Below are positions 1 through 64,000 of a DNA stretch of 64,000 nucleotides, one piece after another. A model generated the notes under the pieces. That model was not told where the DNA came from, made no database searches, and was given only the letters and a program-made list of their open reading frames with translations. Positions within the stretch are counted from its first letter, which is position 1. Every line of letters starts with the position of its first letter. Both the position numbers and the translations under genes were made by a program. The stretch comes from Opitutaceae bacterium TAV5 (GTDB lineage Bacteria; Verrucomicrobiota; Verrucomicrobiia; Opitutales; Opitutaceae): positions 5,937,001 to 6,001,000 of the forward strand of contig CP007053.1 of the NCBI GenBank assembly GCA_000242935.3. The letters run 5' to 3'.

Positions 1-2
1 AG

Positions 3-1361
3 GGACACCCGGACGAGGAATCCTGGCGGCAGTTCTGCGAGACGGTGGCGGCCGGCCGCCAGTGGCGCGGCGAGCTGCACACCTCGTACCGGGGAAATCC
101 CGACGTGTGGGAAAATGTCCTGGTGTCTCCGATACGGAGTCACGCGGACGAGATCACGCACCTGCTCTGCCTGCGGGTGGACATCACCGAGCGCAAGCAC
201 CTGGAGGAGCAGCTCCGGCAGTCGCAGAAGATGGAAAGCCTCGGCACGCTGGTGGGCGGCATCGCGCACGATTTCAACAACCTGCTCGCGATCATCAAGG
301 GCTTCGTCGAGCTTTCGCTCGCGCGCGTGCCGGCCGGCGACGAGACCCTGCTGCGTTATCTGCGCGAGGTGCACAATGCGACGCAGCGTTCGGTCGGCCT
401 CGTCAGGCAGATCCTGACTTTCAGCCGCAAGGCGGAGGTGAGTTACCGCGCCGTCGATCTGAACCGGCTCGTTGCCGAGCACGTGCAGATGCTCGGCGAG
501 ACGTTTCCGCGTCCCATCGAGTTTCGCCAGAAGCTGGAGCCGGGGCTGCCGGCCCTGGCGGCGGATCCGAACCAGTTGCAGCAGGTCCTGATGAACCTGT
601 GCGTGAATGCGCGCGACGCCATGCCGGCGGGAGGCGTGCTCACGCTGGGCACGCGCCGCGTGGCGGGGGCGGAGATCGCCGCGTTGCAGGCGAACACACA
701 GCAGGATTACCTGGAATTGTCCGTCAGCGACACGGGGTCGGGCATGACCCCGGACGTGCGCGAACACATTTTCGAACCCTTTTTCACGACCCGGCAGGGC
801 CACACGGGGACGGGTCTCGGGCTCTCGGTCGTGTACGGAGTGGTGGTCAACCACCACGGCCTGATCGACGTGCAGACGGCGCCGGGGGAGGGGACGACCT
901 TTCACATCTATCTGCCGTTGCAGGAGCGCATGCTGCCGGCCCCGATCGCGGAGGAGCGGGGTCAGGAGCCGGCGGCGGCAGGGAAAGGGGAAAGCATTCT
1001 GGTCATCGAGGACGAGGCGAGTTTGCGGCTGCTGCTGAATACGCTGTTGCGCGAAAACGGCTACACGCTCCATCTCGTCGCGGACGGCGACGAGGCGATG
1101 CGGGCGATCGGGGACGAGTCGCTGAAGATCGACGCGGTGTTGCTGGACCTGAATCTTCCGCGCGTGCACGGCCTGGAGATTTTCCGGGCGATCCGGGCGC
1201 GCCGGCCCGAGGCCAGGGTCATTGTGCTGAGCGGCAAACTCATGCCTGAAATGCGGGACCGGCTGAGCGAGATCGGCCCGGTCGAGTTTCTGGAAAAGCC
1301 CTACAATATCGAAATGCTGAACCGCTGCCTGCGCGCCGCCCTGGACAGGAAACCCGGTTAG
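3..1361 (+). CDS. Hybrid sensor histidine kinase with PAS end, kinase core and receiver (5' partial)
   Basis: The reading frame is open to the left edge, so the N-terminus lies outside the window; a GTG at 45 is only an internal candidate start. Numbered from that GTG, residues 1-50 look like the end of a PAS/PAC sensor domain (VDITERK). The phospho-acceptor H-box GGIAHDFNN follows, with His75. The ATPase core shows the N-box NLCVNARDAMP, the G1 box DTGSGM and the G2 box GTGLGLS. A receiver domain from about 318 has the acidic pair ED and the phosphorylatable Asp in LLDLNLP, then the conserved Lys in EKPY. Family knowledge: such hybrids autophosphorylate on His and pass phosphate to the receiver Asp. 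No transmembrane segment is seen in the visible part. It converges on the next gene with a 19-bp gap. Confidence 0.9.
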   Translation, partial: GHPDEESWRQFCETVAAGRQWRGELHTSYRGNPDVWENVLVSPIRSHADEITHLLCLRVDITERKHLEEQLRQSQKMESLGTLVGGIAHDFNNLLAIIKGFVELSLARVPAGDETLLRYLREVHNATQRSVGLVRQILTFSRKAEVSYRAVDLNRLVAEHVQMLGETFPRPIEFRQKLEPGLPALAADPNQLQQVLMNLCVNARDAMPAGGVLTLGTRRVAGAEIAALQANTQQDYLELSVSDTGSGMTPDVREHIFEPFFTTRQGHTGTGLGLSVVYGVVVNHHGLIDVQTAPGEGTTFHIYLPLQERMLPAPIAEERGQEPAAAGKGESILVIEDEASLRLLLNTLLRENGYTLHLVADGDEAMRAIGDESLKIDAVLLDLNLPRVHGLEIFRAIRARRPEARVIVLSGKLMPEMRDRLSEIGPVEFLEKPYNIEMLNRCLRAALDRKPG

Positions 1362-1380
1362 CCCGCCTGTTTCAAGGGAC

Positions 1381-2565
1381 TCAGGGCGAACGGCGAAAGC
1401 TGATCTCGAGATCGACAATCTCGGAGACAGTGCCGATGCGGGCGGGCAGGCCCCAGAGGCCGAGTCCGGAGGTGACGCAGATCTGGAAATCGCCGCGGCG
1501 GGCATGACCATACGCAACATCGTAGAGCCGTGCGACGACCAGGCTGATCGGCCAGACCTGGCCGTTGTGAGTGTGGCCGGACAGTTGCAGATCGATGCCC
1601 GCAGAGGCCGGAGTCACCAGGTCGTTGGGCTGATGGTCGAGGAGGATGAGGGGGCGAGTGCGATCGACGCCGGCATCGGCAAGGAGTTGCGCGAGGGGCT
1701 TGCGGGTGCGGATCGTGGCGTCGTTGCGGCCGGCCAGCCAGAGGGCGCCGCCGGCGAGCGGAACGGCTTTGTCGCGCAGGACGCGAATGCCGTAGCGGCT
1801 GAACCAGGCGGCGCAGTCGTCGGCGCCGGAGTAGGTTTCATGGTTGCCGAGCACGGCATGGACACCGAGCGGGGCGCGGAGTTTTGCGAGTTCGGCGCCG
1901 ATGTCCTGTTCGACAAGCGGAGCGAGGCCGTTGTCGAGCAGATCGCCCGCGAGAAGGATGAGGTCGGGGTTGAGGGCGTTGATGCGGCGGACGTAGTCGG
2001 CGGTGCGTTTTTTCCCGATGATGTCGCCGATATGGAGATCGGCGGCAAAAGCGACGCGGAGCGGTTGCGGCAGGCGGGGAGAGGCGGCGGGGGACGACGC
2101 GGCGGGGATGGCGGGCTTGTCGATGTGGATCGCGTAGCGGGTGACTTGCGGGTGGAGGAAGCGGATGTAGCCTGCGGTAAAAATGAGGACGACGAGCAGG
2201 ACGGAGCCGAGCAGGCCGAGGGTGCGGGCGCGCTGCGGATTTTGCCGGAGCGATTGCGGGACGAGCGAGGGGCGTAGCCGGGCGGCGATACGGACGATTT
2301 CGAAGGCGAATGTAATGAGGCACCAGTACGGGAGTGTCACGAGCCAGATCCCGCCGACGAGCCGGCAGGCGCGGGCAACGGGTTCCCACAGATCGGCGAA
2401 ACGCAGGAGGATGCCGACCATGAAGGAGAGGGAAAGCGCGGCGATGAACGCGGGCCAGAGGTTGCGCAGCCAGCGGCGGCGGGGGAGCGCCTGCCAGCTC
2501 CGGAAGCCGAGCCAGAGGCAAACGAAGAGGTAGGTGATGAGGATGAGGGAAAAGTGGTCGCGCAC
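1381..2565 (-). CDS. Membrane-anchored calcineurin-like metallophosphoesterase
   Basis: The 394-residue protein has an N-terminal membrane part with about four hydrophobic segments (roughly residues 5-25, 38-58, 70-95 and 115-135). A YkuE-type metallophosphoesterase domain follows. The metal-binding motifs appear in order: ADLHIG, GDLLDN, GNHE, LDHQP and SGHTHNGQ. These residues normally bind two metal ions that drive phosphoester hydrolysis. The substrate cannot be read from the sequence; some relatives act on lipid-linked phosphates such as UDP-diacylglucosamine. The start is GTG at 2565. It is the last gene of the leftward block, 84 bp downstream of ispG, so it could be cotranscribed with the isoprenoid cluster. 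Confidence 0.85.
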   Translation of the reverse strand: MRDHFSLILITYLFVCLWLGFRSWQALPRRRWLRNLWPAFIAALSLSFMVGILLRFADLWEPVARACRLVGGIWLVTLPYWCLITFAFEIVRIAARLRPSLVPQSLRQNPQRARTLGLLGSVLLVVLIFTAGYIRFLHPQVTRYAIHIDKPAIPAASSPAASPRLPQPLRVAFAADLHIGDIIGKKRTADYVRRINALNPDLILLAGDLLDNGLAPLVEQDIGAELAKLRAPLGVHAVLGNHETYSGADDCAAWFSRYGIRVLRDKAVPLAGGALWLAGRNDATIRTRKPLAQLLADAGVDRTRPLILLDHQPNDLVTPASAGIDLQLSGHTHNGQVWPISLVVARLYDVAYGHARRGDFQICVTSGLGLWGLPARIGTVSEIVDLEISFRRSP

Positions 2566-2649
2566 AGCGTTAAAGCAGAGAGGGGGATGATAGTTGTGTT
2601 CGAGGAGGGGAGGCCGCTATCCGGGCAAAAAACGCCTCACCACTTTCAT

Positions 2650-4866
2650 TCAGCCTCCTGCTCTCTCCATCTGTTCCGCTGGCTCCATCCACTTGCCGTG
2701 TTGCTTGATGAGTTCGATGAGGCGGGCGTCGGCTTCGGCCTGGGGGATGTTGTACTGGACGCAGTTTTTGCCGACGTAGAGATTGATTTTCCCCGGAGCG
2801 CCACCGACGTAGCCGAAATCGGCGTCGGCCATCTCGCCAGGGCCGTTGACGATGCAACCCATGATGGCGAGTTTCACGCCCTTGAGGTGCCCGGTTTTCT
2901 GGCGGATGCGCTGCGTGGTGGTTTGCAGGTCGAAAAGGGTGCGGCCGCAGGAGGGGCAGGCGACGTATTCGGTTTTCGTGACACGTGCGCCCGCGCCTTG
3001 CAGGATGTTGTAGGCGAGTTTGTTCGCCCGCACCGGGTCGGGGTCGGTCTCGACACTGACGAGGTCGCCGACGCCGTCGCAAAGAAGCGAGCCGGTGAGA
3101 ATGGCGGCGTCGAGGAGGCGGGAAAGGAAATCCGGGGAATCTCCGGTGGTGGCGCGGATGGCGGTTTCGGCGGTGTTGCGAATCCAGATCGGCGCGCGGG
3201 CCGCGGGTGCAGGCGCGAGCGCGCGGAGGGCTTCGGCGAGAGCGCGATAGCGGGCGGTGGGAGAGGCTTGCGGAAGCGGGAGGGCAGGGGGGGAGGCCGG
3301 TGCCCGCGTATCCAGAGTGAAGATCAGGCGTTGGCCGGCCGGGAGGGTGCGGAGAACCGGAGCGAGCGCGGGGAGCGCTTCGGCGGTCGTGGCGATGGCG
3401 AGCGCGTGGTTGCGGGCGCGGGCGAACGTGGCGAAGGCCGTGAGTTCGCCGATGTCAGCAGCAGAGCCGGTAAAAGGCCGGAGGAGGATGAGTGAAGACG
3501 CGAGCGTACCTTCCGGAATCGCGGATTCGAGGGTGGCAACGGAGAGCGCGGGAGAGAGCGCGAGAACATCGGCGGGACGGAAGGAAGAGGCGGGCGGGTT
3601 GCCTGCGTCTCGTTGCGGACGGGGTGCCTGAGCGACAAAAGCGCGGAGGGCGTCGGCGTCGGAAATCGGATGGACGCGGCCTTCGACGGGAGTGTCGGAA
3701 TCACGGGGCGGAAGGGCGGGCGGTTGGGGAGCGGGCGGGACACCCGCGGCACACGGGCTGGAAGCCCGTGCCACCTCATGGGCTGGAAGCCCATGCCACG
3801 TTGCGGGCGGGACGCCCGCGCCACTGAATACGCGCGGCGGGTGGTCGGGACCGACCGGGAGGCCGGGGGAGAGTTCGACCGGGAGAATTTCGCGGCGGGT
3901 GTAGCGGTAGGGATCGATGCTGTCGGTTTCGGAAGCGGGCGGGACGCCCGCGCCACCTTGCTGCCAGAGCGCGTGGGCCTTGGCGGCGAGTTTTTGCGCG
4001 ACGGGTATTTCGTAAACGCTGTCCTCGGTGAGCGACACGCGGATGGTGTCACCGAGGCCGTCGTAAAGGAGGCTGCCGATGCCGATGGCGCTCTTGATGC
4101 GGCCGTCCTCGCCATCGCCGGCCTCGGTCACGCCGAGGTGGAGCGGGTAGTGCATGTCCTCCTGGTCCATCCGGGCGACGAGGAGGCGGTAGGCCTGGAT
4201 CATGACCTTGGGGTTGGAGGCCTTCATCGAGAGCACGATGTCGCGGAAGTTGTGGCTTTCGCAGATGCGCAGGAATTCGAGGGCGCTTTCAACCATGCCG
4301 AGCGGCGTGTCGCCGTAGCGGTTCATGATGCGGTCGGACAGCGAGCCGTGGTTGGTGCCGATGCGCAGGGCGCGCCCGAGGGCTTTTGCCCGGAGCACGA
4401 GCGGGGTGAAGGCATCGTAAATGCGTTGGAGCTCCCGCTCGTAGTCGGCATCCGAATACTCGGTGACGGCGAATTTTTTCTTGTCGGCGTAGTTGCCGGG
4501 GTTGACGCGGACTTTTTCGACGTGCTCCACGGCCTCCATCGCCGCGGAGGGCAGGAAGTGAATGTCGGCGACAAGCGGGATGTGGCCGAAGCCGGCGGCG
4601 GTGAGCTGCTGGCGGATATCCCGAAGCGCGCGGGCGGCGGTGACGTTGGGCGCGGTGACGCGGACGATCTCGCAGCCGACCTCGGCGAGGGCGATCGATT
4701 GCCGGACGGTGGCGGCGACGTCCTGCGTGTCGGTCGTCGTCATCGACTGGATACGCACCGGATTTTTTCCGACGATCCCGCCGGGTCCGCCGATGCCGAC
4801 GGAGCCGACCTGGACCTCGACCGTCTCGCGACGGAGGGTGTGGTAGCGGGATGGGCAGTAGCGCAT
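2650..4866 (-). CDS. ispG: 4-hydroxy-3-methylbut-2-en-1-yl diphosphate synthase, long three-domain form carrying repeat insertions
   Basis: IspG (GcpE) reductively converts methylerythritol cyclodiphosphate to HMBPP, the penultimate MEP-pathway step. At 738 residues it is about twice the usual bacterial length and resembles the plant and chlamydial form with an extra domain between the TIM barrel and the iron-sulfur domain. The barrel (about 1-300) starts with VGSVGIGG and RIQSMTTTDT. The C-terminal domain has the [4Fe-4S] ligands ACPSCGR and GCIVNGPGE. Residues about 303-310 and 347-379 are encoded by palindromic repeats at 3935-3956 and 3731-3824, giving Ala/Gly/Pro-rich peptide (GAGVPPA twice), with no frame break. 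It starts 10 bp downstream of the rseP stop and belongs to the uppS-cdsA-dxr-rseP-ispG cluster. Confidence 0.95.
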   Translation of the reverse strand: MRYCPSRYHTLRRETVEVQVGSVGIGGPGGIVGKNPVRIQSMTTTDTQDVAATVRQSIALAEVGCEIVRVTAPNVTAARALRDIRQQLTAAGFGHIPLVADIHFLPSAAMEAVEHVEKVRVNPGNYADKKKFAVTEYSDADYERELQRIYDAFTPLVLRAKALGRALRIGTNHGSLSDRIMNRYGDTPLGMVESALEFLRICESHNFRDIVLSMKASNPKVMIQAYRLLVARMDQEDMHYPLHLGVTEAGDGEDGRIKSAIGIGSLLYDGLGDTIRVSLTEDSVYEIPVAQKLAAKAHALWQQGGAGVPPASETDSIDPYRYTRREILPVELSPGLPVGPDHPPRVFSGAGVPPATWHGLPAHEVARASSPCAAGVPPAPQPPALPPRDSDTPVEGRVHPISDADALRAFVAQAPRPQRDAGNPPASSFRPADVLALSPALSVATLESAIPEGTLASSLILLRPFTGSAADIGELTAFATFARARNHALAIATTAEALPALAPVLRTLPAGQRLIFTLDTRAPASPPALPLPQASPTARYRALAEALRALAPAPAARAPIWIRNTAETAIRATTGDSPDFLSRLLDAAILTGSLLCDGVGDLVSVETDPDPVRANKLAYNILQGAGARVTKTEYVACPSCGRTLFDLQTTTQRIRQKTGHLKGVKLAIMGCIVNGPGEMADADFGYVGGAPGKINLYVGKNCVQYNIPQAEADARLIELIKQHGKWMEPAEQMERAGG
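3731..3824. repeat. Palindromic repeat array, GGGC/GCCC hairpin family, inside ispG
   Basis: Four short hairpins follow one another. They are GCGGGCGGGACACCCGC, CGGGCTGGAAGCCCG, TGGGCTGGAAGCCCA and GCGGGCGGGACGCCCGC, and the last three are followed by GCCAC. The stems match within a unit although the arm sequence differs between units. The array lies in frame in the linker between the IspG barrel and the later domains. Confidence 0.85.
3935..3956. repeat. Second copy of the GGGC/GCCC hairpin unit inside ispG
   Basis: One unit, GCGGGCGGGACGCCCGC followed by GCCAC, is identical to the last unit of the array at 3731-3824. It is separated from that array by about 110 bp of ispG coding sequence, so ispG seems to have taken up the repeat at two points. 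Confidence 0.8.
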
Positions 4867-4876
4867 GTTTACGGAA

Positions 4877-6361
4877 TCAGGGCGCGGGCTCCGCAGGCGC
4901 GGCGGGAGCGGGAGCCTGCTCCTGCTGCGCGGGTTCCGCCGGCAGGATGTCGCGGGCCACGCGACGGACGTCGAAGAAGGTGACGTAAAGGACCATCGTG
5001 AGCAGCAGCGCCATGAAGGTGAGCTGGGTATTCATGATGAGTCGCACCGGAAGGGGGCGTCCGCGGAGTTTGCCGATGGTGGCGAAGAGCATGTGGCCGC
5101 CGTCGAGGACGGGGATGGGCAGGAGGTTGAAGATGGCCAGGTTGATGTTGAGGAGAACCGTGAACCAGAGAACGCTGCGCAGATCGATCTGGGCGAGCCG
5201 GATGAAGACGTGGGCGATGCCGACCGGGCCGCTGAGTTTGGAAACGCCGATGTCGGAGCGCGGGCTGACGAGGCTTTCGATGGTGCGCCACGTGGTCCTG
5301 ATGTGGCGGCCGATCTGCTCGTGTGGCGGGAGGTGGACGAGGGCGGCGTTGAGGATGTGCGGCTTGAGCATGACGCCGAGGCGCGGGATGGTCTGGCCGG
5401 TGGCTTCGTCGACGACGAGGCGCGGCGTGATGTCGAGGGCGAAGGGCGTGACGCCGTCGGCGCGAAGGCCGGTGACATGGACGGGGCGGGCGGCGGCCTC
5501 GGGAGCGCGGTCGCGCAGGTAATCGGCGATGGAGCCGACATAGAAGGCGGAGCGGTCGTCGATGTGGGTGATGATGTCGCCGGTGCGCAGGCCGGCGTCG
5601 CGGGCGGCGCTGTCGGCGGAAAATCCGTCCACGGCGGGGCTGCTGGAGGGAGCGATGCCGAGGGAGCGCATGCGTTCGGTGCTGACGTAGGCGGGGACGA
5701 GGCGGAGCGTCTGTTCGGTCTTGTCCCGCAGGACGGTGAGCTCGACTTCGGGGGCGCCGGCAGCGGTGCGCCCGGAGCCGAGGATGACGAGGGTCTCGAC
5801 GTCGGAGAAATTTTGCACGGCCTTGCCGTCCACGCGGGTGATGATGTCACCGGGACGGAGGCCGGCGGCGGCTCCGGGGCCGGGAACGGTGGCGCCGTCG
5901 GTGGTGGTGAGCGTCGGGGCGACGTAGCCGATCTGCGTGGGAGCTTCCTGGGGCATGCCGGCGATCCAGAGGATGGCGGCGAGGGCGAAGGCGAAGATGA
6001 TATTGCAGACGGCGCCGGCGACAAAGACGAGCATGCGCGTGCTGTACGAGGGCGGCGGCAGCTTGCGGATTTCGGCCTCGGCTTCCGTGGTCGGTTCACC
6101 CTCGATGCCGCGCATGTCGGCGAGTTGCGGGAGGGCCACGTACCCGCCGAGCGGAATCCAGGAAAGGCGGTATTCCACGCCATCCTTGCCCCGCCACGAG
6201 ACGATTTTCGGGCCGAAGCCGATGGAGAACCGCTCGACTTTCACGCCGCGGCGGCGGGCGGCGAGGAAGTGGCCGAGCTCGTGAACGAAGATGGAGCCGC
6301 CGAAAAACAGCGCCATGAGGACAACGGCCCAGAGGAGAGAGAGGAGAGTGGCGATAGACAT
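4877..6361 (-). CDS. rseP: Site-2 type intramembrane zinc metalloprotease (RIP protease)
   Basis: The 494-residue protein has the S2P/RseP layout. The first membrane helix carries the zinc motif HELGH (His27, Glu28, His31). A GGYVALP element follows near residue 73. Two central PDZ-like regions hold the GDIITRVDGKAVQ and GDIITHIDDRSA signatures. A C-terminal membrane region has LPIPVLDGGH, whose Asp is the third zinc ligand. Family members cleave membrane-spanning anti-sigma factors or signal-peptide remnants inside the inner membrane. The E. coli protein is about 450 residues; the extra length here includes an Ala/Pro-rich C-terminal tail. The gene lies between dxr and ispG, a common arrangement in many phyla. 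Confidence 0.95.
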   Translation of the reverse strand: MSIATLLSLLWAVVLMALFFGGSIFVHELGHFLAARRRGVKVERFSIGFGPKIVSWRGKDGVEYRLSWIPLGGYVALPQLADMRGIEGEPTTEAEAEIRKLPPPSYSTRMLVFVAGAVCNIIFAFALAAILWIAGMPQEAPTQIGYVAPTLTTTDGATVPGPGAAAGLRPGDIITRVDGKAVQNFSDVETLVILGSGRTAAGAPEVELTVLRDKTEQTLRLVPAYVSTERMRSLGIAPSSSPAVDGFSADSAARDAGLRTGDIITHIDDRSAFYVGSIADYLRDRAPEAAARPVHVTGLRADGVTPFALDITPRLVVDEATGQTIPRLGVMLKPHILNAALVHLPPHEQIGRHIRTTWRTIESLVSPRSDIGVSKLSGPVGIAHVFIRLAQIDLRSVLWFTVLLNINLAIFNLLPIPVLDGGHMLFATIGKLRGRPLPVRLIMNTQLTFMALLLTMVLYVTFFDVRRVARDILPAEPAQQEQAPAPAAPAEPAP

Positions 6362-6409
6362 ATCGGAAAAAGCGGAAATGCGGAGAGATGAAATGCGGAA
6401 AACGGGATT

Positions 6410-6542
6410 TTTTTAACCACTAATGGACACTGATGGACACGGATAAAAACAGACCATGCAGATTTATAACAAGTTGAGAGGAATCATGGCAGGCTGCATC
6501 GCCCTGGATTAGTGTGCATCAGTGTGCATTAGTGGTTAAAAA
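6410..6542. repeat. Inverted repeat between dxr and rseP, arms built of iterated motifs
   Basis: The arm TTTTTAACCACTAATG (6410-6425) is the exact reverse complement of CATTAGTGGTTAAAAA (6527-6542). Inside each arm a roughly 10-bp motif is iterated (ATGGACAC twice on the left, GTGTGCAT twice on the right). The right arm supplies the last codons and the TAA stop of dxr, so the repeat reaches into the gene. Confidence 0.8.
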
Positions 6543-7753
6543 TCTGTCTCTCCGGGAAGACCCCGACTTTGGTTTTTCAGCGTTTCGGTTTTCAGCATTT
6601 CCGCCGCGACGCGGCGTGCTTCGGCATCGACCGCAAGGACGGCGGAAAGTTCGGCGGGATGGGTCATTTTGATGTCGATCGAGGCCATAGTCTGCTCCAC
6701 GACTCGCGGAATCGCAAGAAAGGGGAGGCGGCCATCGAGGAAGGCGGCGACGGCGATCTCGTTGGCAGCATTGTAAATCGCCGGAGCCGCGCCACCTGCG
6801 CGCATGGCGGCATGGGCGAGATCGAGCATGGGGAAACGGCCGGGGGGGATGGGGCGGAAGTCGAGCGTGAGGTTTTGTGTGAGCAGGTCGAGCGTGGGCG
6901 CGGCGGCGGCGGGCGCGCGCCCGGGATGGAGCAGCGCATGCTGGATGGGAAACGTCATCGAGGGCGGGCAAAGCTGCGCGACGAGCGAACCGTCCGTGAA
7001 CTCGACGAGCGCGTGGACGATGCTTTGCGGGTGCAGGATCGTCTGGCACTGGTCGGGCCGGAGGCCGAAGAGGATTTGCGCCTCGATGAGCTCGAGCCCC
7101 TTGTTGGCGAGGGTGGCGGAATCGACGGTGATTTTGGGACCCATCGACCAGTTGGGGTGGCGGAGCGCGTCGGCCGGGGTGGCGTGGGCGAGGCGCTCTG
7201 CGGGCCAGTCGCGAAAGGCGCCGCCCGAAGCGGTGAGCACGATGCGGCGGACGTCGGCGGCATCGTGGCCGGCCAGGCACTGGAAAACGGCGTTGTGTTC
7301 GCTGTCCACCGGGAGCAGCCGGGCGCCGCTGGCGCGGGCGGCGGCGAGGACGAAGGGGCCGGCGAGGACGAGGATTTCCTTGGAGGCGAGAGCGAGATCC
7401 TTGCCGGCGGCGAGGGCGGCGAGGGCGGGGGCGAGGCCGGCGGTGCCGACGACGGCCACGAGAACGATGTCAGCCTCGGGCAACGTGGCGAGGTGCGCGA
7501 GCGCATCGGGGCCGGCGTGGAGCGACGTGGCGCCGGAGGGAAAGAGGCCGGCGGCGCGGGCCTGGCTGGCGGCGGCGGTGTCGGACAACGCCGCGTGCGG
7601 AACGTGAAACTCGCGGACGATGGCGGCGAGTTTTTCCGCGCTGCGGCAGGCGCCGGCCCCGACGAGGCGGAGCTTGTCGGGATGGGCGCGCAGGACGGCG
7701 AGCGTGTTTTCACCGACCGAGCCGGTGGCACCGAGGAGGACGACGCGTTTCAT
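6536..7753 (-). CDS. dxr: 1-deoxy-D-xylulose 5-phosphate reductoisomerase
   Basis: Dxr converts DXP to 2-C-methyl-D-erythritol 4-phosphate using NADPH, the first committed step of the MEP pathway. The N-terminus has the nucleotide-binding motif GATGSVGENTL. The metal and substrate site motifs DSEHNAVFQ, TASGGAFRDW and NWSMGPKITVDSATLANKG are intact. At 405 residues it has the usual length. It starts with ATG, 64 bp downstream of cdsA, and its final codons and stop fall in the inverted repeat at 6410-6542. With ispG in the same cluster, two MEP-pathway steps are encoded beside uppS, which uses the pathway's isoprenoid products. Confidence 0.96.
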   Translation of the reverse strand: MKRVVLLGATGSVGENTLAVLRAHPDKLRLVGAGACRSAEKLAAIVREFHVPHAALSDTAAASQARAAGLFPSGATSLHAGPDALAHLATLPEADIVLVAVVGTAGLAPALAALAAGKDLALASKEILVLAGPFVLAAARASGARLLPVDSEHNAVFQCLAGHDAADVRRIVLTASGGAFRDWPAERLAHATPADALRHPNWSMGPKITVDSATLANKGLELIEAQILFGLRPDQCQTILHPQSIVHALVEFTDGSLVAQLCPPSMTFPIQHALLHPGRAPAAAAPTLDLLTQNLTLDFRPIPPGRFPMLDLAHAAMRAGGAAPAIYNAANEIAVAAFLDGRLPFLAIPRVVEQTMASIDIKMTHPAELSAVLAVDAEARRVAAEMLKTETLKNQSRGLPGETDF

Positions 7754-7817
7754 TGTGGGTTAACCGCGATGGCCGCGGACGCAGGGGCCGCGAAAAAGGG
7801 GATACGGATGCACGGCA

Positions 7818-8669
7818 TCAGAGGAAGAGGGAAAACAGGATGAAGGCGGCGGGCGAGGTGAGCAGCAGGCTGTCGGAAAGGTCGAACATGCCTCCGATTC
7901 CGGGGATGGTCGCGCCGGAGTCCTTGGTGTCGGCGCGGCGCTTGATGATCGATTCCACGAGATCGGAGACGATGCCGAGGAGGGCGACCGGCGCCGCCAT
8001 GGCCGCGGCGAGGAGCGGCGTGAACGTGACAGGCAGCCACTGGCGGCAAAAATACGCGATGCCCGCGCCGACGAGGGCCGAGGTGACGACGCCGCCGGCC
8101 GCGCCTTCCCAGGTTTTTTTCGGGCTGATGACGGGCGCCATCCTGTGTTTGCCGAAAGCCATGCCGGTGAGGAGCGCGCCGACATCGCAGAACTTGGAAG
8201 TGGCGATCACCCAGAGGCCGAGGACGAGGCCGGTGGAGGCGTGCGGTTGCGCGATGAGGAGGATCTGCACGAGAAACTGCAACAGGAACGGCACGTAAAC
8301 GATGCCGAAGAGCGTCCAGCCGAGCGACTCGACGCGGTTTTCCGGCGTGCGGCGCCCGAGGAGAAGCAGGGCGGAGGCGATGGCGGAGAGCGCGAGGAGG
8401 TTGGCGGGAGCGAGAACGGAAAGACTGAAGGCCGAAGGCGGAAGGCCGAAAGCCGGAAGCACTGGCGAGATGACGACGAGTGCGCCAGACACGAGCCCGA
8501 GCCGGACAAACGGCCGGTGCCCCATCCGGCGGAGCATCCGGTAGAGTTCGAGTTGCGTGAAGACACTCACGACAATCGCGAGGACGGCGGCGCCGCGCGT
8601 GCCGAAAAACCAGAGCGTGCCGAGAATGATCAACCAGAGGGAAAGGGTGCTGAAAGTGCGTTTGGCCAC
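7818..8669 (-). CDS. cdsA: Phosphatidate cytidylyltransferase (CDP-diglyceride synthase)
   Basis: CdsA makes CDP-diacylglycerol from phosphatidic acid and CTP, the branch-point precursor of bacterial phospholipids. The 283-residue protein is a run of hydrophobic helices, as expected for this integral membrane enzyme. The C-terminal signature is recognisable in SDLVESIIKRRADTKDSG followed by IPGIGGMFDLSDS. The more usual HGGxxDRxD segment is changed to IGGMFDLSD; this still fits the family. The start is GTG at 8669, 18 bp downstream of the uppS stop, so the two are almost certainly cotranscribed. Confidence 0.92.
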   Translation of the reverse strand: MAKRTFSTLSLWLIILGTLWFFGTRGAAVLAIVVSVFTQLELYRMLRRMGHRPFVRLGLVSGALVVISPVLPAFGLPPSAFSLSVLAPANLLALSAIASALLLLGRRTPENRVESLGWTLFGIVYVPFLLQFLVQILLIAQPHASTGLVLGLWVIATSKFCDVGALLTGMAFGKHRMAPVISPKKTWEGAAGGVVTSALVGAGIAYFCRQWLPVTFTPLLAAAMAAPVALLGIVSDLVESIIKRRADTKDSGATIPGIGGMFDLSDSLLLTSPAAFILFSLFL

Positions 8670-8687
8670 GGGAGCGGGTTTGGTATT

Positions 8688-9464
8688 TCAGGATTTGGAA
8701 TCGGCGATGCCGGTGCCGCCAAAACGGCGTTCGCGGCGATAATACTCGGCGATGGCGGTCGCGAGGTCTTCCTTCCGGAAGTCGGGCCAGAGGACGGGCA
8801 TGAAAACGAATTCGGCGTAGGCGGCCTGGAGGAGCAGGAAATTGCTGATGCGCGTCTCGCCGGACGTGCGGATGACGAGGTCGGGGTCGGGGAGGCCGGC
8901 GGTGTAGAGGCGGGCGGCGAGGGTTTCCCAGGTGATGGCGTCGGGCGCGAGGCGGCCGGCGGCGGCATCGGCGGCGAGCGAGCGGGCGGCGTCGAGGATT
9001 TCGGTGCGGGAGCCGTAGTTGAGCGCGAGGATCAGGGTGTGTTCGGTGAACGCGGCGGTGGCCGCGATGGCGGCCGCCAGTTCGCTCCGGACGACGGGAG
9101 GCAGGGCGGCGGTCTGGCCGATGGTGCGGAGCCGGATGCGGTTCTTGATCAGGGTGGAGGTTTCCCGTTTGAGAAAAAGCTCGAGCAGGCCCATGAGCGC
9201 GCCGACTTCATCCTGGGGACGTTTCCAGTTTTCGGCGGAGAAGGCGTAGAGCGTGAGGTAACGGATGCCCTGCTCGCGGGCGCCTTCGATGGCGGCGCGG
9301 ACGGCCTCGACCCCGCGGCGGTGACCCTCGATCCGGGGAAGTCCGCGCTGGCGAGCCCAGCGACCATTGCCATCCATGATGATGGCCACATGGGCGGGCG
9401 GCGGCGGCATCGCGGGAGGCGGCGTCGCGGAATCGATCCGGTCGGAGGAAGAAACGGCAGGCAT
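8688..9464 (-). CDS. uppS: Isoprenyl transferase (undecaprenyl diphosphate synthase family)
   Basis: A cis-prenyltransferase that extends farnesyl diphosphate with isopentenyl diphosphate to make the C55 carrier for cell-wall synthesis. The catalytic segment HVAIIMDGNGRWA holds the active Asp. GHRRGVEAVR, YLTLYAFSAENWKRP, LVIRTSGETRISNFL and the C-terminal RERRFGG follow in canonical order. It has 258 residues with a short Ser/Pro-rich N-terminal extension before residue 24. It is the first gene of the leftward cluster, so the cluster promoter probably lies just above 9464, in the short gap to the divergent-looking neighbour region. Confidence 0.96.
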   Translation of the reverse strand: MPAVSSSDRIDSATPPPAMPPPPAHVAIIMDGNGRWARQRGLPRIEGHRRGVEAVRAAIEGAREQGIRYLTLYAFSAENWKRPQDEVGALMGLLELFLKRETSTLIKNRIRLRTIGQTAALPPVVRSELAAAIAATAAFTEHTLILALNYGSRTEILDAARSLAADAAAGRLAPDAITWETLAARLYTAGLPDPDLVIRTSGETRISNFLLLQAAYAEFVFMPVLWPDFRKEDLATAIAEYYRRERRFGGTGIADSKS

Positions 9465-9553
9465 TCGGGAAAAGGCGAGAGTCAGGGGCGCGGGGCGCGG
9501 TTATTCAACACCAGAAGCAGTGGCGGGAATGCCGCGCACCCCGTCGCGCGTCG

Positions 9554-10330
9554 TCAGATCCGCACCGGCATGACGAGTCCGCGGTGGAAATACCACGCGA
9601 GCAGCGCCGGTTCCATGATCAGCAAGGCGAGGCCCGGCACGTAGAGACTTTTCCCCATGACGACATAGCCGATGACCATGGCGACGACGCCGCCCGCCAG
9701 GCAGGCCATGCCCCAGTAATGGAATGCCTTGAGCGCAAAAATCCCGATCACGATCGCCGCGCTTCCCACGAAAAAAACCGCGCCGTTGCCGATCGGCCAG
9801 GTAACGGGCAGCCCCAGCGCCATGCCGGCGAGGAAAAGCAGCGGAGCCGTCAGCGGCCGGTTTTCCCGGGCGGCCGCGAGGCTCTGCGGCGTGACGTCGG
9901 GATTGCGGCGGCGCCGCGAGGACCGGCTGCCCCTGCTTCCGGCGGCGGCATCGCTCTCGCGCTCTTTGCCGTCGTTGTCGTCATCGTCGCCATAGCGGCT
10001 TGCCCCCGGTTTTCCGCCGAGGGTTTGCAGGGTGACGGAGACGACGAGGATCGCCAGCACGATGAGGATGACCAGCAGGTGCATGCCGCGTCCGGACCCG
10101 GGAGCGGGAGTCAGCGCTGCGCGCAGGCAGAAGGCCGCCGCCGCTCCGCGGAGCGGTTCGAGCCAGATCTGGCGCGCCTTCCACCAGCGCCGCCGTCGCC
10201 GGCTTTTGTCGATGCGCATGGCCCGGATCTGGAGCAATTCCAGAGGCCGGGAATCCGGAGAAATGAAGAGGCGCGCGGGGATAAAGGCAGCGACAAGGCC
10301 GCCAACGAGCAAATACCAGTTAACAGTCAT
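9554..10330 (-). CDS. Multi-pass membrane protein of unknown function
   Basis: I do not recognise this 258-residue protein. The start ATG at 10330 gives MTVNWYLL; a longer open frame upstream only overlaps hisG on the other strand and is rejected. Hydrophobic segments are visible near residues 4-22, 88-108, 170-190, 195-217, 220-240 and 242-255. Between the second and third lies a charged, disordered-looking stretch with an Asp run and Ser/Arg-rich sequence (SRGSRSSRRRRNPD). No catalytic motif is seen. It reads leftward towards uppS (90 bp gap), so it could head that transcript. The 210-bp gap above it is shared with hisG, which diverges. Confidence 0.7.
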   Translation of the reverse strand: MTVNWYLLVGGLVAAFIPARLFISPDSRPLELLQIRAMRIDKSRRRRRWWKARQIWLEPLRGAAAAFCLRAALTPAPGSGRGMHLLVILIVLAILVVSVTLQTLGGKPGASRYGDDDDNDGKERESDAAAGSRGSRSSRRRRNPDVTPQSLAAARENRPLTAPLLFLAGMALGLPVTWPIGNGAVFFVGSAAIVIGIFALKAFHYWGMACLAGGVVAMVIGYVVMGKSLYVPGLALLIMEPALLAWYFHRGLVMPVRI

Positions 10331-10540
10331 TCGGAGGAGTTGAGCAGGATGAGCGGATATATCGCGGACCCCGGCCTGCGCTGTCGATATGTAAATTGTT
10401 TGCCCTTCACGCGTCCCTCGTCGGGACGAAAAAAAACGGCGTCCGGCGGCGGCCCGTCTCCCGGCATCTTCCCGCCGAAACCCCGCGCCGGTCAGCCGGA
10501 TGACGCATGAAACCGGACAAGAATCGCACAATAAAGAGAC
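10331..10540. promoter_or_regulatory. Divergent intergenic region upstream of hisG and the membrane protein gene
   Basis: This 210-bp gap must hold the promoters of both divergent genes. I see a perfect 6-bp stem, CGTCCC (10412-10417) and GGGACG (10423-10428), followed on the plus strand by a run of A, so it is not a plus-strand intrinsic terminator. No convincing -35/-10 pair stands out. Confidence 0.4.
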
Positions 10541-11461
10541 TTGAACGCGTCCGCCGCCGCTGCTCCCTTGGCGGGCGTGTCTGCCCAAGTTCCACTCCTG
10601 ATGCTCGGCCTGCCCAAGGGCAGTCTCGAGGAATCGACAAAAACGCTCTTTGCCAAAGCCGGCTGGAAGATCACGACCAGTTCGCGCTCCTACAAGCCGT
10701 CCATCGACGACCCCGAGCTGGATGGCCGTTTCATCCGCGCCCAGGAGGTCAGCCGCTACGTCGAGCACGGCTTTTTTGACTGCGGCCTCACCGGCTGGGA
10801 CTGGGTGCAGGAAAACGAATCCGACGTCGTCGAGGTGTGCGATCTGGTCTACAGCCGCGCCTCCACGCTCAAGTCGCGCTGGGTGCTCTGCGTGCCCGAA
10901 GCCTCCTCCCTGCAAAAACCCGAGGACCTCGCCGGCAAACGCGTGGCCACCGAACTCGTCGGCACCGTGAAACGTTACTTCGCGGCGAAAAACATCCCCG
11001 TGCAGGTCGAATTTTCCTGGGGCGCCACCGAGGTGAAAGTGCCCGATCTCGTCGATGCCATCGTGGACATCACCGAGACCGGCTCCTCGCTGCGCGCCAA
11101 CAAGCTGCGCATCATCGACACGCTCCTCACCACCAACACCAAATTCATCGCCAACAAGGCGTCCTGGGCCAATCCCGCCAAGCGCAAGAAGATCGAGACC
11201 ATCGCCCTTCTCCTGCGCGGCGCGCTCGAGGCCGGCAGCAAGGTCGGGCTCAAACTCAACCTCCCGAAAAGCGCCCTCGACGCCATGATCAGGCAGCTCC
11301 CCTCGCTGCGCAACCCGACGATCTCCCCGCTGAGCAATCCCGACTGGATCGCGCTCGAGACGATCATCGACGAAAGCGTCGCCCGCGAGATCATCCCGCA
11401 ACTCAAGGCCCTCGGCGGCGAAGGCATCGTCGAGTACCCGCTCAACAAGGTCGTGTACTGA
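10541..11461 (+). CDS. hisG: ATP phosphoribosyltransferase, long form
   Basis: HisG condenses ATP with PRPP in the first and feedback-controlled step of histidine synthesis. At 306 residues it is the long, HisZ-independent form, whose C-terminal ACT-like domain binds histidine. Family motifs include GLPKGSLEEST near the N-terminus, the domain-II stretch DCGLTGWDWV and the PRPP-site segment DAIVDITETGSSLRANKL. The C-terminal region ends GEGIVEYPLNKVVY. The start is taken as TTG at 10541; an in-frame TAA at 10532 rules out anything further upstream, and an AAAGAGAC stretch just before it could serve as a weak ribosome site. No other his gene is nearby. Confidence 0.93.
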   Translation: MNASAAAAPLAGVSAQVPLLMLGLPKGSLEESTKTLFAKAGWKITTSSRSYKPSIDDPELDGRFIRAQEVSRYVEHGFFDCGLTGWDWVQENESDVVEVCDLVYSRASTLKSRWVLCVPEASSLQKPEDLAGKRVATELVGTVKRYFAAKNIPVQVEFSWGATEVKVPDLVDAIVDITETGSSLRANKLRIIDTLLTTNTKFIANKASWANPAKRKKIETIALLLRGALEAGSKVGLKLNLPKSALDAMIRQLPSLRNPTISPLSNPDWIALETIIDESVAREIIPQLKALGGEGIVEYPLNKVVY

Positions 11462-11466
11462 AAGAT

Positions 11467-11600
11467 CGAGTATGGGAGCTATGGGAGACATGGGGGCGAT
11501 GAGAGTTATGATGCATTCCTGCCCGCCTCATCTCATGCGCGACTCCCGCTTCCCATAACTCCCCTCTCTCCCATAACTCGCATAGCTCTCATCCTGACCA
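11467..11600. repeat. Imperfect inverted repeat between hisG and aguB
   Basis: The left part (11470-11515) iterates ATGGGAG/CATGGG about every 9 bp and ends with GAGAGTTATGATGC. The right part (11545-11597) holds the complementary wording, CCCATAACTCCCC, CTCCCATAACTCG and CATAGCTCTCATCC. The arms pair imperfectly but over about 40 bp. This fills the whole gap between two plus-strand genes. Confidence 0.65.
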
Positions 11601-11602
11601 CC

Positions 11603-12487
11603 ATGAACGTCACTCTCGGACTCCTCCAGCACGCCTGCGCCGCCGACCCGAAGGCCAATCTCAAAAAAACCCTCGCTCTCACCGAAAAGGCGGCGAAACA
11701 GGGCGCGCAGATCATCTGCACCCAGGAGCTTTTCCGTTCGCAGTACTTCTGCCAGAGCGAGGATCACAAGTTCTTCGATCTTGCCGAGCCCATCCCCGGA
11801 CCGACCACGGAGGCGTTCCGGAAAATCGCCAGAAAATACAAGGTCGTCATCGTTGCCTCGCTCTTCGAAAAACGCGCCAGCGGCCTCTACCACAACACGG
11901 CCGCCATCATCGACGCGGATGGCTCGCTCCTCGGCATCTACCGCAAGATGCACATCCCGGACGATCCGCTCTTCTACGAAAAGTTCTATTTCACGCCCGG
12001 CGACACCGGCTTTCGCGCCTGGCAAACCCGGTACGGCAAGATCGGCGTCCTCATCTGCTGGGACCAGTGGTATCCCGAAGGCGCGCGTCTCACCGCGCTC
12101 CAGGGCGCCGAGATCCTTTTTTATCCGACCGCCATCGGCTGGCATCCGTCCGAGAAAGCCGAATACGGCGTCAACCAGCACGGCGCGTGGGAAACGATCC
12201 AGCGCTCGCACGCCGTCGCCAACGGCTGCTACGTGGCCTCGATCAACCGCATCGGCCGCGAAGTCATCAAGGGCGTGGGCGGCGACGGCATCGAATTCTG
12301 GGGCCAGAGCTTCGTCGCCGGCACCAGCGGCCAGATCCTCGCCAAGGCGAGCGTCGACAAGGAGGAGATCCTTCTCGTCCCGGTCGAACTCGGCAAGGTG
12401 GACGTGACCCGCACCCACTGGCCGTTTTTCCGCGACCGCCGCATCGACGCTTACGGACAACTCACGCAACGCTTCATCGATTCCTGA
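11603..12487 (+). CDS. aguB: N-carbamoylputrescine amidase
   Basis: This nitrilase-superfamily enzyme hydrolyses N-carbamoylputrescine to putrescine, CO2 and ammonia. The Glu-Lys-Cys triad is intact: Glu42 in CTQELFRS, Lys115 in YRKMHIPDD and Cys152 in LICWDQWYPEG. The segments YFTPGDTGF and GWHPSEKAEYG are typical of the N-carbamoylputrescine subgroup. At 294 residues it has the family length. Agmatine deiminase follows 63 bp downstream on the same strand, which supports the assignment: together they turn agmatine into putrescine. Confidence 0.94.
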   Translation: MNVTLGLLQHACAADPKANLKKTLALTEKAAKQGAQIICTQELFRSQYFCQSEDHKFFDLAEPIPGPTTEAFRKIARKYKVVIVASLFEKRASGLYHNTAAIIDADGSLLGIYRKMHIPDDPLFYEKFYFTPGDTGFRAWQTRYGKIGVLICWDQWYPEGARLTALQGAEILFYPTAIGWHPSEKAEYGVNQHGAWETIQRSHAVANGCYVASINRIGREVIKGVGGDGIEFWGQSFVAGTSGQILAKASVDKEEILLVPVELGKVDVTRTHWPFFRDRRIDAYGQLTQRFIDS

Positions 12488-12550
12488 ACCGCCCTGTAAT
12501 TTTCGGAAACCGAAGATCCGTCCGATCAAACACTCTCCCTCTTCCCTCCG

Positions 12551-13675
12551 GTGACAACTTCCGCGAAATCCACCAAAACCGCCCAGAAAAAAGCCGCGCC
12601 CGCCGACTCCGCCGCCGGACATCCCGCCGCCCCGGGGACCGGCACGCCCGCCGCGCTCGGCTTCCGCATGCCGGCCGAGTGGGCGCCGCAGACCGCCGTC
12701 TGGTTGTCATGGCCGCACAAATACGAGTCCTGGCCCGGCAAGTTCCGGCCGGTTCCCTACCTGTTCAGCCGTATCGTCACCGCGATCAGCCAGCGCGAGG
12801 AAGTGCGGATCAACTGCGCCGCCCGCCTCCAGGCCCGCGCCGCGAAACTCTGCGCCAAGGCCGGCGCCGACATGGCGCGCGTCACCTTTTACGATCATCC
12901 GACCAACGACGCCTGGTGCCGCGATCACGGCCCGATCTTCGTGAAACACACGCAGACCGGCGAGGTAGCGCTCACCGACTGGGCCTACAATGCCTGGGGC
13001 GACAAGTACCCGCCCTACGATCTCGACAACGAAATCCCGCCCAGCATCGGCCGGGCGCTCGGCCTGCGCCGTTTCGAGAAAAACGACATGGTGCTCGAAG
13101 GCGGCTCGATCGACGTCAACGGCGAAGGCCTGCTCCTCACCAGCGAGCAATGCCTGCTCAACAAAAACCGCAACCCGCACCTCACGAAGGAGCAGATCGA
13201 ACAAAACCTCCGCGATTACCTCGGCGTCACGCAAATCCTCTGGGTCGGCGACGGCATCGTCGGGGACGACACCGACGGGCACATCGACGACATGACGCGG
13301 TTTTACAAGCCCGACGGTTTCATCACCTGCGTCGAACCCGCCACGCATGACAAGAATCACGCCATCCTCGCGGAAAACCTCGAACGCCTGAAATCGTTCC
13401 GCACGCCGGCCGGCGGCAAGTTCGATATCGTGGAGCTGCCCATGCCGCGCCCCTTCGGTTTCCAGCGGCAGCGGGTGCCGGCGAGTTACGCGAATTTCCT
13501 CATCATCAACGGCGCCGTCCTCGTCCCGACCTTTCGCCAGAACAAGCGCGACCGCGAGGCATGCCAGATCATCGCCTCCTGTTTCCCGGATCGCGAAGTG
13601 GTGCCGATCGACTGCTATCACCTCATCTGGGGCCTCGGCACGCTGCACTGCATCTCGCAGCAGCAGCCGGCGTAG
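12551..13675 (+). CDS. aguA: Agmatine deiminase (agmatine iminohydrolase)
   Basis: AguA converts agmatine to N-carbamoylputrescine and ammonia, supplying the substrate of the preceding aguB product. The 374-residue protein has the guanidine-modifying enzyme motifs: WLSWPHKYESWPG near the N-terminus, DAWCRDHGP, LEGGSID, GDDTDGHIDD and the catalytic Cys367 in GLGTLHCISQQ at the C-terminus. The start is GTG at 12551. The first 35 residues are a Lys/Ala/Pro-rich extension of low complexity not needed by the fold. It converges on upp with only 12 bp between the stops. Confidence 0.94.
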   Translation: MTTSAKSTKTAQKKAAPADSAAGHPAAPGTGTPAALGFRMPAEWAPQTAVWLSWPHKYESWPGKFRPVPYLFSRIVTAISQREEVRINCAARLQARAAKLCAKAGADMARVTFYDHPTNDAWCRDHGPIFVKHTQTGEVALTDWAYNAWGDKYPPYDLDNEIPPSIGRALGLRRFEKNDMVLEGGSIDVNGEGLLLTSEQCLLNKNRNPHLTKEQIEQNLRDYLGVTQILWVGDGIVGDDTDGHIDDMTRFYKPDGFITCVEPATHDKNHAILAENLERLKSFRTPAGGKFDIVELPMPRPFGFQRQRVPASYANFLIINGAVLVPTFRQNKRDREACQIIASCFPDREVVPIDCYHLIWGLGTLHCISQQQPA

Positions 13676-13687
13676 CCGTCGCCCGGG

Positions 13688-14302
13688 TCACGTCCCGTAA
13701 AGCCGGTCGCCGAAATCGCCGAGGCCGGGAAGGATGTACTTGCTGGCGTTGAGGCACCGGTCGAGCGCCCCGGCAAAAATTTTCACGTCAGGATGCGCGG
13801 CGTGCACGGCCTCCACGCCCTCGGGCGCGGCCACGACATTGAGCATGCGGATGTCCGTCGCGCCGTTTTGCTTGATGACATCCAGGGCCATCACGGCCGA
13901 GCCGCCGCTGGCCAGCATCGGATCGACCAGCAACACCCGCGCTCCGGCGAGCGGCGGCAGCTTGCAATAATAACTGCGGGCGAAGTGCGTGACCGGGTCG
14001 CGCTCGATGCCGATGTAACCCACGCTCACGTCGGGGAACAGGTTGGCGACCGGCTCCACCATGCTCAGCCCGGCGCGCAGGATCGGCACCACGACCAGCG
14101 GCTGCCCGAGCACCTGCCCGGTGGTGGTTTCCAGCGGCGTCTCGACGCTGATCGTCCGGGTGCCGAGGTCGCGCGTCGCTTCCAGGGTGAGCAAGGTCGA
14201 GATATGATGGCTGAGCACGCGGAAGGTCGCGGGCTTGGTCGTCCTGTCGCGCAGATGCGTGATGGCGTGATGGGCGAGCGGGTGGTCGATGACGTGAAGC
14301 AT
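13688..14302 (-). CDS. upp: Uracil phosphoribosyltransferase
   Basis: Upp salvages uracil by joining it to PRPP to make UMP. The 204-residue protein starts at MLHVIDHPLAHH, a typical family start; the frame is open 28 codons further but that extension has no family resemblance. The RAGLSMVEP segment, the PRPP loop VLLVDPMLASGGSA and the uracil-binding C-terminus YILPGLGDFGDRLYGT are all present. It is the last gene of the leftward group after pdxJ and acpS, separated from acpS by a 135-bp gap that holds a strong hairpin, so it may have its own control. Confidence 0.95.
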   Translation of the reverse strand: MLHVIDHPLAHHAITHLRDRTTKPATFRVLSHHISTLLTLEATRDLGTRTISVETPLETTTGQVLGQPLVVVPILRAGLSMVEPVANLFPDVSVGYIGIERDPVTHFARSYYCKLPPLAGARVLLVDPMLASGGSAVMALDVIKQNGATDIRMLNVVAAPEGVEAVHAAHPDVKIFAGALDRCLNASKYILPGLGDFGDRLYGT

Positions 14303-14360
14303 GGCAGGCGGTGCGGACGGTTCGGTTCCGGAAATTTGCCGGTATGTTGACCGGATGCAG

Positions 14361-14382
14361 GAACCGGGTCGATCCCCGGTTC
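14361..14382. promoter_or_regulatory. Hairpin in the acpS-upp gap
   Basis: GAACCGGG (14361-14368) pairs perfectly with CCCGGTTC (14375-14382) around a 6-nt loop. It lies downstream of acpS and about 60 bp upstream of the upp start on the minus strand. There is no T-run after it, so an mRNA structure or weak terminator is as likely as a protein site. Confidence 0.5.
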
Positions 14383-14437
14383 GCAACCGCGAAGCAAGCC
14401 GCGCCCATTCTTTGCCGCGAAATGCGCGCTCCCCGCG

Positions 14438-14848
14438 CTACACGGCCTTCACGATCGCGGCCACGGCCATCGCCGCGGTATCCGTGTGCGAGAGCGACAC
14501 GAGCACCTGCGTGCCGCCGATATGGCGGAGCAGGGCCTCGCCTTTTTCATCGAGCCGCACATGGGGATCGTGACGCGGACCGTGCCAGACCGAGACCGAT
14601 TTCCACCCGAGCTCCGCGCCGATCCCGGTGCGGAAGCACTTCGACACCGCTTCCTTCGCGGCAAAACGGGCCGCGAGGTGCTTGTGCGGATATTTCATCC
14701 CGAAGCAGTAGGTGCGCTCCTCGTCGGTAAAGACGCGGTCGAGAAACCGGTCGCCCTGCCGCACCAGAACGCCGCGAATGCGCTCGACCTCGATGATGTC
14801 GCAACCGAGCCCGATCAGGATGCCGCCGGTGGGGATTTCGATGTTCAT
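14438..14848 (-). CDS. acpS: Holo-[acyl-carrier-protein] synthase
   Basis: AcpS moves the 4'-phosphopantetheine arm of CoA to a serine of acyl carrier protein, activating it for fatty-acid synthesis. The family signatures are clear: LIGLGCDIIEVERI with the metal-binding Asp, then FTDEERTYC and RFAAKEAVSKCF with the catalytic Glu and Lys. The C-terminal segment VLVSLSHTDTAAMAVA is also typical. At 136 residues it is of normal length. pdxJ lies upstream on the same strand, the same pairing as in E. coli; here the gap between them contains a long perfect inverted repeat. Confidence 0.94.
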   Translation of the reverse strand: MNIEIPTGGILIGLGCDIIEVERIRGVLVRQGDRFLDRVFTDEERTYCFGMKYPHKHLAARFAAKEAVSKCFRTGIGAELGWKSVSVWHGPRHDPHVRLDEKGEALLRHIGGTQVLVSLSHTDTAAMAVAAIVKAV

Positions 14849-14861
14849 GACCGGAGAAGGT

Positions 14862-14976
14862 GCCCACGAAACACACGAAATGACACGAAAAAGCAGAGTG
14901 AATACATACAGACGCCCTGTTTCCGGAAATCCGGATGGAGGTTTTTCTTTCGTGTCATTTCGTGTGTTTCGTGGGC
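14862..14976. repeat. Perfect 29-bp inverted repeat between pdxJ and acpS
   Basis: Positions 14862-14890 are the exact reverse complement of 14948-14976 over 29 bp. Each arm iterates the word ACGAAA at 9-10 bp spacing (CCCACGAAAC, ACACGAAAT, ACACGAAA). The 57-bp interior shows no similar order. Transcribed from pdxJ, it would fold into a very stable stem. Confidence 0.9.
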
Positions 14977-14983
14977 CTGAAAA

Positions 14984-15730
14984 TCAGCCGTTCATCCGCG
15001 CCTTCATCTCGCGGACGGCCTCGGCGATGCCGCCGAAAAGCGCGCGGGAAAGGATGCTGTGGCCGATATTGAGCTCGTGCAGGTGCGGCACGGTGCGGAT
15101 TTCGGCGACATTGACGTAGTTGATGCCGTGCCCGGCATTGACCACGAGGCCGGCGGAGCGGGCGCGGCCGGCGCCGTCGATGAGCCGGGCCAGTTCGCCG
15201 GCGCGGCGCGGCGAGTGATACGCGTTGGCCCAGGAACCGGTGTGCAACTCCACCCACGGCGCGCCGACAGCGGCGGCGGCCTCGATCTGCGCTGCCTCCG
15301 GATCGATGAACAGGCTGGTCGTGATGCCGGCGGCGTTCATCGCCTCCACGCAGGCGCGCACCCGGTCGCGGTTGCCGGCGACGTCAAGCCCGCCCTCGGT
15401 CGAGATTTCCTCGCGGTTTTCCGGCACCACGCAGACCGAATCCGGCTTCAGCTCGAGCGCGAAGTCGATCATCGCCGGGGTGCAGGCCATTTCCAGGTTG
15501 ATGCGGGTCTGCGCGACCTCGCGCAGGCGCCATGCGTCGCGTTCCTGGATGTGGCGGCGGTCCTCGCGCACATGGATGGTGATGCCGTCGGCGCCCGCCT
15601 GCTCGGCCAGCGAGGCGAGGGCGACCGGATCGGGCTCCACCGGCCCGCCGGCCGTCCGCTCGTAACCCCGGTAGCGCGCTTGCCGCAGCGTGGCGGCGTG
15701 ATCGATGTTAACTCCGAGAAGGATTGTCAT
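14984..15730 (-). CDS. pdxJ: Pyridoxine 5'-phosphate synthase
   Basis: PdxJ closes the ring of vitamin B6 from 1-deoxyxylulose 5-phosphate and 3-amino-1-hydroxyacetone phosphate; its DXP substrate is also the substrate of the Dxr encoded at 6.5 kb. The start MTILLGVNIDHAATLRQAR is the standard PdxJ start, so the longer open frame upstream is rejected. Further motifs are ADGITIHVREDRRHI, CVVPENREEISTEGGLD, LFIDPEA and NAGHGINYVNV. The protein has 248 residues, as usual. It diverges from hpt, so promoters for both should lie in 15731-15872. Confidence 0.95.
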   Translation of the reverse strand: MTILLGVNIDHAATLRQARYRGYERTAGGPVEPDPVALASLAEQAGADGITIHVREDRRHIQERDAWRLREVAQTRINLEMACTPAMIDFALELKPDSVCVVPENREEISTEGGLDVAGNRDRVRACVEAMNAAGITTSLFIDPEAAQIEAAAAVGAPWVELHTGSWANAYHSPRRAGELARLIDGAGRARSAGLVVNAGHGINYVNVAEIRTVPHLHELNIGHSILSRALFGGIAEAVREMKARMNG

Positions 15731-15872
15731 GAAGAATGCGGCAAAGTTTTCCCCGGGCGGCCCGGGAAACCAAGCCGGAAAACAGGCCGCCCCGTGATAG
15801 TTGCGATTTGTCCGCGGATCGGCACTTGCGCCCGGGGCGCGCCGTTTCCAGCCTGCCGGTTTTACACGCCAC

Positions 15873-16478
15873 ATGACTGTCGCCGCCGCTACCCGCAAAT
15901 CCGCGTTATCAACCGATGCTTCCGCCGTGCATGCCGACCTCGAGTCGGTGCTCGTCCCAGAGAGCGAAATCAAAAAACGCCTGCGCAAGCTCGGCGCGGA
16001 GATCTGCGCCCTCTACGGCGACGAAGAGATCACCGTCGTGGCCCTGATCAACGGCGCCATCTTCTTCACCGCCGACCTGCTCCGCCACATCCCCAACCCC
16101 GTGCGTCTCGACTGCGTGCGCATTTCCAGCTACCGCAACGAGACGCGTTCGCTCGGCAAGCCCCGCATCCTCGGCAACCTCAGCCTCGACATCGCCAACC
16201 GCCACGTGCTGCTGATCGACGACATCCTCGACACCGGCAAGACGCTCTCCGTCGTGGCCAACATGATACGCAAGCTCGAGCCCGCCAGCGTGCGCACCTG
16301 CGTGCTGCTCGACAAGCGCGGCCGCCGCGAGGTCGAGTTCGAGGCCGATTTCGTCGGCTTCCAGATCCCCGACAAGTTTGTGGTCGGCTACGGCCTCGAT
16401 TTCGCCGAACGCTACCGCAACCTCCCCTGCATCGGCGTCCTCAAGCCCCACCTGCAAAACCCGCCCGAGTGGGCGTGA
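15873..16478 (+). CDS. hpt: Hypoxanthine phosphoribosyltransferase
   Basis: A type I phosphoribosyltransferase that salvages hypoxanthine (and often guanine) with PRPP. The PRPP-binding motif is VLLIDDILDTGKTL, and VVALINGAIFFTADLL plus the flexible-loop region RISSYRNETRS follow family order. The C-terminal FVVGYGLDFAERYRNLPCIGVL matches Hpt. The ATG at 15873 gives 201 residues with a short N-terminal extension of about 20 residues; the frame is open further upstream but without family similarity. With upp it gives two nucleobase salvage genes within 2 kb on opposite strands. Confidence 0.93.
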   Translation: MTVAAATRKSALSTDASAVHADLESVLVPESEIKKRLRKLGAEICALYGDEEITVVALINGAIFFTADLLRHIPNPVRLDCVRISSYRNETRSLGKPRILGNLSLDIANRHVLLIDDILDTGKTLSVVANMIRKLEPASVRTCVLLDKRGRREVEFEADFVGFQIPDKFVVGYGLDFAERYRNLPCIGVLKPHLQNPPEWA

Positions 16479-16493
16479 ACGCCTCATGGGAAC

Positions 16494-16667
16494 TTCTGAA
16501 AATTGAACAGAAGGCAACAAAGAGAACCAAGAGCAACCAAGGGCGCATCTCTGTCTCTTCTGTCCAACCTGTTCATGATAAATGATTTTTATTTTTTCAT
16601 AAAAAGTCTTCTTTGTTTCATCTTCGTTCTCTTTGTTTCCTTCTGTTCAAAAACTGAATTTTCAGAA
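16494..16667. repeat. Long inverted repeat between hpt and gpsA
   Basis: TTCTGAAAATT (16494-16504) matches AATTTTCAGAA (16657-16667). The adjoining arm GAACAGAAGGCAACAAAG continuing to 16527 matches GTTCTCTTTGTTTCCTTC continuing to 16648 with one mismatch in 23. It fills almost the whole gap between two plus-strand genes and is clearly more AT-rich than its flanks. Confidence 0.85.
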
Positions 16668-16675
16668 CCACCCTC

Positions 16676-17698
16676 ATGAATTTTGCCGTCATCGGGGCGG
16701 GTGCCTGGGGCACCGCGTTTGCCATCCATCTCTCGCGACTCGACCACACGGTGACACTCGTGCCCCGGCGTTTCGAGCAGGCGCTCGCGCTCGCCTCCTC
16801 GCACGAAAACGCCGATTACCTGCCCGGCATCCCGCTGCCGCCCAGCCTGCAGATCGGCCATGAACTCGCGCCCGTGCTCATGGAGGCCGAAGTCGTCATC
16901 CTCGCGTGCCCCTCGCAATCCCTGCGCCAGACCTGCGGAAACATCCGCGCCGCCTCCGGCCTCGCCACGCAACTGCGCCTCGTCATCAGCCTCGCCAAGG
17001 GGCTCGAACTTTCCACCCACCTCCGCCCGAGCGAGGTCATCCAGGCCGCGTTGCCCGGCTACCTCGCCGCCAGTCTCACCGGCCCCACCAACGCCGCCGG
17101 AGTCGCCCGCGGCAAACCCGCCGCGATGGTCCTCGCCGCCGCGCCCGTTCCCGATGCTTCGGCGGCGGCCGCCTCCGGTTACCTCGCCACCGTGCAGGCC
17201 GCGATCAGCGGGCCGACCTTGCGCGTGTACCTCGGCAGCGACGTGGCCGGAGCGGAATTCGGCGGTTGCCTGAAAAACATCTACGCCATCGCCGCCGGCT
17301 GCTGCGACGGACTGAAGCTCGGCGACAACGCCAAGGCTGCCCTGCTCACCCGCGCCCTCACCGAAATGGTGCGCGTGGGCGTCGCGCTCGGCGCGCGGCA
17401 GGAAACGTTTTACGGGCTCGGCGGCTTCGGCGACCTCGTCGCCACCTGTACCGGCGCCTGGAGCCGCAACCGCACCTTCGGCCAGCACCTCGGCGAAGGA
17501 AAGCGGGCCGCCGACCTCATTGCCGCCAGCAAATCCGTGGTCGAGGGCTACCGGACGACGGAGAGTTTTTACGAACTCTGCCAGGAGCGCGGCATCGATG
17601 CCCCGATTCTCACCGAAGTCTACCGCATCCTCTACCAGGACCTCCCGCCGGTCGAGGCGCTGACCGCGCTGATGACGCGCGAACTGAAGCACGAATGA
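16676..17698 (+). CDS. gpsA: Glycerol-3-phosphate dehydrogenase [NAD(P)+]
   Basis: GpsA reduces dihydroxyacetone phosphate to sn-glycerol 3-phosphate, the backbone of phospholipids. The nucleotide-binding motif is VIGAGAWGTA at residues 5-14. Further family blocks are the ENADYLPG segment, LACPSQSLRQ, LAKGLE, LTGPTNA and the catalytic-Lys region GGCLKNIYAIAAG followed by GLKLGDNAKAALLTR. The glycine-rich FYGLGGFGDLVATCTG and RNRTFG segments are intact. At 340 residues it is of usual length. Its TGA overlaps the ATG of the next gene by 3 nt, so the two are translationally coupled. Confidence 0.95.
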   Translation: MNFAVIGAGAWGTAFAIHLSRLDHTVTLVPRRFEQALALASSHENADYLPGIPLPPSLQIGHELAPVLMEAEVVILACPSQSLRQTCGNIRAASGLATQLRLVISLAKGLELSTHLRPSEVIQAALPGYLAASLTGPTNAAGVARGKPAAMVLAAAPVPDASAAAASGYLATVQAAISGPTLRVYLGSDVAGAEFGGCLKNIYAIAAGCCDGLKLGDNAKAALLTRALTEMVRVGVALGARQETFYGLGGFGDLVATCTGAWSRNRTFGQHLGEGKRAADLIAASKSVVEGYRTTESFYELCQERGIDAPILTEVYRILYQDLPPVEALTALMTRELKHE

Positions 17699-18090
17699 AC
17701 CGCACGCCGCCCGAACCACGTCCGTTCAGCAAGGCGGCCGAAGCGCTCGTCGCCGACCTGCGCCGGCTGCCGTTCGGGGAGCCGCTGCGGCAGGTCAGGC
17801 GCCCGACAAAAAACCTCGCCGAGCTGCTCGAACCGCTGCTCGTCAAATATCACATCGGTCGCGATTCGCCCGAGCACACGCTGCGCGAACGCTGGGCCGA
17901 ACTCGTCGGCGGGGCCAACGCCGCCTACTCGCATCCCGTGGAGATCGATCCGCGCGGGCGCCTCCTCGTCCTCACCTCGCATGCCATCGTGCGCAACGAA
18001 CTCTTCCTGCACCGCGACAGCGTCCTGAAAAAAATCCGGGCGATTCCCGGCTGCGACCACATAAAAACCTTGCAACTGCGCGCCGGGTGA
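17695..18090 (+). CDS. DUF721 protein, DciA-like
   Basis: The 131-residue protein starts at an ATG overlapping the gpsA stop (ATGA). Its central segment LRERWAELVGGANAAYSHPVEI, followed by GRLLVLTSHAIVRNELFLHRDSVLKKI, fits DUF721, the family that includes DciA, a loader or operator of the replicative helicase. DciA proteins combine a small KH-like domain with a basic flexible tail; here the basic Pro-rich part is at the N-terminus (about residues 1-45). The reading frame is open far upstream, but that part only shadows gpsA. The family call rests on pattern, not a search. Confidence 0.7.
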   Translation: MNRTPPEPRPFSKAAEALVADLRRLPFGEPLRQVRRPTKNLAELLEPLLVKYHIGRDSPEHTLRERWAELVGGANAAYSHPVEIDPRGRLLVLTSHAIVRNELFLHRDSVLKKIRAIPGCDHIKTLQLRAG

Positions 18091-18108
18091 TCCCGGCGCC
18101 CCCCTCTC

Positions 18109-18504
18109 ATGCCATCCTCCCTGTCCATCACCTGGCAACAGATCGCACTCGTGGCTTTTGGCGGCGGTCTCGGCAGCGTGGCGCGGTTTCTTCTTTCGGC
18201 GTATGCATCCGGCCGCACGCCCGGCTGGCGCTTCCCGCTCGGCACCTTTCTGGTCAACCTCATCGGCTGCCTCGTGATCGGTGCGCTCTGGGCGGCGGCG
18301 GAGCGCTGGCCCATCCTCACGCCCCACCTGCGCCTGCTGCTCTTCACCGGCGTGATCGGCGGATTCACGACCTTCTCGTCGTTCGGGCTGGAAACGGTGC
18401 TCCTCCTGCGCCGCGGCGAGGCCGGCGTGGCCGTGCTCTATGTCGCGCTCAGCCTCGTTTGCGGACTCGGCATCCTCTGGCTGGCGATCCGCGCCGTCAG
18501 GTAA
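18109..18504 (+). CDS. crcB: Fluoride ion channel CrcB/Fluc
   Basis: A 131-residue membrane protein with four hydrophobic helices. The Fluc signatures are present: GGGLGSVARFLLS in the first helix, PLGTFLVNLIGCLVIG with the conserved Asn in the second and GFTTFSSFGLE with the Phe/Ser track in the third. Fluc proteins assemble as dual-topology dimers that export toxic fluoride. The gene lies 18 bp after the DUF721 gene, which leaves no room for the fluoride riboswitch often found upstream of crcB. Confidence 0.93.
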   Translation: MPSSLSITWQQIALVAFGGGLGSVARFLLSAYASGRTPGWRFPLGTFLVNLIGCLVIGALWAAAERWPILTPHLRLLLFTGVIGGFTTFSSFGLETVLLLRRGEAGVAVLYVALSLVCGLGILWLAIRAVR

Positions 18505-18530
18505 CCGGAGCGGCAGATCTGGCAGAAAAA

Positions 18531-18675
18531 GTGGCGCGGGCGTCCCGCCCGTAACGCAACGTGGCATGGGCATCCTGCCCATGAAGTAACACGGGCTTCC
18601 CAGCCCGTGTTCCGGGGCCGACGACAGGGGCGGGGCGGCGCTTCGCTCCGTCCACGGCCAGGATGGCCGTGCCAC
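18531..18675. repeat. Palindromic repeat array, GGGC/GCCC hairpin family, between crcB and the ABC gene
   Basis: Successive hairpins are CGGGCGTCCCGCCCG, TGGGCATCCTGCCCA, ACGGGCTTCCCAGCCCGT and CACGGCCAGGATGGCCGTG. GTGGC precedes the first two and GCCAC follows the last, so units occur in both orientations. This is the same family as in ispG and in the gspJ leader, here in noncoding DNA. Confidence 0.85.
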
Positions 18676-18784
18676 ATGCCAGCCCTCCCCGCCGAAATCA
18701 CTTCCGGTTACCCCGCCGCGTTCCTGCCGCCGCTCCTTTGCTTTGCACCGCCGGCCGGGATCGTTAACGTTCTCCCTTTTTCCC

Positions 18785-19645
18785 ATGGGCACACGCATCC
18801 GCACCGTCCGACGTCCACGCACCCGCAAATCCGCCGCGCCGCTCCTTTCCGTCGCCAGTCTCGGCGTCGTCCGCGACCGGAAAATCATTCTCGGCGGCAT
18901 CGACTGGAGCGTGCAGCGCGGCGAGCACTGGGTCATCATGGGGCCCAACGGTTGCGGCAAGACCTCGCTCCTCAAATCGCTCACCGGCTACCTCTCGCCG
19001 ACCACCGGCGAACTCACGCTGCTCGGCCACCGCTACGGCGAGAGCGACTGGCGCGATCTGCGGCTCCAGGTGGGCATCGTCACCAGCGCGCTCCAGGCCG
19101 CCGTCCCGGCCGCCGAGCCCGCGCTCGAAACCGTCATCAGCGGGCGCTATGCGCAGCTCGATCTCTGGGTAAAAACCACCGCCGCCGACCGCCGCGACGG
19201 CCTGCGCTGGCTGAAATTTGCCGGCGGCGCGGCGCTGGCCGACCGTCCGTGGACGTACCTTTCGCAAGGCGAGCGCCAGCGCGTGCTCATCGCCCGCGCC
19301 CTGATGGCCAACCCGCGCCTGCTCATTCTCGACGAACCGTGCTCGGGCCTCGATCCGGTGGCGCGCGAGCAGTTTTTGCAGTTTGTCGAAACGCTCGCCC
19401 GCCGCCGCGGCGGCCCTGCGCTCGTGCTCGTGACGCATCACGTGGAGGAGATCACGCCGGCGTTCACGCACGCGCTCGTGCTCCGCGAGGGCAGGGCGGT
19501 GGCCGCCGGCTTGCGGGAAAAAACGCTGACAAGTGCCGTGCTGGGAAAAGCCTTCGGCGCCCCCATGCGCCTCCGCCGCCACGGCGACCGGCTCGAACTC
19601 CGGCTGCACGCGCTGCGCGAACGGGGCGCGGTCTTCGGAAGGTAG
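18785..19645 (+). CDS. ABC transporter ATP-binding protein
   Basis: A 286-residue stand-alone nucleotide-binding subunit. The Walker A motif is GPNGCGKTS, the signature LSQGERQR, Walker B LLILDEPCSGLDP and the switch His is in LVTHHVEEI. The first 20 residues are basic (RTVRRPRTRKS). The start ATG at 18785 is preferred to a TTG 42 bp upstream. The subfamily resembles YlmA/iron-chelate type ATPases with the short N-terminus, but no permease or binding-protein gene lies beside it, so the substrate cannot be told. A short stem, CAGGGG/CCCCTG, follows the stop at 19656-19674. Confidence 0.88.
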   Translation: MGTRIRTVRRPRTRKSAAPLLSVASLGVVRDRKIILGGIDWSVQRGEHWVIMGPNGCGKTSLLKSLTGYLSPTTGELTLLGHRYGESDWRDLRLQVGIVTSALQAAVPAAEPALETVISGRYAQLDLWVKTTAADRRDGLRWLKFAGGAALADRPWTYLSQGERQRVLIARALMANPRLLILDEPCSGLDPVAREQFLQFVETLARRRGGPALVLVTHHVEEITPAFTHALVLREGRAVAAGLREKTLTSAVLGKAFGAPMRLRRHGDRLELRLHALRERGAVFGR

Positions 19646-19655
19646 CAGTGCAGGG

Positions 19656-19674
19656 CAGGGGGGCGCAACCCCTG
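19656..19674 (+). terminator. Possible weak terminator after the ABC gene
   Basis: CAGGGG (19656-19661) and CCCCTG (19669-19674) can pair around a 7-nt loop 10 bp after the ABC stop. Only a short TTGT follows, so termination would be weak. Confidence 0.35.
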
Positions 19675-19677
19675 TTG

Positions 19678-19730
19678 TGCTGAAATATCAACATATGCCT
19701 TGACGGTCCGCTTCTGTTGATATTTCAACA
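19678..19730 (+). promoter_or_regulatory. Candidate BlaI-type operator-promoter upstream of blaI/blaR1
   Basis: Two near-identical 16-bp sites lie in opposite orientation: TGCTGAAATATCAACA (19678-19693) and TGTTGATATTTCAACA (19715-19730). Between them is TTGACG (19700-19705), a good -35 candidate, so the second site would cover the -10 region. A clear ribosome site AGGAG follows immediately at 19730-19734, then the ATG at 19737. The spacing fits autorepression by the BlaI-like product. Known BlaI sites use TACA/TGTA cores, so this is a variant if correct. Confidence 0.7.
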
Positions 19731-19736
19731 GGAGTC

Positions 19737-20156
19737 ATGAGCACCCCGTCCCTTCCCGATGACCTGAGCATGCGCGAGCGTCAGGTCGTCGAAATCGTCA
19801 TCCGGCTGGGTCGCGCCACCGCGCGGGACATCGAGCGCGAGCTTCCCGATCCGCCCACTTATTCCGCCGTGCGGTCCATCCTGCGCATTCTCACGCAAAA
19901 GGGCGTCCTCCGCAAAACCCCGCTCGACGGACGGGACTGGTATGCGCCCTCCGTCGCTCCCGCCGCCGCCCGCAAGGGCGCCCTGCGGGCCATTGTCCGC
20001 AACTTTTTTGGCGATTCCGCCGGGGCCGCTGCCTGTGCGCTTCTCGGCCAGAAAAACCTGAAGCTTTCCGCCGATGAGGCGGACCGTCTCATCCGGCTGA
20101 TCGAGAGCGCGCGGGAAGTGCCGTCCGCAAAGGAAGACGAAAGGGAAGAGACATGA
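19737..20156 (+). CDS. BlaI/MecI-family transcriptional repressor
   Basis: The 139-residue protein has the penicillinase-repressor winged-helix layout. The segment MRERQVVEIVIRLGRATARDIERELPDPPTYSAVRSIL... runs from residue 12, with helix-turn-helix wording TYSAVRSILRILTQKGVL in the recognition region. A C-terminal dimerisation part follows, containing FFGDSAGAAACALL. Family members repress their own operon until cut by the partner M56 protease, whose gene overlaps this stop (ATGA at 20153). Two matching palindromic sites lie directly upstream. The regulated process is unknown; nothing nearby encodes a beta-lactamase or penicillin-binding protein. Confidence 0.88.
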   Translation: MSTPSLPDDLSMRERQVVEIVIRLGRATARDIERELPDPPTYSAVRSILRILTQKGVLRKTPLDGRDWYAPSVAPAAARKGALRAIVRNFFGDSAGAAACALLGQKNLKLSADEADRLIRLIESAREVPSAKEDEREET

Positions 20157-23100
20157 ACCCGCTCGTCTCCGGATTTGCGTTTTTCAGTACGCAGTACCCG
20201 GCAACGGCGCTTTTTGTTCTCTGCGCGCTGAAGAGCAGCCTGATCGTTCTTTCCGGATGGCTCGTCGCCTCCGCCTTGCGCCGGCGGTCGGCCCGCGCCC
20301 GGTGCTGGGTCTGGCGCTGCACCCTGCTCGCCTGCGCCGGGCTGTTGCTCATGGAATTCGGGCCCGCCGCCGTGCAGCGCGTTCGCCGAGCCTTGCCCGC
20401 GGTGGTGGCTACGCCGGCCCAGGCACAGGCGACCCGCGAGCGGGCGGTCGCATTTCGGTGGGTGCCGTCCATCGAAGAAATCAACCGGCTGGAAAATGAA
20501 AAGCAGGAGCAGTTTCGTGCGGAGGAACGCGCCTCTCCGGTCGTTCGCCCGCCGTGGGAAAAAGCCGACCGGCCGCGGTTATCGGCTGACGATATGCGAC
20601 TCGCGCCCTGGCGGCAGATCGAACGCGGGTTGCCTCGCGTGTGGGGCTTCGGCGCCGGACTCTTTGCGGCCGTGACCTTGCTTCGCGTGGCCGCCGGTCG
20701 CTGGTGGTTGCGACGCTCGTCGGGTCCGGCTGACGACGGGCTTGCCGGCGCCGCCCGCCGTGTCGCCGCGTCACTCCGCACCGGCAGACGCCTGCGCATC
20801 CGCCTGACGCCACGCGTGCCTTCGCCGTTGCTCGTCGGATTTTTTGTGCCCGTGATTTATCTGCCGGAAACAGCCCGTGGATGGAGCGGCGAAAAACTCC
20901 GCGCCGTCTTCCTGCACGAACTCGCGCACTGGCAGCGGCGCGATCCGCTCTGGCAACTTGCCGGGCGCCTCATCGCCTGCGCACTCTGGTGGCAGCCGCT
21001 CGTGGCGTGGGCTGCGCGCCGCATGGGAGCGGAGGCCGAGGCGGCAGCGGACGATGTGGCGGTGTTGCATGAAACCGGGGTGGCGGCCTACGCGCGCTCG
21101 CTGGTCGAGATTGCGCGGGTGGCCGGCGCGGGCGCCCGTGGCGCGCCGGCCGGAGGGGTGTCGATGGTTGGCCGCACTGCGCTCGAAAAACGCATCCGGG
21201 CTCTGCTCGCGGCCAATCCCTGGCGCGGCCGCGTCGGGAAGCTCGCCGCAGGTTTCATCGTGCTGCTGGCCGTCGGGGCGGGCGTGATCGCGTCGACGTA
21301 TGTCGGTGTGGCGACCGGGGAAAAAAGCTCTGCCAATGTACGCGTGAAATCGTCGCCGGCAAAACGGATGAGCGCCGAAGAACGGGCGACCCTGCAACGT
21401 ATTTTTGATAACACTACGCGCCGGCTGACGGCGCTGCGGTATCTGCATTTCAGGCTGGAGAAGGAACCTTCGCGCCTCGCGCCCGATGGCACCGTCACGC
21501 GCTCGCCGATTCCGGAGAAAATGGAAGCGTGGGTGGATGAGTGGACGGGGGTTCACCGCGCGGAATTTCGGCCGTACATCCCGCTCTTCGTTAACAGCAC
21601 CAGACCCTTCGATGCCTGGGACCGGACAAGCATCAACAATGGTGAAAACAGCTACACGTACGATGATGCCCTGATGCCTTCCGATCAGTTTACAAAATCC
21701 GGTCCGGGAGGGCTTGAACGTTATCTGGGGATAGCGGAAACGCAGGAGCTATTGCGCTTGGTCCGGCGCTTGCTGGACTGGGGATATCCGCTCGGCAAGT
21801 CACTCGTCGAAGTGGAATACGAAGGACGAATGGTGACAGAGCTTCAGCAAAACATATATGAGGCAAAAGAGACCGGAAAGCTGACGCAGCAGACGATTTT
21901 TCGCCTGGATCCACAACAAGCGGATATCCTGTGCTATTATGAGTCCTTCTCGGCCTGGAATGAGAGAGGAACGATCCCGAGGCGCTGGATACTTGAGGAG
22001 ACGGGACGCACAGCGTCAGGCGTAATCTATCCGAAACGGTGGAGGACGGTTTTCCCGACGGAAACGGAGATCGGAACCGAGGCGTTCCATGTGACGCAAC
22101 TGGAGGTGTTGTCGGAACTGCCGGCGGATATTGTGACGCCTTTTCGCTCGCGTGAATCGGAATTCGTGGCGAAGGGAGGCACGGCGGTGCGTCACGGGCG
22201 GATCGAAATCCGCTACGAGGATGCCGTAACCGGTCGGTCCGTAGCGACAGGAAGTGTTACGGCCAGAATCTATCATGATGACCGTTGGCATGAGATCGGT
22301 GAAATGGCACCCGATGTTCGCGGACGTGTCGTCATTTCCCTGCCGGGTAAGACGGGACCCGAAATCATCGCTCTGAACGTAAAGATGAAGGCTCCGGGAT
22401 ATGCTCCGCAGGTCGTCGAGTGGACGAAAACCGGAGATCCGCTTCAGTTGCCCGAAATCTACGTAGCACACCTCTGGCCGGCCTCTCCGATTGCGGGCCG
22501 TGTCCTGGATCCGGACGACAAACCGGTGGCGGGAGCCGAAGTGAAAATCTGGCTCTGGAACGGTGGTTCAGGTCCCATGCCTGTTTACCGTGACCGCTTT
22601 GACCTGAGCGATATCGCCGTGAAAACCGATGCCGCCGGCCGTTGGAAAGCGGAAGGTTTTCCCGAAAATCTTATGGGGTTGGGCTTGATCGTCATTGCTT
22701 CCGGTTATCGGCAGACAAGTGCGTTGTCCGGGACGGCCGTCCGGATGCTCACCGGCCAACCCTACGAAAGCCTGCGCGACGGCAGCAGCGTTATTCACCT
22801 CCGGCCGGAAGTCGTAGTGAACGGAAGAGTTCTGGACGCGCAAGGAGAACCGGCCAAAGGTGCCAGCGTCACGTTGTTTACTGAAGATGTCGATACACGG
22901 GGCACGGTGAATCGGGGAACGGTCAAAGCCGGACAGCAAGGTGAGTTCTCTTTCGGACAGCTTCCGCATGGCACAGGACGGATCATTGTGGACGAACCGC
23001 TTCACAAACCGGTCATGGTGGAAATTTCGATTCCCTCCGAAACTCCGGTACACGTCAGGCTGGAGCCGGGAAATGTAGTGAAGGGTCGCGTGGTCGGTGA

Positions 23101-23614
23101 AGATGGCAAACCGAGGGCGGGGCTCGACGTGCATCCGGAAACATGGCGGGGCAAGAGGCACGTTTTGGACTACAGCACACAGACCGATGCTGAAGGTCGT
23201 TTCATATGGAGAGGCGCGCCCGATGACGAAGTCGAGTTTGTATTCGGTGGATGCCGGAATCAGGAGATTTTGACCAACGTCATGCTTACGGCAAAACCGG
23301 AAGAACAGACTTTTATCATGAAACCGGCGCTGCGTCTCGATTGTGCCGTGGTGGACGCAAAAACGGGGCAGCCTGTTTTGAAGGTAAAGCTTGTTCCGGG
23401 GCAGGTGTGGGACGATCGCGAGCCATCCTGGGACCGGCGTTCGGCCAAAACCCATGACGGAGGACGCGTGACATGGCAGAACGGCTGGCTTGGGGAGAAA
23501 TGGATTTTTCTCCTCGAAGCGGACGGCTACGAACCCCTACGCACGCCGACTTATGAAGGCAGCCAGAGGGACATCACGGAAACCTTCCGCCTGATTCCGC
23601 GGAAGCAGCCGTAG
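20153..23614 (+). CDS. BlaR1-like M56 membrane metalloprotease with C-terminal carboxypeptidase-regulatory-like domains
   Basis: The 1153-residue protein begins with membrane helices (about 20-40 and 58-70). The zinc site FLHELAHWQRRDP (His255, Glu256, His259) and the downstream Glu-rich segment AEAEAAADDVAVLHE are typical of M56 peptidases. A further helix near 360-380 is followed by a long extracytoplasmic part. BlaR1 and MecR1 carry a penicillin-binding sensor domain there. Here there are instead at least three repeats of the CarboxypepD_reg/Ig-like type, with the wording GRVLDPDDKPVAGAEV, GRVLDAQGEPAKGASV and GRVVGEDGKPRAGLDV. Base composition after about 21400 is visibly less GC-rich than in the protease part, suggesting a graft. 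It probably cleaves the BlaI-like repressor on a signal that is not a beta-lactam. Confidence 0.85.
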   Translation: MNPLVSGFAFFSTQYPATALFVLCALKSSLIVLSGWLVASALRRRSARARCWVWRCTLLACAGLLLMEFGPAAVQRVRRALPAVVATPAQAQATRERAVAFRWVPSIEEINRLENEKQEQFRAEERASPVVRPPWEKADRPRLSADDMRLAPWRQIERGLPRVWGFGAGLFAAVTLLRVAAGRWWLRRSSGPADDGLAGAARRVAASLRTGRRLRIRLTPRVPSPLLVGFFVPVIYLPETARGWSGEKLRAVFLHELAHWQRRDPLWQLAGRLIACALWWQPLVAWAARRMGAEAEAAADDVAVLHETGVAAYARSLVEIARVAGAGARGAPAGGVSMVGRTALEKRIRALLAANPWRGRVGKLAAGFIVLLAVGAGVIASTYVGVATGEKSSANVRVKSSPAKRMSAEERATLQRIFDNTTRRLTALRYLHFRLEKEPSRLAPDGTVTRSPIPEKMEAWVDEWTGVHRAEFRPYIPLFVNSTRPFDAWDRTSINNGENSYTYDDALMPSDQFTKSGPGGLERYLGIAETQELLRLVRRLLDWGYPLGKSLVEVEYEGRMVTELQQNIYEAKETGKLTQQTIFRLDPQQADILCYYESFSAWNERGTIPRRWILEETGRTASGVIYPKRWRTVFPTETEIGTEAFHVTQLEVLSELPADIVTPFRSRESEFVAKGGTAVRHGRIEIRYEDAVTGRSVATGSVTARIYHDDRWHEIGEMAPDVRGRVVISLPGKTGPEIIALNVKMKAPGYAPQVVEWTKTGDPLQLPEIYVAHLWPASPIAGRVLDPDDKPVAGAEVKIWLWNGGSGPMPVYRDRFDLSDIAVKTDAAGRWKAEGFPENLMGLGLIVIASGYRQTSALSGTAVRMLTGQPYESLRDGSSVIHLRPEVVVNGRVLDAQGEPAKGASVTLFTEDVDTRGTVNRGTVKAGQQGEFSFGQLPHGTGRIIVDEPLHKPVMVEISIPSETPVHVRLEPGNVVKGRVVGEDGKPRAGLDVHPETWRGKRHVLDYSTQTDAEGRFIWRGAPDDEVEFVFGGCRNQEILTNVMLTAKPEEQTFIMKPALRLDCAVVDAKTGQPVLKVKLVPGQVWDDREPSWDRRSAKTHDGGRVTWQNGWLGEKWIFLLEADGYEPLRTPTYEGSQRDITETFRLIPRKQP

Positions 23615-23700
23615 CAGGACACCTTGGTCGGCTACGCTGGCAGAGAGGTGTTGAGGGTTGAAACGGAAAGGGCTCCGGCCTTTGGTTTGCTTCTGTCCCG

Positions 23701-24501
23701 ATGGCTTCCGCTGCATCTGCATCTTCCGCGACCACTCCCTCCAGAATCTCCTCCGCCATCGTGCGCGAGGATTTTAACGACGTGCGGGCGGTCGTCCACT
23801 ACACGAAGGCCGCGCACGAACTCGGGCTCTGGCAATCGGAACGCCTGCTTTTCGAACGGTTTTTCCCGGACCGCGCCGCCAGCCTGCTCGAAGCCGGTTG
23901 CGGGGCCGGGCGGGTGAGCATCGCGCTCCAGGCGCTCGGCTACCGGAAGCTCACGGCATTCGATTTCGCCGAGGAGTTGCTCGCCCAGGCCCAGTCGCTC
24001 GCCGACGAACGCCGGGCGCGCATCACGTTTTTCCATGCCGACGCGCGCCACCTCGCCGCGCACCCGCTGGCGGAGGAGCGGGCGCCGTTCGATGGCGTGT
24101 TTTTCATGTTCAACGGCCTCATGCAGATCCCCGGCCGCCGCAATCGCCGCAAGGCGCTGCGCCAGCTCCACGCCGTCTGCCGGCCGGACGCGCCGCTGAT
24201 GTTCACCACGCACGACCGCGACAACTCGCCGGCCGAGCAACTCCTCTGGCGGCTGGAACTGAAACGCTGGCTCGAGGGGCGGCAGGACCCGATCCTGCGC
24301 GAGTTCGGCGACCGCTATTTCGAGGACGACCTCGGCCGCACCTTCATGCACCTGCCCGACCGCGCGGAAATCCTCGAAGACCTGAAAGCCACCGGCTGGC
24401 GGCACACCTGGGACGCGCTTCGCCGCGAGGTGGCGAAGGAAACCCGCGCCGTCCGCAACTTTTCCGACGAATGCCGCTTCTGGGTCGCCGCGCGCGGCTG
24501 A
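23701..24501 (+). CDS. Class I SAM-dependent methyltransferase
   Basis: The 266-residue protein has a Rossmann-type methyltransferase fold. Motif I, binding S-adenosylmethionine, is LLEAGCGAGRVSIAL near residue 62. The acidic end of the second strand is TAFDFAEELLAQA, and the segment FDGVFFMFNGLMQIPGRRNR fits motif IV and after. The start ATG follows a Ser/Ala/Thr-rich extension of about 17 residues. There is no clue to the acceptor: neighbours are the M56 protease upstream and a secreted TPR protein downstream. It could modify a small molecule, as many members of this broad group do. Confidence 0.85.
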   Translation: MASAASASSATTPSRISSAIVREDFNDVRAVVHYTKAAHELGLWQSERLLFERFFPDRAASLLEAGCGAGRVSIALQALGYRKLTAFDFAEELLAQAQSLADERRARITFFHADARHLAAHPLAEERAPFDGVFFMFNGLMQIPGRRNRRKALRQLHAVCRPDAPLMFTTHDRDNSPAEQLLWRLELKRWLEGRQDPILREFGDRYFEDDLGRTFMHLPDRAEILEDLKATGWRHTWDALRREVAKETRAVRNFSDECRFWVAARG

Positions 24502-24947
24502 TTGACCCGGAAAGCTGAAACTGCTCAAGGACGCTGGAGCATTTTTTTAAAAAATTGCAGCCGTACAGGATACTGAAAACAGAACCACGGATTGCACGGA
24601 TTTTCACGGATAAGAATGAAGCGGCAAGGCATGGTTTGAATCCGTGATAATCGGTGAAATCCGTGGTTAAAAAAGCCCCCGATTTTGGCAGTGATGCGGT
24701 TCCCTCTGCTGCAGTTTTGAGGTTCAGATTCCTGCGCGAGGGCCGAAAAGAATGAGAAGATTTGAAACACATGTCCTTCGTATTCCTTCCCGTCCTCGCG
24801 CGGGATCAAAACGGCCCGGGATACGGACACCTTATCCCTTTGTTCATGTAATTTTTAATAAACCGGTCGCTGACGGGTTTTAACAAATGACAAAACTTCT
24901 CCTTGTTGGCCGCGGGCTCAGTCGTCACGTTCTGCCTCAACCGATTC
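24502..24947. other. 446-bp gene-free gap with an inverted repeat and an AT-rich upstream region
   Basis: No coding frame here is convincing. The first part holds the inverted repeat at 24583-24668. The middle reads like ordinary spacer. The end, around 24841-24900, is AT-rich (GTAATTTTTAATAAACC) and is the most likely promoter area for the secreted TPR gene starting at 24948. Confidence 0.6.
24583..24668. repeat. Inverted repeat with iterated CACGGAT words
   Basis: The left arm (24583-24611) iterates CACGGAT three times at 9-10 bp spacing, beginning AACCACGGATTGCACGGA. The right arm (24640-24668) contains ATCCGTG, CGGTGAAATCCGTGGTT and pairs with it with few mismatches. A near-identical wording (CCACGGATTTCAC) is known as a dispersed intergenic repeat in several phyla. 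Confidence 0.8.
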
Positions 24948-27740
24948 ATGAAAAGGGTTCCCCTGGTTATCGCTCTTCTCGTTCCGCTGCTTCCTGTCAG
25001 CGGGGCATGGTCACAACCTGTTGACAGCAACACACCCTGGTCCAGACAGTTCGAACAGTATGTGAGCGCTCCGATCCCGGCCGCGCCGGCGGGCGGCGGG
25101 ATTTCTGCCGGATTCGACGCCTTGCTGCATGCGCTCCCCGAGCCCGTCCGCTGGCCGGTGCTCTGGCAGACCCTCGCCGAGGAAAAATCCCGCGCGACCC
25201 CCGGTTCGGACCAACAGCGCCGGCTCCAGGCCGGAGTCTGGCTGCTGGCCTGGCTCAACGGCGACCGCGAGACCCTTGCCCGCGAAATCGGCGAAAAACT
25301 TTCCGGCGAGCCGCTCGCGTCGGCCCCGGCCTTGCAAGCCCTGCAGCGCGCCGCCATCCCGGCGGCCGAACTTTCCCCCCGCGATCGCGTGCGGCGGTTC
25401 AACCAGGTGCTGGCCGATATCGAGAGTTCCTCCCAGCGGCCCTCCGTGCCGCCGCTGGTGCCGACGCCCGACATCGCGGCCTCGCTGACGCCGGCCACGG
25501 CGGAGGCCGTCCTCACCCGGGCGTTGCGGTTGCCCGTGGTGCTCGACCTGCGCAGCGCCGGCGCGGAAACCGCCGCGCTCGCCCGCAAGCTCGCGCTCGC
25601 CAACATCGCCACCTTGCAGGCTCCGCAATGGCTGCTGGCCGCCGACAGCCAGGGGGCCGACCTGTTCGAGGCGCTGGCCGACCGCTTCCGCGAAGGGAAC
25701 GAACAACAGGCCGGCTATGCGCTGGCCCGCAATTATTATCTGGGCGCCCTCGTGCTCGCCAACCGGGTGGACGCCGCGCTCGGCCTGGTGGCCGGCCTGC
25801 CGCCGGCAGCGGTGGTGACGATTCCTGACGCAATCCGTGACGAGATCGTCCGTCGCAACCGCGGGGAAACACTCTGGCTCGTGCTCCAGGGCGTGACCCG
25901 GCGCGCGCCTTCGGGCGCGGCCTGGGATTCCTTTTTCCGGCTGTCGCAACATCTGGGCCGGCTGTCCGCCTTCGCCTCGCTGGCGCAGGAGATCGCCGAT
26001 GACCGGGCACGCACGCCGGCGGTCCGCTTCCGGGCCGCCCGATCCCTGGCCGCCGCCGAGCTCGCCGCCGCCAATCCCGACGCCGGCATCGCCCGCCTCC
26101 GGAAGCTGCTCGCGGAAAAACAGGTGTTGCCCGCCATCCGCGACGAGCAGGCGTTTGTGGCCCGCCAGCTTCTGGAGATCGCCGACCTGCGCGGCGATGC
26201 CGCCCTTTTTGATGAAACCCTCGCGGCCGGCCGCGGCCTGCTCGAGGCGCGCCGGACGAGCCAGCCGGCTCTCTGGCCGGAGGCCGCCGGCGCGTTCGCC
26301 CGGCACCTGCTGGCGCTGAATCGCCCGGCCGAGGCGCTCGCCATCACGGCGATCGTCGCCGATCCCGCCGCCGGTGGCTCCTGGTCCCCCGCCGCCCGGC
26401 AGCAGCTCCTTGCCGACCACCTCGCGGCGCTCGTCGCCCTCGAAAAGTGGAGCGACGCCGTTGCGCTCCTGCGCGACAACCCCGGCTGGGGCGCGGCCGA
26501 TCTGGCCGACCTGATACGCTCCGGAATCCGCTCCGGCGATACCCCTGCCGGTTATCTCGCGGCGCGGGCGCTCCTGGAAACCGGCGACAAATCCGCCGCC
26601 CGCCAGATCCTCGAAGCCCAGATTTTCGCCACCCCGTCTTTCGACGGCGCTTACCGGATATGGCTCGACATCGCGGGCATCGACGCGCTGTCGCTGCTCG
26701 ACCGGCTCGTGCAGCAGGACCGGTACGAGCCGCGTCCGCTGATCTGGAAATCCCGGGTCGAGACGATGCTCGGCAACACCGAGGCGGCGCTGGCCACGCT
26801 GCGGATCGCCGCCGGCGTCGATCCGACCGACAACGCCAGTCCGCCCGCCGACCGGATGCGCGTGTACGAATTCGTTTCCGAGGCCCTGAAAAAGAAGGGC
26901 GACCTGGAGACGGCGGAGTTTTTTGCCAATGTCCTGAAGGCCGTCCGCCTCACGGCCGAAGGCGACCGGTGGAGCCAGGCCGGCCTCACGCCCCGGGGGC
27001 TGGAGCGTTACCAGGAGGCCCTGAAGTTTTTCCCGAATGCCAGCGCCGCGCTCTGGCGGGCGACCTTCGCCTTCGAGCGCCAGGGACGGCACGACGAGGC
27101 GATCACCGCGTTTCGCCGCGCCTGCGAATTCATGGCGGACAGCATCAACCGCCTCGGCAGCCCCTTCGTGGACGCCCCGGGTATCCGCTGGTTCGGCGGT
27201 CCGGCGACGCAGGCGATCGCCGAGGAAACGTTTGACAAACTTTCGCGGCGCCAGCCCGGCCGTCCGCAATTCGCTTTCCTGATGGGCATCCTGCGCGAGG
27301 AGCAGGGCCGGACGACGGAGGCGGTGAAGTTTTATCAGCGCGCGGTGCAGATCGATCCGTTCCAGCTCGGCGCGTGGGGCCGGCTGGCCGGACTCCTCGA
27401 CCGCACGGACCTGTCCGCGAAGGATCGCGACGAGGTGTTTTTCAATATCCTGGAACTGGATCCGGCCGGCCGTTATTTCCGGCCCGACCTGTCCCGGGTG
27501 TCCGATCAGGAGCGGCTGTGGAAGCAGCTCGACAAAAACGAACGTCGCCGGGCAACGGTGGCCATCCCCGCCACCCTCTGGCCGCTCAAGGCCTCGGCCG
27601 CCCGCCTTGACGGCAACCCCGGGGCGCAGGCGGGCGTGTCTTCCGAAACCACGTCTTCCTCGCGCAACGATCCGGCACGCTGGCTGGGCCGCCAGGAGTT
27701 CGTGCGGACGCTGGAAGCGTACCTGCGAACGTTGCAGTGA
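24948..27740 (+). CDS. Secreted tetratricopeptide-repeat protein
   Basis: The ATG at 24948 gives a standard signal peptide (MKRVPLVIALLVPLLPVSGAWSQ), so the TTG 45 bp upstream is not used here. The mature part of the 930-residue protein is an alpha-helical, Ala/Leu-rich repeat array. Recognisable TPR units occur near the C-terminus: ALWRATFAFERQGRHDEAIT, QFAFLMGILREEQGRTTEAVKFYQRAVQIDPFQLGAW. No catalytic domain is seen. TPR proteins act as scaffolds for protein complexes in the periplasm or at the outer membrane. The stop lies 50 bp before an esterase gene on the same strand, so the two may be cotranscribed. Confidence 0.8.
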   Translation: MKRVPLVIALLVPLLPVSGAWSQPVDSNTPWSRQFEQYVSAPIPAAPAGGGISAGFDALLHALPEPVRWPVLWQTLAEEKSRATPGSDQQRRLQAGVWLLAWLNGDRETLAREIGEKLSGEPLASAPALQALQRAAIPAAELSPRDRVRRFNQVLADIESSSQRPSVPPLVPTPDIAASLTPATAEAVLTRALRLPVVLDLRSAGAETAALARKLALANIATLQAPQWLLAADSQGADLFEALADRFREGNEQQAGYALARNYYLGALVLANRVDAALGLVAGLPPAAVVTIPDAIRDEIVRRNRGETLWLVLQGVTRRAPSGAAWDSFFRLSQHLGRLSAFASLAQEIADDRARTPAVRFRAARSLAAAELAAANPDAGIARLRKLLAEKQVLPAIRDEQAFVARQLLEIADLRGDAALFDETLAAGRGLLEARRTSQPALWPEAAGAFARHLLALNRPAEALAITAIVADPAAGGSWSPAARQQLLADHLAALVALEKWSDAVALLRDNPGWGAADLADLIRSGIRSGDTPAGYLAARALLETGDKSAARQILEAQIFATPSFDGAYRIWLDIAGIDALSLLDRLVQQDRYEPRPLIWKSRVETMLGNTEAALATLRIAAGVDPTDNASPPADRMRVYEFVSEALKKKGDLETAEFFANVLKAVRLTAEGDRWSQAGLTPRGLERYQEALKFFPNASAALWRATFAFERQGRHDEAITAFRRACEFMADSINRLGSPFVDAPGIRWFGGPATQAIAEETFDKLSRRQPGRPQFAFLMGILREEQGRTTEAVKFYQRAVQIDPFQLGAWGRLAGLLDRTDLSAKDRDEVFFNILELDPAGRYFRPDLSRVSDQERLWKQLDKNERRRATVAIPATLWPLKASAARLDGNPGAQAGVSSETTSSSRNDPARWLGRQEFVRTLEAYLRTLQ

Positions 27741-27790
27741 GGTCTTGTTTCGCCGCTTCCGGCGTTCCAGGGTTGCTGTGCTTCACGCCA

Positions 27791-29206
27791 ATGAAACCAA
27801 CCCTGCTGCGCCTTCCGCGCCTTCTCTCCCTGTTCGGTCTTGTCGCACTCGCGACACTGTTTGCCGCCTTGCCGGCGCAACCGGTGGCTGCACCCGAATC
27901 CGCCGCCGGGCCGGCGGCCGATCCGGCCTTCGTCGTCGGTCCTGTGCCCGCCCACGCCTCCGCCCGCGTGGCCACCGTGCAGGTGCGCGTGGCGCCCGAC
28001 CACCGCGACTGGACCTACCGGATTGGCGAACCGGTCCGGTTTACCGTCAACGTCACGGCCGATAACGAACCGCTCGAGGGCATTGTCGTCAGCTACCAGG
28101 TCGGACCGGAAAAGTTTCCCTCCGTGGCAAAAACCGCCGCCCTTCCTGCCGCCGGGCTCGTCATCGACGGCGGCACGCTGACGGAACCCGGTTTCCTGCG
28201 CTGCATCGTGACCGTGCAGGCCGGCGGCCGCACCTATCGCGGGCTCGCCACGGCCGGTTACGAACCCGAAAAGATCAAGCCCACCCAGACCGAGCCGGAG
28301 GATTTTGACGCGTTCTGGCAGGCCGGGCTCGACCAGCTCAGGACGGTGCCGCTCGATCCGACGATGCAACTCGTGCCGGAAAAAAGCACCGGCGCCTTCA
28401 ACGTTTATCATGTGAGCTTCCGCACCGTCGGGCCGCAGGGACCGCAGTATTATTCGCGCATCTACGGCATGCTCTCCGTGCCGAAAGCCGCCGGCAAGTA
28501 TCCGGCCATCCTGCACGTGCCCGGCGCCGGTGTGCGCCCGTACGGCGGCGCGCCGGCAGCGGGAGCGATCACCTTGCAGATCGGCATCCACGGCATCCCG
28601 GTCAACCTGCCCGGCGAACTCTACGACCAGCTCCGCACCGGCGCGCTCGACGGTTATCCGACCTACAATCTCGATAATCGCGACCGCTATTACTACCGGC
28701 GCGTTTTCCTGAGCTGCGTGCAGGCGAACAACTTCCTCACCTCGCAGCCCGAGTGGGACGGGAAAACCCTCGCCGTCAACGGCGGCAGCCAGGGCGGGCT
28801 GCTTGCGATCGTCACCACCGCGCTCGATCCGCGCGTCCGGTTCGTGGCCGCACACTACCCGGCCTACAGCGATGTCACCGGTTACCTGCACGGCCGCGCC
28901 GGCGGCTGGCCGCACATGTTCGCCCCGAAGGCGGACGGCAGCCGGAGCGATAACGCCACCCCCGAAAAGATCGCGACCACGGCCTACTACGATGCGGTGA
29001 ATTTCGCCCGGCGGATCAAGGTGCCCGGTCACTACACCTGGGGCTACAACGACGAAACCTGCCCGCCCACCTCGATGTATTCGGCCTACAATGTGATCAC
29101 CGCACAAAAGACCCTCACGCTCGCGCTCGAGGCCGGCCACTCGCCCGTGCCCGAGGAAAGCGCCGCGGCCAACGCCTGGCTGAGGAACAGCCTCGGTCTG
29201 AAATAG
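27791..29206 (+). CDS. Secreted acetyl xylan esterase / cephalosporin-C deacetylase family (CE7) protein
   Basis: The ATG at 27791 yields a signal peptide of about 36 residues (LFGLVALATLFAALPAQPVAA). An N-terminal beta-rich domain of about 110 residues precedes the alpha/beta-hydrolase part. The catalytic triad can be read as Ser333 in NGGSQGGLLA, Asp421 in WGYNDETCPPTS and His450 in EAGHSPVP, matching CE7 enzymes that remove acetyl groups from xylan fragments and related sugars. PEDFDAFWQAGLDQL is the typical entry to the domain. At 471 residues it is longer than cytosolic CE7 enzymes (about 320) because of the export signal and the extra domain. Confidence 0.88.
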   Translation: MKPTLLRLPRLLSLFGLVALATLFAALPAQPVAAPESAAGPAADPAFVVGPVPAHASARVATVQVRVAPDHRDWTYRIGEPVRFTVNVTADNEPLEGIVVSYQVGPEKFPSVAKTAALPAAGLVIDGGTLTEPGFLRCIVTVQAGGRTYRGLATAGYEPEKIKPTQTEPEDFDAFWQAGLDQLRTVPLDPTMQLVPEKSTGAFNVYHVSFRTVGPQGPQYYSRIYGMLSVPKAAGKYPAILHVPGAGVRPYGGAPAAGAITLQIGIHGIPVNLPGELYDQLRTGALDGYPTYNLDNRDRYYYRRVFLSCVQANNFLTSQPEWDGKTLAVNGGSQGGLLAIVTTALDPRVRFVAAHYPAYSDVTGYLHGRAGGWPHMFAPKADGSRSDNATPEKIATTAYYDAVNFARRIKVPGHYTWGYNDETCPPTSMYSAYNVITAQKTLTLALEAGHSPVPEESAAANAWLRNSLGLK

Positions 29207-29243
29207 CTGGAGTGGAGCGGGAAGCGCGGATCTTTTCCCTCGT

Positions 29244-29325
29244 CCCGTAGCTGCCGACGCAAGTCGGCAGGCCGAATGCTCTTTGTCACGCCGGCGGCCT
29301 GCGAACTTGCGTTCGCAGCTACGGG
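29244..29325. repeat. 82-bp palindromic element with nested hairpins
   Basis: The ends CCCGTAGCTGC (29244-29254) and GCAGCTACGGG (29315-29325) are exact inverted repeats. Inside are two smaller hairpins, GCCGACGCAAGTCGGC next to the left end and GCGAACTTGCGTTCGC next to the right end. The design (terminal repeats plus internal hairpins) resembles a REP/MITE-type element. It lies between two plus-strand genes. Confidence 0.85.
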
Positions 29326-29432
29326 CTTCCGGTCCGTGTGTCACCGCCTTCCCCTCGATACCGCCGCAAGAAATGCGCAATCCCCGCCAACCCTCGCTGA
29401 GGACGGGAGGCGGGGCGGGCGTATATTCCGGC

Positions 29433-30857
29433 ATGATGATCCGCGAGTCCCACGTTGCCACTGCCTCCCCCTTTGCCTCGTCTCGCTCCGTCGTCGCCGA
29501 CCTGCTGCGAAAATATGCGCAGCCGGTGCCCCGCTACACCTCGTACCCCAGCGCCAACCATTTTACCGACGACCTCGCCGCCATCGACGTGCGCCGGCTC
29601 ATCGCCGACGACAACGCCCCCGGTTCGGCCGCCGCCTCCGAACCGCTCTCGCTGTACTTTCACCTGCCGTTCTGCCAGGCGCGCTGCTGGTTCTGCGGCT
29701 GTAACAACGTCATCACTACGCGCATCGACGCCGCGGCCGAATATCTCGACGACCTCATCGCGGAGATGTGCCTGACCGGCCGCCTCATCGATCGCTCCCG
29801 GCCCGTCACGCAGCTCCACCTCGGCGGCGGCACGCCCACGTTTTTCCCGGCCGACCAGCTCACGCGTTTCGCCGAAGCCGCGCACCGGCTTTTCCGTTTC
29901 GCGCCCGATGCCGAGATCAGCGTCGAGATCGACCCGCGCCACCTCGACGCGCCCCAGGTGCTGGCCTTCCGCGTGCTCGGCGCCCGCCGCGCCTCGCTCG
30001 GCGTGCAGGACACCGACCCGGCCGTGCAGGCCGCCATCCACCGCGTGCAGCCCCAGTCCGTCAACCGCCGCGCCGTGGACCTCCTGCGCGAAGCCGGTTT
30101 CACCTCGATCAACGTGGACCTCATCTACGGCCTGCCGCGCCAGACGATGAAGACGTTCAGCCACACCCTGGACGACGTGATCGCGCTCGACCCCGACCGG
30201 CTCTCCGTTTTCGGCTACGCCCACATCCCCTCGCTCAAGCCCGCCCAGCGCATCCTCGAACAGCAGGAAAACCTGCCCGGCTTCGAGGGGCGCCTCGCCC
30301 TGCAACAGCTCGCCCACGAACGCCTCCTCGCCGCCGGTTATGTCGATGTAGGGCTCGATCATTACGCCCGCCCCTGCGACGAACTTGCCCGCGCCACGCA
30401 GGAAGGGGCGCTGCACCGCAATTTCCAGGGTTACAGCACGCGCGCCGGCGCCTCGCTCTACGCATTCGGCATCTCGGCGATTTCCTCGACGCCGGAAGGT
30501 TACTGGCAAAACAGCAAGGACCTCTTCGCCTGGCGCGAAGCCATCGCCGCGCACCGCCTGCCGGCCGAACGCGGCTGGCGGCTCACGCCCGAGGACCAGC
30601 GCCGCCGTGCGATCATCATGGGCATCATGTGCGACCGGCATCTCGATTTCGGAAAACTCACCAGCGCGTTCGGGAAGGATTTTTCGACGGCCTACGCCGC
30701 GGAACTCGCCTCGCTGGCCGACCTCGAGGCCGATGGCGTGGTGGAGATCGATGACCACGGCCTGCGCGTGACGGAAACCGGCATGCCTCTCCTGCGTGTG
30801 GTCGCGCAGCGTTTCGACGCCTGGCGCCGCACGGGCACGCATGCGCAGCCGGTATGA
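29433..30857 (+). CDS. hemN: Oxygen-independent coproporphyrinogen III oxidase
   Basis: HemN is a radical-SAM enzyme that decarboxylates coproporphyrinogen III to protoporphyrinogen IX without oxygen. The radical-SAM cluster motif is FCQARCWFCGC (Cys81, Cys85, Cys88, with Cys90 behind). The N-terminal segment PVPRYTSYPSANHF is diagnostic for true HemN rather than HemW. GGGTPTFF and VDLIYGLPRQT follow, and the C-terminal HemN domain includes the GYSTRAGASLYAFGISAIS segment. The start is ATG at 29433 (or 29436), giving 474 residues; the open frame further up runs through the palindromic element and is not coding. Its presence suggests heme synthesis under low oxygen. Confidence 0.93.
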   Translation: MMIRESHVATASPFASSRSVVADLLRKYAQPVPRYTSYPSANHFTDDLAAIDVRRLIADDNAPGSAAASEPLSLYFHLPFCQARCWFCGCNNVITTRIDAAAEYLDDLIAEMCLTGRLIDRSRPVTQLHLGGGTPTFFPADQLTRFAEAAHRLFRFAPDAEISVEIDPRHLDAPQVLAFRVLGARRASLGVQDTDPAVQAAIHRVQPQSVNRRAVDLLREAGFTSINVDLIYGLPRQTMKTFSHTLDDVIALDPDRLSVFGYAHIPSLKPAQRILEQQENLPGFEGRLALQQLAHERLLAAGYVDVGLDHYARPCDELARATQEGALHRNFQGYSTRAGASLYAFGISAISSTPEGYWQNSKDLFAWREAIAAHRLPAERGWRLTPEDQRRRAIIMGIMCDRHLDFGKLTSAFGKDFSTAYAAELASLADLEADGVVEIDDHGLRVTETGMPLLRVVAQRFDAWRRTGTHAQPV

Positions 30858-31060
30858 GTTTCTTCTGCCCGCATTTTGTCCCTGCCACCGAACACTGCGA
30901 ACGCGTTCGCAATCTCTGTGTGCCCGGCCGCGCCGGTTGCGTGGCCGCCCGCAACTCCGTCTTCGCCGTGCCGCCGCAGGAGCGCATCGAGGGCGCGGGC
31001 CGTCCGCCCAAATACCCGCCCGCTCCGCCGCTGCCGCCGCTGCGGCCGGGGCGGACATGA
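30854..31060 (+). CDS. Small Cys-containing protein of unknown function, coupled to hemN
   Basis: This 68-residue frame starts at an ATG overlapping the hemN stop (ATGA). Its sequence has four cysteines in a distinctive order: CPHFVPATEHC, RNLCVPGRAGC. NSVFAVPPQER and a Pro-rich tail follow. The spacing C-x9-10-C ... C-x6-7-C and the coupling to hemN suggest a real conserved small protein that might bind metal or heme. I do not know a named family for it. The alternative is a chance open frame in GC-rich DNA. Confidence 0.55.
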   Translation: MSFFCPHFVPATEHCERVRNLCVPGRAGCVAARNSVFAVPPQERIEGAGRPPKYPPAPPLPPLRPGRT

Positions 31061-31085
31061 GAGACATGGTCGCCTTGTGGTTCGT

Positions 31086-31102
31086 ATTGCCCGGGCAATT
31101 TT
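31086..31102 (+). terminator. Candidate terminator after the hemN unit
   Basis: ATTGC and GCAAT pair around CCGG (31086-31099) and are followed by TTTT on the plus strand. It lies just after the small protein gene and before the convergent oxidoreductase gene. Confidence 0.45.
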
Positions 31103-31210
31103 GCGGTAATCGGCGATTACCTGCCCGGACGTCTGGTGATAGGCAACGTCAGGCATTCGCAGATCGGATGCCGGGGGCGTCTGCGGTTTTCAGGAGCGGA
31201 TACACAAGCT

Positions 31211-32536
31211 TTATGACGAGGAGGGGACGCTCATGATGGACAGTCCGCCAGGTATCTTGTGGGGAAGAAGATTCAGAGAGCTCGCCAGCGCGGCGGCGCG
31301 GCCGACGGATTCGCCCATTTGCACAGCATTGCCGGTGACCCGGTAACTGGCGTGCGCGAAAAAATCTCCGCTGATGCAACGCCCTGCCAGCATCAATCCA
31401 TCCACGTCGGCCGCTATGGCGGCGCGTAGCGGGATCTGATAGGGTCGCACCTGAATGTTGCCGTTGTGATAACTCTTCCCCTTCGCGGGGCTGGTGCTGT
31501 GGATGTCCACGCAGAACGTCACGTCGCAAATCGCGTCGTCATGCCGCCGTCCGCCGGCGATGTCGGCGGCCGTGACTGTATAGAGTCCACGGATACGCCG
31601 TGCCTCGCGCACGCCGATTTGCGCGGCGGTGGCCACGAGTTGCACTCCTGCCCATGCGCCGCCGGAGTGCCGCAGCGCGGCGATGATCGCATGGAGTTCG
31701 GCGCGCGCCCCGATGGTCGCTTGCGTGAGATCGCCGGCGTCGAGCGCCGAGCGTCCGTATTGGTGCGTGGCCATCAAGGCAAAGAGGTCATTGCGAATGT
31801 GGAACAGTGTTGGCGATGCGTAGGACGGGCTGTGGCCGTGCGCCTCAAGATGCGCGCGCAGCGCGTGCTTGGCTGCCTCCTGTTTGCGGGGATCCCGGGT
31901 GTCGTGATATTCGCCGATGGCGCCGGCGTTCACTCCGGTAACAAGCGCCATGAGGCTCATCGGCTGCGTCTCGCCGGTTTCCGGATGACCGATCTCGAAG
32001 CGACAGCCCGCCCGGGCGGCCAGATCGCCGTCGCCGCTGGCGTCGATGAACACATTGGCCGACCATGCTTGGCGCCCGCTCCTGGATTCGACGATGGCGT
32101 GAGTAAGCCGGCCCTGTGCCCCGGCCCGCATGCCGATGTGCGAATCAATGCGCGCGGCGACGACGTGACTGTGCAGGAGCACGCGCACACCCGCCTCGGC
32201 CGCCATCTCGTCGAGGACGAGTTTCATGCACTCGCAATCATACGCGGATGAGGTAGCCATGCCACCGATACGCATGAGGCGTTCTTTGATTTCCGCCATG
32301 AGGCCGGTCTTGTTTTCGTGGTCGATCAGCCAGCTCAGGCAGCCGCTGGTCCACACTCCACCGAGGCAGCCGTGCGCTTCCACGAGAGTGACGCGCGCGC
32401 CTTCACGCGCGGCGGAGACGGCGGCGGCGATCCCGGCGGGGCCGCCTCCGCACACGAAAACATCGCAGTGACCGGCAAGTGGTGTGTTGAGGTGTTCAGA
32501 GATTGTTTCGGAGCGTGTTCTGTTGATTCCGCGCAT
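31211..32536 (-). CDS. FAD-dependent oxidoreductase (FAD_oxidored type)
   Basis: The 441-residue protein has an N-terminal FAD-binding Rossmann fold, VFVCGGGPAGIAAAVSAARE (Gly30-Gly35 region), ending in the acidic strand VTLVEA. CLGGVWTSG follows, and later FIDASGDGDLAARAG. The C-terminal LMLAGRCISGDFFAHASYRVTGNA closes the FAD site. This matches the FAD_oxidored group common in Planctomycetes and Verrucomicrobia beside carbohydrate genes; the substrates are mostly unknown. The start MRGINRT at 32536 is chosen; another ATG lies at 32572. It is 91 bp downstream of an AraC regulator on the same strand and converges on hemN. Confidence 0.85.
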   Translation of the reverse strand: MRGINRTRSETISEHLNTPLAGHCDVFVCGGGPAGIAAAVSAAREGARVTLVEAHGCLGGVWTSGCLSWLIDHENKTGLMAEIKERLMRIGGMATSSAYDCECMKLVLDEMAAEAGVRVLLHSHVVAARIDSHIGMRAGAQGRLTHAIVESRSGRQAWSANVFIDASGDGDLAARAGCRFEIGHPETGETQPMSLMALVTGVNAGAIGEYHDTRDPRKQEAAKHALRAHLEAHGHSPSYASPTLFHIRNDLFALMATHQYGRSALDAGDLTQATIGARAELHAIIAALRHSGGAWAGVQLVATAAQIGVREARRIRGLYTVTAADIAGGRRHDDAICDVTFCVDIHSTSPAKGKSYHNGNIQVRPYQIPLRAAIAADVDGLMLAGRCISGDFFAHASYRVTGNAVQMGESVGRAAALASSLNLLPHKIPGGLSIMSVPSSS

Positions 32537-32627
32537 GGTCACGAATGCATGCCGCCATACGCCGCCGTGCATGAGTAGGAGATTCGCGCGAAATATTACA
32601 CGAAATTGATTCCACTGCCTGCCGTCG

Positions 32628-33530
32628 CTAGGATGCGTTTCGGTAATCGCGAGGGCTCCGTCCGGTGTATTTCGTGAAAAGACGCGTGAAATAGGCGGGT
32701 GACGCAAAACCTGTCTTGAGGGCGATTTCGTTGACTGGATGCAACGTGTCGCGCAGCAGGAGTTGGGCGCGCTCCATGCGCATGCTGTTGTAGTAGGTGA
32801 GCGGGCTGATCCCATAGGCGTGGGTGAACACGCGGCAGAGATGCGGGTAGCTGAAGCCCAGCTTCGTCAGTTCCTCTTCGAGCGGAAGCCGGGCGGTTTT
32901 CACGTCGTCCAGCATCCGGTTGAGTCTCTCGCGGATACGGGAGGCGAGGTGCCGTTGCGCGTCGCCGGTCTCGTTGCGGCTGTTGTCGGATTTTGGCAGA
33001 TACCCCGTCTGTTCGCCGAGCAGATCGACAAGAATTTCGAGCAGCAGTGCGCGGCACGAAGCACGTTCTCGCGCGGTGCCGTTGTTCCATCGCTCGCCCA
33101 AGCGGTCAAAGGCCTGGAGCGTGCTGGCGGGGGCCGGAATCGGACCGTGAAAAATCCTGTCCGCCGGGATAAATTCCGGCGCGTGTCTCACGAGTTCTGA
33201 ACGGGGTTTTCCTGGAAAGTAGCAGTTCACCGGCATTGATGGCAGGAGCGGCGGTTCCTGGTAAGCCCAGTCAAAGTGCATCCAGCGCAGGACGATCTTC
33301 CCTCGCGAAGTCTGGTTGGCAGAGTGCCGCCAGTTGCACGGTTTTATGATGAACGATCCCGGTTCATTAACGATGGGCGCCGCTCCCTCGAAACGTGTTT
33401 CGCAGGCTCCCTGTTCCACGAGCACGAGGGCTTGATTGTAGATGATGCGCGTGGGGCCGATCCAGCCGCGTGTCGCCTCGACGCCGATGCTGTGAATGTG
33501 CGGGGAAATGAGTTCGAGAAAATGAGGCAT
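32628..33530 (-). CDS. AraC-family transcriptional regulator
   Basis: The 300-residue protein has a cupin-like N-terminal sensor region (about 1-160) and a C-terminal AraC/XylS DNA-binding domain. The first helix-turn-helix is LPLEEELTKLGFSYPHLCRVFTHAY in part; the second is VNEIALKTGFASPAYFTRLF, followed by TGRSPRDYR. The start MPHFLELI at 33530 is preferred to one 51 bp upstream. It diverges from the secreted GH71-like gene with a 107-bp gap and is followed by the FAD oxidoreductase. The context suggests it senses a sugar and controls both directions. Confidence 0.9.
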   Translation of the reverse strand: MPHFLELISPHIHSIGVEATRGWIGPTRIIYNQALVLVEQGACETRFEGAAPIVNEPGSFIIKPCNWRHSANQTSRGKIVLRWMHFDWAYQEPPLLPSMPVNCYFPGKPRSELVRHAPEFIPADRIFHGPIPAPASTLQAFDRLGERWNNGTARERASCRALLLEILVDLLGEQTGYLPKSDNSRNETGDAQRHLASRIRERLNRMLDDVKTARLPLEEELTKLGFSYPHLCRVFTHAYGISPLTYYNSMRMERAQLLLRDTLHPVNEIALKTGFASPAYFTRLFTKYTGRSPRDYRNAS

Positions 33531-33637
33531 GATGGCGATTGGAGGTTCGTGAGATCTGGCGACCAGATCAAATACGTGCAAGTATCATCGGGTTTTTCCC
33601 ATCGTAATTCCGGCGCCGGCGGAAGCAGGCTGGCGTC
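33531..33637. promoter_or_regulatory. Divergent promoter region with a perfect palindrome (33553-33569)
   Basis: GATCTGG (33553-33559) and CCAGATC (33563-33569) form a perfect 7-bp inverted repeat with a 3-bp centre, between the AraC gene and the GH71-like gene. It is a good operator candidate for both. AraC proteins more often use direct repeats, so a second regulator is possible. Confidence 0.5.
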
Positions 33638-36600
33638 ATGGTTGTTGCCCGAAACGAAAAAACCTCCCTGTTGCCCCGCCGGTTGCGAGCCATCTGTTTT
33701 TCGGCTGTCCGCTTCGCGGCGTGCTTGCTCGCCGGTGGCTTGCTGACAAAGGGCATGTTCGCGGCCTCGGAGGAATGGGGGAAGGACAGGCCGCGTCCGG
33801 CGGGCGGCAACTGGCGGTTTTCGTGCCGGTTGGAAAACGTGGGCGCGGATGATGCGGCATGGGTGGAATTGCGCGATGCCACCGGCGGCAGACTTTATCG
33901 CGCGGGAGTCGCGGGTGGACGCAGCCGGCTGGAGCAGTGGCAGGCTGGCGCATGGAAACGGCTTTGGACTGGCGAGCCTCCGGCCGATGAGGCCATCACG
34001 GGAAGCGGGCTCGACGCCGCGCGTCGCACGGAGGGCGTCGGTGTATTCTGTTTCAACGGCTACCTTTTCATCGAGGTGGGCGAGCCGGGCGACGTTCGTC
34101 ATGTGGTGCCGCCGCCGGATGTGGCCGTTCAGGGCGACATTGATCCGAGCACGGGCAAGGTTTTTGAGGCGGGCACACCGGCGGGCACGCCTGCTCCAGG
34201 CGAGATCGACTGGACGGTGCGTGCGGGAACAAGCGCCGCCGGAGTGAAGCCGCGTATCGTGGATATTGCGTTTGCGAAAGGAAGCAGGCCGCAGGTGAAA
34301 AGGGCTCCGGATGCGCCTCCGTTGCAGCGGGAGGCGATCGCGTGTTACATTCCGTGGTTCCCGGCGGATTTCACCGCGCTCGGGTATCAACGACAGAATG
34401 ATTTCCCGGTGGTGCCGCTGCGGGCGGAAGCGGGTTACGATGTGCTGGCGGAGGAGTTTCGACTCATGGCGGCGGGCGGAGTCACGGCGGTGAGTGCGGA
34501 CATTGTGTTTTTTACGCCGGACCGGGTGAGGGCGGGCATCGTGACGTTCAAGCGATTTTTGAAAACGGCACGGTCCGCCGGATTGGGCGAGTTCAGGGTG
34601 GCGCCGTTCGTCGAGCTGAAAAATATCCCGATGGCGGTCGCCGCCGCACTCTACATGATGGAGCGCATGGGCGACGATCCGGCGTGGCTGCGCACCGGAA
34701 GGCGAGGGGAGACGGGTGGGCTTCCGGTTTTCCTGACGTATCACCATCCCGTGCATTTGAAGATGACGCCGGAACTATGGAAGTCGTTGCTCGAAGGAGT
34801 CAGGGAGGGCGGACGCGATGCGTATTGGGTTTACAACTTCGACGGGCTCACGCCTGCCCTGACCGGTCGCGTGGACAGGAGTGAAGCGGATAAAATCATG
34901 CCTGTGTCGGACGCGGTTTTCCATTTTGGAGGAGCTTCGCTGCGGGACAGCGCGGGGTTCACGAAGTTTATCCGGGAACAGTTCTCCCAAAAATACCCCA
35001 AGGTCGCGGTCGGAGCGTCCGTGCATGTCGGCTACTACGCGGCGCGCACCTACAGCCGGAACTTGATTTCACCGCGCCACACCGAGGAATTGCGCGAGAT
35101 GTGGGCTCTGGCAGAGGAGGGGCGCCCCGATTTCATCCACCTGACCACGTGGAATGACTGGAACGAGGCGACGACGTTCTGCCCGTCGTTTGGCGATGCA
35201 GGCAGCCGCTTGGAAATCATGGGACGGCTTCTTGCCGGTTTTTTGGGGAAACCGCTGCCTGAGGGGAAACCGGGAGTTCCCGAACTGGTTCTCTCTTACC
35301 GCAAGTCGGTCTATCCCGGAGAGCCGCTGAGGCTGGAGGTGTTGCCATTGCCGACGCAAAATTCGGAGCGACTGCGCGAGGTGAGGTGCGAGGTGATGGT
35401 CACGGAGGCGGCATCCGGGCGCGTGGTCCTGCGCGCTACGAGCCCGGCGCTGGTCATGGATGCAAGCGCGGCGCGCGGAGCGATGCGCCCTTGGTATGCA
35501 GGGATCGAGGATGAGAAGAGCGAAAACGCGCTACAGGCTCCGGGCGTGCTGCGGGTGGCGGCACGGGCATGGGTGGATGGCCGCGAAATCCGCTACCACC
35601 ACCTGCCCGACGTTGTCGTCAGCGAGCCGGAAGGGAGCAATGACCAGCTGTTTTATTCGGTGCCGCTTCACCGCCTTGCCGGACCGGAGAGGCGGGTGCG
35701 GCTGGAAATCAATGGACGCGATGGCCGTGGCGATGCGAATGGCGACGTGACTACAAGCACCGTCACGGGCTCGGGCCTGTATGGCGTGCGCTATGAAGTC
35801 TCCGGACCGGGTGCGGCAGATACGCTTGTCGCCGGGATGAAGCGTGGGCATCTGATGCGGTTTCTCGCTCCGCTTTCATGCGACGGCGCGGAAGTCGTGG
35901 AACTTGATCAACCGGTGCGCCTGGCGATCCGGAGACCGCAGGCAACAACGGCCAGGGCGAACGGCCGTGGGTCGCGTCTGGTCGCGGAGTCATCGGGCCG
36001 CTGGACGCTGTCGGAGCGTGGGGCGGATTATTTTTCGGCTCTCGCGCGCTTCGAGGATGGTTCCTGGGCCTGGTCGCCAACGGTGCTTGCCGCGCCGCCG
36101 GTCCCTGCGACTGCGGTGCTGGCCGATTGGGTGTTTTCCGGGCCGAAACCCGCGCTGATGGGCAACGTCGCCGGGCTCAACAAGCCGCGCAACATCATCG
36201 AAGACCGCTCGATTTACCGGCAGGATCTTACGTTGCCCGAAAAGAACGGACTGCGCTTCGTCACACTGTCCGGCAGCGGGCGCGCCTGCCAGTTTGACGG
36301 GAACACGGTGTTGAGGGCCGAGCCGGATACGGCGGGCAACGGGCCTGTTGCCATCGAGGTGCTGTTCAGTCCCGGCCAAGCCGGACGCCACGAAACGGTT
36401 TGCTGGCAGCGGGGAGCACAGGCGGGGCTTGTCGTCGATGCAGCAGGACATCTGGTGGCGTCGCGGTTGCCTGAGCTTCGCAAGCATCCGAGGCCGTTTG
36501 TGGAGGTGCGCAGCAGACGTCCGCTGGAGACCGGACGGTTTTGTCATGCGGTGGCGCAGTTCACGGGATCGGCTTTGGAGCTTTGGATCGACGGCGAGTT

Positions 36601-36832
36601 GCAGGAGCGCCAACCGTGTGTCGGCACGCGTTCCACGGAAGGATTTTCCATCGGCGGCAATTCCGGCGGGCGCACCGCAGCCACCGCGGTGGACGAAATG
36701 CCATCCGAGGGTTTTTTTACCGGGCGCCTCGCCAGGTTGACCATTTACGGACGAAGCCTGCCCGAATCTGTCGTCAAGGATCTCCACCGCGTCGCCAGGC
36801 AGCTTCCTTTTTTTGAGACGAACCCACAATGA
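33638..36832 (+). CDS. Secreted glycoside hydrolase family 71/99-like protein with C-terminal LamG-like domain
   Basis: The 1064-residue protein has a basic N-terminus and a signal segment (FAACLLAGGLLTKGMFAASEE). Residues about 45-215 form a beta-rich part. A TIM-barrel glycosidase-like domain follows from about 225, starting IACYIPWFPADF and containing DIVFFTPDRVRAGI, VAPFVELKN and LTTWNDWNEATTF. The WNDWNE wording is typical of GH71 (alpha-1,3-glucanase) and GH99-like domains. The last 190 residues look like a LamG/concanavalin-type domain (VAQFTGSALELWIDGELQ). Cleavage of an external alpha-glucan or mannan is an inference. Its stop overlaps the next ATG by 4 nt. Confidence 0.7.
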   Translation: MVVARNEKTSLLPRRLRAICFSAVRFAACLLAGGLLTKGMFAASEEWGKDRPRPAGGNWRFSCRLENVGADDAAWVELRDATGGRLYRAGVAGGRSRLEQWQAGAWKRLWTGEPPADEAITGSGLDAARRTEGVGVFCFNGYLFIEVGEPGDVRHVVPPPDVAVQGDIDPSTGKVFEAGTPAGTPAPGEIDWTVRAGTSAAGVKPRIVDIAFAKGSRPQVKRAPDAPPLQREAIACYIPWFPADFTALGYQRQNDFPVVPLRAEAGYDVLAEEFRLMAAGGVTAVSADIVFFTPDRVRAGIVTFKRFLKTARSAGLGEFRVAPFVELKNIPMAVAAALYMMERMGDDPAWLRTGRRGETGGLPVFLTYHHPVHLKMTPELWKSLLEGVREGGRDAYWVYNFDGLTPALTGRVDRSEADKIMPVSDAVFHFGGASLRDSAGFTKFIREQFSQKYPKVAVGASVHVGYYAARTYSRNLISPRHTEELREMWALAEEGRPDFIHLTTWNDWNEATTFCPSFGDAGSRLEIMGRLLAGFLGKPLPEGKPGVPELVLSYRKSVYPGEPLRLEVLPLPTQNSERLREVRCEVMVTEAASGRVVLRATSPALVMDASAARGAMRPWYAGIEDEKSENALQAPGVLRVAARAWVDGREIRYHHLPDVVVSEPEGSNDQLFYSVPLHRLAGPERRVRLEINGRDGRGDANGDVTTSTVTGSGLYGVRYEVSGPGAADTLVAGMKRGHLMRFLAPLSCDGAEVVELDQPVRLAIRRPQATTARANGRGSRLVAESSGRWTLSERGADYFSALARFEDGSWAWSPTVLAAPPVPATAVLADWVFSGPKPALMGNVAGLNKPRNIIEDRSIYRQDLTLPEKNGLRFVTLSGSGRACQFDGNTVLRAEPDTAGNGPVAIEVLFSPGQAGRHETVCWQRGAQAGLVVDAAGHLVASRLPELRKHPRPFVEVRSRRPLETGRFCHAVAQFTGSALELWIDGELQERQPCVGTRSTEGFSIGGNSGGRTAATAVDEMPSEGFFTGRLARLTIYGRSLPESVVKDLHRVARQLPFFETNPQ

Positions 36833-37713
36833 ACGAACAATCTACACGCCTCCGGCCAACGCGAGCGCTTCCCATGCTCGCTTGTATCATGATGTCAGTG
36901 ACAAGCTGCGCTTTCGGGGATGTCGCTTCAGGCTCTGGCTGGGCTATTTATGATGGCTTTGATTATCGCACGCAGGCGCTCGATGGTTCCGACGGGGGAA
37001 AAGGGCCGTGGAAAACGGAATGGCGGAAGAGCGCGGCTGGTGGAGTGGCGCTGCTGGCTCCGGGATTTGAATACAAAGACGGAGACGGTTGGCAACTGGC
37101 GGTCTATGGCCGGCGTGCGCAGCTCAGCAGCAATGTCACGGCGGGCGCGTATCGTGATTTCGATGCCAGCAGCGCCGGCTTGATTCCCGGCGGCGAAGAG
37201 GGCGGTGGAAAGGGGGTTCTCTGGATGTCGTTCCTGGCACAGATTGAGGGCGGCCCTTTTGAGAATAGCGGTGACGAGATCTCGTTTCAATTACGCGCGG
37301 CCAAGGACCTGCCGCTGCTGACTGTTGGCGTGATGGGACGTCTGAACGAGTGGCGCATCCGGGCGGAAGGCATCACGAAAGTTTTTTCCCGGGGAGCGGC
37401 CAAACGTCCGCCCGAAATGCTCTCCTGGATCGTGATTCGGGTGGACGTGGACAATGCGCCTGGCGTGTCCGATGCAGTGCATCTCTGGGTAAATCCTCGC
37501 GGTCCGCGCGAGCCATCCGTCTCCTTGGCCAATGCCCGCATCGTCGGGCAGGATCTGTGGGGAGCGGAGCATCCGTTCCAGCCGGTGCGTTTGCGAATCG
37601 GAACCATTGGCACAGCCAAGGGTGGCCCGGAAAAACATCTTGCCTGGGACGAGATCAGGCTGGGACGGAGCTTTGCCGATGTGGCTCCGGCAGCGCGGAC
37701 GCCGGGCGATTGA
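36829..37713 (+). CDS. Secreted or lipid-anchored protein, paralogous to the following PEP-CTERM protein
   Basis: The 294-residue protein has an N-terminal export signal ending VTSCAFG, which could be a lipobox with Cys27. The mature part begins WAIYDGFDYRTQALDG, closely like LLYDGFDYEAGSLAG in the next gene's product. Both also share VIRVDVD/VIRIDVD, HLWVNP/HLWLNP and a C-terminal WDEIRLG/LDELRLG block. This is a duplicated beta-sandwich-like domain, probably carbohydrate-binding or structural; no family name is certain. It is coupled to the GH71-like gene by an ATGA overlap, so it is likely part of the same secreted system. Confidence 0.7.
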   Translation: MNEQSTRLRPTRALPMLACIMMSVTSCAFGDVASGSGWAIYDGFDYRTQALDGSDGGKGPWKTEWRKSAAGGVALLAPGFEYKDGDGWQLAVYGRRAQLSSNVTAGAYRDFDASSAGLIPGGEEGGGKGVLWMSFLAQIEGGPFENSGDEISFQLRAAKDLPLLTVGVMGRLNEWRIRAEGITKVFSRGAAKRPPEMLSWIVIRVDVDNAPGVSDAVHLWVNPRGPREPSVSLANARIVGQDLWGAEHPFQPVRLRIGTIGTAKGGPEKHLAWDEIRLGRSFADVAPAARTPGD

Positions 37714-37791
37714 GAACCACGATCATTTTCCCGTTCGGGCAACCGGATGGCTCACCAACAACACATAAAATTCCAATAATACTTCTGTTTT

Positions 37792-38655
37792 ATGAAACCA
37801 GACATCATATCTTCCTCCCGGCGTTTTGCCGCCGGTTTGTTCGCGGCACTGCTCCTGCCGCTCTCTGCCGCGGCGTCCGTCCTGCTTTACGACGGATTCG
37901 ATTATGAGGCAGGTTCGCTTGCCGGGAAAAACGGTGGCGAGGGCTTCAAAACCGCGTGGACGAATTCAGGCGCGTCTACGGCTAATGACGTCATTGCGAG
38001 CGGATCGTCATATACCGATGCCGGCGGCAACGATCTCTTCGTGAAAGGCGGCAAACTTGTCGTTTCAGCGGCGAACAGCGGAATTTATCGCACGCTTGAT
38101 CCCATAACCGCGGCAGCCAATACAACGACGACCTGGTGGCTTTCATTCATTGGCAGCACCAGTGGCACGCCGGCAGGCGGAGCCGCCAATAACGCGGTGC
38201 TCTCATTGCGTGATGCCAATACGGAATTGCTTTCGGTTGGAGCGATCGGCGGGTCGAATGCATGGCGCGTGAGCAGCAACGCAACCTACAGTTCCACCAA
38301 TGTCGCGGCATCAACATCGGAGGCATTTGTCGTGATTCGTATCGATGTTGACACGACTGCGGGTGGAGCGGACTCCATCCATCTCTGGCTCAATCCGGAC
38401 ATCGGTGACGAGGCACCTCTGGCTTCCACTGCAGCCAGTTCCATCACCGGCAACTTTTGGGATGTATTTTCCCTCAATCTCCTGCGCATTGGCGCCTCGG
38501 GCAGCTTCACCGGCATAGCCCTGGACGAATTGCGCCTGGGCACGGATTTTGCCTCGGTGGCGCCGCAGGCGGTGCCCGAACCTGCCGTGCTGGCGACGCT
38601 GTTTGGCGGAGTCGCACTGTTGGCTGCGTTTGTCTCCCGCCGATCCGGAAAATAA
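37792..38655 (+). CDS. PEP-CTERM sorted surface protein
   Basis: The 287-residue protein has a signal peptide (FAAGLFAALLLPLSAAAS) and a typical PEP-CTERM tail: VPEP, a hydrophobic helix LATLFGGVALLAAF, then the basic end SRRSGK. Family knowledge: exosortase recognises this tail and moves the protein to the surface, often in exopolysaccharide producers. The middle is the same domain as in the previous gene but without its lipobox, so one locus encodes two differently anchored versions. An AT-rich stretch (CCAATAATACTTC) lies right before the ATG and may hold a promoter. Base composition is lower in GC than in the flanking conserved genes. Confidence 0.85.
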   Translation: MKPDIISSSRRFAAGLFAALLLPLSAAASVLLYDGFDYEAGSLAGKNGGEGFKTAWTNSGASTANDVIASGSSYTDAGGNDLFVKGGKLVVSAANSGIYRTLDPITAAANTTTTWWLSFIGSTSGTPAGGAANNAVLSLRDANTELLSVGAIGGSNAWRVSSNATYSSTNVAASTSEAFVVIRIDVDTTAGGADSIHLWLNPDIGDEAPLASTAASSITGNFWDVFSLNLLRIGASGSFTGIALDELRLGTDFASVAPQAVPEPAVLATLFGGVALLAAFVSRRSGK

Positions 38656-38691
38656 ATACCCCCTCCGCTTTCTCCCTTCATTCCCAGGATC

Positions 38692-39327
38692 ATGAAAAAT
38701 CGTGCCTTCACCCTTGTCGAACTGCTCACGGTAATCGCCATCATCGGCATCCTTGCGGCCATCATCATCATTCCCGTGACTGCCCGGGTGCGGGAGCAGG
38801 CAAGGACCACCCGTTGCCTGGCGCAGATGAGGCAGGTTGGCAGTGCGTTCCTGATGTATGTGAACGACAATCGCGGCTACCTTCCCGTGCAGAGCACGCC
38901 TACGGCGCAATGGGATGCGGAGGGGAGCTGGACGTACGCGCTTTTTCCGTATGTGGACAACCGGGCTTTGTTTACCTGCCCGGAAAATCAGACGAAACAG
39001 GTGGATGCGCGGGTGCCGGTGAATCCCATGTACAATCCCTATGTCTCGGCGAGGTTGACGACTCCGGTTGGCGCGCCGGTCAATGTATCTCGCTCCCGGA
39101 AGCCGACGCGCGATGTGATCATGGTGGAAGAATGGTATGCCTCACTGGGAAATGCCATCACTGCTTCCCAGTCGGCGAACGCTCCTGATGCGCACTGGTA
39201 TCCGCATGACGGTAAAACCAAACGATCGACGCTGTATGTGGATGGCCATGTAAAACTGACGCCACGCGGAGGCATCCTTCATAATGGCGTGAATGGTGAA
39301 TGCGAGTGGGAGTGGCCGCGGTTCTAG
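38692..39327 (+). CDS. Pseudopilin-like protein with prepilin N-terminus and C-terminal DGH motif
   Basis: The 211-residue protein starts with a class III prepilin signal: MKNRAFTLVELLTVIAIIGI, with Glu at +5 of the mature form. The residue before the cleavage site is Ala rather than the usual Gly. The rest carries CLAQMRQVGSAFLMYVNDN and the C-terminal YVDGHVKLTPRGG, the H-X9-DG-like ending of the large DUF1559/prepilin-like groups in Verrucomicrobia and Planctomycetes. These are thought to be exported by type II secretion-like machinery; the role is unknown. It is the last gene of the GH71-like operon, and a terminator-like hairpin follows at 39493-39515. Confidence 0.85.
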   Translation: MKNRAFTLVELLTVIAIIGILAAIIIIPVTARVREQARTTRCLAQMRQVGSAFLMYVNDNRGYLPVQSTPTAQWDAEGSWTYALFPYVDNRALFTCPENQTKQVDARVPVNPMYNPYVSARLTTPVGAPVNVSRSRKPTRDVIMVEEWYASLGNAITASQSANAPDAHWYPHDGKTKRSTLYVDGHVKLTPRGGILHNGVNGECEWEWPRF

Positions 39328-39492
39328 GCCGGCCACGCTGGCGACAAGACCCGTTGCAAGCGCCGAAAGCGAGGGCGATAACGGCCTGTTTGCCAAGGGC
39401 AGGCTTGCGCCGGCATCCGGCCTGCTGGACGTGTCCTGCATCAAAAATCTTTTCGCCGGGCGGGAAATAATCCGGTTTGCCGCCATCGTGAC

Positions 39493-39515
39493 GGCGGGCG
39501 AGTGTCCCGCCTTTT
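39493..39515 (+). terminator. Terminator-like hairpin just before the GH38 start
   Basis: GGCGGG (39493-39498) pairs with CCCGCC (39506-39511) around a 7-nt loop, followed by TTTT. It ends 17 bp before the chosen ATG of the GH38 gene, so it may end the upstream operon, attenuate the GH38 gene, or mean the GH38 message starts right after it. Confidence 0.55.
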
Positions 39516-39532
39516 ATATCCGATCCCAATCC

Positions 39533-42500
39533 ATGAGCGTGGACTTCGACGAAATCACCGACGACCTGATTGCCGACCTGGTGCTCCGGGTGCGCGACGC
39601 CGTTTACCGGACGGTGGCGCCGCTGGAAATAACCGCCTGGCGCACGGCCGAGCCGGTGGCGTTTGCCAACCGCGAGTCGGGCACGCAACTGGCCCTGCGT
39701 CCCGGCGATTGCCGGGGATGGGGAAAAAACCTTTTCGACTGCGCCTGGATGCGTTTCCGGGCCGTCGTGCTGCCGGAGCACGCGGGCGCGGAGCTCGTGG
39801 CGCGCATCGACATCAACGGCGAACTGTGCCTCGTCGATGAAGCCGGCACGCCGGTGCGCGGCCTCACCTGCGTGAAATCCACCTTCGACCCCAGGCTGGG
39901 CGGCCCCGGCAAGACGGCGTGGCGGCTGCCGCCCGGCGTCGTTCGCGCTGGCGGCGCGGTCGAATTTTGGGGCGACGCCGCGTTCAACGATCTTTTCGGA
40001 GCAGTGAAGGACGGCGGCCGCATCGCGCTGGCCGAACTGGCCACCTGCCGCGAGGACGTGCGCCAGCTTTATTACGATCTGGAGACGCTGCGCGACTGGC
40101 TGTTCACGTTGCCGGCCGCGAGCGACGAGGCGCGGCGGCTGCGCGGCGATTTCGCGGTGCTGGCGGCCGACTGGCCCGCGGGCGGCGAAACACCCGATGC
40201 GGACGGCGTGGAGCGCGCGCGGGCGCGGCTGCGGCCGTGGTTCGATGCGGCGGCGAACGCGAACACAAAACCGGCGCTTGTCGTCCATGGCATCGGGCAC
40301 GCGCACCTCGACCTCGCATGGCTCTGGCCGATCCGCGAGACGATCCGCAAGGGCGCCCGGACGTTCGCCACCGCACTCTACAACCAGGAACGTTACCCGG
40401 AGTACGTTTTCGGATTCAGCCAGCCGCAGCTCTACGCGTGGCTGAAGGAGCATTACCCCGAGCTGTATTCGAAAATCCGTGATGCCGTTCGCGCCGGGCG
40501 GATCGAGGCGCAGGGCACGTTCTGGGTGGAGCCGGATTGCAACATGCCGTCGGGCGAGGCGTTCGTCCGCCAGATTCTGGTCGGGGCGCGGTTTTTCCGC
40601 GAGGAGTTCGGCACGGAGTCGGACGTCTGCTGGGAGCCTGACGTATTCGGCTATCACGGACAACTGCCGCAGATCCTGAAAAAAAGCGGTCACCGCTATT
40701 TCATGACACAGAAGCTCTCGTGGAACGTGGTCAACCGTTTCGGCCACCACTCGTTTCACTGGGAGGGCATCGACGGCACGCGCCTCCTCACGCACATGCT
40801 GCCGGAGGAAACCTACAACGGCCCCGCCGCGCCGCGTTCGTTGCGGAAGATCGCCGACGAGTACGCGGAGCGCGCCGTTTCGGACCACGCGCTGATGGCC
40901 TTCGGTATCGGCGACGGCGGCGGCGGACCGGATGCGGAGCACCTGGAGCGCCTGCGGCGCGCGCCGGCATTGCCGGGATTGCCGGCAGTGCGGATCGAAA
41001 AGGCGGAGGCGTTTTTCGAAACGTGGAGCCGCGATGCGGAAAAATTCCCGGTGTGGCGCGGCGAGCTTTATCTGGAGCGCCACCAGGGCACGCTCACGAC
41101 GCAGGCCCAGGTGAAGCGCAACAACCGCCGCGCCGAGATCGCCCTCCGCGAAGCCGAATGGGCGGCGTATCTGGCGAGCCGTTACGCGGGCGCGGCGTGG
41201 CCGGCGGCGGCGCTCGACCGGCTCTGGAAGGAAGTGCTGCTGTACCAGTTTCACGACATCCTGCCCGGTTCGTCGATCCGGCGCGTTTATACGGAGTGCA
41301 ACGCCCGCTACGAGGCGATTCTCGGCGAACTGGCGGAGATGACGCGGCGCCATTACGCGGCCGTCGCGGCGGCGCAGGCTGCCGGCGAAACGCGGGTGGT
41401 GGCATTCAATTCGCTTTCCTGGCCGCGCGACGAATGGCTGTCGCTCGGCGGCGAATGGCGGCGCGTCCGCGTGCCGGCGCTCGGCATGGCGGTGGTCGAT
41501 ACCGCGCCGGCGGCCGGAGCGGAAGAGCCTGCGGCCCCGGTCATCGCCGACGGCAACCGGCTGGAAAACGAAAACTTTGCCGTCACGTTCGCTGCCGACG
41601 GCGCCCTCGCCTCGATCCGCGACAAGCGGGCGGGCGGGCGCGAGGTGCTGGCGGCGGGCGAGGCAGGCAACGATTTTGTGGTGATCGCCGACACGGGCGA
41701 CGCATGGGACTTCGAGACCGACCACGAGAAAAAAGACGTGTGGGGCTACCTGCGCCGGCACCTGGCGCGGCCGGTGTTGCGCGAATCGGCGACCTTCACC
41801 GACGGACCCTGCGCCGTGCGCACGCAGGTGTGGACGGTCGGGAAATCGGAGATTCGCCAGACGATCCGGCTGTTTGCCGGCGCGGAGCAGATCGTGTTCG
41901 AGACCGAAGCCGACTGGCGGGACAAGGCGACGATGCTGCGCGTGCGTTTCCCCGTGGCGGTGACGGCGGACGAGGCGAGTTTCGAGATTCCCTTCGGCCA
42001 CATCCGCCGCAGCACGCGCGAGGACACGCTGGCGCAGCGCGCGCAGATCGAGGTGGCGGCGTTGCAATGGGTCGATCTTTCGGAGACCGATTACGGCGTG
42101 GCGCTGCTCAACGACTGCAAGCACGGGTTCCGCGTCAAGGGACACACGATCGACATGTGCCTGCTGCGCAGCGTGCCGCATCCGGGCACGGCGCTGATCG
42201 GCAAGGACGACGTTTCCGCGGACGGCGGCGACGGGATGGATTACACGGATCTGGAGACGCACGTCTTCCGTTATGCGTTGCGTCCGCATGCGGGCGGTTG
42301 CGACGCGGCGGCGCTGACGGCGGCGGCCCGCGCGTTCAACACGCCGCTGGCGGTGATCGGAGGCGAGGAAGGAGCGGCGGTCTCCGGACCGCTGCGACGA
42401 CGCGAAGCGTCGCTAGGTTCGGGAGATTCGCGGCTCGCAACGGCAAAGGGCGAGGCGCGTGGCGCCTCGTCGCAGCGGCAGGTACCGAGGCCAAAGGCCG

Positions 42501-42829
42501 ACAGCTTGCCATGCCGCCGCTCCGGCTACGCGGGCGGGACGTCCGCGCCACTTGTCTGCGATTCGCCGGCCATCGAGCTGGCGGCGATCAAGCGGGCCGA
42601 GGATGGCCGCGGTTGGGTGTTGCGGTTGGTCAATGTGACCAGTGACGACGTGACGACCTGGCTGGCCGCGCCGGATGCTCCCGGCGCCGGCGCATGGGAA
42701 GCATGCGACCTGCGCGAGGCGCCGCTGACGGAAGCCGTGCCGCTGACGTCGGCCGGCGGGCGCCTGGCGCTGGCATTTGCCGGGTTCGAAATCCGGACGC
42801 TGCGCTGGACGCCAGCCGGCGGGGAATAG
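39533..42829 (+). CDS. GH38 alpha-mannosidase with an in-frame repeat insertion
   Basis: A 1098-residue family 38 alpha-mannosidase that releases alpha-linked mannose by a retaining mechanism. The metal site is HGIGHAHLDLAWLWP (His258, Asp260). The nucleophile is Asp370 in VCWEPDVFGYHGQ. YQFHDILPGSSI is also typical. No signal peptide is seen, so it probably acts in the cytoplasm on imported oligosaccharides. The ATG at 39533 gives a family-like start; a longer open frame overlaps the pseudopilin gene and is rejected. Residues 947-997 correspond exactly to a 153-bp repeat (42371-42523), and a GGGC-type unit follows directly at 42530-42551. The C-terminal domain resumes afterwards with IELAAIKRAEDGRGWVLRL. 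Confidence 0.92.
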   Translation: MSVDFDEITDDLIADLVLRVRDAVYRTVAPLEITAWRTAEPVAFANRESGTQLALRPGDCRGWGKNLFDCAWMRFRAVVLPEHAGAELVARIDINGELCLVDEAGTPVRGLTCVKSTFDPRLGGPGKTAWRLPPGVVRAGGAVEFWGDAAFNDLFGAVKDGGRIALAELATCREDVRQLYYDLETLRDWLFTLPAASDEARRLRGDFAVLAADWPAGGETPDADGVERARARLRPWFDAAANANTKPALVVHGIGHAHLDLAWLWPIRETIRKGARTFATALYNQERYPEYVFGFSQPQLYAWLKEHYPELYSKIRDAVRAGRIEAQGTFWVEPDCNMPSGEAFVRQILVGARFFREEFGTESDVCWEPDVFGYHGQLPQILKKSGHRYFMTQKLSWNVVNRFGHHSFHWEGIDGTRLLTHMLPEETYNGPAAPRSLRKIADEYAERAVSDHALMAFGIGDGGGGPDAEHLERLRRAPALPGLPAVRIEKAEAFFETWSRDAEKFPVWRGELYLERHQGTLTTQAQVKRNNRRAEIALREAEWAAYLASRYAGAAWPAAALDRLWKEVLLYQFHDILPGSSIRRVYTECNARYEAILGELAEMTRRHYAAVAAAQAAGETRVVAFNSLSWPRDEWLSLGGEWRRVRVPALGMAVVDTAPAAGAEEPAAPVIADGNRLENENFAVTFAADGALASIRDKRAGGREVLAAGEAGNDFVVIADTGDAWDFETDHEKKDVWGYLRRHLARPVLRESATFTDGPCAVRTQVWTVGKSEIRQTIRLFAGAEQIVFETEADWRDKATMLRVRFPVAVTADEASFEIPFGHIRRSTREDTLAQRAQIEVAALQWVDLSETDYGVALLNDCKHGFRVKGHTIDMCLLRSVPHPGTALIGKDDVSADGGDGMDYTDLETHVFRYALRPHAGGCDAAALTAAARAFNTPLAVIGGEEGAAVSGPLRRREASLGSGDSRLATAKGEARGASSQRQVPRPKADSLPCRRSGYAGGTSAPLVCDSPAIELAAIKRAEDGRGWVLRLVNVTSDDVTTWLAAPDAPGAGAWEACDLREAPLTEAVPLTSAGGRLALAFAGFEIRTLRWTPAGGE
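42371..42523. repeat. MITE-like element inserted in frame in the GH38 gene (153 bp, 51 codons)
   Basis: The ends are GGAGCGGCGG (42371-42380) and CCGCCGCTCC (42514-42523), an exact 10-bp inverted repeat. The interior contains the hairpin CGACGCGAAGCGTCG, the block GGCGAGGCGCGTGGCGCCTC, and the wording CAGCGGCAGGTACCGAGGCC. These are shared with the element at 59431-59568, partly in inverted order. The insert begins at a codon boundary and is a multiple of three. Confidence 0.9.
42530..42551. repeat. GGGC/GCCC-family hairpin unit in the GH38 gene
   Basis: GCGGGCGGGACGTCCGC followed by GCCAC is one unit of the family seen in ispG. It sits 6 bp after the MITE-like insert and is translated in frame as part of GGTSAPL. 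Confidence 0.75.
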
Positions 42830-42852
42830 CGACGCCGGGCTGGCGGTCGCGG

Positions 42853-42880
42853 AAAATCACCGGGCGTCGTCGCCCGGTGA
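42853..42880 (-). terminator. Intrinsic terminator of the long leftward operon
   Basis: TCACCGGGCG (42857-42866) and CGCCCGGTGA (42871-42880) form a perfect 10-bp stem with a 4-nt loop. On the minus strand it is followed by TTTT. The stem includes the TGA stop of the thioredoxin gene. It also lies just beyond the end of the convergent GH38 gene. Confidence 0.8.
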
Positions 42881-43591
42881 CGCGGCGGCCGGTCGCCAGG
42901 GATCGTAGCTGAAATGCCCGCCGCGTTTTTCGCGGAGGAGGTTTCCGATGGTGATGCGGATGGCGAGGTCGGGATGGTGCAGGGCGTCGTCGAATGCGGC
43001 GGGATCGGCGTCGAGAAGCGCGGAGAGTTTTTCCCGGGCAAACGTGGCCGGCCGGCCGGTGGCGCGGGCGGCGATTTCGAGGAGGCGTTCGCGGGCGGCG
43101 TGGCGGAGTTGCGCGTCGGGGTTTTTCGTCAGGGTTTCGGCCAGCCAGGCGAGTTCCTCTTGCTGGCGCTGCGCGATCTTGACGGCCTCGGCGGCGAGCT
43201 TTTCGCCTTTTTCCAGAAAACGGGAAAAAGGCTCGGCGGGTTGCGCGCCGGAAAGCGTGGCGAGCACCTCGCCGCGTTCGTTGACGAGGAGAAAGGCGGG
43301 GATGCCGCTGACCTGGAAACGGGTGGCGAGCGCGCGCCGGGTGTCGAAGTCGAGTTTGTGACGGGTGAGGGCGGCGAGGCGTTTTTCGATGGCGACGTCG
43401 GCGAGGGTGGTGCGGTCCATCTGCTTGCAGAAACCGCACCAGTCGGCGGTGAAGTAGAGCAGCAGGGGCCGGCCGGAAAGTGGAGCGTCGCCGGAAAAGG
43501 CCGGCGGCACGGTCAGCCAGTCGCCGGCGCGGAGAGCGGCCGGAGCGGCGACGGCGACAAGGAGGAGGGCGGCGGAGAGGAGGTGTTTCAT
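42857..43591 (-). CDS. Secreted thioredoxin-fold protein with extended helical C-terminus
   Basis: The 244-residue protein has a signal peptide (MKHLLSAALLLVAVAAPAALRAG). The thioredoxin domain carries the redox pair in YFTADWCGFCKQMD (Cys52 and Cys55) and the cis-proline in VSGIPAFLLVNERGE. It resembles DsbD-gamma/thioredoxin_7 proteins working outside the cytoplasm. The last 100 residues are helical and charged (AAEAVKIAQRQQEELAWLAE) and are not part of the fold. Its ATG overlaps the stop of the tetraheme cytochrome gene (ATGA), and it ends the operon at a strong terminator. A role keeping the cytochrome's heme-binding cysteines reduced, or reducing other envelope disulfides, is an inference. 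Confidence 0.88.
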   Translation of the reverse strand: MKHLLSAALLLVAVAAPAALRAGDWLTVPPAFSGDAPLSGRPLLLYFTADWCGFCKQMDRTTLADVAIEKRLAALTRHKLDFDTRRALATRFQVSGIPAFLLVNERGEVLATLSGAQPAEPFSRFLEKGEKLAAEAVKIAQRQQEELAWLAETLTKNPDAQLRHAARERLLEIAARATGRPATFAREKLSALLDADPAAFDDALHHPDLAIRITIGNLLREKRGGHFSYDPWRPAAASPGDDAR

Positions 43592-45033
43592 GTCTGCGGT
43601 TCCTTGCCGTGGCGGACGAGAGGCCAGAACGTGTCCCAGTCGAAGGGCCGGCTGAATTCCCCGTGGTGGCATTTCATGCAATCGCCGGTGGCGAGCGGAC
43701 GGAAGCGGAAGGTGGCGGGGCCGCCGAACTGGCGCTGGGCAACGTGGCGGCTGCCGGGGCCGTGGCAGCTTTCGCAGCCGACCGCGGTGAATTCGGGCTG
43801 GCGGAGGAGGCGGTTGTAGCCGGAAGGTGTGCCGAAACCGACGGTGTGGCAGCCGATGCAGGAGGGATCGGCGTCGGCATCGCGGCGGACGAGCGTCTCG
43901 AAGGCGTGCGCGTGCAGGCTGCGTTTCCAGGCTTCTCCGGCCGAGGGGTGGCAGGTGATGCAGGCGGCGCTGCCGGTGTAGGTGGCGGCGGCGCGCACGC
44001 CGGGAATCTGGCTCTCCTCGTTGTGGGCGTGGCTGTCGAGCCGGAGATGAGCCGCGCGGACTTCGCGGCGGTAGGCGGCGTCGAGGAGGAGGATGGAGGG
44101 GTGTTGTTCGTAGCGGTCGTGGAGGAGGGCCATCTCGTGGCGGCCGGGAAGCAGGTCGGCGGAGCCGGCGGCGGCCACGAGTTCGAGGGCGCCGAAGGAT
44201 TTGGACTCGTTGCCGGTGTAGTAGACGAGGCTGCGGTTTTCCTCGACGAGTTCCTGCGCGGGCTGGCTGACCTTGCCGCCGAGGATGACGCGGAATTCGT
44301 AAAACCGGCGCGCGAGCGCGGCGAGCGTCACCTCGTCGGTGAAGGCGAGGAGGATGAGAACGTCGGCGTCTTTTTTCAGGTCGGGGAGGATGCGGGCGAG
44401 CGCGGTGTCGACAGGCTCGGCCTCGAGTCCCTCGCCGAGGGTGTCGCGCACGAGCCGGGGATCGACGACGCCGGCGATGCCGATGCGGTAGCCGTTGCGC
44501 CGGATGACGGTGAAGGGGGGCAGAGCGGGCCGGCGGGTGGCGGCGTCGAGGAGGTTGGCGCTGACGAGGGGAACCGGCGACTGGCGGGCGAGCCACTGGA
44601 GGGTGGAAGCGGGAAGCGCGGCTTCGGTGGAGCCGGCGTTGAGGGCGGCGTAACCCATTTCCGAATACGCGGCGACGACCTGTTTGTACTTGAGCAGGTG
44701 ATAGTCCTCGGGGCCTTCGAGCGCGTCGCCGGCATCGAGGCCGAAAGGGCGGGCGCCGGCGAGCCAGCCGGTGTCGCCGAGGGCGGTCCTGAGCCGGGAG
44801 ATGCCGCCGAACTGGCCGGTGAAGCAGCCGCAGGGCGTGAGGCGGCCGTGGTTTTGCGAAGTGAAAAAGAGGGTGAAGGCCGTCCGGCCTTTCGGGCGGG
44901 CGGGAGCGGCGGCGTCGGACGGGGAGGCGGCGGGCACGGCGCGGGTGCCGGTCAACGTATCGCGACGGCAGGCCGGCAGGAGCGCGGCGGCCAGCAGGGC
45001 CATCAGGAATACGGGGAAAACCGGCGGGCGCAT
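43588..45033 (-). CDS. Tetraheme cytochrome c lipoprotein with N-terminal 5'-nucleotidase-like domain
   Basis: The 481-residue protein begins with a lipoprotein signal ending LLPAC (Cys22). Residues about 55-330 resemble the metallophosphatase part of UshA-type 5'-nucleotidases (TLFFTSQNHGRLTPCGC, FGLDAGDAL, YAALNAGSTEA, VSANLLDA), though the usual metal ligands are partly changed. The C-terminal part has four c-type heme motifs: CITCH (358-362), CIGCH (392-396), CESCH (420-424) and CMKCH (452-456). Related fusions occur in Planctomycetes and Verrucomicrobia; the substrate is not known. It is coupled to DUF4159 upstream (1-nt overlap) and thioredoxin downstream (4-nt overlap). Confidence 0.85.
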   Translation of the reverse strand: MRPPVFPVFLMALLAAALLPACRRDTLTGTRAVPAASPSDAAAPARPKGRTAFTLFFTSQNHGRLTPCGCFTGQFGGISRLRTALGDTGWLAGARPFGLDAGDALEGPEDYHLLKYKQVVAAYSEMGYAALNAGSTEAALPASTLQWLARQSPVPLVSANLLDAATRRPALPPFTVIRRNGYRIGIAGVVDPRLVRDTLGEGLEAEPVDTALARILPDLKKDADVLILLAFTDEVTLAALARRFYEFRVILGGKVSQPAQELVEENRSLVYYTGNESKSFGALELVAAAGSADLLPGRHEMALLHDRYEQHPSILLLDAAYRREVRAAHLRLDSHAHNEESQIPGVRAAATYTGSAACITCHPSAGEAWKRSLHAHAFETLVRRDADADPSCIGCHTVGFGTPSGYNRLLRQPEFTAVGCESCHGPGSRHVAQRQFGGPATFRFRPLATGDCMKCHHGEFSRPFDWDTFWPLVRHGKEPQT

Positions 45034-45755
45034 CAGTAGAGCAGCGCGTAGACGAGGATGTTGACGTTGACGGCGGCGGACTGGCGGATCTCGTTGCCGC
45101 CGCAACAGCAGCAGCCCTTGGCGTTGCCGACGTCGTTGAGGCCTTCCTTCGAGTGGATCATGACGAGGCGGCCGTTGACTTCCATGCCTTCGAGCATGGC
45201 GGTGTTGCCCTCCTTGCAGGTGAGCGCGGTGATCTGGTTGAGGACGCCGAAGACGGGGTGCGTCATCGGGATTTTCGTGAAGGGGTATTCGGGCATGGCG
45301 AGGGCGATCTCCTTGCGCAGGGAGGCGTCCCAGTCGGCGTTGGAACAGCTCGGGCTGGAGAGGAGGAAGCCGCCGTTGAGGAGATACTGGCGGAGGTTCC
45401 GGCGCTCGCGGTCGGTGAGGGTGAACGAGCCTTCGCCGGAGAACACGCAGAAGGGGAGGTCGAACACGGTGTCGGAATCGAGGCGGACGAAGCGGAATTT
45501 TTTTTCGGTTTCGAGCGTGGTTTCCTTGGCGACGTCGCCGAGAAACTTGTCGGCGAAGCACACGGAGCTGCGGTTGCCGGCGTAGATGAGGTTGCCGCAG
45601 GCGATGCGGCCGGGTTCGAGCGGGGCGACGGTGGGCGTGTGGATTTCCTCGGTTTTTGCCGCGCGAAGCGGGGGAGTGGCGGAGAACAGGGCGACGGCGA
45701 GGCCGGTCAGGAGGAGAACCGGGCGAAAGGGGAAAACGGTGCGGGAACGGTTCAT
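45033..45755 (-). CDS. Secreted DUF4159 protein
   Basis: The 240-residue protein has a signal peptide (VLLLTGLAVALFSATPPLRAA). The remainder fits DUF4159: VRLDSDTVFDLPFCVFSGEG, LRQYLLNGGFLLSSPSCSN, MPEYPFTKIPMTHPVF and the C-terminal GNEIRQSAAVNVNILVYALLY. DUF4159 has a glutamine-amidotransferase-like fold often found beside MoxR/VWA genes. An unusual run of four cysteines, KGCCCCGGNE, lies near the end and could bind metal. It is coupled by 4 nt to the DUF4175-like gene before it and by 1 nt to the cytochrome gene after it. Confidence 0.8.
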   Translation of the reverse strand: MNRSRTVFPFRPVLLLTGLAVALFSATPPLRAAKTEEIHTPTVAPLEPGRIACGNLIYAGNRSSVCFADKFLGDVAKETTLETEKKFRFVRLDSDTVFDLPFCVFSGEGSFTLTDRERRNLRQYLLNGGFLLSSPSCSNADWDASLRKEIALAMPEYPFTKIPMTHPVFGVLNQITALTCKEGNTAMLEGMEVNGRLVMIHSKEGLNDVGNAKGCCCCGGNEIRQSAAVNVNILVYALLY

Positions 45756-48739
45756 GGTGCGGAGGCGGGTTCGGGTGTGGTGGTGATGGCGCGGAAATAT
45801 TCTTCCACCAGTTCGCGGTATTCCTCGACGGTGCTTTCGGAGGGGATGGCGTCGGACTGGCGGTCGGTCGGGTTGAGGTTCTTCATGATGCTGGCGTCGC
45901 CGGTTGGCAATGCCGGGGATGCGCCGGCGCCGGGCGGGGCGGGGTGGTTGCCGTCGCCGGAGTACGGGGATTCCCTGGCGGCGTCGCCGGTGGCGGCGGG
46001 TTCGTTGCCGAGGACGGGCGGAAGCGTGTTGTCAGCCGCGATGGAGTAACCGCCGCCGCTGCCGTCGCCCTGCGCCTGCGCGTTGCCGAGGCCGGCGAAG
46101 GCGCCGCCGGGCATGGTGAGTTTGCGGCTCTTGCGCATCTGTTCGAACGAGGCGCGGGCGGTCCGGCCGGAGCCGAACGTGGGGCGCAGGTACTGGTCGA
46201 GGGCGTCGGCCGCGTCGCCGCCGCACGCGTTGCACTGGCCCATGAGTGCGGCCATCTCCTCTTCGAGGCGGCGCGAGAGGAGGGCGCTGCCCTCGCCGTC
46301 GCCGGCGAGCATGCGGCTGGTGGACGTCTGGCCGAGGGTGGAGAGGCGGTTCTGTTCGATGGCGTCGGCGAGGGCGCGGGCGCTTCCGGAGGCTTTGGGG
46401 AATTTTTCCGAAGCGGCGTCGGCGTGGCGGCGGAGCCGGTCGGGGAGCAGGTCGAGGACTTCGGCGACGGCCTGCTGCTTCGCGGCGATGTTCTTGAGGG
46501 CGAGCTGGTCCTCGCGGCTGAGGGGACCGCGTTTCTCGTAGGCGCGGGCCAGTTCGGCGAGTTCGGCCTGGGCGGCGTGGGCGCGCTCGAACAGGCCGAT
46601 GTCCTTGACCAGATCGTGGAGGCGGGCGAGATCGGCGAGGGGGCGGCGCACCTGCTGCTCCATTTTTTCGGAACCGGCGCCGAGGCGTTCGGCTTGGGCC
46701 AGCGCTTCCGTTTGCATCTTTTCGAAGGTGGCGGCATCGGGAGCGGAGGCGGCGGCGGCATCGCCGGATTCCGAAGACGCGGAGGAGAGCGCGTCGAGCG
46801 CGGTGCGGTTCAGGCGGGTGGATTCGCGGATGGCGGCGGCCTGCCGGTCGAGTTCTTCCTGGAGTTCGTGCTCGAAGTCGTAGAGAGGTTTGTCGCGGAC
46901 GAATTTTTCCATGCGCGCGGCGAGTTGTTCGAGGCGCTGGTTGAGGGCGTTTTGCCGGGCGGCGAGTTCGTCGAAGGCGGCGGCGCGGGCGGCGGGGTCC
47001 ATGCCGGCGGCCTTTTCGCGGAGCTGCTCCATGGCGGCGGCGAGGGCGAGCTGTTCCTGGCGCAGGTCCTTGAACTCGTTGACGAGGGCCTGGTATTTGT
47101 CGGCGAGGTCGCGGATATCGGTCTGCTCGCGGAGGATGTCGTTGTAATCCTCTTCGCTGATGACGGTGAGCGTGACGGTGCGGCTGGTGGCGAGGTGGGG
47201 ATCGGGGGCGGTGTCGATGGCTTCGGCGAAGAAACTGACGCGGTCGCCGGGGCGGACGCCGAGGGTGGCGAAATCGATCGGGAAATTTTCGGCGGCCTCG
47301 CGGCGGATGTCGTCGTAGCGGGTGGCGAGCGGAGAGGAAAAAACGCCGTTGAGCCCGCGGTGGATGCGAAGGGAGCGGACGCCGTAGTCGTCGGCGGCCT
47401 CGAATTTGGCGATGAGCCGGTAGGCGATGCTGACGTAGCCGTCGCGGTCGGGCGCGACGACGCGGACCTGCGGGGGAAGGTCGTGGGTGACGTTGAAAAT
47501 GACTTCGGGCTGCGCGTCGGAAGGGATGCCGTCGATGTCGTACAGGCGGAAGCGGAGACGCATGTCGCCATCGAGGACGAGCGAGCCGGCGGCGGTATTG
47601 CCGTCGGCGGCGAGGGTGAGGGTCGGTGAATTTTCGATTTCCGGTTCCGGATTTTCGACCGGGGACGCTTCCGCTCCGGGGGCGAGGGGCGTGTCGCGGA
47701 GAATCCCGACAGCGGCATGGTGTAGCGGTCGGTTGGATACGATACGGAAGGCGAGTTCGCTGCCGGCGAGGGCGCTGGTGGACTTGAAGGCGAAGGGGGT
47801 TTCCCGGCTTTTCAGGCCGGTGTAGGCGGGCGGGGTGATTTTGAGAAAGGCCTTGTCGAAGCGCGGGGTGAGGATGACGCGCACCTGGCGTTCGCGGCTG
47901 CGGGCGAGGCGGCGTTTGTCGTGGGCGAGGAGCACGAGGTCGGTGCGGATGTCGGCGACGTCCTGGGTGAAGCTCGCGCCGTGGCGGATCATCGGGAGCG
48001 TGACGGCGGCATCGGGGCGGCCGGGCGGGTGCGCGGTGAGGAAGAGTTCGCGCGGTTCGTGTCCGGACCAGGTGACGGTGACGGGAAGTTTGCCGCCATA
48101 GACGACTTCGGCGCCGGTCTCGCCCGGCTCGGCGAGTTCGAGGCGGGTGAAGGCATAGGGCGGGTGGTCGCTCCAGGGGGCGAGGAAGCGTGGCAGCACC
48201 ATGCGGGTGACCGGGAAAAAGGCGATGACCAGGACGATGAAGCCGGCGAGCGCGAAGAGGGCGCGGCGGCGGTGGCGGAGCGGTTCGCCGGTGGGCGCGA
48301 GGGCGGGGAGGTCGATCCCGGCGAGTTCGGCATCGTAGCGGCCGACAGCGGCGGAGGAGAGGTCACGGGTGAGGGGCGGGAGCGCGGGGTCGCGGGCAGT
48401 GTCGGCGAGCTGGAGGGCGTTGATGAGGCGGGAGCCGAGGGCGGGGTCGCGCTGTTCGAGGTGGCGGGCGGTGCGCTCGGGGGGATTGCGGCGGACGCGG
48501 CCGATGTGGTGGCGGAGGAGGACGAGGGCGGCGAGCGCGGCAAGGCCGGCGAGGTCGCAGGCGAGACGGGCGGCGGAGCCGAGCTGGAAAAAGGCGTCGG
48601 CCGCCACGCCGGCGAGTGCGGCGACGAGGAGCCACGGGCAGGCGCGCCACCACCAGGTGCGGGCTTTCTCGATCTGCCACGCGCGATCGGCCGCGGAGAG
48701 GCGGTCGAGGAGGGACTGGACTTCGCGGGAGGCAGGCAT
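45752..48739 (-). CDS. DUF4175-like large membrane protein with coiled coil
   Basis: The 995-residue protein starts MPASREVQSLLDRLSA at 48739; a longer frame exists but only overlaps the neighbour's end. Membrane helices lie near residues 30-75 and 160-185. A long extracytoplasmic part follows with beta-sandwich-like segments (AFLKITPPAYTGL, LRFRLYDIDGI, VRVVAPDRDGYVSIAYRL). From about 520 to 800 the sequence is highly charged and helical (EQLREKAAGMDPAARAAAFD, ELQEELDRQAAAIRE), predicting coiled coil. The C-terminal 130 residues are Gly/Pro-rich. This matches DUF4175-type proteins of MoxR operons. Function unknown; probably a scaffold facing the periplasm. Confidence 0.75.
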   Translation of the reverse strand: MPASREVQSLLDRLSAADRAWQIEKARTWWWRACPWLLVAALAGVAADAFFQLGSAARLACDLAGLAALAALVLLRHHIGRVRRNPPERTARHLEQRDPALGSRLINALQLADTARDPALPPLTRDLSSAAVGRYDAELAGIDLPALAPTGEPLRHRRRALFALAGFIVLVIAFFPVTRMVLPRFLAPWSDHPPYAFTRLELAEPGETGAEVVYGGKLPVTVTWSGHEPRELFLTAHPPGRPDAAVTLPMIRHGASFTQDVADIRTDLVLLAHDKRRLARSRERQVRVILTPRFDKAFLKITPPAYTGLKSRETPFAFKSTSALAGSELAFRIVSNRPLHHAAVGILRDTPLAPGAEASPVENPEPEIENSPTLTLAADGNTAAGSLVLDGDMRLRFRLYDIDGIPSDAQPEVIFNVTHDLPPQVRVVAPDRDGYVSIAYRLIAKFEAADDYGVRSLRIHRGLNGVFSSPLATRYDDIRREAAENFPIDFATLGVRPGDRVSFFAEAIDTAPDPHLATSRTVTLTVISEEDYNDILREQTDIRDLADKYQALVNEFKDLRQEQLALAAAMEQLREKAAGMDPAARAAAFDELAARQNALNQRLEQLAARMEKFVRDKPLYDFEHELQEELDRQAAAIRESTRLNRTALDALSSASSESGDAAAASAPDAATFEKMQTEALAQAERLGAGSEKMEQQVRRPLADLARLHDLVKDIGLFERAHAAQAELAELARAYEKRGPLSREDQLALKNIAAKQQAVAEVLDLLPDRLRRHADAASEKFPKASGSARALADAIEQNRLSTLGQTSTSRMLAGDGEGSALLSRRLEEEMAALMGQCNACGGDAADALDQYLRPTFGSGRTARASFEQMRKSRKLTMPGGAFAGLGNAQAQGDGSGGGYSIAADNTLPPVLGNEPAATGDAARESPYSGDGNHPAPPGAGASPALPTGDASIMKNLNPTDRQSDAIPSESTVEEYRELVEEYFRAITTTPEPASAP

Positions 48740-48780
48740 CGGCGGCAGGTGGAGGGATGATCGGGCAGTTCGGGAAAAAG

Positions 48781-51054
48781 TCAGCAAAGACCGAGGCGGC
48801 GGCGGAGCCACCATTCGAGGGCGAAGAGGGCGGCGATGAGCCAGGCCAGCCAGGCGCGGTCCCAGATCGTGACGGTGCGGGTGCGCGGCGTGTCGGCGTC
48901 AGTCGCGGGCGCGGAGACGGCGGCGAGGGTTTTGGCAAATTCCTCGGGCCGGAGGAGGCGGCCACCGCTGCCTTCGCAGAGGCGGCGCAGCCAGGCGAGG
49001 TCGGCGGCGACTTCGGTTTCCTCCAGGTTGTCGTCGAACACGATGAATCGCACGGTCTGCGTGGAGCCGTCGGGCAGCGTGGCCTCGGCGGTGTGACGGC
49101 CGGTCGCCACGGGGACGTAGTCGGCGGCGAGGCGGAGATTGATGCCGGCGGTCTCGGCAATATCGGCGATGCCTGCGCCGGACACAGAAGCGGCGGCGGG
49201 CGGCGTGGCGGTAAGGCGGGCGACTTCGCTGCCGTCGCGCCGGATGATGACCGGCACCGCCGGAAGCGGGCGCAGCGAATCGCGGGGGATGACGCGGAAA
49301 CGGATCTTTTCGCCGAGAAGGACGTTGGCGGTGTCGCCCCGGAAGGTGTATGGCGAGTTGGGCAGGGCGTCGCGGCCACCCATGAGCCAGAGCACGGTCT
49401 GGTCCCAGAAACGGTCGAAGACGGTGTTGGCGCTCTCGACCTTGGCGTTGAAGGCCCAGCGCCAGAGTCCGTCCACGCCGATGGCGAGCACCTGGCCGAC
49501 CCCCTGGCGGCGGTGGATCATGGCGGGGAAGGCGCCGGGTTCGTCGAGGCCGGCGAGCGTGGTGGCGAGAGATTTTTTTTCGCCGGCCGCATAACCGCCG
49601 ATGAGATCGGGAAGCTCCTCGGCGCGGGAGGAGGCGTCGGCGAGGAGGCGGAAGGGGGCGAGGTTTTGCCCTTCGCGGCCCACCCTGAGCGGGGCCGGCT
49701 GGCGGACGAGGTCGCCCCAGGACACGGGTTGCAGGTTGCGGTCGGCATCGCCGCCGGCAAAGGCATCGGCCCGGGCAAAGACGACGGCGCCGCCGAGATC
49801 CTGCACGCACCTGGCGAGTTCGCCGATCTGGTCGGGCGAAAGGATCTTGTCCACGGCGCGGCCGAGGATGACGAGATCGTATCCGTTCCAGTCGGACGCG
49901 GTGCGGGGCATTTCGAAGCGCGGGGAGTCTTCGGTCGTGCGATTGACGCGGATACGGCCGGGGGCGTAGGCGACGGCGCTGTCGACATCGAGCTTGTCGT
50001 TGCGGCGCAGGGAGCGGAGCAGGAAGGTGGTGTCCCAGTACGGCTGGCCTTCGAGGAGAAGGACGCGGATTTTCTTGTCGATGATATTGACGTAGCTGAC
50101 GGCGGAGTTGTTGCCCGGATTGGCCTCGCCGGGGAGCGGGGCGATGCGGATTTCGTACTCGAACTGGCCGGCCTCGGGTTCGCTGAACTCGAAGGTGACG
50201 GGCACCTGCGCCTCGTCGCGCACGACGACCTCGCGGCGCTCGACCTCGACGCCTTCGCGCAGGAGGGCGACGTCGAGCGTTTCGTAAGGGCAGCCGAGCG
50301 GGCGGACGGAGGCGGTGAGGCGGACGCTCTGGCGGATGTAATGATAGGGTTGATACGAAACGACGCGGACGGAGACGTCGCGCACGATGCCGTCGCTGCC
50401 GAAGGGCACGGCGTGGACGGGCACCTGGCGGTTGCGGGCGAGGAGGGCGGTCTGCGCGGGGTTGACGAGTTCGTGGTCGTGGCCGTCGGTGAGGAGGAAG
50501 AGGGCGTGCGCGCCTTCGCCGGGGGCGAGGGTGTCGAGGATATGGCGGATGGATTCGTGAAAACGGGTGTCGGGCGAGTCAGGGCGGAGGTCGGCGATGT
50601 CGGCGGGCGAGAGCGGGCTGGCGGAGTCGCCGAAGCGGAAGAAGCGGATATCGGGCGAGACGGCGGCAGGGGGGAGGAGGCCGGCGTCGGCGAGAAGGTT
50701 GCGGGCGGCGTCGAGGCGGGCGAGCCGGCCGGCATCGCGCTGGCGCATGCTGCGGGAGTCGTCGATGGCGATGAGCGTGACGCGCTCGCGGGCGGCGGCG
50801 GGGAGCGTTTCGATGCGCGAGGGCTGCAACAGGAGCACGAGCACGAGCGCGATGGCGGCGAGGCGCAGGAGGGCGAGGGCGGCGCGGTGCCGCCGGGCGA
50901 GCCGGCGGGCGGTGCGCCACCACGTCCAGAGCGCGAGGGCGCCGAGGATGAGCGCGAGCAGGAGCACGAACGGGACCGGGAAGAGCGGGTCGAGGACAAT
51001 GCCGGAGACGGGGGAGGCCGCGGCGAGGGCGAGGGGAAAAACGGAAGCGTTCAT
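48781..51054 (-). CDS. VWA-domain membrane protein with glutamine-amidotransferase-like region
   Basis: The 757-residue protein has two N-terminal membrane helices (about 25-45 and 60-77). A von Willebrand A domain follows with an intact MIDAS start DDSRS (98-102) and TDGHDHE later. Beta-rich CARDB-like repeats come next (about 230-350). A region beginning IRVLLLEGQPYWDTTFLLRSL looks like the class I glutamine-amidotransferase fold seen in such proteins, but without an obvious catalytic Cys. A last helix near the C-terminus (AWLAWLIAALFALEWWLRRR) anchors it again. It is coupled by 4 nt to the BatA-like gene upstream. The MoxR neighbour suggests ATPase-driven maturation of a metal-binding complex. 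Confidence 0.8.
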   Translation of the reverse strand: MNASVFPLALAAASPVSGIVLDPLFPVPFVLLLALILGALALWTWWRTARRLARRHRAALALLRLAAIALVLVLLLQPSRIETLPAAARERVTLIAIDDSRSMRQRDAGRLARLDAARNLLADAGLLPPAAVSPDIRFFRFGDSASPLSPADIADLRPDSPDTRFHESIRHILDTLAPGEGAHALFLLTDGHDHELVNPAQTALLARNRQVPVHAVPFGSDGIVRDVSVRVVSYQPYHYIRQSVRLTASVRPLGCPYETLDVALLREGVEVERREVVVRDEAQVPVTFEFSEPEAGQFEYEIRIAPLPGEANPGNNSAVSYVNIIDKKIRVLLLEGQPYWDTTFLLRSLRRNDKLDVDSAVAYAPGRIRVNRTTEDSPRFEMPRTASDWNGYDLVILGRAVDKILSPDQIGELARCVQDLGGAVVFARADAFAGGDADRNLQPVSWGDLVRQPAPLRVGREGQNLAPFRLLADASSRAEELPDLIGGYAAGEKKSLATTLAGLDEPGAFPAMIHRRQGVGQVLAIGVDGLWRWAFNAKVESANTVFDRFWDQTVLWLMGGRDALPNSPYTFRGDTANVLLGEKIRFRVIPRDSLRPLPAVPVIIRRDGSEVARLTATPPAAASVSGAGIADIAETAGINLRLAADYVPVATGRHTAEATLPDGSTQTVRFIVFDDNLEETEVAADLAWLRRLCEGSGGRLLRPEEFAKTLAAVSAPATDADTPRTRTVTIWDRAWLAWLIAALFALEWWLRRRLGLC

Positions 51055-53186
51055 CGGGCGGGCCTCCGGGCGACGAACAGTTGCAGCGCCATCTCGATGA
51101 CGAGGAAGGCGAGCGCGGTGAGGAGGAACCACTGCCAGACGGGGCGGCCGCGGGCGACTTCGTCGTAGTCGCTCTGGCCTTCGATCAGGGCGGCCTGCTG
51201 GCCTTCGGCGAGCTGGGCGGGGAGGTGGGCCTTGTCCACGGGGCGCAGGTCGGATTCGGCGGTGTCGGGGTTGACGGCGAAGGCGGTGCGGAGGCGGGTG
51301 CTGCCGGCAGCGGCGAGTGTGTAGAAACCGGGTTCGGTGGCGGTGAAGGTGATGGCGGAGCGTTCGCCGAGCGGTTCCTGGCGGACCTCGACGGTGCGGC
51401 CGGACGGATCCTTGACCGGACCGGCGCGGAGGTCGGCGCGCCAGATCTCGCCCTGCACGGGCTGGCCGGCGGTGAAGGACAGGGGAGGCGGCTCGGCGGT
51501 GTCGAGTTGCCTGACGAGATCCTGCACCCACGCGGGAAAGATGCGCTGGCGGGCGAGGTTGCCGGAAAATTCGCTGACGGAAAAATTCATCAGCACGAGT
51601 GTGCCGAGGCCGTATTCGAGGGAAGCCATGGCCGGGGTTTCGTCGGCAAAGCGCAGCAGGATGCGGCCGGAGCCGGTGGCGCTGGCCGTGTGGAAATCGT
51701 AAAATTCGAGAAGCGCCAGGTCCTGGCGGAGCGTGCCGCGGAAGAGGTGGAGGAAGGGGGATTTGAAATCGCCGGTGGCGACCTGTTGCGCGTCTTCGCC
51801 GATGGATTCCAGTTTGCGGAGCGGGCCGAGCGTGATGGGGAGGGTGACGCCGTCGAGGTGTTGCCCGAGGCGGGCGAGGTTGTCGGCATCGGAGTCGGCA
51901 TCGAGAAACCAGACGATGCCGCTGCCGTGAAAGAGAAGCTTCGCGAGCGCGGCGGCGGCGGTGTCGGAGAGAGGGCCGGCGCGGGTGATGAAGATTTTTC
52001 TGGCGCCGGCGAGGGCGGCGGCATCGAGCGAGAAGGTGTCGTGATGCCGGGGGAGGAGCGAGCCGGCCTGGCCGGGCCAGGGGTTGAGCGCGGCGTGGAG
52101 AAAACGGACGGGATCGGCGGCGGGGTCGGCGTTGGCGGAGAGGGTGAGGATTTCCTCTTTTTCGAGGACGGAAAGGGTGACGACGTGGCGGTCGTCGGCG
52201 GCGAGGGCATCGGGCGGGAGCGAGACTTCGCAGAGGTGGAGGCCGGGCGAGGTGGCGGGGACGGGAACGCTGACGCGGGCGGACGACCAGGGGGCGGCTT
52301 CGACCTCGTGCTGGAGGAGCTGGTTGTTGTCGATGCGGATCGTGAGGGTGTCGCGGAGCGGGGCGTCGGAGAAGTTGCCGACGGTGATTTCGAGCGGCAC
52401 GATGTCGCCGGCGAGGGCGCGGACCTGCGGGAGGGAGACGTCGAGGATGGCGCGGTTGGCGGCGTCGGGGGCGCCCACGTCGGTGAAGTACAGGCGGGCG
52501 CGTCCCGCAAGCGGGAGGAAATCGACCTGCGCCCAGTCGCGGCGGCGGAAGTCGGAGAGGTAGTAGATTTCGGCCCGGGCGGAGGCAGCCGAAGGAGAGG
52601 GGGGGGCGGCGGTGGCGGGCGAGGTGTCGACGAGGCGCGCGGCGAGGAGGTTGGCCGCGGTGAAATCGGCGCGGGTGTAGCCGGGCGGGAGAGCGTTGAG
52701 AAAGCGGAGGGCGTCGGGATGGTTGCGCGAGAACACGCTGAAGCACATGGCGGGGGCCTGGCCGACGGCGATGACGTTGAGTTCGTCGTCGGGGCCGAGC
52801 GTGGAGATGATCTTGCCGGCTTCGATGGCGGCGCGCTGGCGGGCGGTGGCGCCGGCCCGGCTGTGCTCCATGCTGAGGGAGTGGTCAACGAGGATGAGGA
52901 CGCGGCGGGAGTCGCCGGCATCCGCGCCGGCGCCGCCGCCGAAGCGGTCGAGGACGGGCTTCAGGAAGGCGGCGAGGAGGAGCAGCAGGAACAGCGTGCG
53001 GACGAGGGTGAGGAGACGGTGCCGCCAGCGGTGGATGCGGGAGCGTTCGGCGGCGGTCTTGCGGAGGTGCTCGAGGGTCGGGAAGAGGAAACGTTGCGGG
53101 AAGCGCTTGTTGAGAAAATGGATCAGCACCGGCAGCGCGAGCAGCGGGACGAGCGCGGCGAGGAGGGCGGTGTTGAGGAAGTGCAT
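51051..53186 (-). CDS. BatA-like VWA membrane protein
   Basis: The 711-residue protein opens with the BatA N-terminal helix and basic hairpin (LVPLLALPVLIHFLNKRFP, FPTLEHLRKTAAERSRIHRW). A second helix (LVRTLFLLLLLAAF) and a VWA domain follow with MIDAS DHSLS (101-105). Later parts are beta-rich extracytoplasmic domains, and a final helix WQWFLLTALAFLVIEMALQLF ends the protein. In Bat operons such proteins partner MoxR AAA+ ATPases and DUF58 proteins and are linked to envelope stress or protein maturation. It lies 9 bp downstream of the DUF58 gene. Confidence 0.85.
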   Translation of the reverse strand: MHFLNTALLAALVPLLALPVLIHFLNKRFPQRFLFPTLEHLRKTAAERSRIHRWRHRLLTLVRTLFLLLLLAAFLKPVLDRFGGGAGADAGDSRRVLILVDHSLSMEHSRAGATARQRAAIEAGKIISTLGPDDELNVIAVGQAPAMCFSVFSRNHPDALRFLNALPPGYTRADFTAANLLAARLVDTSPATAAPPSPSAASARAEIYYLSDFRRRDWAQVDFLPLAGRARLYFTDVGAPDAANRAILDVSLPQVRALAGDIVPLEITVGNFSDAPLRDTLTIRIDNNQLLQHEVEAAPWSSARVSVPVPATSPGLHLCEVSLPPDALAADDRHVVTLSVLEKEEILTLSANADPAADPVRFLHAALNPWPGQAGSLLPRHHDTFSLDAAALAGARKIFITRAGPLSDTAAAALAKLLFHGSGIVWFLDADSDADNLARLGQHLDGVTLPITLGPLRKLESIGEDAQQVATGDFKSPFLHLFRGTLRQDLALLEFYDFHTASATGSGRILLRFADETPAMASLEYGLGTLVLMNFSVSEFSGNLARQRIFPAWVQDLVRQLDTAEPPPLSFTAGQPVQGEIWRADLRAGPVKDPSGRTVEVRQEPLGERSAITFTATEPGFYTLAAAGSTRLRTAFAVNPDTAESDLRPVDKAHLPAQLAEGQQAALIEGQSDYDEVARGRPVWQWFLLTALAFLVIEMALQLFVARRPAR

Positions 53187-53195
53187 CGGGGAAAC

Positions 53196-54461
53196 TCAGC
53201 GGCGGCGGCCGGAGGCGGGGGCGGCGGTGCGGGCGCGGAAACCGAGCCAGGCTTCGAGCGCGCCGGTGTAGGGATCGCGGGTGTTGACGAGCTGGTGTTC
53301 GATGCCGCGGGCGGCGGCTTCGGCGGCGAGCGTGTCGATCGCGGACCGGATTTTTATCCGGTAATCGGCGCGGATGTCGGCGGTGTCGATTTCGAGCGCC
53401 TGGCCGTTCTCCATGTCCACGTAGCGGGCGGCGCTGTGGTCGGGCAGGTCGAGTTCGTCGGGATCGAGGATTTGCAGGAGGAGCACCTGGAAACCGCGGT
53501 GCAGAAACTGGCCGAGCGCGTCGAACACGGGGGCGGGCTCGGCGAGGAAATCGGAGAGCACGACGAGGCGTCCCCGTTTTTTGAATACGGAGGCGGCCTG
53601 TTCGAGCGAGGGCGCGAGGCCGGTGGTGGAGGCCGGGAGCACGCGTTCGAGCGTGGAGACGATTTCGTGGAGGTGGCGGCGGGTGCCGCCGGGCGGAATA
53701 AAGGTCCCGAGGTGGTCGGAAAAAAGACCGAGCGCGGCCTTGTCGCCCTGCCTGAGCATGAGCCAGGCGAGGGCGGCGGCGATGCGGGCGGCGTGTTCGT
53801 ATTTGGGCGGGCGGCCGGGGCCGGCGTAGTTCATCGAGGCGCTGGTGTCCACGAGGAGCCAGGCGGCCATGTCGGTCTCGTCCTCGTAACGGCGGACGAA
53901 GAGACGCCGGGTGCGGCCCCAGGCGCGCCAGTCGAGATGCTCGACGGAATCGCCCGCGACGTAGTTTTTATAATCGCGAAACTCGGCCGAGGCGCCGGGG
54001 TGCGGCGAACGGTGTTTGCCCGCAAAAAAACCGTCGACCGTGGCCTTGGCGAAGAGGAGCAGGTTTTTGAAGCGTTCGAGCTCGGCGACGCGGAGGAGCT
54101 TCGATTCGGGCGGTTCGGGGTTGAGCCGGATCGTGGCGCGGGTGCGCAGGTGCAGGGAACGCGGGGCGCCGGAGGCGGACGACTGGCGCGGGAGCGGGGG
54201 CGGCGTGGCGCGGAGGCGGGAACCGTGGTCGGGCGGGCGCGACGGGGGCAGCGGGGGCGGGGTGGCGGAGGCGGGCCTGTCGGCGACGACGGGCACGCCG
54301 CCGAGGAAGGCGGGCGGCGGCCGGAGTTTCAGCCGCATGGGGACGGGAGGCGGCGATGGTGGTGCCGGCGGTTGCGGCCGGTTCGCGGGCGATTCGGGCA
54401 GCGGGGGCGGGCCGGAGGGCGGCAGCGGGGGCGGCTGTTGATGTGGATCGGGGAACGACAT
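53196..54461 (-). CDS. DUF58 protein with a long Pro-rich N-terminal extension
   Basis: The 421-residue protein has the DUF58 core from about residue 120: GASAEFRDYKNYVAGDSVEHLDWRAWGRT, then a VWA-like WLLVDTSASM with MIDAS DTSAS (205-209). LGLFSDHLGTFIPPGG and VVLSDFLAE follow. Unlike most DUF58 proteins there is no membrane helix in front. Instead the first 100 residues are dominated by Pro runs (PPPLPPSGPPPLPE), perhaps a flexible tether or SH3-like ligand. Other starts, such as the ATG at 54338, would remove only part of it. MoxR lies 35 bp upstream, the BatA-like gene 9 bp downstream. Confidence 0.85.
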   Translation of the reverse strand: MSFPDPHQQPPPLPPSGPPPLPESPANRPQPPAPPSPPPVPMRLKLRPPPAFLGGVPVVADRPASATPPPLPPSRPPDHGSRLRATPPPLPRQSSASGAPRSLHLRTRATIRLNPEPPESKLLRVAELERFKNLLLFAKATVDGFFAGKHRSPHPGASAEFRDYKNYVAGDSVEHLDWRAWGRTRRLFVRRYEDETDMAAWLLVDTSASMNYAGPGRPPKYEHAARIAAALAWLMLRQGDKAALGLFSDHLGTFIPPGGTRRHLHEIVSTLERVLPASTTGLAPSLEQAASVFKKRGRLVVLSDFLAEPAPVFDALGQFLHRGFQVLLLQILDPDELDLPDHSAARYVDMENGQALEIDTADIRADYRIKIRSAIDTLAAEAAARGIEHQLVNTRDPYTGALEAWLGFRARTAAPASGRRR

Positions 54462-54496
54462 CGGGGAGACGGCACGCGGCGGCTGGCGGGAACGGA

Positions 54497-55480
54497 TCAG
54501 TAGGCGTTTTCCCGAACCGTCCGCAGAAGCTCGGCGACAATGTCGACGGATTTTTTTCCGGCCCCGGTGGCGCGGTAATTGGTGATGACGCGGTGCGGGA
54601 GCACGGCGGTGGCGACGTCGCGGACGTCGGCGGTTTCGGGGGCGAGGTTGCCCTTGAGCAGTGCGAGCGCCTTGGCGCCGAGGACGAGGTATTGCGAGGC
54701 GCGCGGACCGGCGCCCCATTCGACAAAATCGCGCGTGACCTGCGGCGCGCCTTCGGAGCGGGGACGGGTGGCGGAGGCGAGGCGCACGGCGTAGTCGATG
54801 ACGTGATCGGAAACCGGCGCGGCGAGCACGAAGTGTTGCGCGGCGAGGATCTGTTCGCGGGTGACGACCGGGGAGATGGCGACGGGGGCGGCCAGCGTGG
54901 TGCGGCGGACGATCTCGATTTCCTCGGCCGGTGTCGGGTAATCGAGCGCGAGCGAAAACATGAAGCGGTCGAGCTGCGCTTCGGGAAGCGGGTAGGTGCC
55001 TTCCTGCTCGATGGGGTTTTGCGTGGCGATGACGAGGAAGGGATCGGGAAGCTGGCGGGTTTCGTGGCCGACGGTGACGCGGCGTTCCTGCATGGCCTCG
55101 AGCAGGGCGGACTGGGTTTTGGGCGGGGTGCGGTTGATTTCGTCGGCGAGGAGGAGGTGGGTGAAGATGGGTCCGGCCTGATACTCGAATTCCAGGCGGC
55201 GGTCCTTCTCCTGCAAGAGTTCGGAGCCGATGATGTCGCTCGGCATGAGGTCGGGCGTGAACTGGATGCGGCGGAACGCGAGGTGCAGGGATTCGGCGAG
55301 CGACTTGACGAGCAGCGTCTTGGCGAGGCCGGGCACGCCGACGAGCAGGCAATGGCCGCGGGCGAAGAGGCTGACGAGCAGGAGTTGCACGATCTGGTCC
55401 TGGCCGACGATCACCCTGGCGAGTTCGTCGCGGATTTTCTGGAAAATTCCCTGAATGTCTTCCGGGGCAAAGTCCTTCAT
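54497..55480 (-). CDS. MoxR-family AAA+ ATPase
   Basis: The 327-residue protein is a MoxR-type ATPase, a chaperone-like AAA+ machine acting with VWA partners to insert metals or activate complexes. Walker A is GVPGLAKT (48-55) and Walker B LLLADEINR (Asp113, Glu114). The sensor and MoxR-specific blocks follow: TPPKTQSALLEAMQE, VIATQNPIEQEGTYPLPEAQLDRF, and the C-terminal lid with GPRASQYLVLGAKALALL. The start MKDFAPED at 55480 is preferred to an upstream in-frame start. It is followed at once by DUF58 and two VWA proteins, the classical partner set. Confidence 0.93.
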   Translation of the reverse strand: MKDFAPEDIQGIFQKIRDELARVIVGQDQIVQLLLVSLFARGHCLLVGVPGLAKTLLVKSLAESLHLAFRRIQFTPDLMPSDIIGSELLQEKDRRLEFEYQAGPIFTHLLLADEINRTPPKTQSALLEAMQERRVTVGHETRQLPDPFLVIATQNPIEQEGTYPLPEAQLDRFMFSLALDYPTPAEEIEIVRRTTLAAPVAISPVVTREQILAAQHFVLAAPVSDHVIDYAVRLASATRPRSEGAPQVTRDFVEWGAGPRASQYLVLGAKALALLKGNLAPETADVRDVATAVLPHRVITNYRATGAGKKSVDIVAELLRTVRENAY

Positions 55481-55551
55481 GTGCGGAGAATTTGCGGATG
55501 TGCACGCCGGGGGCGAGGACAAACCGGCCGGACGGCGCACCCGGGGCTGTG

Positions 55552-56883
55552 CTATTTCGCGTTCAGGCTGGCTTTCCGGTAGCCGTCGCCTTCCTGGTCG
55601 AACCGGAGAATGCCGCCGCTTTCGAGGTGTTTCAGCCAGCGCATGCCGCCTTTTTCGAAATAGGTTTTCGCGCCGTCTTCGCCAAGGAGGTCGGCCACTT
55701 TCTGCCGGGTTTCCCGGGCGATCTGGCGCACGGCGTCTTTTTTCTCTTCGAGGGTGAGGCCTTCCATCCGGTCCACGGCACGGGCGGTGGCAGCGGTGGG
55801 TTCGCGCAAGGCGTAGAGCGTTTCGGCGGTGCCGGCCGGAAGGGCGAGGCGGCGCGCGGCAGCCTGGGCGAGTGTGTAGTCCATGGTCGCGGCGCGCTGG
55901 TAGAGTTCGTAGCGTTCGTCGCCGAGCGCGGCGCGCAGATCGGTCTTCAGTTGTTTTTCGGCGGCCTGACGTTCGGCCTGCGTCCCGGAGTTGTAGGTCG
56001 GGAAGGCGTCGTCGCAGGTTTTTTGCAGATCAAAAATCCGGCGAAACTCCTCCTCGCTCGCGGTGAATCCCTGAAGGTGATGCCACAGGTGGAGTTGGGT
56101 CCGGAACGAGGAACGGCGTTCGTACTCGGCGAGTTCGTCGGGAGTGAGAACGGCGGCGAGGTCGCGTTTTTGCTCTTCGCGAAGGAGGGCGAGTTTTTCG
56201 TCGTCGCCGGGCAAACGGATTTCACCGGGGCCGCCGCTTGCAAGTCTGAGCCGGGCGATCGGTGTCGAGTAGTCGGCGTTGATGCGTTTCACGAGCCGGG
56301 CTTTTTCGGGGGAAAGCCAGGCGGCGGGGTCCTGAGGGGAGGGGGGAGGGGAAGGGGGGCGCGGGATGCCGGCGAGCAGGGTGTCGAGTTCGTCTTCGAT
56401 TTCGTTGTCGAGGGCGAGGCGGTCGCTGGTCTGGTCGATATTTCTGGCGAGCCGATCCTGCGGTGGCGTCAGCCACCAGTTCCCGGTTCGGGGCGGTTCA
56501 CGCAGCGTGTAGTTTTCCAGCCGGTCGGAGTGACGGCGGTTCACGTGCGCAGTCACCAGCGACCAGATCGTTTCCGGCGGAAAATTTTCTTTCAGCAGGT
56601 AGTCGCGCAGGATGGCGGAATCGGGTTGCGCGAGGGCGGCGACCAGATGTTCCGGTGGCGCGGGCGCGGTGGCGTCAGTCGTATCCTCCTTTCCGTGACC
56701 GGACGCTCCGGTGACGGCGTTCGCGGCGGCGCGGGCGCGGTCATTTTCCGGTATGTCATGCCATTTGGAATACAGGTAGACGCAGCCGGCGGCGAGCGCG
56801 AGATTGAGAAGCAGCGAAAGGCAGATGGCGCGTAGCGGGCGCGTGACCGGAGAGCGGGAAGATGTGACAGGGCGTGACGGCAT
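55552..56883 (-). CDS. Membrane-anchored helical protein, paralogue of the next gene upstream
   Basis: I do not know a family for this 443-residue protein. A single N-terminal helix (AICLSLLLNLALAAGCVYLYS) suggests anchoring with the bulk outside the cytoplasm. The body is helical, charged and Ala/Arg/Glu-rich. It aligns by eye with the product of the neighbouring gene at 56895-58157: both share LLREEQKRDLAAVLTPDEL versus LLQSERRRELAALLTPEEL, LGDERYELYQRA versus LGDERYRLFARE, and ALPAGTAETLYALRE versus NLPAGTADRVYELRE. A tandem duplication is therefore likely. It ends 71 bp before the MoxR start on the same strand. Confidence 0.75.
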   Translation of the reverse strand: MPSRPVTSSRSPVTRPLRAICLSLLLNLALAAGCVYLYSKWHDIPENDRARAAANAVTGASGHGKEDTTDATAPAPPEHLVAALAQPDSAILRDYLLKENFPPETIWSLVTAHVNRRHSDRLENYTLREPPRTGNWWLTPPQDRLARNIDQTSDRLALDNEIEDELDTLLAGIPRPPSPPPSPQDPAAWLSPEKARLVKRINADYSTPIARLRLASGGPGEIRLPGDDEKLALLREEQKRDLAAVLTPDELAEYERRSSFRTQLHLWHHLQGFTASEEEFRRIFDLQKTCDDAFPTYNSGTQAERQAAEKQLKTDLRAALGDERYELYQRAATMDYTLAQAAARRLALPAGTAETLYALREPTAATARAVDRMEGLTLEEKKDAVRQIARETRQKVADLLGEDGAKTYFEKGGMRWLKHLESGGILRFDQEGDGYRKASLNAK

Positions 56884-56894
56884 GGGGGGAGGAG

Positions 56895-58157
56895 TTATCG
56901 GTATTTGCGTTTCACGTCGTCGATCTCGCCGGTGACGGGGTCGCAGGTGAGAATGTCTCCCTTGGCCACGTTGTTGACCCAGTATGCGCTGTCGCTGTCG
57001 AGCCAGGCCTGGCCGGCTTCGTTGCCGAGAAGGGTTTTGGCCTGGGCGCGAAGATCGTCGGCGGCGCGGGCGAGGGCGGCGCGTTTCCGGTCGCGATCGA
57101 GCGCGGTGTCCTGGTCGATGCGGGCGCAGGCGGCGGCGAGTTGTTCGCGCAGTTCGTAAACGCGGTCGGCCGTGCCGGCGGGCAGGTTGAGGCGCGTGGC
57201 GAGTTGGACGAGTCCCTTGTAGTCGTAGTTTTCTTCGCGGGCGAAGAGGCGGTAGCGTTCGTCGCCGAGCAATTCGATCATGCCGTCGCGCTTTTCCTTG
57301 AGGCGTTCGCGGGCCTTTTTGTCGTCGAAAATCGCGCCGGGGCGGAGGGTTTCTTCGTAGTAGGGTCGGGAGAGTTCGTAGATGCGGTTGAACTCTTCGG
57401 CGGTGGCGGCGATGCGGGCCGCGCCGGCGTGGATGAACAGGGCGGTGGTCGTGTTGGCGCGGTCGTAGTCGCGCAGTTCTTCGGGAGTGAGGAGGGCGGC
57501 GAGTTCGCGGCGGCGTTCGGACTGGAGGAGGGCGCGTTGTTCGGCGTCGCCGGGGAGCGCGAAGTCGCGCATGTCGGTCTCGAGGTCTTCGAGCAGGTCA
57601 CCGTAATCGGCTTCGAGGTTGGCCACGGCTTGGCGTTTGGCTTCGGGGATGGCCGCGAGTTCACTTTTCCGGAACAGGTTGGGGTCCGCGCCGAGCGGGC
57701 CGAGAGCGCGCGCGATCTGCTCGCGCATTTCTTTTTTCAGGCGGCGCGCCTGGTCGCGGGCGTCGCCTTCGAGGTAGTTTTCCGGTTTCCACGGGGGTTG
57801 TTGCCACCAGGCTTGCGGATCGTAGGGGTGGAGAGCGGCGATGCGCTTTTCGTAATCTTTGCGCACCTGGCTTGCGATGTGTTTGCGAATTTGGGCGGAC
57901 GGGAATCCGGCCAGCGTCAGCGCCTCGCGTTCGGCCGCGGGGTCGTGCGCGCGCAGGGCGTCGAGGGTGGCGGGCGACAGTTCCGGCCAGAGCGGACGGG
58001 AGGGCGCATGGGCGGGCGCCGGCGATTGTGCCGGTTGGTGTCGCGGGTGGCGGGCGGCCGAATGGCGAGCCACAAGCAGAAAGACGAGGACCGCCGCAAG
58101 CCCGATGTTGGCAAGGAGTGAAACCGGATAAAGGAAACGTACGCGAGGGGTCGTCAT
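56895..58157 (-). CDS. Membrane-anchored helical protein, paralogue of the next gene downstream
   Basis: A 420-residue protein with one N-terminal helix (YPVSLLANIGLAAVLVFLLVA), a Pro/Ala/His-rich linker to about residue 55, then a helical charged domain. The domain shares its blocks with the product at 55552-56883 and ends YWVNNVAKGDILTCDPVTGE. The gene starts with ATG at 58157 and leads an almost uninterrupted leftward run to 42857, so its upstream gap (58158-58255, shared with tgt) is the best place for the operon promoter. No catalytic motif was seen. Confidence 0.75.
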   Translation of the reverse strand: MTTPRVRFLYPVSLLANIGLAAVLVFLLVARHSAARHPRHQPAQSPAPAHAPSRPLWPELSPATLDALRAHDPAAEREALTLAGFPSAQIRKHIASQVRKDYEKRIAALHPYDPQAWWQQPPWKPENYLEGDARDQARRLKKEMREQIARALGPLGADPNLFRKSELAAIPEAKRQAVANLEADYGDLLEDLETDMRDFALPGDAEQRALLQSERRRELAALLTPEELRDYDRANTTTALFIHAGAARIAATAEEFNRIYELSRPYYEETLRPGAIFDDKKARERLKEKRDGMIELLGDERYRLFAREENYDYKGLVQLATRLNLPAGTADRVYELREQLAAACARIDQDTALDRDRKRAALARAADDLRAQAKTLLGNEAGQAWLDSDSAYWVNNVAKGDILTCDPVTGEIDDVKRKYR

Positions 58158-58255
58158 CTCGGCAGGAGTGAACCGGATTCTGAACGATGTCGCGCGGTTT
58201 GGAAGCCGGATTTCAGGATTCCGCCGCCGCGCTTTTTCGCTTTCGCTCCGCCGCC

Positions 58256-59425
58256 ATGTCCGCCGTTTCCGCCACTCCTGCCGCTGTCGTCCCGCATTTC
58301 AACCTGCTCAAGACCGACGCCGCCACCGCCGCCCGGCGCGGGCGGTTGCGCACGCGTCATGGCGTGATCGAGACGCCGATCTTCATGCCCGTCGGCACGC
58401 AGGGCACGGTCAAGGCCCTCACGCCCGCGCATCTGCACGAGATCGGCGCGCAGATCATCCTCGGCAATACCTACCACCTCAACCTCCGTCCCGGCAGCGA
58501 ATTGGTCCGCGACCTCGGCGGGCTGCACGCGTTCATGGGCTGGGACGGCCCGATCCTCACCGACAGCGGCGGCTTCCAGGTGTTCTCCCTGGCCAAGCTC
58601 CGCAAGATGCGCGACGACGGTGTGGAGTTCCAGTCGCACCTCGACGGGGCGCGCTGTTTTCTCGGCCCGCGCGAGGTCATGGCGATCCAGCAAAACCTCG
58701 GCAGCGACATCGCCATGGTCATCGACGAGTGCCCGCCCTGGCCCTGCGAGCGCGCCGCGTGCGCGGAAGCGGTGGCGCGCAGTTATCGCTGGGCGAAGCA
58801 ATGCCGGCAGATCGCCACGGACAACGGTTTCCTCGCGGCCGGCCACCACGTGTTCGCCATCGCCCAGGGTTCGACGTACGACGACCTGCGGCGCGAGGCG
58901 GCGGAATCGCTGGCCGCGCTGGATTTCCCCGGCTACGCGGTCGGCGGCGTCAGCGTGGGCGAGCCGGAGCCGGAGATGCTGAAACAGGTCGCCGCGACCA
59001 CGCCCTGGCTGCCGATGGAAAAACCGCGCTACACGATGGGCCTCGGCACGCCGCCGCAGATCCTGAAGATGATCGCGCTGGGCGTGGACATGTTCGACTG
59101 CGTGCTGCCTTCGCGCGTGGCCCGCAACGGTCTCGTCTTCACGCCCGACGGCCCGATCAACCTGCGCAACGAGCGTTTCCGCGCCGACCCGCGTCCGGTC
59201 AGCGAGGAGGTCAACAACTACACCTCGCGTTTCTCGCGCGCCTACCTGCGCCACCTGACCGTGGCCGGCGAAATCCTGAGCTGCACGCTGCTCACGCTGC
59301 ACAACCTCCATTTCTATCTCGACCTCGTCGCGCAGGCGCGGGCCCACATCGAGGCCGGCGACTACGCGACCTGGCACCGCACGTGGGTGGAGCGTTACGA
59401 GGCCGGGGCAGGGGAGCGCGGTTGA
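58256..59425 (+). CDS. tgt: Queuine tRNA-ribosyltransferase lacking the zinc-site cysteines
   Basis: Tgt exchanges guanine-34 of certain tRNAs for the queuosine precursor preQ1. The TIM-barrel catalytic residues are intact: Asp103 in LTDSGGFQVFSL, GGVSVGEPEPE, and the nucleophile Asp281 in GVDMFDCVLPSR. The expected zinc-binding segment, normally C-x-C-x2-C before RAYLRHL, reads SEEVNNYTSRFSRAYLRHL and has no cysteine at all, though His349 of the zinc site remains. The protein has 389 residues from the ATG at 58256; another in-frame ATG exists at 58187. It diverges from the long leftward operon, and a MITE-like element lies 5 bp after its stop. Confidence 0.92.
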   Translation: MSAVSATPAAVVPHFNLLKTDAATAARRGRLRTRHGVIETPIFMPVGTQGTVKALTPAHLHEIGAQIILGNTYHLNLRPGSELVRDLGGLHAFMGWDGPILTDSGGFQVFSLAKLRKMRDDGVEFQSHLDGARCFLGPREVMAIQQNLGSDIAMVIDECPPWPCERAACAEAVARSYRWAKQCRQIATDNGFLAAGHHVFAIAQGSTYDDLRREAAESLAALDFPGYAVGGVSVGEPEPEMLKQVAATTPWLPMEKPRYTMGLGTPPQILKMIALGVDMFDCVLPSRVARNGLVFTPDGPINLRNERFRADPRPVSEEVNNYTSRFSRAYLRHLTVAGEILSCTLLTLHNLHFYLDLVAQARAHIEAGDYATWHRTWVERYEAGAGERG

Positions 59426-59430
59426 CCCGG

Positions 59431-59568
59431 GGAGCGGCGGCATGGCAAGCTGTCGGCCTTTGGCCTCGGTACCTGCCGCTGCTGACGACGCGAAGCGTCG
59501 CCGGTTCGAGGGCGCTCGAGGGCGAGGCGCGTTGCGCCTCGTCGCAGCGGCAGGAATGCCGCCGCTCC
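59431..59568. repeat. MITE-like element between tgt and rluE (138 bp)
   Basis: GGAGCGGCGGCAT (59431-59443) and ATGCCGCCGCTCC (59556-59568) are exact 13-bp terminal inverted repeats. Nested inside are CCTGCCGCTGC/GCAGCGGCAGG and the hairpin CGACGCGAAGCGTCG. About 50 bp at its left end match, in inverted orientation, the right end of the copy inside the GH38 gene. It has no coding capacity of its own. Confidence 0.9.
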
Positions 59569-59570
59569 GG

Positions 59571-60206
59571 TCAGGCCAATACCCGCCGCCGCTCTTCCGG
59601 TCCGAGTTCGCGCCAGGCGCCCGGCGCGAGCGCGGGGATAAAATCGTCGAGCCGCAGTTGCCCGATCCGCCAGCGGACGAGGCGCAAGGTCGGGTGGCCG
59701 ATGGCGGCGGTCATCCGGCGAACCTGGCGATTTTTGCCTTCGGCCAGTTCGAGCGCGAGCCAGCAATCGGGCACATTCTTGCGAAACCTCACCGGCGGAT
59801 CGCGCGGCGGCAGGGCGGACGGCTCCGGCAGACGGCGGACCCGGCATGGCTGCGTGCGGTACCCGCCGGCCTTGCCGCCGCCGATGAGGACGCCGCCCGC
59901 CAGCCGGGCGAGCGCGGCGTCGTCGGGAATGCGCTCCACCTGTGCCAGGTACTCGCGATCGTGACCGTGCCGGGGATCGAGCAGCCGGGTGTTGAGCCCA
60001 CGTTCGTCGGAAAGCAACAAAAGCCCTTCGGAATCGGCATCGAGCCGCCCGAGCGGATAAACGCCCGGCGGCAGGCCAAATTCCGCCAGCGTCCGCCATG
60101 CCGAGCCCGGTTCGGGGGTGAATTGCGAGAGGACACCGTACGGTTTGTTGAATGCGAGAAGCACGCGCCCCAGCGCAGCGGATGGCGCCGGCGGAGGCAA
60201 AGGCAT
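59571..60206 (-). CDS. rluE: RsuA/RluE-type 23S rRNA pseudouridine synthase
   Basis: The 211-residue protein has RluE-like wording: LLAFNKPYGVLSQFTPE at the start of the domain and the catalytic Asp56 in PLGRLDADSEGLLLLSDE. EGKNRQVRRMTAAIGHPTLRLVR follows as the conserved end. It lacks the N-terminal S4 domain of RsuA and RluB, which also fits RluE, the enzyme that isomerises U2457 of 23S rRNA in E. coli. The start MPLPPPAPSA at 60206 is preferred to a 44-codon longer frame. Its stop lies 2 bp from the MITE-like element, so the extreme C-terminus may have been reset. Confidence 0.85.
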   Translation of the reverse strand: MPLPPPAPSAALGRVLLAFNKPYGVLSQFTPEPGSAWRTLAEFGLPPGVYPLGRLDADSEGLLLLSDERGLNTRLLDPRHGHDREYLAQVERIPDDAALARLAGGVLIGGGKAGGYRTQPCRVRRLPEPSALPPRDPPVRFRKNVPDCWLALELAEGKNRQVRRMTAAIGHPTLRLVRWRIGQLRLDDFIPALAPGAWRELGPEERRRVLA

Positions 60207-60349
60207 ATGGCGGGGGCGGCCGGGAATGCTTCCTCCCCGATTTGCAAACCTTGCGGAAACCGGTCTCGCCTGGCCGGCGTCAATCGTTGCTATTGCCAGA
60301 GTCGCCGACCAGTGACCCACTTTACCGGTCTTTTGCATCCAATCCTCCC

Positions 60350-60943
60350 GTGACTGTTTCGCTCTTCCAACGCCCGCTTTTCATTCTTCTGCTCGCGTTC
60401 GTCGCCGGGCCGGCGACCATCGTGCCCGGCGCGCCGATCGACCTGCAAACGCTCGTCGACGATTCCCCCTTCGGGAAGGCCCCGGACCCTGCCGCCACTC
60501 CGACCGCCCAGGATCCCAATGCCTTGGAATTTCGGGGCTACGTCCTGGACAAGGGCGTGCGCTATTTCAGCCTCTACGATCCGGGCACCCAGAAATCGAG
60601 CTGGGTCAACGAAAAGGAAGCCGGCCCGATCACCATCAAGGAATTTAATATCGACGACGATTCGCTCACCGTCGAGCAGGCAGGCCGCACGGTGCGTCTC
60701 GCCCTGAAGCGCGCCAATATCGTGAACACGCCGGTGCCGGCCGCCCAGGCCGGCCTCCGGCCGCGGGGCAATCGTCCTCCGTTCGGGAACGATGCCGCCG
60801 CTGGCACCGCCCGTCCGCAGATCGATAACGAGCGTCTCCAGAAAATCCGTGAAGAAGTGGCCAAACGGCGCGCCGCCCGCCAGTCCGCCGCCGGTGGCGG
60901 CCAGGCGGCGCCCGCGACGACCACACCCGCCGCCGCCAACTAG
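60350..60943 (+). CDS. Secreted protein of unknown function preceding the pseudopilin genes
   Basis: The 197-residue protein starts at GTG 60350, which directly precedes a signal segment (LFILLLAFVAGPATIVPGAP). The mature part has one recognisable beta-rich block, LEFRGYVLDKGVRYFSLYDPGTQKSSWVNE, with ITIKEFNIDDDSLTVEQAGRTVRLAL. This recalls, without proof, the periplasmic homology-region domain of GspC or PilP. The C-terminus is Arg/Ala/Pro-rich and probably disordered. It lies 93 bp upstream of gspG on the same strand. A GspC-like inner-membrane link is possible, but the missing N-terminal membrane helix topology leaves it open. Confidence 0.6.
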   Translation: MTVSLFQRPLFILLLAFVAGPATIVPGAPIDLQTLVDDSPFGKAPDPAATPTAQDPNALEFRGYVLDKGVRYFSLYDPGTQKSSWVNEKEAGPITIKEFNIDDDSLTVEQAGRTVRLALKRANIVNTPVPAAQAGLRPRGNRPPFGNDAAAGTARPQIDNERLQKIREEVAKRRAARQSAAGGGQAAPATTTPAAAN

Positions 60944-61036
60944 AACCTGGATCCCCTGTTCCCGCTGCGATATTTCTTTCCCCGTTCGCTTTTTCCCTGA
61001 CGCCACCCTCCCTCTCCCGGATCCTCTTTCCCCTTC

Positions 61037-61513
61037 ATGACAACACCAACCTCCTCCCTGATGTCCTTCCGCACATCGCTCGACAACACCGCCCGCGCGT
61101 CGCGCCGCGGTTTCACACTCGTGGAAATTCTGGTGGTGATCGCCATCATCGGCCTGCTGGTCGGCGTGGTGCTGACCAACATCACCGGGTCGCTTGACGA
61201 CGCCAACGAGTCCACGGCAAAAATCTTCGTCAACTCGTCCATCAAGACGCCGCTGACCCAGTACCGCATTGCCATGGGCACCTATCCGACTACCGAGGAA
61301 GGTCTTCAGGCTCTGATTACCGACCCGGGCTCGAAACCCGGGCGCTGGAAAGGACCTTATCTCGAATCGACCAAGCTGCCGGTCGATCCCTGGAAACGTC
61401 CCTACCAGTACCGCTATCCCGGCACGAAAAATCCGCGGGGTTACGATGTGTTTTCCATGGGGCCGGACGGGCAGCCGGACACGGCCGACGACATCGGCAA
61501 CTGGGAGGAATAA
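61037..61513 (+). CDS. gspG: Type II secretion major pseudopilin
   Basis: GspG polymerises into the type II secretion pseudopilus. The 158-residue protein has a prepilin signal cut between Gly25 and Phe26: SRRGFTLVEILVVIAIIGLL, with Glu at +5. The major-pseudopilin signature QYRIAMGTYPTTEEGLQAL and DPWKRPYQYRYPG with GYDVFSMGPDGQPDTADDIGNW at the end, the calcium-binding C-terminal loop, is complete. The ATG at 61037 is used; a second in-frame ATG is at 61061. It begins a run of four further pseudopilin genes in the usual order H, I, J, K. Confidence 0.95.
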   Translation: MTTPTSSLMSFRTSLDNTARASRRGFTLVEILVVIAIIGLLVGVVLTNITGSLDDANESTAKIFVNSSIKTPLTQYRIAMGTYPTTEEGLQALITDPGSKPGRWKGPYLESTKLPVDPWKRPYQYRYPGTKNPRGYDVFSMGPDGQPDTADDIGNWEE

Positions 61514-61522
61514 CCGGGCTGC

Positions 61523-62140
61523 ATGTTGCGCGGGAATGAAGAACCTCGGGGCAAGCCCCGCAGCATGGGAGCGACGGCGTCCCCGCCGCCGGACGCGCGT
61601 CAGCGCGCCTTCCGATCCTGCGGGATTGCTCCCTCGGTTGCCCGGAGGGCACCCGCCCGGGTCGGCCCTGCGGGCGGTTTCACGCTGATCGAGATTCTCC
61701 TGGTCATCATGCTGATGGCCCTGGTAACCAGCGTGATGATCACCGGCAGCAACGCCCTGTTCAACTCGTCGCAAAACGAGGATCCCGAGGAAGCGATGCT
61801 CTCCCTGCTCCAGAAGGTGCGGATGCAAGCTGTGGAGGACAGCACCCCGCTGGATCTTGTGACGGTGGACGAGGGCCAGACCTGGTTTTACGGCGATAAC
61901 CACGAAATGACGATGCCGGTCGTCGATGGCGTCAAGGTGGGCCTGATCAAGGCCGAGGGTGCGAACGCCATCCTGCTCGGCGGCATCATGGAAGAGACTC
62001 CCGTCACCACCCTCCGTTTTTATCCGGACGGCACCTGCGATCCGGTCCGGGTCCAGATCCAGCGCGGCCGGGAGCGCCGCGTCCTCGTGATCGACCCCTG
62101 GACCTGCGCGGCGCTCCCCGAGACATCGGGGGCTCGCTGA
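61523..62140 (+). CDS. gspH: Type II secretion minor pseudopilin GspH-like, long repeat-built leader
   Basis: The mature part begins at Phe53 in AGGFTLIEILLVIMLMALVT. A GspH/FimT-type body follows with AMLSLLQKVRMQAVEDSTPLD and VTTLRFYPDGTCDPV. The leader is 52 residues from ATG 61523 (38 from ATG 61565), against the usual 5-15. It is encoded by GC-rich palindromic DNA: CGGGGCAAGCCCCG at 61547-61560 and several small stems up to 61680. The leader would be removed by prepilin peptidase. No start codon lies closer to the cleavage site. It is 9 bp downstream of gspG. Confidence 0.8.
   Translation: MLRGNEEPRGKPRSMGATASPPPDARQRAFRSCGIAPSVARRAPARVGPAGGFTLIEILLVIMLMALVTSVMITGSNALFNSSQNEDPEEAMLSLLQKVRMQAVEDSTPLDLVTVDEGQTWFYGDNHEMTMPVVDGVKVGLIKAEGANAILLGGIMEETPVTTLRFYPDGTCDPVRVQIQRGRERRVLVIDPWTCAALPETSGAR
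61547..61680. repeat. Palindromic GC-rich stretch encoding the GspH leader
   Basis: Small stems follow each other: CGGGGCAAGCCCCG (61547-61560), CGGCGTCCCCGCCG, GCGCGTCAGCGCGC and ACCCGCCCGGGT. The stretch ends a few codons before the prepilin cleavage site. It looks like repeat DNA but is not the same sequence as the family in gspJ. Confidence 0.6.
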
Positions 62141-62164
62141 TTACTGTATCCGGATTCCCGACAC

Positions 62165-62231
62165 CGAACGTTGAACATTTAACATTGAACAATTAACATT
62201 CAACACCGTTCCCGCTCCCCGGCGGGAACGG
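62165..62231. repeat. Iterated AACATT words and a strong hairpin between gspH and gspI
   Basis: The 62165-62204 stretch repeats GAACATT/TAACATT/GAACAATTAACATT roughly every 9 bp. CCGTTCCCGC (62206-62215) then pairs perfectly with GCGGGAACGG (62222-62231) around a 6-nt loop. The hairpin ends 9 bp before the GTG start of gspI and could hinder its translation. Confidence 0.75.
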
Positions 62232-62240
62232 TATCATCGC

Positions 62241-62786
62241 GTGAACATCGAATCTCCAGTCTCCCTCCCCCCCCCGCGTCTCCGACGCCGGACGCTGGAT
62301 GTTGGCTGCCGGATGTTCGGCGCGCGGTCCGCCAGGTATCGCGGGCGTCGCGGTTTCACGCTGATCGAGGTGCTCGTGGCGCTGGCGATTTTTGCCATCG
62401 CGGCCGTCGCGCTCGGGGCTGCCTACGTCAATCTCATCTCGGCCAATGCCGCCATCAACGAGGAGGACCCGACCGATGACGACATGCGCTGGGTGCGCCT
62501 CGCCTTCCTGCGCGTTTCCAGCCGCGATGACGCGGAAAAGGGCGACGAGGTGAGACTGCCCGGCGACCGCATCGCGCGCTGGACGGCCACGGTCGAGCCG
62601 ACTCCCGTGAGCGACCTGTTTGTCGCCACCCTCGAAGCCGAACTGCCAAAAGCCGACAGCAACGAAACCCTCAAGCTGACGGAAACCTTCACCCTGCTGC
62701 GTCCCTCCTGGTCGGAGGAAGCCGACCGCAAAAAACTCCGCGACGACGCCAAACAGCGCCTCGAGCGGGCGAGGGGGGCGATGTGA
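62241..62786 (+). CDS. gspI: Type II secretion minor pseudopilin GspI-like
   Basis: The 181-residue protein is cut between Gly38 and Phe39 in YRGRRGFTLIEVLVALAIFAIAAV. The hydrophobic helix and the short body DMRWVRLAFLRVSSRDDAEK fit GspI-type minor pseudopilins that form the tip complex with GspJ and GspK. The start is GTG at 62241. The 38-residue leader is Arg/Pro-rich and longer than usual, and the DNA before it has iterated words and a hairpin. Its TGA overlaps the GTG start of gspJ. Confidence 0.8.
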   Translation: MNIESPVSLPPPRLRRRTLDVGCRMFGARSARYRGRRGFTLIEVLVALAIFAIAAVALGAAYVNLISANAAINEEDPTDDDMRWVRLAFLRVSSRDDAEKGDEVRLPGDRIARWTATVEPTPVSDLFVATLEAELPKADSNETLKLTETFTLLRPSWSEEADRKKLRDDAKQRLERARGAM

Positions 62787-63532
62787 GGGCTCGCCCGCCA
62801 AGTGGCACGGGCATCCTGCCCGTGGACGGCGCTCCGCGCCGCAGGTCCCTCCCGGATCACGGGCTTCCAGCCCGTGCCACATCACGGGCTGGAAGCCCGT
62901 GCCACATTGCCGCCTTCACGCTCATCGAGATGGTCCTGGCGCTCGCCCTGCTCGGCTCGCTGATGGTGGCGCTCAATGTCTTTGTGTTTTCCATGGCCGA
63001 GGCCTGGGGGCAGGGGAGCGACGAACGGCTTTTCCGCCAGCACGCGCGGGCCGTCACGCGGTTTGTCGATGAGACGTTGTACGGCACCCTTTACGGACCG
63101 GGCGCGAGCGGCTTGCGCGTGGACGAAGTGCGGTTGCCCGACGGCGGCACCGCCGTGCGTTTGCTCTACAACGTCCGCGACGCCGGCCGTCTCGCCAGCT
63201 GGCCCGCGCGTCCGCTGCCCGATGTCGATTGCTCGCTCGGCGTCATTGAACGGCGCGGGCTCGTCCTGCTCTGGCAATCCCGCCTGGAGGACCGCTACGA
63301 CGAGGACCCTCCGCGCGAGGCGGTGGTGTCTCCCTTCGTCGTTTCGATCGGTTACGATTATTACGACGACACCTTCAAACGCTGGGAAACCGTGGAGGAG
63401 ATCAGGAAAGACACCACGACCAGCGCCTGGGAATTGCCGGCGCGCATCCGCCTGCGTTTCAAGCGCGACGCGATGGAGATGGAAACGGCGATCACGCTGC
63501 CATCAAAAGGGGAGGGCGCCACATGGTATTAA
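62783..63532 (+). CDS. gspJ: Type II secretion minor pseudopilin GspJ-like, leader encoded by a dispersed repeat
   Basis: The mature part starts at Phe45 in AAFTLIEMVLALALLGSLMVAL, then a GspJ-type body with FVFSMAEAWGQGSDERLFRQHA and VSPFVVSIGYDYYDDTFKRWE. The 44-residue leader is encoded by units of the GGGC/GCCC repeat family (62802-62905) and reads TGILPVDGAPRRRS, GLPARATSRAGSPCH. The repeat ends three codons before the cleavage site. The residue before the site is Ala44, not the nearly invariant Gly. The start is GTG at 62783, overlapping the gspI stop; no start lies nearer than about 31 codons from the site. Confidence 0.8.
   Translation: MRARPPSGTGILPVDGAPRRRSLPDHGLPARATSRAGSPCHIAAFTLIEMVLALALLGSLMVALNVFVFSMAEAWGQGSDERLFRQHARAVTRFVDETLYGTLYGPGASGLRVDEVRLPDGGTAVRLLYNVRDAGRLASWPARPLPDVDCSLGVIERRGLVLLWQSRLEDRYDEDPPREAVVSPFVVSIGYDYYDDTFKRWETVEEIRKDTTTSAWELPARIRLRFKRDAMEMETAITLPSKGEGATWY
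62802..62905. repeat. Palindromic repeat array, GGGC/GCCC hairpin family, in the gspJ leader
   Basis: The units are GTGGCACGGGCATCCTGCCC, GGCGCTCCGCGCC, CACGGGCTTCCAGCCCGTG and CACGGGCTGGAAGCCCGTG, the last followed by CCAC. The last two differ from each other only by orientation of the loop. The array is the same family as in ispG and after crcB. Confidence 0.88.
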
Positions 63533-64000
63533 TTAAGAACGAAGAATCAGGAATTAAGAATAAAGACCGGCTACCGCGGCCTGTGTCCTCAACACGGCCT
63601 GCCGGACCCTTCTTCATTCGTCATTCGTCATTCTTCATTGGCGGGCGCTTGCGCCCGCCTCAGCGCGGCTCCGTCATCATCGTGGTGCTCGTCACCCTGC
63701 TGCTGGCGTCGTTCATGATCCTGAAGTTCATCGAATCCAGTTCGCTCGATCTCCTGCTCGCCGCGCGCAAGGCCGACCGCTTCCATCTGCGCGACGACGC
63801 GTACGCCGCGCTCGAACTCGCCCTCGCCGTCATCGCCGAAGTCAAGGCCATCGATGGCGACACGCTCAACTCGCCGGCGCAAGGCTGGGGCGACCCTTAC
63901 ACCTATGCCGGCATGACGCCGCGCGAGGGCGTCACGGTCGAATTCACCTTCGAGGACGAAAGCGGCAAGCTGTCGCTCCCGCAGATGGACCAGAACAAGC
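63523..64000 (+). CDS. gspK: Type II secretion minor pseudopilin GspK-like (3' partial)
   Basis: The frame opens at ATG 63523, inside the end of gspJ, and continues past the window. After a 49-residue leader the prepilin site reads PPQRGSVIIVVLVTLLLASF, with Gly49 before the cut and no Glu at +5, as usual for GspK. SSSLDLLLAARKADRFHLRDDAYAALELAL fits the family, in which GspK caps the pseudopilus. The leader is encoded by iterated DNA: AGGAATTAAGAATAAAG near the start and CATTCGTCATTCGTCATTC later. A TTG at 63649 would give a 7-residue leader and cannot be excluded. Confidence 0.75.
   Translation, partial: MVLIKNEESGIKNKDRLPRPVSSTRPAGPFFIRHSSFFIGGRLRPPQRGSVIIVVLVTLLLASFMILKFIESSSLDLLLAARKADRFHLRDDAYAALELALAVIAEVKAIDGDTLNSPAQGWGDPYTYAGMTPREGVTVEFTFEDESGKLSLPQMDQNK
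63531..63650. repeat. Iterated AT-rich words in the gspK leader region
   Basis: The left part repeats AATTAAGAA-type words (63531-63563); the right part repeats ATTCGTC at 7-bp steps (63616-63630). GGCGGGCGCTTGCGCCCGCC (63640-63659) follows, a strong hairpin. The parts are only loosely complementary. Confidence 0.65.

Follow-up and report, generated by a model that had tools for sequence, protein, structure and literature searches.

A GGAG-headed repeat in the reading frame of a GH38 gene

The window (the whole 64,000-nt stretch of Opitutaceae bacterium TAV5 DNA that was analysed) contains a gene for a GH38 alpha-mannosidase whose reading frame, open over 1178 codons, passes through a 153-bp palindromic element (Table 1). 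The properties given for this segment in the preliminary description were recovered: it has exact 10-nt inverted ends (42371-42380 and 42514-42523), starts at a codon boundary, is divisible by three in length and can be read without a stop in the GH38 frame. Its placing at residues 947-997 stood as regards the insert itself, but the numbering is set by the start codon, giving residues 1027-1077 when counted from 39293 and 915-965 in the translation of 39629-42826, the numbering used below. The inverted recurrence of part of the element in a second copy within the window was also seen, although over 61-62 bp (97% identity) rather than the roughly 50 bp first given, and the reverse complement of this copy, read by eye, holds DNA encoding VPRPKADSLPCRRS, the peptide wording said to be common to both. 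A GTGG-type REP follows within 6 bases of the 153-bp element and is read in frame within GYAGGTSAPL, and the repeat-derived stretch of the GH38 gene may therefore be longer than 51 codons. The second palindrome family, GTGGCGCGGGCGTCCCGCCCGC, had 42 matches with up to 3 mismatches in the 645 kb scanned. The apex of the GGAG element, GGCAT(T)CCTGCC, resembles the apex of the GTGG REPs surrounding a RAYT-like gene inside MenF, a likeness that is a hint only.

Table 1. Features of the GH38 locus and positions of the element copies lying inside genes (window, positions in the analysed stretch; genome, positions in the source genome; domain and insert ranges are in residues).
Feature	Position	Reference	Strand	Basis or remark
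GH38 alpha-mannosidase ORF, reading through the element	39293..42829	window	+	Pfam and structure model, run on 39629-42826; insert 42371-42523, multiple of three, open
GGAG-headed palindromic element (REPIN-like), R-end to P-end	42371..42523	window	+	153 bp; translates to GAAVSGPLRRREASLGSGDSRLATAKGEARGASSQRQVPRPKADSLPCRRS
R-type end hairpin GGAGCGGCGGTCTCCGGACCGCTGC	42371..42395	window	+	sequence; same end type in other copies
Inner hairpin GACGACGCGAAGCGTCGC	42396..42413	window	+	sequence; seen again in many other copies
Inner hairpin CGAGGCGC-GTG-GCGCCTCG	42451..42469	window	+	inverted pair; seen again in many copies
P-type (long-loop) end, outward to CCGCCGCTCC	42472..42523	window	+	sequence and comparison of copies
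Core of GTGG-type REP, GTGGCGCGGACGTCCCGCCCGC	42530..42551	window	-	interspersed palindrome, in frame, 3' of the element
Second element copy, P-end to T-end	59431..59568	window	-	138 bp; the joined-flank test did not place it inside a gene
Copy in GH2 beta-galactosidase	2802722	genome		Pfam; insert 841-888, between LacZ_4 (743-838) and Bgal_small_N (897-1181)
Copy in MurD	711505	genome		Pfam; insert directly past the N-terminal domain, as far as its model matches
Copy in HrpA-type helicase with DUF3418	6162012	genome		Pfam; insert within DUF3418
Copy in ABC solute-binding protein/permease fusion	3182435	genome		Pfam; insert 545-592, between binding protein and permease

In the mannosidase, Pfam places the insert (915-965) between Glyco_hydro_38C (645-852) and Glyco_hydro38C2 (982-1058). 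The view that alpha-mannosidases have no such segment was borne out by an alignment of 14 of the 30 fetched loci, the gene itself included, in which none of the 13 homologues carries it. At the insertion site the nearest orthologue (66-68% identical) has AFNTPLTVFSGSNRIQLPVTPRIEGPG, and the domain past the insert, which is recognised by Pfam, aligns with it in frame at 57% identity. AlphaFold models built from 14 (GH38) and 9 (MurD) sequences gave pLDDT values below 50 for GH38 residues 913-971 and MurD residues 54-90, surrounded in both proteins by mostly confident folds; the predicted core of MurD is still confident with the insert present. The low pLDDT agrees with a tolerated linker and, coming from few sequences, is weak evidence of disorder. 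Together, the intact ORF and the structure model suggest that the repeat is kept as a loop of the protein.

Copy number, structure and distribution of the family

Repetition of the segment across the genome is far beyond chance. A search with the DNA of 42367-42533 gave at least 90 matches at E ≤ 10, the self-match among them (a lower bound, 40 of 182 candidate places having been scored), the best non-self match being 91% identical over 114 bp. The 13-mer pattern of the end occurs 222 times in the genome (115+107), versus 38 times (16+22) for a reversed-pattern control, and a 22-mer end, allowing up to 2 mismatches, 165 times (84+81) versus 0 for the control. A census that also recorded the flanks counted no fewer than 82 copies with two ends in the 7.4 Mb genome; it drew on places with the 22-mer end, the first 100 of the 222 13-mer places, the first 100 of 103 further places and 40 scored candidates for each of two similarity searches with the window copies. 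An element was counted if both of its ends could be recognised, with no more than 3 mismatches in total, and if it had a core hairpin; solo ends were excluded. A few of the 82, which have odd lengths (209, 258 bp) or a weakly matching second end, may have been paired by chance. Copy lengths range from 86 to 258 bp, with 77 of 82 between 100 and 190 bp.

The copies follow a common plan. It opens with a GGAG-headed end hairpin, after which comes an inner hairpin resembling GACGACGCGAAGCGTCGC; a linker that varies separates this from another inner hairpin, resembling GGCGAGGCGCGTTGCGCCTCGTC, and the other end, in inverted orientation, closes the element. The core between the two inverted GGAG-headed hairpins thus usually has two more hairpins, and part of it is absent from some copies. 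Four types of end were distinguished and are here labelled T, P, N and R. The T sequence, GGAGCGGCGGCATTCCTGCCGCTGC, is matched exactly by 98 of the 164 ends, and the P type has a long loop. The end hairpin is supported by stem changes between end variants that are compensatory (GCGGCA/TGCCGC, GCGGCT/AGCCGC, GCGGTC/GACCGC and GCGATC/GATCGC). All four elements folded as single-stranded DNA did far better than their shuffles, with z-scores of -2.95 for the window copy in GH38, -6.82 for the copy at 59431, -9.77 for a 115-nt copy and -11.95 for an element from another genus (G003), 99 nt long, which follows the common plan and has GCGGCT/AGCCGC stems. For 45 of the 82 copies an orientation could be assigned by script, and in these 78% of reading frames are open compared with 56% after shuffling; the other 37 include the copies in GH38, GH2 and HrpA. 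In the listed flanks no constant target duplication was seen by eye, and GAC is over-represented outside the ends.

Within the collections searched, the GGAG family is nearly private to the source genome. Searched for in 57 genomes with up to 2 mismatches, the 22-mer end was found 165 times in the source genome, 3, 2 and 5 times in three relatives and not at all in the other 53. The exact 24-nt end was met in nine stretches of a genome contig collection which may omit records very near the source genome (seven from Lentisphaerae MAGs, one from Verrucomicrobiaceae and one from Opitutaceae), either as a single end or, in two stretches, with a second, degenerate end.

Copies inside genes

Intragenic copies were identified by a joined-flank test, in which the flanks of each copy are joined and an open frame through the junction as well as coding-type codon composition on both sides are required. 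With exact ends, 5 of 82 copies were flagged as intragenic, compared with 1814 of 3000 random positions at the same loci, positions inside elements being allowed in this control (Fisher p = 8e-25); element copies are strongly depleted from genes. The genome-wide search for copies, genic copies and lengths modulo three that the preliminary description had proposed as a check came out in its favour, all five genic copies being multiples of three and open, as against 27 multiples of three in the pool of 82 (hypergeometric p = 0.003). This five-of-five result holds for recognisable genes, since a gene that an insertion disrupted and that then decayed would escape the test. The idea that the family is built as a multiple of three was rejected, the 82 lengths being distributed 27/29/26 over remainders 0, 1 and 2; a trend in a partial set of 64 (24/27/13) was not upheld by the full census. 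Because the whole family is without bias to three, the in-frame pattern of the intragenic copies points to survival rather than to element design.

The five host genes encode unrelated proteins (Table 1). Besides GH38, relatives without the insert were found for MurD (0 of 9 with it, including a same-genus genome with 83% overall identity), which is expected to be essential, for GH2 (0 of 9) and for HrpA (10 rows aligned, one of them cut by a contig end; none of the other 9, which are informative, has it). Some of the HrpA rows have shorter, unrelated loops at the insertion site. Two registers are used by the five copies: three proteins read GAAxxxPLRRR...CRRS and the other two ERRHSC...AAAP. 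An LplA-like gene with an 86-bp copy (675873) is open across the element, whose exact ends do not give a multiple of three and which joins in frame solely with a 1- or 2-base slip; its product is probably a further in-frame carrier. Two other hits obtained with a slip, at 1739828 and 4460385, were discarded as intragenic candidates, each lying by eye between two different neighbouring genes. At both of these places the element provides the stop codon or the last residues of the left gene.

Relation to known elements and origin of the insert

Searching for a mobilising enzyme, we found six Y1_Tnp (PF01797) loci in the source genome, none of which has a transposase gene flanked by element ends. 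Within 1.5 kb of these loci the end 13-mer had just two matches, each with 2 mismatches and partnerless (L064 and L065), two GGAG-headed hairpins near L061 and L062 had no repeats in the fetched loci, and the 560-bp interval between two ends at 1240792-1241352 contained no transposase-like ORF by eye. The mobilising enzyme is thus missing, diverged (perhaps below the Pfam threshold) or acting in trans.

Small size and terminal inverted repeats agree with the label MITE-like that had first been given to the element, but its plan is closer to a REPIN doublet than to a plain MITE. As in the REPINs described by Bertels and Rainey (2011, PMC3116915), an inverted pair of palindromes with a spacer can fold as one hairpin and is dispersed as a non-autonomous doublet, in high copy number and mainly outside genes; it differs from them, as far as their description was compared, in its inner hairpins, its GGAG head and in that a RAYT gene with its ends was not found in the genome. 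The REP definition of PMC3686654, in the part consulted, requires a 5' GT(A/G)G tetranucleotide adjoining the palindrome, and published super-families are headed GTAG/GTGG or CGTC in the texts compared, whereas GGAG stands in nearly all of the 164 ends and none of the six Y1_Tnp loci is flanked by the palindrome of the element. GGAGC beside a palindrome is not unheard of, some of the Pseudomonas REPs tabled in PMC3686654 reading GTGGGAGC... at this place. Because of the GGAG head and the lack of a cognate RAYT among the loci found, the element can be said to work like a REPIN without being filed as a member. A GGAG-headed family was not encountered in the REP, REPIN and RPE literature searched (passages of article texts), and looks new.

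In-frame insertion of palindromes is an already known kind of phenomenon, and the GGAG element, in frame in five unrelated proteins and absent from homologues of four, is a case of it. REPs of the GTAG and CGTC types are known inside genes according to the text of Di Nocera et al. (2013, PMC3733652); the number of intragenic GTAG REPs is highest in the verrucomicrobium Opitutus terrae, and REPs lying wholly inside ORFs encode 20 to 82 residues. Like the GGAG copies, those REPs are described there as short palindromes dispersed through the genome, frequently as inverted dimers, for the most part between genes and sometimes within ORFs. The present element differs in its GGAG head, its greater length (86-258 bp) and, as a rule, the presence of two inner hairpins. 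Genes for GH38, GH2, MurD and an ABC permease are unnamed in the parts of the article text compared. The comparison with Rickettsia palindromic elements made in the preliminary description is apt as a way of working: these selfish elements of about 150 bp are described as lying in frame in unrelated protein genes (PMC10969869, PMC3733652), and the likeness, drawn from description only, is in in-frame genic insertion. The genic share differs, nearly half of the Rickettsia elements being intragenic according to the review (PMC10969869), versus 5 of 82 GGAG copies by the joined-flank test.

We consider it very probable that a REPIN/MITE-like mobile element inserted in the GH38 gene and that it is a selfish sequence tolerated as a translated linker. 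Two observations had been named beforehand as speaking against insertion of a mobile repeat, the presence of the segment in homologues from distant genera and a lack of further copies, and the opposite was found in both cases (0 of 13 homologues, at least 82 copies). That the segment is a native, lineage-specific GH38 loop from which the repeats elsewhere arose is hardly conceivable: loop length at the insertion site does differ among the GH38 homologues, but the ends of the segment are the boundaries of the repeat family and are the same in four other unrelated genes. It is also unlikely, if less so, that the element inactivated the mannosidase and that the frame of a decaying pseudogene has stayed open by luck in stop-poor, GC-rich DNA. 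Several further GH38-like matches in the source genome could make loss of the gene tolerable and the element is stop-poor in most frames, but against this stand the length of the open frame, the recognisable and alignable domain behind the insert, and the same in-frame pattern in MurD with its insert-free relatives.

The use of just two reading registers in five intragenic copies could be taken to mean that the inserted peptide was co-opted under positive selection as a useful linker or binding surface. By a calculation done by hand, however, the chance that five copies fall in at most two of six registers is about 6%, which is suggestive at most, and the unrelatedness of the five host proteins, the very low model confidence of the segment in both proteins modelled and the strong depletion of copies from genes all make co-option very improbable. 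Slightly better placed than any of these, though still doubtful, is the proposal that the genome is a hot spot in which the GGAG family, the GTGG REPs and perhaps another element in MurD enter proteins in frame, the stop-poor, two-register sequence itself being selected to pass through proteins. Palindromic repeats plus a transposase gene within a MenF-like enzyme are also cited under this proposal. If it were true, selfish DNA could use genes as a habitat, and new disordered linkers could arise in this way.

Under the preferred reading, a tolerated selfish insertion, a short, non-autonomous palindromic element would have inserted into the GH38 alpha-mannosidase gene, a single strand of it folding as a long hairpin that could be mobilised in trans by an HUH/Y1 (RAYT-like) transposase. 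Judging from the in-frame joining, no empty-site strain having been found, the insertion would add 153 bp without target duplication. Because the element is GC-rich and stop-poor, about a quarter of genic insertions would be expected to leave the frame intact and free of stops (27 of 82 lengths multiplied by 78% open frames). Those among them that lie in exposed linkers or loops would survive selection, the element being translated as a disordered spacer presumably without a function of its own.

The counts show how a selfish palindrome and host genes coexist, with depletion from genes and, among the recognised intragenic copies, preservation of frame and freedom from stops. The tolerated sites are in linkers or loops, and MurD is among the host proteins. 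With one element sitting in five proteins that are unrelated, four of which have relatives free of the insert, these natural insertions form a set on which the tolerance of proteins to inserted repeats can be studied. A phenomenon so far associated mainly with Rickettsia and O. terrae is extended to a GGAG-headed family.

Surroundings of the element and its copies at gene ends

The three bases outside the element ends favour GAC (G at 84, A at 80 and C at 88 of the 164 ends), and several copies sit, as judged by eye, within a longer repeated stretch resembling TAGCGACTACGGCGTTTGAC; these features could mean that the element prefers certain target sites or that it also exists in a longer form. 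The copy in the GH38 alpha-mannosidase is followed by a GTGG REP that is also read in frame. As GTGG REPs adjoin the element at several further places, with the junction CTCC-CACGGCGGGCGGGAC or a near variant, the two suggest composite units. Two copies located at gene ends provide the upstream gene with its stop codon or last residues, as is likewise described for GTAG REPs in PMC3733652.

Features of TAV5 described in this section
Feature	Location
GTGG REP after the GH38 copy	window 42530-42551
Element copies at gene ends	TAV5 contig (G000:C1) 1739828-1739942; 4460385-4460537
Examples of flank features	loci L043, L049, L057
Second in-frame MurD segment, TTTPQPP...QAAA	L107:3368-3511
GSGSGNAAS segment, ABC fusion	L143:1348-1479
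MenF-like chorismate-binding enzyme ORF, 800 aa	L064:424-2823 (G000:C1); Y1_Tnp match 4441225-4441401

A second in-frame segment of MurD

The second MurD segment is missing in full from all nine relatives (9/9), and 17-27 nt pieces of it were found again in four other loci, a recurrence from which it may represent another repeat family. The GSGSGNAAS segment of the solute-binding protein/ABC permease fusion resembles it in look.

A Y1 transposase domain within a MenF-like ORF

Within the MenF-like ORF lies an in-frame Y1 (RAYT-like) transposase domain, set in a cluster of GTGGCACGGGCATCCTGCCCGTG-type REPs, and residues ~250-524 are skipped by the enzyme match in each of eight relatives (8/8). 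If true, in-frame read-through of an entire REP-transposase unit in this gene would be a striking find in itself.
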